Below are positions 1 to 25,715 of a stretch of DNA of 25,715 nt, one piece after another. How positions within the stretch are numbered: position 1 is the first letter of the stretch; every line of letters begins with the position of its first letter. The DNA comes from a virus. Both the position numbers and the translations under genes were made by a program. Below the pieces are notes generated by a model that worked only from the letters and a program-made list of their open reading frames with translations, searched no databases and was not told where the DNA came from. The DNA lies in the IMG/VR virus record IMGVR_UViG_3300005078_000034, positions 1-25,715 of that record; one strand, given 5' to 3'.

Positions 1-275
1 ACTTCATCTGCAACATAGTCGGTCCCGGCTGTTGCTGCGCTAATGTTTCCGCCTCCGTCCGCCTTGATAATGCCCGTAACGGCCCCCACAATCGGATCGG
101 TTTCGGTGATCGTGATATCATCCGGCACCTGGGCGTCGGTAACAGCGCCCTGCAAGTCTTGGAGGTCCACAACGGCCTCAATTTCATTTTCCGTGCTGGC
201 GACAGAAGTTGTCCCGCCCGCCCCGAAAGCAACGGCTGGAATCCACAGCAAAAGCAAAACAATAAAGTATCTCAA
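1..275 (-). CDS. Exported fibre-like protein, N-terminal part (runs off left edge)
   Basis: This is the first ~91 codons of a gene whose end lies beyond the window. The start is a TTG at 273-275 that overlaps the TGA of the previous gene (272-274), with a GGGAGG ribosome site about seven bases upstream. No ATG is available before the coding pattern begins. The N-terminus is a classic signal peptide: Arg, then a hydrophobic run (FIVLLLLWIPAVAF) and a small-residue cleavage region near residues 18-20. The mature part contains ETDPIVGAVTGIIKADGGG followed by NISAATAGTDY, a linker pattern known from tail-fibre and endosialidase-chaperone-type proteins. Seen: signal peptide and linker. Inferred: an exported or surface fibre-like protein. 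A signal peptide is unusual on a virion protein. Confidence 0.72.
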   Translation of the reverse strand, partial: MRYFIVLLLLWIPAVAFGAGGTTSVASTENEIEAVVDLQDLQGAVTDAQVPDDITITETDPIVGAVTGIIKADGGGNISAATAGTDYVADE

Positions 276-697
276 ACCTGTATCCTCCCAGCAGCACGTT
301 TCTGTATTGTGGTCGTGCCCTCATCATCGTTCACGCTGACATCATAAACCGGCCATTCAATCGGCTGCTCGACTTCTTCCATTGCCACCTCTTCCAGCTC
401 ATCATCAATAACCTCGCGCTCCACCACTTCGACCTCCCCCTCGATGTAGTCACACGTAATCTCGGGCAACAGCACGCCGCGCAACTTGTCGGCGTCACTC
501 TCATTGCACCAAATGGTCGTCACGTAATTGCCATCAGCGGTTTCAAAACCAAGCCCCTCACAACGGCCAAAGTATTCATCAACCAGGAGCCCCTTCTCAT
601 CCAAGATTTCAGCGCGCTTTACCTTCAGCGCTGCCACCTTTTCCCGGAAGCTCTCCAGGCTTGCCGCCCGAACCACCACTTGCAATCTCTTTTCCAT
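272..697 (-). CDS. Acidic hypothetical protein (141 aa)
   Basis: Not recognised. The N-terminal third looks helical (residues 1-40, rich in Lys, Glu, Ala and Leu), the middle (45-75) has a sheet-like pattern with two cysteines, and the C-terminal half is strongly acidic with runs such as EGEVEVVEREVIDDELEEV. The ATG at 697 has AAGGT about eight bases upstream. Its first 89 bases overlap the end of the preceding gene in another frame, and its TGA overlaps the TTG start of the exported fibre-like gene, so these genes are probably translated from one message. Position after the tail fibre suggests a tail-assembly or fibre-accessory role, but nothing in the sequence proves this. Confidence 0.72.
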   Translation of the reverse strand: MEKRLQVVVRAASLESFREKVAALKVKRAEILDEKGLLVDEYFGRCEGLGFETADGNYVTTIWCNESDADKLRGVLLPEITCDYIEGEVEVVEREVIDDELEEVAMEEVEQPIEWPVYDVSVNDDEGTTTIQKRAAGRIQV

Positions 698-920
698 CCT
701 TGCTTACCTTCTCTAAGGATTCTCTCGCACCGCTTTCTGCGATGTCATTGTCAGCATCCAAAGGCCAATTAGCATCACGAGGCACCCACCGGGCCCGCCC
801 GTGCTCGTCAACCGCTGGCACCATTCGATATTTCCCACCAGCCACCTTCCCATCTTTTTTGGCCGTACTGGTAATCTCCATCCTGCGGGCTACCGTTTTG
901 GTACTCCTTAAAACGTCCAT
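609..920 (-). CDS. Hypothetical protein (103 aa) with Gly-rich tail
   Basis: Not recognised. The ATG at 920 has GGGGGAG four bases upstream and lies inside the last codons of the small exported protein gene (13-base overlap). Residues 14-55 look like a folded segment (KYRMVPAVDEHGRARWVPRD); the C-terminus is a low-complexity Gly/Ser/Lys tail ending GGSAEGKAR. The tail coincides with the 89 bases shared with the next gene, which may explain its simple composition. An internal ATG at 881 is possible but has a poorer ribosome site. The long overlap is unusual for this window, where most overlaps are 1-20 bases. Confidence 0.6.
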   Translation of the reverse strand: MDVLRSTKTVARRMEITSTAKKDGKVAGGKYRMVPAVDEHGRARWVPRDANWPLDADNDIAESGARESLEKVSKDGKEIASGGSGGKPGELPGKGGSAEGKAR

Positions 921-1102
921 CCGACTCCCCCTGTGGCACGATAGATAGCCTCGCCGCCGACATCCACGCCAGCATCGAAACCGCTGCCGCCGTAGTCAAA
1001 GACAGCCAACACGGTGTACTCGCTCTCCGCCAGCGCATAACAGACAATGCAGACACACAACGCAAAGCAGATTATCGCCACTCTCAAAAATTTAGTTCGC
1101 AT
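908..1102 (-). CDS. Small exported protein with signal peptide (64 aa)
   Basis: The start is the ATG at 1102, with GAGGG eight bases upstream; an in-frame TTG at 1108 is less likely. The first 11 bases overlap the end of the tail fibre gene. The protein begins MRTKF, followed by a hydrophobic core (LRVAIICFALCVCIVCYALA) and an ALA-type cleavage site near residue 25, which predicts export or a lipid-free periplasmic form of about 40 residues. The mature part is rich in Gly and aromatic residues (YGGSGFDAGVDVGGEA). No known family is recognised. It lies between the fibre and another signal-peptide protein, so an envelope-facing role such as receptor masking or fibre maturation is possible but unproven. 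Confidence 0.62.
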   Translation of the reverse strand: MRTKFLRVAIICFALCVCIVCYALAESEYTVLAVFDYGGSGFDAGVDVGGEAIYRATGGVGWTF

Positions 1103-2834
1103 TTGCAAGTCCCTCTGCGTAGGCTTGGACCTGGGCGGCTGTGGTGAGGTTGGCGGGGATCTTGTGGAGCATGTGCCAAGGAAAATCCGCCGCTACATGA
1201 CCGCTGAATCCGTCCGCATCGTTACCAGTGCTGCCGACGCTGTAGGCCAAGCCCATAGCTGGATCGTCTGTATCTGCGTCCGTCTGCCATGTTTCCCAAG
1301 CGCCCCATCCGGCGTCGTACTCCCGTGTACTGATGCCCATTCCGAGCGTCGGGTGCAAGTAAGCCATCACGTCGATCAGTTCTGTTCCGTGCGTGTAGCT
1401 CACGCTCACGTCGGTGTTGCTCCCGGATAGGCGCTTTCGAAGGGTGATCTCCGTTGCTGTCAAAACAAGGCTTGTGGCGTTATTGCTGTCCACGTAGCTC
1501 GACAGGATATACCCGCCCTGGCCTGCTGCATGGGGCTTGATGCGGGCGTGGAGGATGAGCGGTTGCTTGTTGTTAACGGCCCACTGTGGCGTGGGGAACG
1601 TTATGTCATCGGAGGGACGGGTTACGGTGCTGTCGGTTGTGGGGATATAGGAGGTTGCAAACTCACCAAGCTCTACTTGTAACCCAGAAAACTTTAACCC
1701 TTTGGCTGTTTGTGTGTCATATTTAATAATACCAAAATAACTATCGTCTGCAATCCCTGTAAACTGGGCGCTAACACGATATATTGACGTTGATTCGACT
1801 TGTCTTATTGTAAAGGTGGCATTTAATGCTGAATTGTTTGCTACGATGCAAAAGTCACCAACGGTAGGAATATTTCCAACCACTGGTTCCGAGCCATCGT
1901 CCATTTGTATATAGGCGGATATTGTATATGTTGCAACTGTCAAACTTGCGGAAACATACGCATAAGCTGTAGGATCATTATCTTCTATGTAGATGGCACT
2001 GCTATCTACACCATCCCTAAATTGAAGCGTAGAATTCGCACAACCGCCAGTTGTGGTTGCGGTCGTCGTGTTGTATTCTGATGGGTATACAAGGTTCGTC
2101 CGCTCCGGCTCCACCCGCACGCCGGACCAGGTTTCGTCGTAGCGCTGGACGACGCCATTAGGCGTCCGGAAGGTCCGCTGGACTGCGGCAATGAGGTTGC
2201 CGGATTCGTCGGTGGGGAGCCAGGTGGGGATGACTTCGCGGACGGAGATGGAGTCAAAAGTTATATCAACGTTGACCGTGTTTCTGGTGAAAACGAATGA
2301 GCTTGCATTACGCTGAAAATATGCCTTGTAAGTTTTTGGACCACTCCCCCCTATAACAACACGGGGGTACCCTATCTGCTCCATTTTAACGGACCCACTA
2401 GGATTATTAGTTACAACAACGGTTAATTCATAAAACTTTCCGGCAACAAATGGTGTAGTGGGTGGGGCCCTCACAAACAATTCCGGCGTAGTCGTATCAC
2501 TTTGGTAGCGCATTTTCCCATCTGCAAACGTAACGATATGCGTCGCGTCTTCTCCACCTACAGTCCACCCCGTAGCTCCATCACTAAAATCCCCATTCAC
2601 AATCAACTCCGGCCCCAACTCCGCGCCCCCAGCGAGCGTGGTCGCCAGCCGCCCGCCTGGGATCGCGGGATAACCCGCAGGAGACTGCACGAGCGTCCCA
2701 TCGTAGTCCTCCACCCACTTGCTGCCGGTGTCGGAGGTAAGTTCGAGGTTGATGCCGTTGGAGGCGAAGAGGCAATTCTTTTTGCTCCCGCCCGACATGA
2801 GGCGGTTCCGAATGTTTAGCTGATTATAAAACAT
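1092..2834 (-). CDS. Tail fibre / receptor-binding protein with carbohydrate-binding-like domains (580 aa)
   Basis: Likely the host-recognition protein. After a short N-terminal region, residues ~70-200 contain ELIVNGDFSDGATGWT, typical of CBM4/9-type beta-sandwich modules. Residues ~240-410 form a second module with the signature YRVSAQFTGI, then LQVELGEFATSYIPTTDS, a string common in phage surface proteins with carbohydrate-binding or lectin folds. Residues ~410-560 resemble a LamG/concanavalin-like sandwich. The ATG at 2834 has AGGTG six bases upstream and follows the previous stop by four bases. DNA coding for the two beta-sandwich modules (about 1680-2090 and 2270-2530) is clearly richer in A+T than the rest, suggesting module exchange. 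The cell-surface ligand cannot be deduced. Tail fibre role is inferred from domains and position. Confidence 0.78.
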   Translation of the reverse strand: MFYNQLNIRNRLMSGGSKKNCLFASNGINLELTSDTGSKWVEDYDGTLVQSPAGYPAIPGGRLATTLAGGAELGPELIVNGDFSDGATGWTVGGEDATHIVTFADGKMRYQSDTTTPELFVRAPPTTPFVAGKFYELTVVVTNNPSGSVKMEQIGYPRVVIGGSGPKTYKAYFQRNASSFVFTRNTVNVDITFDSISVREVIPTWLPTDESGNLIAAVQRTFRTPNGVVQRYDETWSGVRVEPERTNLVYPSEYNTTTATTTGGCANSTLQFRDGVDSSAIYIEDNDPTAYAYVSASLTVATYTISAYIQMDDGSEPVVGNIPTVGDFCIVANNSALNATFTIRQVESTSIYRVSAQFTGIADDSYFGIIKYDTQTAKGLKFSGLQVELGEFATSYIPTTDSTVTRPSDDITFPTPQWAVNNKQPLILHARIKPHAAGQGGYILSSYVDSNNATSLVLTATEITLRKRLSGSNTDVSVSYTHGTELIDVMAYLHPTLGMGISTREYDAGWGAWETWQTDADTDDPAMGLAYSVGSTGNDADGFSGHVAADFPWHMLHKIPANLTTAAQVQAYAEGLANAN

Positions 2835-2838
2835 CGGC

Positions 2839-3240
2839 TCACCTGATCATCTGGATGATGATGTCATACTCGGCGCTGGCAGTGTTTTGGTTGTCCACGT
2901 CGAGGTAGAGCTCGCCACCGATGTGGATGACGCTCGGCTCTGGGTAGATAATTTTTGCATCGCTGGCGCTGATTCCCCCGACTCCGTAACCGGCAAGGTA
3001 GTCACCACCATTGGATGATTTGAGGTATAGGTCTGCAGCGTCGGGCGCGGTCGTATCGTCCGGCACGGTTTCAATTCTCGTGATTCCCCACCCGGAGATG
3101 GTCCCATATTCGTAACCGTCCAGGGCCACAAGGTCGGTGTCTGGAATGCTTCCGTCCGACGAATCCCCGGTGCAATGAATGGTGATTTCCCGGACGTTCG
3201 GGAAAACCCTGTCTGACGAAACTGCAACTGTTCCTGCCAT
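2839..3240 (-). CDS. Small virion-type protein (133 aa)
   Basis: Not assigned to a named family. The ATG at 3240 has GAGGA seven bases upstream. The sequence alternates polar and hydrophobic residues throughout (VREITIHCTG, GGELYLDVDNQ, YDIIIQMIR), as expected for an all-beta protein of the kind that decorates or plugs virion parts. There is no signal peptide or membrane segment. It ends four bases before the tail fibre start, so the two are probably co-translated; a fibre-attachment or baseplate-like role is a reasonable guess from position only. Confidence 0.7.
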   Translation of the reverse strand: MAGTVAVSSDRVFPNVREITIHCTGDSSDGSIPDTDLVALDGYEYGTISGWGITRIETVPDDTTAPDAADLYLKSSNGGDYLAGYGVGGISASDAKIIYPEPSVIHIGGELYLDVDNQNTASAEYDIIIQMIR

Positions 3241-3256
3241 GTTGATATCCTCTGTT

Positions 3257-3427
3257 TTATGTGGTATTTTGGGCTATGGATAAAAAAACTTTTTTAGGCA
3301 TTCCTGTTTTTTGCGCCCTGTTTATGGCTGTCCGATCTACACCGGACGTTTGCAGAGTATCTTCAGGTCCGATAGAACTTGTGGGGTTTTTCTGCATATT
3401 GTTGTCCATTGGCGCGGTTGTTGGCAT
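3257..3427 (-). CDS. Candidate small hydrophilic protein (56 aa), competes with plus-strand ORF
   Basis: An open frame of 56 codons exactly fills the gap between the 748-residue gene (stop 3442) and the 133-residue gene (start 3240), on the same strand as its neighbours. The product begins MPTTAPMDNNMQKNPTSSIG and is rich in Asn, Gln, Thr and Ser. The tidy packing supports it, but no good ribosome site precedes the ATG at 3427. A plus-strand frame at 3276-3494 covers most of the same DNA; both are unlikely to be real. No function is recognised. Confidence 0.38.
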   Translation of the reverse strand: MPTTAPMDNNMQKNPTSSIGPEDTLQTSGVDRTAINRAQKTGMPKKVFLSIAQNTT

Positions 3428-3494
3428 CGTATTATCTGTTGTTATCTGGGCGATAGGCCTTCTTTTTGGTCGACGTTATCACCAAAAACATTAA
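3276..3494 (+). CDS. Candidate small membrane protein on opposite strand (72 aa)
   Basis: The frame starts at ATG 3276 (an in-frame GTG at 3261 is possible) and codes for MDKKTFLGIPVFCALFMAV, a signal-like hydrophobic start, then a long hydrophobic segment (about residues 36-63) ending with the basic tail RRYHQKH. This arrangement suits a small inner-membrane protein, for example a superinfection-exclusion factor, but that is speculation. Its last 53 bases run antisense to the end of the 748-residue gene. No strong ribosome site is present. A TTGATA-17-TATTTT element lies at 3242-3270, yet it would start transcription at or after this ATG. It competes with the minus-strand frame 3257-3427. 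Confidence 0.32.
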   Translation: MDKKTFLGIPVFCALFMAVRSTPDVCRVSSGPIELVGFFCILLSIGAVVGIVLSVVIWAIGLLFGRRYHQKH

Positions 3495-5688
3495 TGCCGA
3501 CTTGCGTTCCCAACATTGCAGTAACAGCCGCCGCTGATCGGATAAATTTTTCTGAATCCTTTTCAAGCGGCTTCATTTCTCCGATAAGTTTTGCAACGTC
3601 TGGATCTGTCATGGCCCTAAAAATGTCGTCCTGCTTGCCGTTGATAACTATATCCCACAACTTATTACGAACTGCGTCTACTGTTGTGGTAACGGGGCTT
3701 TTGGCAAATTTAAGGACGTTATCTGTAAACCTCACGACCTTGCCGGCGTTCCCCATGATTTCGTCTTCGATAACCTTAAACCGCCATGTGGCAGATTCCT
3801 TTCCGGTTCCGACCCCAAGCCTTTCATAAAGCCACAGAGTTTCTTTAAGGTTCCTGTATTTGTCTGGCTTGTGCTCCAATGCTACCTTTAAAATATCATC
3901 CTGTATCGGCGACCCTTTTATTTTTTGAGCCATCTTTCCGGCGGCGTTTACGATGTTCCCGCCGGATGCCTGCCCACCTTTAAGATGCATGTAGGTATCA
4001 CGGATATACCCACCAATGGCCCGATCCCAGAGATCTGGATTCTCGGCAACAATAAGATTCCTGGCCTGTCTTAATAGCTTTGGGTCAACCACGTTTGATT
4101 CCGAAAACAGCTGAGCCGTTGCCTTCGCAATGGTTTTATTCTTTTTCAGGTTCGCAAGGTCGCCGATAACGCTTTTCTTTAAGCTGTTTATTGCCGGCGA
4201 CATTTCGGCGTGCTTGGCCCTCGCTGCTGCATACTTCATGCCTCCTTCCCCGGCTGTGTCGATAGCGCTAAGTAGCTTCTTTTTAACGTTGGTGATTTCG
4301 TTCAGAAAGTCCGGCATCCCTGGCTTCGGGATGTCGTTTACTGCTGGCGCGGACTTGTCGATAAGGGCATCGATACCCTTTTTTGCCTTATCTATTTTCT
4401 CAAGATTGGTTTCGGGTATAAGTTTAACCTTCCCGGCGCTATCCGTTGACTCTTCCATCAATGATTTTTTGACGCCCTCAAATATGCTCCGAACTCGGCC
4501 TGTCTGCCCGCCCTTGTTGTATTTAGCTATTATTTTGTCTAATTCGTCCAGGGCTGGCTGAATGTTAATTTGTGCCGGGTCTGCCTTTTGGAATGCCTCC
4601 CGGTATATCGGGCTTGTCGCAGATGTCCTTGCGTTTTTTGCATTTTCGATGATTTTTTCGGCGGTTTCCTGAAGCTCGCCACCAAGCTTTATTGGCGAAT
4701 CATCAGGGTTCAGCATAGAGCTATATAGTTTTCTAATAGACCTCTCTGTATCCAGAGACTGTTTTTCGTATAACGCTTGTGCAAGGTCTGCGGTCTTAGG
4801 ATGATTCCGGAGGTACTTCATCATATATTCCAAACCATCAGACCCGTATAGTTGCGCCGGATCGAGCGGTATTCCCTCCTTTTTTGCAATATATTCAAGA
4901 TGCTCTGCGGCGGCCTGTTTTTCTGGCGTGATATACCCCTTGGTAATATCCTTCCCGACGCCAAAACGGAGGTTTTTCCCCCTGCGCATTAACAGATTAT
5001 TAATTCTGTTCGTAACAAACCGGCCAGCTTTATCGCTTATGCCACCGAGCGCGCCAGCGGCACCGATGTCCTTTGCCCAATCCCAAGCGTCTTGTTCGTC
5101 GCCAATTGCTGCACCGACTGCTTTGCGAATAACCTCGCCAGCAGCAGCTCCGGCTCCGGCTCCAAACAGGCCGGCCATATATGAACCAACTCCAGATAAA
5201 ACCGTTTCCGGGATGTATGCGATTGACTCACCAGCAAGCCTCTTCGCCTTGCTCCAAAACGTATCTGGTGTTTCCCGCTTCAGTTTCCCGTCATCATCAA
5301 CAAAGACAACCTCACCATCACGGATCCCATACCTTTGTAGCCTTTCCCGCCTTGGTATGTCCGGGAACCTATCTTTGGCGTATATTTCAATAACGGATTC
5401 CGGGTTGTCCACAAATCCGGTTCTCGCGTATACGTCGAAATCGGCTGCGTCATAATCGGAACCACCTTCAATAGGCCCACGGCGAACAGTTTCCTTTGTG
5501 ATGGTTTCCGGCGTTAAGGAAACGCTTGTGTCTAGTCGGTTCGAGCGCTCATAAGCTCCTGGCTTGATGCCGTCGGAATTGAGTTTAGCCTGCAATGCAC
5601 GGTCATATAAGCTTTCTCCACCTCCTTGCGGTTGTTGCTTTAGCTCGGCTCTCCGCTTCTCTTCTATGGCCTTTTCGTACAGTCCCAT
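3442..5688 (-). CDS. Large internal virion / ejection-type protein (748 aa)
   Basis: The largest gene of the window. Its ATG at 5688 shares a TGATG overlap with the stop of the preceding gene. The N-terminal 50 residues contain two short repeats, LYEKAIEEKRRAE and LYDRALQAKLNSD. Residues ~155-215 are rich in Gly and Ala with hydrophobic stretches (GVGSYMAGLFGAGAGAAAGE), which could insert in or cross a membrane. The remaining 500 residues are mostly helical and rich in Lys, Ala and Glu. Neither a transglycosylase nor a protease motif is obvious. Large helical proteins after the nozzle gene in T7-like podoviruses (gp15/gp16 position) leave the head first and form a DNA channel across the envelope; that role is inferred from position and character only. 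Confidence 0.7.
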   Translation of the reverse strand: MGLYEKAIEEKRRAELKQQPQGGGESLYDRALQAKLNSDGIKPGAYERSNRLDTSVSLTPETITKETVRRGPIEGGSDYDAADFDVYARTGFVDNPESVIEIYAKDRFPDIPRRERLQRYGIRDGEVVFVDDDGKLKRETPDTFWSKAKRLAGESIAYIPETVLSGVGSYMAGLFGAGAGAAAGEVIRKAVGAAIGDEQDAWDWAKDIGAAGALGGISDKAGRFVTNRINNLLMRRGKNLRFGVGKDITKGYITPEKQAAAEHLEYIAKKEGIPLDPAQLYGSDGLEYMMKYLRNHPKTADLAQALYEKQSLDTERSIRKLYSSMLNPDDSPIKLGGELQETAEKIIENAKNARTSATSPIYREAFQKADPAQINIQPALDELDKIIAKYNKGGQTGRVRSIFEGVKKSLMEESTDSAGKVKLIPETNLEKIDKAKKGIDALIDKSAPAVNDIPKPGMPDFLNEITNVKKKLLSAIDTAGEGGMKYAAARAKHAEMSPAINSLKKSVIGDLANLKKNKTIAKATAQLFSESNVVDPKLLRQARNLIVAENPDLWDRAIGGYIRDTYMHLKGGQASGGNIVNAAGKMAQKIKGSPIQDDILKVALEHKPDKYRNLKETLWLYERLGVGTGKESATWRFKVIEDEIMGNAGKVVRFTDNVLKFAKSPVTTTVDAVRNKLWDIVINGKQDDIFRAMTDPDVAKLIGEMKPLEKDSEKFIRSAAAVTAMLGTQVGINVFGDNVDQKEGLSPR

Positions 5689-6944
5689 CAGAAGTCGTAC
5701 CCTTCCTTGGTTAGGGCTTGTTTTATTTCTTCATCCGAAAACCCTTCTTCCTTAAGTTCTATGACCCTATCATACCACGCATCGTCCTGGCCGTTTCGCC
5801 ACATGTTTGCATGCATAGCCTCAAAGTCTTCTTGCGACAACGGGACGCCCATTCTAAGAATTTTTTGTTTTAGTCGCAAAGATCGCTTCCCCGCCTCAAT
5901 TAACGCAAGCAGGTTATTTTCAAATCTTTTGGGGTTTTGGGATTCACTTACAATAACTTTAAGGTTTCGCTTCATTTCATGAGCCGCCACAGCGGAGCCT
6001 GACATTTCCTTGATGTAATTATTCCCCCAAGACGCTGTTTTTTGAACAACATCATTTCTTTGTTCGGCTAAATCGTCCCACTCGTCTGGAGCTATACCAT
6101 CATCGACATAATCAAGTATATTCGAGGCTGCAGACTTTACGCGACCACCGATTTCAAAAAGCTCGCGCTTGAATCGCTTGCTCCCGTCCTCGTTTGTTTC
6201 ATAAACAGAATCGAGTATTTCACCAAGCTGATCCAATGAAGACAGGTCGGCTTGAATGCCATGCTCTAATTTCCTTGCTGTGGATTTGCTCACTGGCGAA
6301 ACCGGGTTTTCCCCAATGGCGCCATGGCCGAAACTGGTGCCTGAAAAGTCCGTCTTGCTTTTGCCATCGCTAAAGTTGTTCGGTGCACCCCCCACGCTCC
6401 CGCCAATCCGCATAATGGTTCCGCTCGGCCCGGTCTGGACGCTGATGCCGTTTTTCTGTGGGGGTCTGCCGCCGCTAAACGGAATCATGGTCTGATTTTG
6501 GAAGTCGGGCATTAAATAGGCATTGTCACCGGCCATTACCTTAGGCGTAGGCGCCCCTGAAATCGTCCCAAGCATCGCGCCTAATTCCTGAATGATTGGA
6601 TCGTCCGGGGTCGTCTCGAAAGTCTGCACGCCGCCGCCAGGAAGAATCCTGGAATATTTGCGCTTTTCTGCCTGTGGGTTTAAGCCCTGCACTGCCGAAA
6701 CGAGTTTCATGGCGCTGATCGGGTCTACATCATGTTTCTGCGCGAAACCCGCAACAACGTCCTTGGTGATCGGCCCCTCAAAATTAAACAGGTCATCGCC
6801 AAACGCTTTGAGGCGTTGCTGCTGCCCCTGCGCCTGCTGATAATCCTGAACCTCTTTCACCCGGTTGAAGGTCTGCACCGGGCGATTACCGAAACCGGAC
6901 ATAATTGTTGGTGCCGCTTGTGCGATTGCTTGTAAAAGGCCCAT
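5688..6944 (-). CDS. Internal virion-type protein (418 aa)
   Basis: Start chosen at ATG 6944, which overlaps the previous stop as TGATG and has GGGGTGG five to six bases upstream; a GTG nine bases earlier is in frame but less likely. The N-terminus (MGLLQAIAQAAPTIMSGFG) is a short hydrophobic, amphipathic stretch. Residues ~30-200 are Gln-, Gly- and Pro-rich; residues ~220-418 are predicted helical and charged, ending DEEIKQALTKEGYDF. No enzyme motif is seen. It is one of a run of four helical or low-complexity proteins following the nozzle-like gene, the usual place for ejection proteins of podoviruses. Exact role unknown. Confidence 0.68.
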   Translation of the reverse strand: MGLLQAIAQAAPTIMSGFGNRPVQTFNRVKEVQDYQQAQGQQQRLKAFGDDLFNFEGPITKDVVAGFAQKHDVDPISAMKLVSAVQGLNPQAEKRKYSRILPGGGVQTFETTPDDPIIQELGAMLGTISGAPTPKVMAGDNAYLMPDFQNQTMIPFSGGRPPQKNGISVQTGPSGTIMRIGGSVGGAPNNFSDGKSKTDFSGTSFGHGAIGENPVSPVSKSTARKLEHGIQADLSSLDQLGEILDSVYETNEDGSKRFKRELFEIGGRVKSAASNILDYVDDGIAPDEWDDLAEQRNDVVQKTASWGNNYIKEMSGSAVAAHEMKRNLKVIVSESQNPKRFENNLLALIEAGKRSLRLKQKILRMGVPLSQEDFEAMHANMWRNGQDDAWYDRVIELKEEGFSDEEIKQALTKEGYDF

Positions 6945-8326
6945 CAAAACCACCCCTTGATAGCATCTATTGCGCTGTTGATAATACCATCCTCGCTTCC
7001 GATGTCTTCAGCAATGATCGGCGCGAATCGGTCGAACCAGTTGGGCTGTGTCGATTCCCATCGGTCTTGATCGTTGTCAATCTGCTGCTGCGCAAGGGAT
7101 ACTTTCGCGTCAAGCTGTTTCTGGCGGTCCTGCCAATCGTTAGCGATACTGAACGGCTTAAACTGCTCCTGAAGACTCTGAATGGCATTCTGCATCCGTG
7201 CCTGGTCAGCCACGTTCTGGTTCGTAATCCCGGTTCCCTGCGCAGTCGCCCAAGGTTGGAGAAGGCTTGCCTTGCTATCGTAGGCGCTTTTTTTCCCCTT
7301 GATCGAGTCGAGCTGATTTGCCAGAATTTGATTGTTCGTGTTGGCCTGGGTTGAATACACGTTCGTCCAATTTTTAGGCGCCAATGCGAAACTGCCACCG
7401 CCCATACCACCAGGCAATGTCAGGTTTAACTGCGGGATGCCGCCCATTTGTTGGTTGTAGCGGTTGTAGTTCTCGCTGTATCGCTCCCGGTTGGCGTCAT
7501 AGTCGGCGTTCAAGTCGTCATACTGGTTCGACATCGAGCCATAGTTGTTGTCCCAATCGGAAACAAATTGCCGCCACCTTTCCCTCATTCCCTGAAGGCT
7601 TTGGTCGTACTGGTCTGATGCGGCGGCAACGCTATCGGTATAGTTCCGCATGAGGTCCGCAATGTTATATATGGCATCATCGCCGGTGAACATGCCGCCG
7701 ATCTGGGATGAAAGGTCATTCGCTAATGCTGTTGACGCTGCGGTGCTTGTCGGATCACTTGTCACTAGGTCGTATTGTGATTGACCCATATCTGACCCGC
7801 TTATAAAGCCTTCGCCTCCGTTGGTGCCGGATGCGCTCTGGGCGGCCCGCTGCCTTGCGGCAAGGTCTGCTTCCATCTCACTGATACGGGCAGAAGGAAC
7901 GCCCCCAGTCTCCAACATAGCCCGCGCCTGCTGTCTTGCCTCCTCGTCCTGGCTCAAAAGCCCGTGAACCGCTTTTGCAGCAGCGGCTGAACTGAGCAAT
8001 GAACCCGATGCAATTGATGCCGCCATCTTCGCCATCGTCTTCGTGACGTCGAGAGGGCTTGGTGCCAATCGCCCATAAATAGAATCATATGCATCTTGCA
8101 TGTCTTTAATCTTGAGACCGTCCATTGCAGCAATCATGTTCATTGCCACAACTTCGTCGTTGGTAAGGCCGGAATAGGCGGAGGATGTCCCCTGCCCTGA
8201 TGTGCCGCTTTCTCCACCAGGCGCTCCACCAAACGTCGATCCGTCCCGCTGGTCGGAAGTGCCCACGGCACCCGGCCCGATTCCCATCCCCCTATCGGCA
8301 TCTGGGTCGCCTGAACCTGTTGCCAT
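6944..8326 (-). CDS. Internal virion-type protein (460 aa), Gly/Ser/Ala-rich
   Basis: ATG at 8326 with an excellent ribosome site (GGAGGTTATC). The first ~55 residues are disordered Gly/Ser/Asp sequence. Residues ~55-170 are Ala-rich helices including MAKMAASIASGSLLSSAAAA, a weakly hydrophobic stretch. Residues ~230-300 contain many Tyr, Asn, Asp and Gln (for example YDDLNADYDANRERYSENYN), and the last 100 residues form a Gln-rich likely coiled coil ending in an amphipathic segment IINSAIDAIKGWF. It overlaps the next gene by one base. Composition and position fit a protein packed in the head and ejected with DNA. No named family is recognised. Confidence 0.68.
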   Translation of the reverse strand: MATGSGDPDADRGMGIGPGAVGTSDQRDGSTFGGAPGGESGTSGQGTSSAYSGLTNDEVVAMNMIAAMDGLKIKDMQDAYDSIYGRLAPSPLDVTKTMAKMAASIASGSLLSSAAAAKAVHGLLSQDEEARQQARAMLETGGVPSARISEMEADLAARQRAAQSASGTNGGEGFISGSDMGQSQYDLVTSDPTSTAASTALANDLSSQIGGMFTGDDAIYNIADLMRNYTDSVAAASDQYDQSLQGMRERWRQFVSDWDNNYGSMSNQYDDLNADYDANRERYSENYNRYNQQMGGIPQLNLTLPGGMGGGSFALAPKNWTNVYSTQANTNNQILANQLDSIKGKKSAYDSKASLLQPWATAQGTGITNQNVADQARMQNAIQSLQEQFKPFSIANDWQDRQKQLDAKVSLAQQQIDNDQDRWESTQPNWFDRFAPIIAEDIGSEDGIINSAIDAIKGWF

Positions 8327-8336
8327 GATAACCTCC

Positions 8337-9068
8337 TTACCAGTTGCTATTGATCATGTTGCTGATGATTTGATAATCGTCCGGGCTTTGCGAGTATCCC
8401 CACCCATTGCCGCTTCCGGTTGCCGTGCTGTTGCTCTGCCGCGTCAGGCCGAGAAGCGTTGGCATGGCGTTTGCCTTGGCGTTCATGGCGCTATTGAGTA
8501 CGCCCGCCTGCCGGTCAAGCGTCGGGTTTATAAGATCCAGGAGCATTTGTGAACGTAGGTTGGTTGCCTCAGTGCCGCCGACAATACCTTTGTTTGCCAA
8601 TACGTTCATGCTCTGATTGATGGTGTTCATGATGTCCCGTTGGTTCACGTCAAGCTTGCCAATAGTATCCCTGGCCCATTGGTCAATCAGGCTCGGCATA
8701 CTGCCCTGTCCGGTGCCGAGAAGCGGCTGAAGCGCCTGCTGCCCCATCTGCGAGAGCCCCGAATTTGCCTGACTGTTGCTGCTGTTGCTCGATTGGTTCA
8801 TTGAGAAACTTGGCATAAGGCCGGAAAAGTCGATGCCGCCGGTCGCCGCGTTGCTGGCCGGCGTTGTCTGCTGTGACTGTGCGCCCTGCGCCCTTTGCTG
8901 CGCGTCGTAGGCATACGGATTCTGCCCCGGTTGAACCGTCGGCACGTTATTGGTATTGTTCGGCATGGTCGTGGTCGCCGCTGTCTGCTGCGGTCTGGCC
9001 CATGATGGGTTTCGGTTGTAGATATTATTCAGTTGGTTCTGCGAAAAAGCGCTTAGATCAAGTGCCAT
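8337..9068 (-). CDS. Internal virion-type protein (243 aa), Gln/Asn-rich
   Basis: ATG at 9068 with AGGAGG seven bases upstream. Residues 1-110 are of low complexity, rich in Gln, Asn, Ser, Thr and Ala (QSSNSSNSQANSG). Residues ~125-200 look helical (LDVNQRDIMNTINQSMNVLA and NPTLDRQAGVLNSAMNAKAN). It is the first and smallest of four consecutive genes of this type, comparable in place to the small internal protein (gp14) of T7, but no sequence relationship can be claimed. No enzyme or membrane motif is visible. Confidence 0.66.
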   Translation of the reverse strand: MALDLSAFSQNQLNNIYNRNPSWARPQQTAATTTMPNNTNNVPTVQPGQNPYAYDAQQRAQGAQSQQTTPASNAATGGIDFSGLMPSFSMNQSSNSSNSQANSGLSQMGQQALQPLLGTGQGSMPSLIDQWARDTIGKLDVNQRDIMNTINQSMNVLANKGIVGGTEATNLRSQMLLDLINPTLDRQAGVLNSAMNAKANAMPTLLGLTRQSNSTATGSGNGWGYSQSPDDYQIISNMINSNW

Positions 9069-9078
9069 GATGCGCCTC

Positions 9079-11166
9079 CTATTGTGCGGTTATTTCTAAA
9101 GGCCCAAACCAAATAGGGTTGGCGCCGCTTGCGGTAATGGTTTCGTATCCGACTTGCAAGGCCGAAAAATTGAAGTTAAGGCGCCCGCGACTGAAATTTT
9201 TCAGATAGTTCGATCCGCTGTCGGGGTTCGCGCCGGAAAGGTCTGTTGGCAGCGTTACCGTTTTGGTTAAAAGCGCCGTGGTAGAAAAATCGCGGTAAAA
9301 CTTGATCACAGCGCTGCCACCGTTGCCGTCCGAGCGGATGCCGCTATAAAAGCGCCTGGCGGTCATATCGTCATGGGGAACGACTACGACGCCGGATTTC
9401 ATCGCATATGTTGGGGTCTGTGCGTCGTCGGTCAAAACAGAATCATTGAGTTTATACAGCACGCCTTGATCCGTTCCCATATACAGACCATCCTCGCCCT
9501 GGCCGAAAGCGGTAATGGCCTGATCGTTTCCGCCGACTTGCGGCAGGTTCAACTCCCACTTGGAAACCGGGTAATATCGCGTCTTCCGCCCACCAATCCG
9601 CGTGTGGAAAGCATAAATCCGCTGACCCTCACCGTCGTTCAGCTTGAGCAAGCAAAGGCCATAGATTGGCTCATAACCCATTACAGCGGTTGTGTCGTAT
9701 CCGGCGGTCACAATATCGGAGATATTATCCGAGCGGTTGCTTGACCGGATATCACCGAACTCGGTCATAGTATTAATGCTGTTCACGCCCGCCGGGTGAT
9801 AAAACAGAATATCGTCCGGTGTGGTGATGATCGCAGTCTGATGACTCGAAACTTGCTGCACGCTCTGCGTCTGTGCGTAGTTCGCCGGGGTCGAACCGGA
9901 TATGCGGGTTAGGCTCGGAGCTTTTGCGGATCCGAACAACCAGACATCATCATAAAACTCGACAATGCCCGCGATATCTCGCCCTGTGTCCAGGTAGCCG
10001 CCGTAATTCGGGGAGCTCCAATCAAACGGGTTTCCGGCGCCGCAATACCACAAGCGGCCTGGGTTGTCCGATCCGGTGCCCTCGATGCCAAAGATTCGGG
10101 AAGAACTCGACACACCAGTTTCAAGGGAAATTGGCAATTCACCGTTCAGGTTAAACATTGGCGCTGCGTTGGCGTATGCGTTCATGGTCGTTGGGGGTGT
10201 CAGACCGTGATAGTACCCATACCCAGCGGGCACGTTTTGAATCCCAAGTACTTTGGTATGGTGATACACATTACCGTAGCCCATCTCGTAGCAAAGATAA
10301 TATTCGGTGTCGGGTGACAGCTCCGTTGTGATATCGCTCGCTGCAAACGTGTAATGAAACTCTTTGAAGCCATCAACGTCCGGGTCGTCTTGGTCGAGGT
10401 CGCCCGTTGGGATCTCATCCAGGTCCATCAATTGCTTTGCCGCCATCACGGAAAGGTCGGAAACCTTGCGGATCCGCATGTATGGCTTTTCGCTTTCATA
10501 CCCTGATATGGCACCGTTGCCGTATCGCATCAGGCGAAGACTGAAGCCAATAGGCGGCATAGTGTAACCGCTTGTCCAGTCTGGGGTTGTGAATTTGATC
10601 GCCAGGGTGTTAATGGCGGAATATATGTAAAAGCATCTATATGTCAACGTGCTGCTGTTCGATAGCTCGCCGGCCCCGTTCTGGACAAAGTAGTTGGTGC
10701 CGCCTATGCCCTGATCCGGCAGCAAATCAATGCTTGAGCCGTCCCAATACTTTACATATCCACCGTCAAAAATGATAAGATAGTCCTTCAGTCCGACAAA
10801 CGTGATCGGCCCCTCAAACGTCGAATCACCTCCGATCTGGGTAACGCTCGTTCCGTTCTGCTTATATAGCCGATATGTACTCCCCTGCGTCGTGCTGATA
10901 ATCGTGTACCACGTTCCCTGCACCCGAACATCCTTGGCGTGGTAAACGCTGCCGGACATGCCAGAACAGACCTTTGACCAACCGGGGCGGCATCTCGGGT
11001 TCCCTTGGTCGTCAATAACGATGTTCTGGTATTCGCTACACTCCGTTGCGGCAAGCATATCCACCGGGCGAGACGTGACAAGGCCGCCAGTGAACGGGCC
11101 AAAGCGAACCGGGCGTTCTTTTCGTGGCTTGATTCTCGCGGAGATTTGATTCAGATTTCGATACAT
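9079..11166 (-). CDS. Beta-rich tail nozzle-like / head-closure virion protein (695 aa)
   Basis: Start chosen at ATG 11166, which overlaps the previous stop as TGATG; an in-frame GTG at 11169 is possible. After a basic N-terminus (residues 1-25), the protein is an almost continuous run of beta strands with repeated aromatic blades such as GSTYRLYKQNGTSVTQIGG, DYLIIFDGGYVKYWDG, RIFGIEGTGSDNPGRLWYCG and DGLYMGTDQGVLYKLND, consistent with a beta-propeller. The opening FGPFTGGLVTSRPVDML followed by ECSEYQNIVIDDQGNPRCRPG is typical of large proteins found after the adaptor gene in many podoviruses and some siphoviruses. In T7 this place is taken by gp12 (nozzle), in P22 by gp10. The nozzle role is inferred from size, fold pattern and order. 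Confidence 0.72.
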   Translation of the reverse strand: MYRNLNQISARIKPRKERPVRFGPFTGGLVTSRPVDMLAATECSEYQNIVIDDQGNPRCRPGWSKVCSGMSGSVYHAKDVRVQGTWYTIISTTQGSTYRLYKQNGTSVTQIGGDSTFEGPITFVGLKDYLIIFDGGYVKYWDGSSIDLLPDQGIGGTNYFVQNGAGELSNSSTLTYRCFYIYSAINTLAIKFTTPDWTSGYTMPPIGFSLRLMRYGNGAISGYESEKPYMRIRKVSDLSVMAAKQLMDLDEIPTGDLDQDDPDVDGFKEFHYTFAASDITTELSPDTEYYLCYEMGYGNVYHHTKVLGIQNVPAGYGYYHGLTPPTTMNAYANAAPMFNLNGELPISLETGVSSSSRIFGIEGTGSDNPGRLWYCGAGNPFDWSSPNYGGYLDTGRDIAGIVEFYDDVWLFGSAKAPSLTRISGSTPANYAQTQSVQQVSSHQTAIITTPDDILFYHPAGVNSINTMTEFGDIRSSNRSDNISDIVTAGYDTTAVMGYEPIYGLCLLKLNDGEGQRIYAFHTRIGGRKTRYYPVSKWELNLPQVGGNDQAITAFGQGEDGLYMGTDQGVLYKLNDSVLTDDAQTPTYAMKSGVVVVPHDDMTARRFYSGIRSDGNGGSAVIKFYRDFSTTALLTKTVTLPTDLSGANPDSGSNYLKNFSRGRLNFNFSALQVGYETITASGANPIWFGPLEITAQ

Positions 11167-11804
11167 CACACCACCGGGGAAAACTGGTAAACGGTTTTGC
11201 GCCTCATCCGCATGATTTCCATGCCGATGTCCTGCTGTAGCTGCATCATGGCGGTTTCGATAGACGGGTTGCCTCTCAGACGATGCTTGCCGGAAAGAGT
11301 CATCCCGTAAACCAATTGCTGATTGAAAATATCAAGAAACGGCACCGTCTCGTAGTCCGCCTCTGCCTTGGTAAAGCTCGGCCAATATTTAATCTTGACG
11401 GTATAAACGGCGTCCGGCTCCGGCAGTAGATAAATAGATGAGCCCTCGATATAAAAGCGGTCTGGTTGGCCGGTGATTAGTGTCCCGTCCGTCTGCTCAT
11501 AGTCGAGGTATTCGTCCTCATTGACCTTCCTCATGGGGTCGTATCCGGCAATCCATACCCGATAGGGCGCCCAAAAGTCAGAAGCACTGATGCTGGCAAA
11601 AGTGTATCCGGACATCCCGGCGGTCGTCGTCAATGTCGCGCTGCCTTTGGTAACGAGTTCGGACTTATCAATCACAAGAAGGTCGTAGATCGTCCTGGCC
11701 CACTTGTTATAGTAGGACAGCATCTCGGCGTCGGTGTGCTGCTTCTCGTCGGTGTCGTCGAGGTCGATCCGCGCTTCTGTGATAAGCGTCGCAATGTTCG
11801 TCAT
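11166..11804 (-). CDS. Head-tail adaptor / tail tubular A-like protein (212 aa)
   Basis: A mixed helical and beta protein of the size of T7 gp11 (about 196 residues). The N-terminal helix region (TLITEARIDLDDTDEKQHTDAEMLSYYNKWARTIYDLL, residues 7-44) is typical of adaptor proteins that dock on the portal: a pattern of 'LI.ear..L.D......t..ell.y.N.a...i'. It is followed by a beta barrel segment (residues ~100-150, FYIEGSSIYLLPEPDAVYTV) and a C-terminal helix. It sits between the capsid gene block and the nozzle-like gene, the expected place. ATG at 11804; the ribosome site is weak, so coupling to the upstream gene (stop 11807) is likely. Confidence 0.72.
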   Translation of the reverse strand: MTNIATLITEARIDLDDTDEKQHTDAEMLSYYNKWARTIYDLLVIDKSELVTKGSATLTTTAGMSGYTFASISASDFWAPYRVWIAGYDPMRKVNEDEYLDYEQTDGTLITGQPDRFYIEGSSIYLLPEPDAVYTVKIKYWPSFTKAEADYETVPFLDIFNQQLVYGMTLSGKHRLRGNPSIETAMMQLQQDIGMEIMRMRRKTVYQFSPVV

Positions 11805-11806
11805 AT

Positions 11807-12148
11807 CTAATCCAGTTTGATTACATAGTCGCCGTTTTCATCCACCACAAAATCCCCGTTTTTGTCCACCACGAAATCCCCCGAAACGGTATCGAACGGG
11901 AGGTTGTTCGGAATAGGCTTCCGGGCATTATTGGTGTCGAGGCATAGCCGGCAAACCCGCTTCCCTGTGCTGCTGCGGTACATCTTCCATTCGTCATCAA
12001 AAACGGTGCCGCAGATATCACAGCAATCCAGATAAGAGACAGTTTCGGTGTCTCCCGGCGTAGCCGTCTCTGTATCGTCCACGTTGTAGACGGTTTCCGA
12101 GAAAAGCTGCGCCGGGAGGTCCTCGCCTCTGTAGAGGATCCGGGCCAC
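11807..12148 (-). CDS. Zinc-ribbon-like protein with C-terminal octapeptide repeats (113 aa)
   Basis: Start chosen at GTG 12148, which overlaps the capsid stop as TAGTG; an upstream ATG at 12190 would lie 43 bases inside the capsid gene. The protein has two CxxC pairs, Cys43/Cys46 and Cys66/Cys69, spaced as in a zinc ribbon. The last 24 residues are three imperfect copies of an eight-residue unit (GDFVVDKN, GDFVVDEN, GDYVIKLD). The gene lies between the major capsid and the adaptor, where some phages encode neck or capsid-stabilising proteins. Function unknown; metal binding is inferred from cysteine spacing only. Confidence 0.65.
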   Translation of the reverse strand: MARILYRGEDLPAQLFSETVYNVDDTETATPGDTETVSYLDCCDICGTVFDDEWKMYRSSTGKRVCRLCLDTNNARKPIPNNLPFDTVSGDFVVDKNGDFVVDENGDYVIKLD

Positions 12149-13056
12149 TATGCCGCCGGGACCATATACATGCTGCGGGGATCGTTGCATTCGTTGGAAA
12201 ACCGGGTCCGAACCACAAAAACGGCGTCGCCGGTGTCTGGATCCCCGTGCCGACTCATGGTCGGCTTGATCCGGTCGAAGTGGATAAAACCAACGTCCTT
12301 GTCCTTCGGTCCCATCACGAACCAGCGATCATCCGTGATTTCCGGTTCGACAACCAACTTCAGCTTGCGCCGGCGCTTCACGGCGTTCACGGCGTTGTTG
12401 GCCGTTTCCGGCTCAAACTCGGATCCGAGAAGCTTTTCAAAGTCGAACTCCAAGGACGGGCCGCAAATAATGGTCTGGGCCTTGTTCTCGTAGCTCTTGC
12501 CCCGGTGGTCCTTGATGTTCTCGAAGTTCTGAATCGCGGCTGAAAGGCTTACTTCAGTCGGCGCGGCGCCGACTGATGCCACGTTGCTCCACGTTCCACC
12601 GTCCAGACGGGTATGGTTGGACGCGAAAAGCGCGAGTCCGTCGCCCGCAGTGTGGTAGGTCGTCTCGGTGCCGTTCATTAGCATCCGTGCGGCAAGAATG
12701 TGCTGCGTCGCCACGGCGCTCATGGAAAGCTGCTTGCTGATCTGGCCCATGATGCCCCATTTCATATCCTCGATGGCTTCCTGGGAAACTCGCGCGGCAA
12801 GCGCCCACGTCGCATGGGTCCATCGCTTGATCGGCCCCTGGATCCTGGCATCGGTGTCGAAACCCTGACCTTCCATCTTGTTTGCCAGGTGCCCATAGCC
12901 GGAGATGTAGCCGGATTCCTCGTATGCGTTCTTGCTGGTCCGCATGACCATCCATTCTTTCCAGGTCTGCGGCTGCTGTTTGAATGTGTCCAGCGCGACG
13001 CCAAAAAGCATCCGCTGGATATAATTGTTGAACGTGCTCCTTGCTTCGGTTGCCAT
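12148..13056 (-). CDS. Major capsid protein, HK97-fold type (302 aa)
   Basis: Forms the shell of the head. ATG at 13056 with GGAGG seven bases upstream, a strong site suited to a highly made protein. Size (302 residues, about 33 kDa) fits. The central part GDGLALFASNHTRLDGGTWSN (about residues 138-158), then a helix with NFENIKDHRGKSYENKAQ and the strand IICGPSLEFDFEKLLGSEFEP, follows the order seen in Mu gpT-like major head proteins of the HK97 fold. The C-terminal part DRWFVMGPKDKDVGFIHFDR matches the closing strand of the axial domain. It directly follows the decoration-like gene and a terminator upstream of that pair. The family link is by recollection of pattern, not a search. Confidence 0.8.
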   Translation of the reverse strand: MATEARSTFNNYIQRMLFGVALDTFKQQPQTWKEWMVMRTSKNAYEESGYISGYGHLANKMEGQGFDTDARIQGPIKRWTHATWALAARVSQEAIEDMKWGIMGQISKQLSMSAVATQHILAARMLMNGTETTYHTAGDGLALFASNHTRLDGGTWSNVASVGAAPTEVSLSAAIQNFENIKDHRGKSYENKAQTIICGPSLEFDFEKLLGSEFEPETANNAVNAVKRRRKLKLVVEPEITDDRWFVMGPKDKDVGFIHFDRIKPTMSRHGDPDTGDAVFVVRTRFSNECNDPRSMYMVPAA

Positions 13057-13068
13057 TGGGTATCCTCC

Positions 13069-13629
13069 TTAGACGCCGGCGGCGCCGGTGCCTGCGCTGT
13101 TCTGGTGGTTGTTGATTTTGACAATCCAATTTGCATTGTCGCCAATGGCGTTGCCGGGGGTCTGGGCAAGGCGAAGGATCCGCACCTGAAGCGACGCCGT
13201 GGTGTTTTTGTCGGAAGAATCCAATTCCCAACCGGAAAGGTTGGTGTTGGTGTCGCCGGTTCCGGAAACAAGGTTGGTGTTGAGGCCAATGTCCGCCTGC
13301 GTAAGTGCCGCGCCGCCGCTGTCCTCCTGCACAATGAACTCCTGCATCGGATCATCGGCAACAAGGCACATATACCCGGTTGCGCTACCTGCAGGGTAAT
13401 AGCCGACCGGGGCGCCGGTACTGTCAAAGACTGCCAGAACTGCACCGACAAGGGCGCCGGTATCGCCTGCGATGTCCACCGTCTGATAGCCGTCAGACGT
13501 CCCTGTGGAATCCAACTGGACCGGATCCCCGATGTAAATTGGGGTTGTGCCCGGCACAATCCCATAAGGCCGGGCGCTCAAGATCTTGCCGTTCGGTCTG
13601 AGTCCGAAGGCGCCGTCAGTGTTTGCCAT
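13069..13629 (-). CDS. Capsid decoration / head stabilisation-like protein (186 aa)
   Basis: The N-terminus MANTDGAFGLRPNGK closely resembles a widespread phage structural protein (pattern MAN.DaPfGLrP.g) encoded next to the major capsid gene in many podoviruses and marine phages. The rest is Gly-, Thr- and Asp-rich beta structure ending in a flexible tail, and there is no catalytic motif. ATG at 13629 has CAGGAG seven bases upstream. It is separated from the upstream genes by a rho-independent terminator and precedes the capsid gene by 12 bases, so capsid and decoration genes may form a transcription unit of their own. Decoration role is known for neighbours of this type and inferred here. 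Confidence 0.72.
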   Translation of the reverse strand: MANTDGAFGLRPNGKILSARPYGIVPGTTPIYIGDPVQLDSTGTSDGYQTVDIAGDTGALVGAVLAVFDSTGAPVGYYPAGSATGYMCLVADDPMQEFIVQEDSGGAALTQADIGLNTNLVSGTGDTNTNLSGWELDSSDKNTTASLQVRILRLAQTPGNAIGDNANWIVKINNHQNSAGTGAAGV

Positions 13630-13659
13630 GATGTTTTCTCCTGTTTGGGTTTTTGTGGG

Positions 13660-13700
13660 GGCACAAACAAAAAGCCCCCCGGATTTATTCCGAGGGGCTT
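13660..13700 (-). terminator. Rho-independent terminator (minus strand)
   Basis: On the minus strand a 12-bp stem with one G-T pair (arms 13689-13700 and 13672-13683, core GCCCC/GGGGC) and a five- to six-base loop is followed by TTTTTGTTTG. It ends transcription coming from the scaffold side before the decoration and capsid genes. Because it lies upstream of the most strongly needed gene, partial termination or a separate promoter for the capsid pair is implied. Confidence 0.8.
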
Positions 13701-13755
13701 CAGCGCGTCGGTTAAGACTGCCCGCTAAGTCGGGGGCAATCTGTGAAACTAAACT

Positions 13756-13857
13756 TTATTTGGTTGTTCTATCTCTTAGAAAGACCTCCAATTGCGATGC
13801 GGCGAACTTCAAGACGCGAACAATTACCTTGATAAGATCGAGTCCGTCCTTATTCAC
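13756..13857 (-). CDS. Candidate micro-protein (33 aa)
   Basis: A GTG at 13855-13857 overlaps the TGA of the preceding gene as GTGA and opens a frame of 33 codons. The predicted peptide (MNKDGLDLIKVIVRVLKFAA followed by SQLEVFLRDRTTK) would be an amphipathic helix with a hydrophobic face. The overlap style matches other coupled genes here; the ribosome site (AAAGG) is too close to be ideal. It fills part of the gap before the terminator at 13660-13700. Function unknown; chance is a real possibility. Confidence 0.38.
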   Translation of the reverse strand: MNKDGLDLIKVIVRVLKFAASQLEVFLRDRTTK

Positions 13858-14426
13858 GCCTTTAGATCCTCCGCGCTTCCGAAGTCATATTCAGCATTCG
13901 GGTCAAGGTCTATCGGGGTTCTGCCGTCGCCCTCATCCCGGATTTTCTCAATGGTGCCGGCCTCAAAGTGCTGCGTTCCTTCATATGGTTTCAATCCCAT
14001 GTTGAAGTCCCTGACGATCTGCGCGTTTTTCATGTCCACTGTCTCTTTCCATGTGTACATGAGAATATTTTGGTTCATGTAGAGCACGGCGCCGGTTGCC
14101 AGGTCGAAGTAGGCGTCCGGGACGTCCGGGTGATTCACCCGGTTCACCACTTGAAAGTCCATCATCTCGGCGGTACGGTCCCGGATGTTCTGAACGTTTC
14201 CCCACCGATAGGACCGGTCCTTGTTCTTGGTGAAGACGTCCGGCACGGCCATCAGGATCGGCGGCGAAAGTTCTTCAACGCTTTCAAAGCGGCGCGGCTC
14301 CTTGGCCGTCTTGACCGCCTGGAATATAGTCTTTTGCTGCTCTGACATGATGGCGCTCGGCATGTCCGGTTCCGGCATGATCGGGGGCTTGTCCGTTTTC
14401 TGCTCTGCTTTCTGCTTATCTGCCAT
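13854..14426 (-). CDS. Hypothetical protein in capsid module (190 aa)
   Basis: Start taken at ATG 14426, sharing a TGATG overlap with the scaffold-like gene's stop and preceded by AAAGG; an in-frame GTG is at 14429. Residues 1-25 are charged and Pro-rich, the middle is mixed alpha/beta with several Met and Tyr residues (YFDLATGAVLYMNQNILMYTW), and the C-terminus is acidic (DLDPNAEYDFGSAEDLKA). No family is recognised. It may follow the scaffold-like gene as a capsid assembly or completion factor; this is suggested by position only. Confidence 0.68.
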   Translation of the reverse strand: MADKQKAEQKTDKPPIMPEPDMPSAIMSEQQKTIFQAVKTAKEPRRFESVEELSPPILMAVPDVFTKNKDRSYRWGNVQNIRDRTAEMMDFQVVNRVNHPDVPDAYFDLATGAVLYMNQNILMYTWKETVDMKNAQIVRDFNMGLKPYEGTQHFEAGTIEKIRDEGDGRTPIDLDPNAEYDFGSAEDLKA

Positions 14427-15316
14427 CACATCACCTTTCTAACCGCTTCGTCCGAAACGCCGAATAACCGTTGAAACTTCCGGGTAGTTGGGTCAATCTG
14501 TTTCACGCTGCCTTTGTTGCCGCCCTTGCCGCCGCCGTGCATGGCGCCCTTCTTGACCGCTGCGCGCCTGGCGTCCGAGGCCGGGGGCGTTCTGGGGTTC
14601 GCCGGCGGATCATTGGGCGTCTGCTGCTGCTCCTGGGCCTGGTCGGGCGGTGCCTGGGCTTCCGGTTTCGGGTCTTCGCTTTTTGCTTCGGCGCTCGGCA
14701 TCTGCGGCGTATCGTTTTGGGAATCAGCATAGAAAATTTTAGCCATGTCTTGCGCCGCTTTCAGCACACCAGAACCGTCAGGGGTGTGCTGGTACTTCGG
14801 GTTGCTATAAAACACATTGGCCCATCTTGCGCGCACTGTCGGGTCTTTGGCGAAGGCCGGCACCTTCTCCGCAAGGCGCTCATATATCGAGTTATTCACG
14901 CTCTGCTGCCGCTGCATAACTTGCTCTTCGTGCTGCTGCGCCTCTTTCTGCCGTTCGATTTCCGCTACCCTGCGGGCGGCTTCGTTCGGATTCTGCGCCC
15001 AGTCTTCGTCCGTGGGTTCGGGTGCCGGTTGATGCTTGGCCGCTTCAAGCGCCTTCTTTGTCTCGTCAAGCTCTCGCCTTAACTGCGCGTGCTGTTCCAG
15101 GAAGAAGTCATAGCCCGCCTGATCCTTCGGTTTCTTGGGCTCGGGCTTCGGTTCCGGCTTGACTGGTTCCGCCGGTTCATCCACTTCGGGATAGGGCTTC
15201 TTCTTCTCCGGTTCCGGTTCTGGGGCCGCCTCTTCCATCAGCTCGTCGAGGGCTTCATTGAATCCGCCGCCGGCATAGGCGTCATCGTCTGTTGCGAACT
15301 CGAAAAAATCAGCCAT
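14426..15316 (-). CDS. Scaffolding-like protein (296 aa)
   Basis: The layout is typical of tailed-phage scaffolds. An acidic N-terminus is followed by a Pro/Glu/Lys-rich segment (residues ~30-66). A long charged coiled coil comes next (residues ~70-135, with HAQLRRELDETKKALEAAKH), then a helical middle and a second disordered Pro/Gln segment. The C-terminus is basic (RRAAVKKGAMHGGGKGGNKG, then TTRKFQRLFGVSDEAVRKVM), matching the capsid-binding tail of known scaffolds. ATG at 15316 has GGAGG about seven bases upstream. It lies between portal and capsid, the standard place. There is no visible protease domain, so the scaffold would leave intact or be cut by something not seen here. Confidence 0.74.
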   Translation of the reverse strand: MADFFEFATDDDAYAGGGFNEALDELMEEAAPEPEPEKKKPYPEVDEPAEPVKPEPKPEPKKPKDQAGYDFFLEQHAQLRRELDETKKALEAAKHQPAPEPTDEDWAQNPNEAARRVAEIERQKEAQQHEEQVMQRQQSVNNSIYERLAEKVPAFAKDPTVRARWANVFYSNPKYQHTPDGSGVLKAAQDMAKIFYADSQNDTPQMPSAEAKSEDPKPEAQAPPDQAQEQQQTPNDPPANPRTPPASDARRAAVKKGAMHGGGKGGNKGSVKQIDPTTRKFQRLFGVSDEAVRKVM

Positions 15317-15590
15317 CTACCACCTCCAAATCATTGACCGCAGCGGCAAAAGCCGCATTGACGCCAAGCGCCTTGATGGTGGCCCGGCGGAAGATTTCCG
15401 CCTTTTCCCGTTCCAGGAAAGCCTCCTGCAAATTAAAAATTACTCCTCGGATGGTATCCGCCCGCACAAGCGCCATATCGCGGTCAATACGGTCCACTGC
15501 CATCGAAAGCGCATCCTGTGCCTGCGCCGCGTGCGATTGCAGCAGATAGTTGGTGATCATCCGCATGTCCTGTTCGTGAATCTTGTCCAT
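15309..15590 (-). CDS. Small helical protein (93 aa)
   Basis: ATG at 15590 preceded by AAAGGGATTAA. The whole sequence is predicted helical (MRMITNYLLQSHAAQAQDAL, AEIFRRATIKALGVNAAFAAA) with no cysteine or membrane segment. It overlaps the scaffold-like gene by eight bases, so the two are probably translated together. It might be a scaffold partner or portal-associated helper, but no family is recognised. Confidence 0.65.
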   Translation of the reverse strand: MDKIHEQDMRMITNYLLQSHAAQAQDALSMAVDRIDRDMALVRADTIRGVIFNLQEAFLEREKAEIFRRATIKALGVNAAFAAAVNDLEVVDG

Positions 15591-15656
15591 TTAATCCCTT
15601 TCGTCGCCGGTATCGCCTGGGCGTGGTGCAATGTTCCGCGCCTGCATCATCAATTC

Positions 15657-15941
15657 TTAATACCTTTCCTTGTCAATATTATGGGTTACGCCTTCTTTGG
15701 TATTGGGTGTTCCCGAGCATGCGCCCACATCAGATCTCACGCCACCAATACGCATATTATTTTCATCAAGTTTGTGATCTCCGCACCAATCGTTGACATA
15801 CACAACCGGGAAACCATTCATTGTTGGCGCGTGTCGCCTGCATCGCCCGATGTGATACGCATCGCCATCACGGTGCTTCGGGACAAACCACATGCAAGTC
15901 TTGCACTTCATGTTGTCGGATCTGTGTTTCCAGTGATCCAC
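15657..15941 (-). CDS. Cysteine-rich zinc-finger-like phage protein (94 aa)
   Basis: Start chosen at GTG 15941 because AAGGAAA lies seven bases upstream; the in-frame ATG at 15911 has no ribosome site. The pattern MKCKTCMWF, then GRCRRHAPT, then NDWCGDHK is a small family common in phages and prophages (CxxCxxW, CxxxP, DxWCGxxx), likely binding one metal ion. It lies directly after the portal gene (12-base gap). A related protein is at 25252-25470. Function unknown in the family as far as I know. Confidence 0.68.
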   Translation of the reverse strand: MDHWKHRSDNMKCKTCMWFVPKHRDGDAYHIGRCRRHAPTMNGFPVVYVNDWCGDHKLDENNMRIGGVRSDVGACSGTPNTKEGVTHNIDKERY

Positions 15942-15952
15942 TATTTTCCTTT

Positions 15953-18013
15953 CTATAATTGGCCCGCCATCGCTTGAGCGGTGATCTCCTGTTCCATGAT
16001 CGGCTTAACCAGTTGACGCTTGGCCCCTTCTCTCGCCTGGTCGATAATTTTTTGGTCCTCAACTGGCATTTCTGCCTGTCGCTGCGCCTGTTGGCGCTCA
16101 AGGTTCGCCATAGCCTGGCCCTGAATTTCCTGCTGTCGCATCTGCTCTTGTTTCTGCTGCATGAACTGCTGCATGGCCGGGAGTACGTCCGGGTCGGCCA
16201 TGAACATCTGAATCAACTGGTTGACCTCGGGGCGGATCGCCTCTTTCGTGTCCTTGACGTCGTAGGATTCCAGAAGGCGGTTGACCAACCAAACGCCGTT
16301 GGCCTCCGGTCGCTGTGCGAGCGCTCCGTAAAGCTCTTGAGCCTCCTGGCGCTGAAGCATCTTGTTGCCACTGGAAGAACTGACATCTATCTTGACGTCA
16401 TATTCGGCCTGTAATGCCTGAAGGTCGAACGGTTTAAAAACATACTCTTCGTTCTCAAAGATCCGCATCTTAGCATCGAACGGGATATACTGCCCATAAA
16501 GACTGAGGATATCTTTGACCAGTTTGGAGACTTCGTTCCGTAGTCCCTGTCCGGTGTAGTTGTGCTTGATGTTCCCTTCATTGACAAGTAATGACATCCC
16601 GGCGTAGGTTTCGGATCCCGCGCTGCCTTGGTTGATCTGGCCAGTCTGGGTATAGGCCATCATGGAAACAAGGCGTTCCTGCATTTGGAGCAAAAGCTCG
16701 ATAAAGCTTATGAAGCGCTCGGCGTTGCCGCCAAAGGTCGGGAAGCTGATATCGCTTCCCTTCGGCAAGACAATGCCTTTGCCGGGCATAATCTGCTGGT
16801 CCCGGTCAAAACCGCCTGGCGTCTCGGTGATCGCATACCAAGGCATGTTTTGAAGCGTCCCGTTGTCGATCATTTGGTTGTAAAGATCATCACAGCCATC
16901 GGAAAAATGACGGATCTTCCAAGGGAATCCCGTTCCCATTGACTCGTTGCTTTCCCGAAAGATTGACAATCGGCGCGGCGCTTTTCGCCCGTGGGCATAA
17001 ACCTCATGCATCGGCTGGCGTCGAACCTCACGCCAACCAGCGAACGGGGCGAACGTCACAAGTGTCCAGTCACCCTCCCAAGGAATATGACATTCCAACA
17101 ACGGGCATTCGTCCAGGTGTTCGGAGTGGGTAACGCCGATGGCCGTTTCGTCCGTGTCATGATCATCCATTCCCGATCTGGATTGGCCATAAATCAGGTC
17201 ACGGTCAATATTGACATAAGGCCCGCCGTTCTCTTCGCTCATTTCCTCAAGCTCGTGATACAGCGGATAGATCATCCGCATAAACGGCTGTGTATCCCAA
17301 TCATCTCCGGTGTCGGGGAAATAGCAGTCATGAAGCTGGCACTGCTCAATATTCACGCGAAACTTGCTGCTGCGCTTCCATTCGATCTTTTCGCCCATGC
17401 CGGCAAACTGAATGGCTCCCTGCTGAATCAGCGCTTGCACCGTTGGGTGTTGCGCTTCTTCCGGTGATAGCTGAACCGGCCCGTTCGGTGACATGAACTG
17501 CGGCACGGGCACCCGGACCATATTGAGGTTTTCCTCTTCATGCCAAATTGGGATAACTACCGCCGTGCCGTCGAGCATCATGTCATGAATGACGGGTTTC
17601 ATCTGCTCTTCGATCTGGGCATTTACCGTCAGCAACCACGATGCCTGAGCCTGCGCCTGTGCCGATGTCGCCGCGTCTTCCTCGCCCACAGGCTCAAGAT
17701 GCACAAAATCAGAATCCCCGAAAAGCTGCGCCATGAGGCGCGGTTCCAGATTGTCTATGACAATGGCGTCGATCATCAGAGACTTGTTTGAGCACCCCTT
17801 CCACGGCTTCGTCTTCGGATCCCGATCGCCTCGGTATTTCTTCCGGTTGTGGTCGCGCTCGGTCGTTAGCTTGCGCTCCCGGTATTCGGACGTCCGGCAC
17901 TCTTCGTAAAGGTCACGGCAATAGGCTGCAAGGTCGTCAACCGACTCTTGCGCTTCCTCGTAGTCCGGCGACAAAAATTCCGGTTCGAGATCTATTTCAA
18001 ACAGGTCTGCCAT
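15953..18013 (-). CDS. Portal (head-tail connector) protein (686 aa)
   Basis: Forms the twelve-fold ring at one head vertex through which DNA is packed and released. ATG at 18013 with AAGGAAGG close upstream. An N-terminal segment with NRKKYRGDRDPKTKPWKGCSNKS and LMIDAIVIDNLEPRLMAQLF (residues ~57-100) and a central MLDGTAVVIPIWHEEE are typical of the large portal proteins of podoviruses. The C-terminal 90 residues are a Gln/Met/Glu-rich coiled coil (FMQQKQEQMRQQEIQGQAMA), as in portals with a long barrel inside the head. Size is at the large end for portals but fits this group. It lies downstream of terminase and upstream of scaffold-like and capsid genes, as expected. Confidence 0.84.
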   Translation of the reverse strand: MADLFEIDLEPEFLSPDYEEAQESVDDLAAYCRDLYEECRTSEYRERKLTTERDHNRKKYRGDRDPKTKPWKGCSNKSLMIDAIVIDNLEPRLMAQLFGDSDFVHLEPVGEEDAATSAQAQAQASWLLTVNAQIEEQMKPVIHDMMLDGTAVVIPIWHEEENLNMVRVPVPQFMSPNGPVQLSPEEAQHPTVQALIQQGAIQFAGMGEKIEWKRSSKFRVNIEQCQLHDCYFPDTGDDWDTQPFMRMIYPLYHELEEMSEENGGPYVNIDRDLIYGQSRSGMDDHDTDETAIGVTHSEHLDECPLLECHIPWEGDWTLVTFAPFAGWREVRRQPMHEVYAHGRKAPRRLSIFRESNESMGTGFPWKIRHFSDGCDDLYNQMIDNGTLQNMPWYAITETPGGFDRDQQIMPGKGIVLPKGSDISFPTFGGNAERFISFIELLLQMQERLVSMMAYTQTGQINQGSAGSETYAGMSLLVNEGNIKHNYTGQGLRNEVSKLVKDILSLYGQYIPFDAKMRIFENEEYVFKPFDLQALQAEYDVKIDVSSSSGNKMLQRQEAQELYGALAQRPEANGVWLVNRLLESYDVKDTKEAIRPEVNQLIQMFMADPDVLPAMQQFMQQKQEQMRQQEIQGQAMANLERQQAQRQAEMPVEDQKIIDQAREGAKRQLVKPIMEQEITAQAMAGQL

Positions 18014-18022
18014 TTGCCTTCC

Positions 18023-18643
18023 TTACGCCAGAAGCGCATGTCCGTAAGTCCGAAAAATAAACATACCGGCAGTATACGCTGCTGCTGTGTCGCCTGTCCC
18101 TGCGGTCAAATAGAAATAGTGGTCTGCCGTCAATCCCTGCACAAGATTCTGCACCACCTGGCCCGCTGCCGCGTCGCCTCCGTTGATGCCGTAGGTCGTC
18201 CCACCGGCGCTGTCATATGCCAGGTCCGCCGCCGCTGCTGCGACAACATTCACGTCATCGTCACCGCCTGCCGGGGTTTCTATGCAAATCAGCTCGGCCT
18301 TGAAAATGATGCCATCGACGTCCGGGTCGTACTGCCGGATATAAGCATCACCGCCTGCTGCCAGTCCAATGACATCGTTCGCCGTGGCGACTGATGCGAG
18401 GCCCGTGAGGTCAATCTTGAAATCGGTGATGATGATCCCGTTCTCGGTCCACCGGGTAGTGGTCGGCGCTGCAGCGGTCCCGATAAGGCCGGCGCCGTGT
18501 TCGGCGGTTTCGGCTGCCGGCGTAAGGTTCCCGGTCAAGTTCCCGGTAACATCGCCAATGATATCTCCATCCACTTCAAGGTCGCCGGATACGCGGGCGT
18601 TGCTGATGCCGTTGGCGCGTGTCCCATCAGTTAACTTTGCCAT
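18023..18643 (-). CDS. Virion structural-type protein (206 aa)
   Basis: ATG at 18643 with GGAGAT eight bases upstream. The N-terminal part (residues 10-45) has the repeat style VSGDLEVDGDIIGDVTGNLT found in phage fibre and surface proteins as a beta-helix-like spacer. Residues ~65-206 are beta-rich with Ala/Gly/Asp loops and no cysteine cluster. It overlaps the preceding gene by 17 bases and precedes the portal. A head fibre or surface decoration is plausible; no named family can be assigned. Confidence 0.68.
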   Translation of the reverse strand: MAKLTDGTRANGISNARVSGDLEVDGDIIGDVTGNLTGNLTPAAETAEHGAGLIGTAAAPTTTRWTENGIIITDFKIDLTGLASVATANDVIGLAAGGDAYIRQYDPDVDGIIFKAELICIETPAGGDDDVNVVAAAAADLAYDSAGGTTYGINGGDAAAGQVVQNLVQGLTADHYFYLTAGTGDTAAAYTAGMFIFRTYGHALLA

Positions 18644-19148
18644 TTTTGCTAATCTCCTTCAAATCGCTGTTGGCCTTGAGAAGCTTGGCCTTGATCTTGG
18701 TCTTGGTTTCGGCACTAAGGCCAATGGATTCAATGATATTGTAAACCCGTTTTATGGTATTTCTTACATTCTCGATAGGGTCCGGCGTTTTGGATGTTAA
18801 GAGCAATCGCATTCGGATATTGTAGGCGGTTTCCGTCTCCATTACATACGGCATGGTCCGCCAATAGAGCGTTCTTAACTCGCCACCAAACCACGATTCA
18901 AGATCGGCCAATGCCTGGTTCACTGCGCTGATCGTCGTTGCGTCGTCAAGTGCCATACCGATAATCTGCGGGCTATCATGACCGCACTGTGAAAAGATTT
19001 GCCCACCGTTTTTCAGGATGGTGATCATCAGCGGAACAAATTCCTCTTTCGTCGGCGCCTCGCTCGTTTCGGCACTTAAAACGTCAATATCAGCCTCAAG
19101 GGTGGCCCGCCATTCGTCCAATAGTGTCTCAAGGGTCTGGATATCCAT
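18627..19148 (-). CDS. Hypothetical helical protein (173 aa)
   Basis: Start at ATG 19148, overlapping the previous stop as ATGA. Mostly helical with a charged N-terminal helix (ETLLDEWRATLEADIDVLSA), a central Trp-containing part (LADLESWFGGELRTLYWRTM) and a basic C-terminus rich in Lys. No catalytic motif, signal or membrane segment. It is the second of two unknown genes between large terminase and portal, all linked by short overlaps, which suggests a role in packaging or portal assembly. Not recognised. Confidence 0.68.
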   Translation of the reverse strand: MDIQTLETLLDEWRATLEADIDVLSAETSEAPTKEEFVPLMITILKNGGQIFSQCGHDSPQIIGMALDDATTISAVNQALADLESWFGGELRTLYWRTMPYVMETETAYNIRMRLLLTSKTPDPIENVRNTIKRVYNIIESIGLSAETKTKIKAKLLKANSDLKEISKNGKVN

Positions 19149-19804
19149 CAATACCCCTCTTTCTGTTCAAACTCGAAATCGTCCCATGCAGGGCGCTTGG
19201 GTTTATATGGGTACATCTCCCAGGAGCAAACCACTTGAGCGAGTGCATGCGCTGCCGGGTATCGCTGCCAGGGCTCTATCCGATCCTGCACTTTGATCGA
19301 CTCGGGCCGAAGCGCTGAATATTCGCGATCAATGATGGTGTTCTCTGGAATAACAATAGCTTCTTTGTCGTTTAAGTCCTCCATCATCGGAATGGCACGT
19401 TCGATGCTGGCGAAATCGCTCGCGTCATAAACCGCCGGCGCTTCTCGTGGTAGTCTCCGGTACGCCTGAATAACCTTCTTGCGGACCACGCTAAAATCGT
19501 CTTCCAAATATGCGTAAATCCCGCTGCATCCGTAATCAATCGCCGCCGGGAATAGCTTGTTCAGCATATCCTCGACGGTGCGGAATCCCTGCCGCTCGGA
19601 AAGCAGGACCACGGGCCGATAGCGCTCTTTTAGTAGCCCATAGATGGCATAGTAGCCCTCGTTCTGTGGGGTCGGCCAGGTAACACCCATGCGCCTATCA
19701 AGGAAAACATACGCCTTTGCGGGCCCGGTGCGGACTATGAGGCGGTCGCCGTCGAACTCCTTGACGGGTGACTTGTGCGCTTTTGTCGGGTGTAGGGGCT
19801 TCAT
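19148..19804 (-). CDS. Hypothetical protein linked to terminase (218 aa)
   Basis: Start placed at ATG 19804, which forms an ATGA overlap with the large terminase stop; an earlier in-frame ATG at 19870 would lie inside the terminase gene. Mixed alpha/beta protein: a beta-rich start (DRLIVRTGPAKAYVFLDRR), then YYAIYGLLKERYRPVVLLSE, which looks like a helix-strand unit, and an acidic aromatic C-terminus (WDDFEFEQKEGY). No nuclease or ATPase motif is obvious to me. The coupled translation with terminase suggests a partner in DNA packaging. Not recognised. Confidence 0.68.
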   Translation of the reverse strand: MKPLHPTKAHKSPVKEFDGDRLIVRTGPAKAYVFLDRRMGVTWPTPQNEGYYAIYGLLKERYRPVVLLSERQGFRTVEDMLNKLFPAAIDYGCSGIYAYLEDDFSVVRKKVIQAYRRLPREAPAVYDASDFASIERAIPMMEDLNDKEAIVIPENTIIDREYSALRPESIKVQDRIEPWQRYPAAHALAQVVCSWEMYPYKPKRPAWDDFEFEQKEGY

Positions 19805-21192
19805 ATCTTCCGCCTCCGCACCTTTGACATCACGCGCCCGTGGTCGCCAAGCTCCATTGCAATATGACACGCCTCATCATAAACGTGGTCCTCCTGGGTC
19901 GTGTCGATGTCTTCCGGGTTGTCCTCGTCCATTGACAGTGCCGGAATGGTTCGGATGAAATGCTTGCAGTTTTTGGTGACTTGGATCATGGGGCGCTCGC
20001 CGGGCTTGTATGTCAGTTTCTCCCGGAAAGCTCTGATCTTAAGCGCTCTGGAAGGGTCGCCGGGTAGTAAGTGGATGCCTTTTGCCGAAAAAACGTCTGC
20101 GGTTGATGGCCCCTGTCCGCCGCCCTGAAAATTGGGCTTCTTGTTGAAGCAAGTCGGATCACAAAGGCGCTTGATGTGCAGACCACTGATGCCCATGTTA
20201 TACTCGCGCTCGTTGATGCCGTCCGCTACGTCTGAGTCTATAAGGCGTGCGCCCTCGTCGGGCACGCCATTCCACCCGTACCACTCGTTGAACCTGATAG
20301 CCCTGCCGTCCGGGTCCGTGTACCACCATCCAATTGAAAAGGGTTTTCCAAAACCCCAGTCATACGTCATGTAAAGCGGCGCGCCTGCTGGCGGATCGTG
20401 TGGCTGTATGACATGCATCTCTTCCGAAAAAACAAACGCTTGGCCGATAAACACGTCCCAATCGCCATCGAGCCATGCCCTTTTCAATACCGGGTCTTGA
20501 ATACTCCTAAGTCGATTGACATACTTGGGATCATTCAACACAAGGTATTTGTTGTCATCAAGAAAAGACTGAATAAAGATTCGCGTCTCTACTTCGCCGC
20601 TGTCTCCGATAGGGTATCTAACCAGTGTGCCGGGGTTCTTGCCGTCCTTGCCAAGCTGAAAGAATGATTTAACCTGGACGTGGCCGGATCCGCCAGGGTT
20701 GCCAGTGCAAAAGATCGAGCAAGGCACACCATGTGGGGAACGGTTGCAGCCTCGAAGTTTGTCAATGGCTTTGAGAAAGAACGGCAGGCGCGGGGCTTCG
20801 TCAAGATCTATCTCTGGGTACTGATGGCCCTGAAAGTCGTCCAGCATGTCTGGTCGAGATACGGCAATCATCTGCGCCTGCGCCCCGTTTTCAAATCGGA
20901 TGATATTCGGCTGATTCTCACCACCAACAATTTCAATTGGAAGCCCGTCATTCCGTAGCTGCCGCCACCGACTGCGCAACTCTGAAAAGTCCTTGTATTT
21001 CCGTCTCAGAATCAAGGAACTCCATTTGTCGCCGTAGATCTCCGCGCCCCGTATATTCCTCCCAATGAGACAGTCCGATTTCCCACCCCCACGAGTGCCA
21101 CCAAATAGGATTACATCCGCCGGGCAGGTGAGCGCCCTGGTTTGTGGCCCTGGCTGCGGATTCCATATGCCTTTAGTCATCGCCGCCTTCAT
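19801..21192 (-). CDS. terL: Terminase large subunit (TerL, 463 aa)
   Basis: The packaging motor and nuclease. It cuts concatemeric phage DNA and pumps it into the head through the portal using ATP. N-terminal ATPase: Walker A GGTRGGGKS at residues 31-39, Walker B with catalytic acid PEIDLDEA at 126-133, and coupling motif TGNPGG at 163-168. C-terminal RuvC-type nuclease: likely metal-binding Asp278 in MTYDWGFGKP, Asp345 and Asp439 in HVYDEACHIAM. The length is usual. ATG at 21192 has AGGA five bases upstream and overlaps the small subunit gene by 20 bases; a second ATG at 21180 is possible. Motifs are complete, so the protein should be active. Confidence 0.93.
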   Translation of the reverse strand: MKAAMTKGIWNPQPGPQTRALTCPADVILFGGTRGGGKSDCLIGRNIRGAEIYGDKWSSLILRRKYKDFSELRSRWRQLRNDGLPIEIVGGENQPNIIRFENGAQAQMIAVSRPDMLDDFQGHQYPEIDLDEAPRLPFFLKAIDKLRGCNRSPHGVPCSIFCTGNPGGSGHVQVKSFFQLGKDGKNPGTLVRYPIGDSGEVETRIFIQSFLDDNKYLVLNDPKYVNRLRSIQDPVLKRAWLDGDWDVFIGQAFVFSEEMHVIQPHDPPAGAPLYMTYDWGFGKPFSIGWWYTDPDGRAIRFNEWYGWNGVPDEGARLIDSDVADGINEREYNMGISGLHIKRLCDPTCFNKKPNFQGGGQGPSTADVFSAKGIHLLPGDPSRALKIRAFREKLTYKPGERPMIQVTKNCKHFIRTIPALSMDEDNPEDIDTTQEDHVYDEACHIAMELGDHGRVMSKVRRRKI

Positions 21193-21664
21193 CGGCTTCC
21201 TGGCACTGTCGCTCCCATTCAGCGATGGTCATCGGTGCCGGGCCTCCTGCCCATTGGTGTTTGATCGGGCCCCCTTCCGGGCCGGTGTGTTTGAGATTCT
21301 GGTTATCGGACCACTTGAACCGGTTTTTCATATTCATGTACCACCCGGTATAAGAGAAGTCTTTGTTTTCAAGGTTGGTCCTTCCGCTCTTCAGCCACCA
21401 CGCCTTAGAAAGTTCAACACCGATTTTTAAGGCGTCAGATAGAGACGGCTTGTAATATTGGGATTCCGGGTTGGTCCATTGGTTGAATGTCTCCCTTGTG
21501 ATGCCAATCTCTGCGCAAACTTCCGTCTTGCTTGCACCCTCTGACATCTCCCGGATAACCACGTCATCCATTTCAGGCTTGTATTTTGTTTCAAACCTTT
21601 TTGGCACCGTCCACCACCCAAACATTTTTGACTTCGCACCACCCGGCGCCGATCTGTCGGCCAT
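21173..21664 (-). CDS. terS: Terminase small subunit-like protein (163 aa)
   Basis: Recognises the packaging site and guides the large subunit. Residues ~25-70 hold YKPEMDDVVIREMSEGASKT then EVCAEIGITRETFNQW, a helix-turn-helix of the kind found in small terminases. MNMKNRFKWSDNQNLKHTG near residues 110-128 is a signature common in this family. It lies directly before terL. The start is uncertain: ATG 21664 gives a 74-base overlap with the preceding gene and no clear ribosome site; ATG 21625 (MFGWW) is the main alternative. Confidence 0.83.
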   Translation of the reverse strand: MADRSAPGGAKSKMFGWWTVPKRFETKYKPEMDDVVIREMSEGASKTEVCAEIGITRETFNQWTNPESQYYKPSLSDALKIGVELSKAWWLKSGRTNLENKDFSYTGWYMNMKNRFKWSDNQNLKHTGPEGGPIKHQWAGGPAPMTIAEWERQCQEADEGGDD

Positions 21665-21854
21665 ACTTATTTGTCGGGGGAAAGTCCCGGTAGCTCAAGC
21701 TCGGGCATCCCTTACAGCCCTTGGCACAATGTTCGCAAGTGTCCATACAGTTGATGACCGGGGAGTCGGCCTTGCTCGGATCTCCGAACCGGCCTACAAG
21801 CCGATCATGCATCGCGCTGCGCCGTTCCTCCGGATAAAGATAGTGCTGTGTCAT
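21591..21854 (-). CDS. Cysteine-rich small protein (87 aa)
   Basis: ATG at 21854; upstream GGGTGGGAA is only a modest ribosome site. Six cysteines, five in a compact cluster CMDTCEHCAKGCKGC (residues ~36-50) and one later (GAGWCEVKN), suggest metal or iron-sulfur binding. No known family. The 3' end overlaps the small terminase frame. The parS palindrome at 21869-21884 lies just upstream of its start. Confidence 0.6.
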   Translation of the reverse strand: MTQHYLYPEERRSAMHDRLVGRFGDPSKADSPVINCMDTCEHCAKGCKGCPSLSYRDFPPTNKYGRQIGAGWCEVKNVWVVDGAKKV

Positions 21855-21868
21855 ATGTTCCCACCCCG

Positions 21869-21884
21869 TGTTCCACGTGGAACA
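21869..21884. promoter_or_regulatory. parS: parS-like centromere site (ParB binding palindrome)
   Basis: The sequence TGTTCCACGTGGAACA is a perfect 16-bp palindrome. The bacterial chromosomal parS consensus is TGTTtCACGTGaAACA, and the C/G variant at positions 5 and 12 is used in pseudomonads. ParB binds this site, spreads along DNA and recruits SMC, and ParA moves the complex. No parA or parB gene is in the window, so host proteins would be needed. A half-site TGTTCC occurs 13 bases to the left (21856-21861). It lies in the gap 21855-21907, upstream of the terminase genes. Match to consensus is seen; function here is inferred. Confidence 0.8.
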
Positions 21885-21907
21885 TTTTAATTGCCCTACT
21901 AACCGAC

Positions 21908-21991
21908 CTATTCCAAAATGCGCCCTTTAGACGCTATAGCTTCTGTATGCGTTTCCGGTTTTCGGGCAATCTGTTTAATCGCAGTTACCAT
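21908..21991 (-). CDS. Candidate micro-protein (27 aa)
   Basis: An ATG at 21991 inside the end of the preceding gene opens a 27-codon frame coding a basic peptide (MVTAIKQIARKPETHTEAIA then SKGRILE). It would fill the gap towards the parS site. The ribosome site is weak (GGA) and the frame is short enough to be chance. Confidence 0.22.
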   Translation of the reverse strand: MVTAIKQIARKPETHTEAIASKGRILE

Positions 21992-22211
21992 CGCATTCCA
22001 TGCAGCCGTTTTCAGAATACGGGTTTGCGTTCGGGACGAACCGAACTTGCTCCCATCTTTGAGCGTAGACAATATAACGATAAATCGTCATATTATCTCT
22101 GTAGAACCAAAGCACTGGGCCGCCGTTCTGGTTGTTCGAAGCCCCGAAGGGTTTCAGCTCCGTCATTGGGATTGTCGGGTGCTCCTGATACGCGTAACCG
22201 ATATCTTTCAT
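21975..22211 (-). CDS. Hypothetical protein (78 aa) with C-terminal CxxCxxxC
   Basis: ATG at 22211 overlaps the previous stop as ATGA. The central part is aromatic and beta-like (VLWFYRDNMTIYRYIVYAQRW) and the end is NGCMECDGNCD, three clustered cysteines that may bind metal. No family is recognised. It is the last of a chain of four overlapping small genes read from 22757, which also contains a holin candidate. Confidence 0.6.
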   Translation of the reverse strand: MKDIGYAYQEHPTIPMTELKPFGASNNQNGGPVLWFYRDNMTIYRYIVYAQRWEQVRFVPNANPYSENGCMECDGNCD

Positions 22212-22441
22212 TTTTTTACAACCTCCGTAATGATATCGGCAATTTCCTCCTTGCGCTGCGACAGCACGGAGCGCATGGCTTTCAAAAACGGGATGACAAG
22301 GGCATCATCCACCTTGGATTCCGTCTCTTCGATGTATGCTCCTACCCGGTCAAGCAGGGCGCCGACCGCTCCGGCGCTGACAATCTGGTGGATAAACTGA
22401 ATCAGAATTTCAATTCCAATTTGTACAAGGATTGCTTTCAT
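22208..22441 (-). CDS. Hypothetical small amphipathic protein (77 aa)
   Basis: ATG at 22441 overlaps the stop of the preceding two-helix membrane protein as ATGA. The N-terminus MKAILVQIGIEILIQFIHQI is hydrophobic with a few polar residues, so it may lie on or in the membrane; residues 35-77 are charged helix (RVGAYIEETESKVDDALVIP, RKEEIADIITEVVKK). No spanin, lipobox or enzyme motif is seen. Its place next to a holin candidate suggests a lysis or membrane role, unproven. Confidence 0.6.
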   Translation of the reverse strand: MKAILVQIGIEILIQFIHQIVSAGAVGALLDRVGAYIEETESKVDDALVIPFLKAMRSVLSQRKEEIADIITEVVKK

Positions 22442-22605
22442 TTAAACTCTTTCCTGATTTTTATGGCTATCCAAAAGCCCTGCAGCAGTCCAACAAAAAT
22501 AGAGACACAAATCAGCAGGTCGGATGCACATGGAAAATGAGCCACAACCCAACACCACGCCGATACCACCCAGCCGGAATTTTCGCGCACTATCCTTGTT
22601 GGCAT
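22438..22605 (-). CDS. Two-helix membrane protein, holin candidate (55 aa)
   Basis: A short frame from ATG 22605 codes a protein with two hydrophobic stretches, WVVSAWCWVVAHF (residues ~12-24) and DLLICVSIFVGLLQGFWIAI (29-48), a basic N-terminus and a basic tail KIRKEFK. Small size, two transmembrane helices and charged ends fit a class II type holin, which would form the membrane lesion letting the endolysin reach the wall. A GTG start at 22590, sharing TAGTG with the upstream stop, is an alternative. The stop overlaps the next gene as ATGA. The endolysin gene lies 1.6 kb upstream, not adjacent. The holin role is an inference from topology alone. Confidence 0.58.
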   Translation of the reverse strand: MPTRIVRENSGWVVSAWCWVVAHFPCASDLLICVSIFVGLLQGFWIAIKIRKEFK

Positions 22606-22757
22606 GACCTGGGCCCAACGTAAACGCTACCGGCGACGACTCCGCCGTCAGGCAATGGTGTATCGTAATCACGAATAGAAAAAAGCCCCGACAGCCAAGC
22701 TTGATAGGCGTCGAGCCATTTATATAAAATTTCAAATGGATTTAACCATATACACAT
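22590..22757 (-). CDS. Hypothetical small protein (55 aa)
   Basis: A frame from ATG 22757, first of the leftward block after the divergent region. It encodes MCIWLNPFEILYKWLDAYQA and ends GSVYVGPRSCQQG; the start is aromatic and helix-like, the middle (RDYDTPLPDGGVV) coil. Not recognised. A weak GGTG precedes the ATG by about five bases. It overlaps the holin candidate by 16 bases (or one base if that gene starts at GTG 22590), which supports both being real. Confidence 0.52.
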   Translation of the reverse strand: MCIWLNPFEILYKWLDAYQAWLSGLFSIRDYDTPLPDGGVVAGSVYVGPRSCQQG

Positions 22758-23044
22758 CGAAACACCGTTTTTTTAATTTTATAGCTGCCCCCTCTTAGCA
22801 CAAAGTTAATCGTAGTGCAAGGTTTTTTTTGCACTGAGCGAAAATAATTGCAGACAAAAAAATGCCCTTTGCCTATTTTTTTTCTTGACATCTTGATTAT
22901 CTTAATACACATTGTAATCAAACAAAGGGAAAAACCACCAACCGCCCCGCTCCGGCGGGGCACCATAAAATCAACCCGGTCAAGGGGAACGCTGAGCCGG
23001 GAAAAACTTTAGCCCTAAGCCGGGGCGACACAAAAGGAGGAATT
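22758..23044. promoter_or_regulatory. Divergent control region and leader without a gene
   Basis: 287 bases lie between the leftward small-gene block and the rightward cysteine-rich gene. The part 22760-22930 is strongly A+T rich and carries several inverted repeats. AGTGCAA/TTGCACT is at 22814-22835 (7-bp arms, 8-base loop), TTGATTA/TAATCAA at 22893-22921, and CCCTTTG/CAAAGGG at 22865-22871 and 22923-22929. A TTGACA hexamer is at 22885-22890 and TGTAAT at 22913-22918 on the plus strand, but their spacing (22) is wrong, so no promoter is firmly called. TATAAA on the minus strand near 22780 could serve the leftward genes. The part 22930-23044 is a GC-rich leader. Confidence 0.5.
22944..23027 (+). 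promoter_or_regulatory. Structured 5' leader of the plus-strand gene
   Basis: The leader holds a strong hairpin, GCCCCGC (22944-22950), loop TCCG, GCGGGGC (22955-22961), and a second stem CCCGG (22975-22979) with CCGGG (22997-23001). CGCCCCG at 22943-22949 can instead pair with CGGGGCG at 23021-23027, seven bases that lie shortly before the ribosome site AAAGGAGG. The two foldings exclude each other, as in RNA switches or attenuators. No known riboswitch class is recognised. Confidence 0.42.
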
Positions 23045-23278
23045 ATGGGATACATCGTAGACGGCATAGAAGTTTACACCATGCCTAGGGAAACCTTCGA
23101 ATTCGCAAATCCGTGCTCAGATCATGGTGGGCACGAATTTGCAGAAAAAATCTGCGCACATTGTGGCCGTGACTTTTGTTTCAATTGTTGCGGCCGGACG
23201 AACGTCCATGAAGGGGGGAAGTATCTCCCCGACTTCATGACCTGCCCTAATTGCGGGCAGGATTACTATGAGGGTTAG
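23045..23278 (+). CDS. Cysteine-rich zinc-binding-like moron protein (77 aa)
   Basis: The only well supported gene on the plus strand. ATG at 23045 has AAAGGAGG five to six bases upstream, the best ribosome site of this area. Eight cysteines at 24, 37, 40, 45, 48, 49, 67 and 70 form CAHCGRDFCFNCCG and TCPNCGQDYY, resembling treble-clef or zinc-ribbon modules that bind two metal ions. No family name can be given. Own control region, structured leader and terminator make it an independent cassette (a moron), often expressed from a prophage or late in infection to alter the host. Nothing in the protein tells its target. Confidence 0.8.
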   Translation: MGYIVDGIEVYTMPRETFEFANPCSDHGGHEFAEKICAHCGRDFCFNCCGRTNVHEGGKYLPDFMTCPNCGQDYYEG

Positions 23279-23313
23279 CTTAGGCTTTAAAAGAATATTT
23301 GAGTTGAAGAATT

Positions 23314-23341
23314 CCGGGGGCCTCGCGCCCCCGGTTTTTTT
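23314..23341 (+). terminator. Rho-independent terminator of plus-strand gene
   Basis: An eight-base stem CCGGGGGC/GCCCCCGG (23314-23321 and 23327-23334) with a five-base loop is followed by seven T (23335-23341). It lies 35 bases after the stop at 23278. On the minus strand there is no T run after the stem, so it acts mainly rightward. Confidence 0.9.
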
Positions 23342-23374
23342 GCTCATGCCTCGCCACGCTCAAGCATGGCAGCG

Positions 23375-23587
23375 TCAATGCCGCCGGAATGCATCCAAAT
23401 CGAGCGATCCAGGCTCGCACAGATTTCGCCGTACGCTTTCCCCTATTTTTCTCCATGTCAGTGCGTCCTCAAGATCCTCGCTCCTGACACACACCCATGG
23501 AGTAAAATCCTCATCCCCGATATCCTCGATCGAAAAGAAGGTCAGCAAAAACCGCAGCCTGTCGGCGTCAGTTGTGTATTTAGGCAT
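23375..23587 (-). CDS. Hypothetical protein (70 aa)
   Basis: Start placed at ATG 23587 with GGAG about ten bases upstream; an in-frame TTG nine bases earlier has poorer spacing. Begins MPKYTTDADRLRFLLTFF and contains WVCVRSEDLEDALTWRKIGE; a soluble, charged protein that looks like many small phage proteins with a DADRLR.L motif. Function unknown. A six-base inverted repeat CAGGTA/TACCTG (23627-23643) lies in the 60-base gap upstream. Its end faces the terminator of the plus-strand gene. Confidence 0.6.
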   Translation of the reverse strand: MPKYTTDADRLRFLLTFFSIEDIGDEDFTPWVCVRSEDLEDALTWRKIGESVRRNLCEPGSLDLDAFRRH

Positions 23588-23647
23588 AGTAATCAAACTC
23601 CATGCGACTCGTTGTCGCGTTGTGACCAGGTAAAAACTACCTGATAA

Positions 23648-23917
23648 TTAATGGTTAGAGCGCAGTTCTTCCATGCACTCTAATGCACCAGCTTTCTTTC
23701 CTGCGGCATAGGTTCCGTACTGCTGCTGGTGCTTCATTGCGATTGCCTCACACACATTCGCGCACGCATCGCGCTCTGCCTCAATCATCCTCATCACTTC
23801 GGCATGAATTTCAGTCAGCGTTCGTTGCGCCATCCAGTCATCGGTGTCGTGGTCGCGGCCTTCCATGCCCTCGGCATATGCTTCGTTCCAGTAGCGCTCT
23901 AACAATGCATTCAACAT
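23648..23917 (-). CDS. Hypothetical helical protein (89 aa)
   Basis: ATG at 23917 with GAGGA seven bases upstream. The protein is helical and charged, with a central motif MIEAERDACANVCEAIAMKH that is widespread in small phage proteins of unknown role (ERDACA..CE). It has three cysteines, two in CANVC. No membrane segment. It lies 21 bases after the 80-residue gene. Confidence 0.65.
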   Translation of the reverse strand: MLNALLERYWNEAYAEGMEGRDHDTDDWMAQRTLTEIHAEVMRMIEAERDACANVCEAIAMKHQQQYGTYAAGKKAGALECMEELRSNH

Positions 23918-23938
23918 CGCTCGTTCCTCGCCTGGTAG

Positions 23939-24181
23939 TTATCCGCCTATCCTGGCTAACCCGGTAATACTGATTTGCTCGGGCATCAATTTACACCCGA
24001 TAGCTGCGCCTGTATCTTCCGCAATCTCCATGCGCAGGTCCTCAACACTGTTCGACGTCAGCCTTGGTCTAAATGCATACACCCCATCGCCGTAGATGGG
24101 CATTTTACCCGGTATGTTCGCAACCCAGCAAACATGCCATGTCTGTCTGTACCCAGCGGCGGATAATAACTTGTTCAGCAT
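23939..24181 (-). CDS. Hypothetical protein (80 aa)
   Basis: ATG at 24181 overlaps the endolysin gene by seven bases, with AGGA about ten bases upstream. A small mixed alpha/beta protein: beta-like start (TWHVCWVANIPGKMPIYGDG), a helix (SVEDLRMEIAEDTGAAIGCK) and a beta end (ISITGLARIGG). No known family. The overlap suggests translation coupled to the endolysin. Confidence 0.62.
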   Translation of the reverse strand: MLNKLLSAAGYRQTWHVCWVANIPGKMPIYGDGVYAFRPRLTSNSVEDLRMEIAEDTGAAIGCKLMPEQISITGLARIGG

Positions 24182-24693
24182 TGCTTACTCATCCTAACCG
24201 CCCGGTTCACCCACCCGAGCAGAAATTTTTTCATCCCCGGCCGCTTCTGGCACAGCGCCGCGTAATATGCCACCCGCCGCATCCCATAGGCCGCCAGGAA
24301 CCACCGCGGTTCCACCTCCTTCAGTGCCGCCGCGGTCCGGGCCCCGCACACCCCATCCACCGCCACCCCGACAAGGTTCTGTGCCGTCTTGACCGCCAGA
24401 ACCACTCCGGCGTTCACCGCATAGTCGAAGACCGCCTCGGCTATGGCCTGACACGGCAGCAGGTCCCCGCAAACCGGGCGCCAGAAATTCCGGTGGTAAA
24501 ACTCCGCCACCAGATCCGCCGGGACCGCATCCGGCCCGTCCCTGTCGATCACCGCCCAACCAGGCCAGTCCGGCCACCGCCTCCGGGAAATCCCGGCGTA
24601 GGTCATACCGCCCGGATCCCCGTCCACCTTGTGGAGGCGATACCCGCCCTCATTGTCGATCACCCTGGCCAACGCCGCTTTGAAGTCCGCCAT
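24175..24693 (-). CDS. Endolysin, GH108 N-acetylmuramidase type (172 aa)
   Basis: Cleaves the glycan strands of peptidoglycan to release progeny. Start chosen at ATG 24693, with GGAGGG five bases upstream; a TTG further upstream is not needed. Residues 10-18 hold the motif RVIDNEGGY with Glu15 as the expected catalytic acid, and residues 26-36 hold DPGGMTYAGIS, the second hallmark of glycoside hydrolase family 108. The C-terminal half (QNLVGVAVDGVCGARTAAAL, then a basic end) matches the peptidoglycan-binding region usual in this family. Length is typical. There is no signal peptide or membrane anchor, so a holin is required. The 5' neighbour is a small basic protein gene. Confidence 0.9.
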   Translation of the reverse strand: MADFKAALARVIDNEGGYRLHKVDGDPGGMTYAGISRRRWPDWPGWAVIDRDGPDAVPADLVAEFYHRNFWRPVCGDLLPCQAIAEAVFDYAVNAGVVLAVKTAQNLVGVAVDGVCGARTAAALKEVEPRWFLAAYGMRRVAYYAALCQKRPGMKKFLLGWVNRAVRMSKQC

Positions 24694-24718
24694 TATGCCC
24701 TCCATCCATGTTTTTTTG

Positions 24719-24877
24719 CTATCGCCCAACAAATTTTTTACGCCTGTTGAGCGCGCGCTGTTTTGTTTTGTCGAGTTCGTTTTTATGCGTCAACGTGTGT
24801 TTGTAGTATAGGTGATACCATATTTTGCTGTTGACGCAAAAGGCAACAAGCCTATCGATCAGCCTCGGCGCCGTCAT
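24719..24877 (-). CDS. Small basic protein (52 aa)
   Basis: A frame from ATG 24877, which shares TGATG with the stop of the preceding gene. The product starts MTAPRLIDRLVAFCVNSKIW and ends with a basic stretch (KQRALNRRKKFVGR), so it may bind nucleic acid. It fills an otherwise empty 180-base gap before the endolysin. The DNA also contains a 9-bp inverted repeat TGCGTCAAC/GTTGACGCA (24786-24794 and 24830-24838). Not recognised. Confidence 0.5.
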   Translation of the reverse strand: MTAPRLIDRLVAFCVNSKIWYHLYYKHTLTHKNELDKTKQRALNRRKKFVGR

Positions 24878-25062
24878 CACAGCACACAATCCCTAACAAC
24901 AGTAACCCGCTCAACAATCCTAACGTCAAGGTCCGGGAATCGCCTTTTTTGCATCCTTTTGATCTTGTTCGCCTCTTCGAGATCGGATGGCTTGCAAAGC
25001 ATATCTTTCCATCCTGACCAGTCTTTATACTGGACTATAAATTCTTTTGTTACGCTGCTCAT
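24877..25062 (-). CDS. Hypothetical small protein (61 aa)
   Basis: Start at ATG 25062, within TGATG with the previous stop and GGAGGT seven bases upstream; an earlier in-frame ATG at 25086 is less likely. Contains FIVQYKDWSGWKDMLCKPSD and LEEANKIKRMQKRRFPDLDV then RIVERVTVV, a compact alpha/beta pattern seen in small unnamed phage proteins. Function unknown. Confidence 0.66.
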   Translation of the reverse strand: MSSVTKEFIVQYKDWSGWKDMLCKPSDLEEANKIKRMQKRRFPDLDVRIVERVTVVRDCVL

Positions 25063-25271
25063 CACGGCACCTCCACGATTTCCCAATCACCGCCGCCAAG
25101 AAACACACATTCCTTTTCCACGATAAAGATATCATATCCAGTATCGTCAGTAATCCAGAACCCCGGATCCACGCTGTTGGCCGTCTCCTCTTTTTTGATT
25201 TCTTAGAGCTTGCCCTCGGTTAAATCCTCTAAAAAATCATCATATCGGCTTTTAATTTTTGCATATTTCAT
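25062..25271 (-). pseudogene. Small phage gene interrupted by an in-frame TAA (22 + 46 codons)
   Basis: ATG at 25271 has GGAGGG seven bases upstream and encodes MKYAKIKSRYDDFLEDLTEG then KL, followed by TAA at 25203-25205. The same frame continues without interruption for 46 more codons (EIKKEETANSVDPGFWITDD, then TGYDIFIVEKECVFLGGGDW and EIVEVP) and ends with a TGA that overlaps the next start. Coding character and neighbour spacing are preserved on both sides, so a single substitution (for example from AAA, CAA or GAA) is the simplest explanation. A sequencing error, readthrough, or restart at the GTG at codon 34 are alternatives. No family is recognised. Confidence 0.6.
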
Positions 25272-25470
25272 TGTTGTTCCCTCCCTTTTTTTTGTAATGG
25301 GCACAAAAAAAATCTTTGTGTGTCTCGACAGTCTCTATAACGCACCCATCCCAACCACCCCTACAAATAATGTCCACATCGTCGCCGTCATTAAGGCCGG
25401 TGCAGTCGCCATATTCGCCTGCAAAACCTGTTTTATGCCGACTCCAAAAATCACATTCAGAACACCTCAT
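25252..25470 (-). CDS. Cysteine-rich small protein (72 aa)
   Basis: Start at ATG 25470, overlapping the previous stop as ATGA; an upstream in-frame start would lie inside that gene. The order MRCSECDFWSRHKTG, GDCTGLND, ICRGGWDGCV, FFCAHYKKK gives six cysteines and resembles the same metal-binding phage family as the gene at 15657-15941 (CxxCxxW start). Function unknown. It overlaps the following gene's start by 20 bases. Confidence 0.7.
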   Translation of the reverse strand: MRCSECDFWSRHKTGFAGEYGDCTGLNDGDDVDIICRGGWDGCVIETVETHKDFFCAHYKKKGGNNNEICKN

Positions 25471-25715
25471 TTGGACGCCCTCCTTAGTCTTTCCACCACA
25501 GCCGCTTTCTGCTCCTCGGTCATTACCCTTTTTTTCCGGCTCGGGTCTTTGCCTAACCTGAACGGCCACAAAGGGCATAACTCAACCAGACAGTTTTTAA
25601 TTTCGTCGTAGCTATAGCAAGAGCACTCCAGGCATTTCCTCCGGATCGCCCTGATGGGTGTTAGCTCCACTTCTTCGATTTTGCCGTCTTTCGTCCCGAT
25701 ATTGTGTTTTAGTGC
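25467..25715 (-). CDS. Cysteine-rich phage protein, start beyond right edge
   Basis: The frame is open to the window edge. A GTG at 25670 would give 67 residues, but coding pattern upstream (IGTKDGKIEE) continues in frame, so the true start may lie outside. The core ELTPIRAIRRKCLECSCYSY, then DEIKNCLVELCPLWPFRLGK is a small family common in phages and prophages (pattern IRaiC..CsgG...eVr.C....CpLypfR.Gk), presumably metal binding. Role unknown. It is linked by ATGA to the next cysteine-rich gene. Confidence 0.72.
   Translation of the reverse strand, partial: ALKHNIGTKDGKIEEVELTPIRAIRRKCLECSCYSYDEIKNCLVELCPLWPFRLGKDPSRKKRVMTEEQKAAVVERLRRASK

Follow-up and report, generated by a model that had tools for sequence, protein, structure and literature searches.

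The window (the whole stretch of DNA analyzed here, 25,715 bases, IMG/VR virus record IMGVR_UViG_3300005078_000034) carries head, portal, terminase and tail genes together with a GH108 endolysin, all read leftward, and a sole credible rightward gene at 23045-23278 (+), which encodes a 77-amino acid protein with eight cysteines (the zinc gene). Codon scores are positive for most leftward genes and negative for the other rightward ORFs scored. The zinc gene is flanked on its left by the genes for the large (19801-21192, -) and small (21173-21664, -) terminase subunits, and on its right by the endolysin gene (24175-24693, -), whose product combines GH108 (PF05838, E = 3.8e-19) with PG_binding_3 (PF09374, E = 3.5e-13). 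The first-pass annotation had described an independent plus-strand cassette separating an endolysin from a holin candidate. The endolysin is confirmed by both profiles, whereas the holin is not: the two short hydrophobic ORFs at 22208-22441 and 22438-22605 (both -), candidates for membrane or holin-like proteins on hydropathy, gave no family match in profile searches. Three small cysteine-rich leftward ORFs also lie around the cassette region (21591-21812, 25252-25470 and 25467-25715, all -), and a short tandem repeat (period 24, 2.1 copies) is found within a leftward gene at 11832-11881. Separating the small leftward genes from the cassette is a long stretch (22442-22930) whose ORFs are only weakly coding; it could be a site of leftward promoters or a packaging site.

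Expression Signals Around the Zinc Gene

The zinc gene has its own ribosome site and terminator, as expected of the independent unit first described, and the A+T-rich upstream region and structured leader that had been named alongside them are present too. The upstream tract at 22740-22930, a probable promoter region within long intergenic sequence, is 68% A+T against 47% for the window, a richness that just 0.13% of the window's segments of that length reach, and the weak ORFs within it have negative codon scores. A promoter-like site, TTGACA-17-CACATT (22885-22913, +), pairs an exact TTGACA at 22885 with a poor match to the -10 element; 11 of 300 shuffled sequences contained an equally good site (it beats about 96% of them), and a stricter promoter scan listed no promoter at 22885-22913, such that the window's own promoter is weakly indicated. 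The leader (22920-23044, +) folds into GC-rich hairpins at about 22944-22961 and 22975-23001, with a modest overall stability (-45 kcal/mol, z = -2.3) matched by 3 of 200 shuffles. It matches no Rfam family, which leaves a known riboswitch or non-coding RNA unsupported. A strong Shine-Dalgarno sequence, AAAGGAGG (23033-23040, +), is spaced about 4 nt from the ATG, and the gene is followed by a tight intrinsic terminator, CCGGGGGC-CTCGC-GCCCCCGG-T7 (23314-23341, +), comprising an 8-bp all-GC stem, a 5-nt loop and seven T residues, with a hairpin energy of -17.7 kcal/mol. The G+C content of the zinc gene (50%, against 53% for the window) gives no compositional sign of recent import.

A Family of Small Proteins with a Conserved Cysteine Pattern

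The codon score of the zinc gene is itself slightly negative (-0.08), and we consider the gene to be coding because of homology and not because of codon usage. Its product has six homologs in other phage contigs (E-values from 4e-15 to 2e-21), found by pattern scans of IMG/VR: a peptide pattern led to the first relative, L002, which is 46% identical to the window protein, and DNA patterns built on shared motifs led to five further phage contigs (L032/L039, L034/L040, L044/L049, L045/L052 and L046/L050). A further pattern match, L047, was set aside, as it looks like a chance frame within another gene. This homology also refutes the notion that the zinc gene is a chance ORF opposite a true coding frame running leftward (23117-23347), for which the odds are vanishingly small: while the codon score is slightly better for the antisense ORF (0.02 vs. 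-0.08), the sense frame is what the six contigs share, and the antisense echo amounts to one pair only (3e-5, between two relatives).

The members of this HE[YF]/NV[HD]xGGK family follow the pattern C-x(1-5)-H-x6-C-x(1-2)-C-x4-C-x2-CC-x3-NV[HD]xGGK[YH]-...-D[FY]M-x-CPxC. An alignment of the seven proteins contains 16 invariant columns, including six cysteines and one histidine; the conserved cysteines of the window protein are C37, C40, C45, C48, C49, C67 and C70, one of which is gapped by the aligner in places, and every member has an extra cysteine 2-6 residues N-terminal of the invariant histidine. The conserved cysteines and histidine would provide about eight ligands, suggesting two zinc sites, and this ligand pattern is kept in all seven members. 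The eight cysteines and paired, zinc-like arrangement reported in the first-pass annotation hold up in this respect, with a zinc-finger-like spacing conserved across the family. Between the CC and CPxC pairs sits the loop NV[HD]xGGK[YH]xxD[FY]M, whose non-ligand residues are more conserved than zinc ligation alone demands. AlphaFold models, from inputs of four and seven sequences, were poor (pLDDT 62-64); searches with these low-confidence models against PDB and BFVD returned no fold match and are uninformative.

No model in Pfam, PHROG, NCBIfam or PADLOC matched the window protein above its cut-off. The weak Pfam echoes of the family, all below cut-off for the window protein, are mostly to two-zinc domains (IBR, FYVE, B-box) and zinc ribbons. 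An anti-restriction or anti-defense protein of the Lar kind could be considered, given that the L002 protein weakly matches phrog_6422, a Lar-like restriction alleviation family (E = 0.0038). We regard this as improbable, since that match is confined to L002, falls short of significance for the family, and is not seen for the window protein or the other scanned members, and since PADLOC matched none of the seven proteins at E-values up to 1. Searches of 50,697 deposited phages and 72,556 plasmids gave no family match at E ≤ 1 at the sensitivity used, with only chance-level matches in the deposited phages at E ≤ 10, and scans of GTDB genomes found none, using narrow patterns that the KH variants L045 and L046 do not fit. 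The family is uncatalogued and new: as no curated model matches it above cut-off and the searched phages and plasmids contain no member at that sensitivity, routine annotation would overlook it.

Distribution and Genomic Position

The family occurs in at least seven contigs of phages that are not otherwise related, often with a promoter-like site and a terminator of its own. In an all-versus-all comparison of frames from the seven contigs, the zinc protein was the only protein common to all. The terminases of the family contigs belong to different PHROG families, indicating that the contigs are not close relatives. The only other cross-match among the seven is a radical-SAM-like pair, at 13098-14057 (-) in L049 and 14241-15173 (+) in L052, 25% identical over 155 amino acids.

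Six contigs have the terminase within reach, and each of them encodes the zinc protein on the strand opposite to it. A shared orientation with the leftward essential genes in all relatives had been named in the first-pass annotation as the observation that would speak against an independent cassette, and the reverse was found. The two genes are divergent in five contigs (window, L002, L040, L049 and L050) and convergent in L039; in the divergent contigs the zinc gene starts 1.9-4.2 kb from the start of the large terminase gene, on its upstream side. Given this opposite-strand placement upstream of the terminase, the zinc gene marks a divergent early/late junction, and the initial view of an insertion inside the late region needs correcting, as the position in these five contigs is not that of a random late-gene insertion. 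The endolysin and other leftward genes continue beyond the zinc gene in the window, unlike in most relatives.

This position raises an alternative, namely that the zinc gene is an ordinary early-region gene serving normal phage regulation (e.g., as a switch, or as a late activator like Ogr/Delta) and not an accessory moron. We consider this unlikely on balance, but the strongest of the competing explanations. Besides the recurrent location at the junction, it gains from the local context of several copies: those of L002 and L039 lie within same-strand gene runs, that of L050, like these two, lies amid other small same-strand genes, and that of L049 looks like the first gene past the strand switch. 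Against it, the gene is common to phages with unrelated terminases whose other genes do not match, and Ogr_Delta is not among the Pfam families listed at E-values up to 1. A core regulator would furthermore be expected in terminase relatives, yet the zinc family is absent from all 15 terminase relatives holding at least 1.9 kb of upstream sequence, all of which are at most 60% identical in TerL. The nearest relative, L004 (98% identical in TerL), ends about 237 bp upstream of TerL, too soon to show an empty site; no cassette context was obtained from the major-head and endolysin relatives. The L050 copy is immediately preceded, at about 9842-10061, by an almost perfect inverted repeat, some 22 bp long (AGTGCCATAAATTATGACACTT / AAGTGTCATAATTTATGGCACT), which may be an operator or attenuator.

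The terminators also bear on this question. A scan for hairpins of -15 kcal/mol or better with a T run, no more than about 140 nt past the stop codon, detected a strong terminator behind four of the seven family copies (window, L040, L049 and L052). Of the other predicted genes in those stretches, 2 of 165 had one, while none was detected behind the zinc genes of L002, L039 and L050. This excess (binomial P about 7e-7, a post hoc value for an unmatched comparison in which the other genes have less intergenic room) argues for a self-contained unit over an ordinary early-region gene. Promoter-like sites are present in two relatives, TTGACA-17-TATGCT in L040 (3 of 300 shuffles as good) and TTGACA-15-TATACT in L052 (2 of 300). 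The upstream regions of the relatives are unlike the leader in the window, some of them quite different, and no leader is visibly shared. This matters for a further alternative, in which the protein is an RNA-binding translational activator like Com of phage Mu, acting on a phage transcript or on its own leader. Both the small size of this phage zinc protein and the structured leader of the window copy would fit; the lack of a visibly shared leader counts against it, and we rate such a role as more improbable still than one in restriction alleviation. The promoter-like and terminator signals of the relatives, together with the sporadic occurrence and the absence from the 15 terminase relatives, fit the moron-like anatomy of the cassette, so the label it first received is largely supported.

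A Proposed Independently Expressed Adaptor

We suggest that the cassette is either a moron or a moron-like early gene for a two-zinc adaptor. A phage moron is the explanation we favor and consider reasonably probable, that is, a single-gene unit furnished with a promoter region, leader, ribosome site and terminator of its own, the two-zinc product of which would act on one partner. Located antisense to the terminase operon and near the early/late junction, the cassette would probably rely on the host RNA polymerase for transcription that does not depend on the late program. Judging from the conserved spacing, the product probably folds around two zinc ions, through a C..H pair followed by C..C, C..CC and CP.C, and the strictly conserved loop NV[HD]xGGK[YH]..D[FY]M is probably the docking surface for a single specific partner, with a host protein or nucleic acid the likeliest candidate. 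Such docking could reprogram host transcription or translation, or blunt a defense. The gene probably encodes a two-zinc adaptor, transcribed on its own and aimed at a host or regulatory target, with host-directed action as its most likely, if unproven, function. More speculatively, and with greater doubt, the proteins could represent a new phage family of two-zinc adaptors, encoded in a stand-alone expression cassette opposite the terminase, which moves between unrelated phages and hits one conserved bacterial target via the NV[HD]xGGK loop. A tightly conserved small protein in phages sharing little else is in any case a promising route to a host target that they have in common.

Comparison with Known Systems

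Several groups of small zinc proteins that influence defense or the expression of host or phage genes, namely TraR/Orf73, Com, Ogr/Delta and Lar, resemble the family in general terms, but differ in cysteine spacing (CxxC-17-CxxC in TraR; PMC9239242) and show no family match, the Pfam search for Ogr/Delta included. A local likeness is found in the IBR/RING, B-box and FYVE domains (PF01485, PF00643, PF01363), which share the spacing C..CG..FC[FYW].C. IBR is matched by five of the seven members (best E = 0.00053), with a best score of 20.4 bits against a cut-off of 24.3; these matches are below cut-off and without a fold match, and they leave the conserved NV[HD]xGGK loop unaccounted for.

As a class, morons are recognized by their own control signals, a foreign G+C content and occurrence in several phage classes (PMC2920897). 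The cassette resembles them in the terminator of the window copy (23314-23341), to which a probable promoter may be added, in its placement on the opposite strand, and in a sporadic distribution over more than one phage class, as seen from seven contigs with no other common protein. It differs in that the zinc gene has no clear G+C contrast, a feature that is usual but not obligatory, and in that several relatives' copies lie amid other small genes. The nearest documented analog is pid of Salmonella phage P22, a late-region ORFan moron of 86 amino acids that runs counter to its neighboring genes, with an AAGGAG ribosome site and a Rho-independent terminator, and present or absent among related phages (PMC3573128). 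Pid derepresses the dgo operon of the host (PMC3573128), whereas the zinc protein is only proposed to act on its host. In both cases a small protein of an unclassified family is encoded against the surrounding genes, behind a ribosome site and ahead of a terminator; the cassette type is in this sense already known, and the family that it carries here is new.
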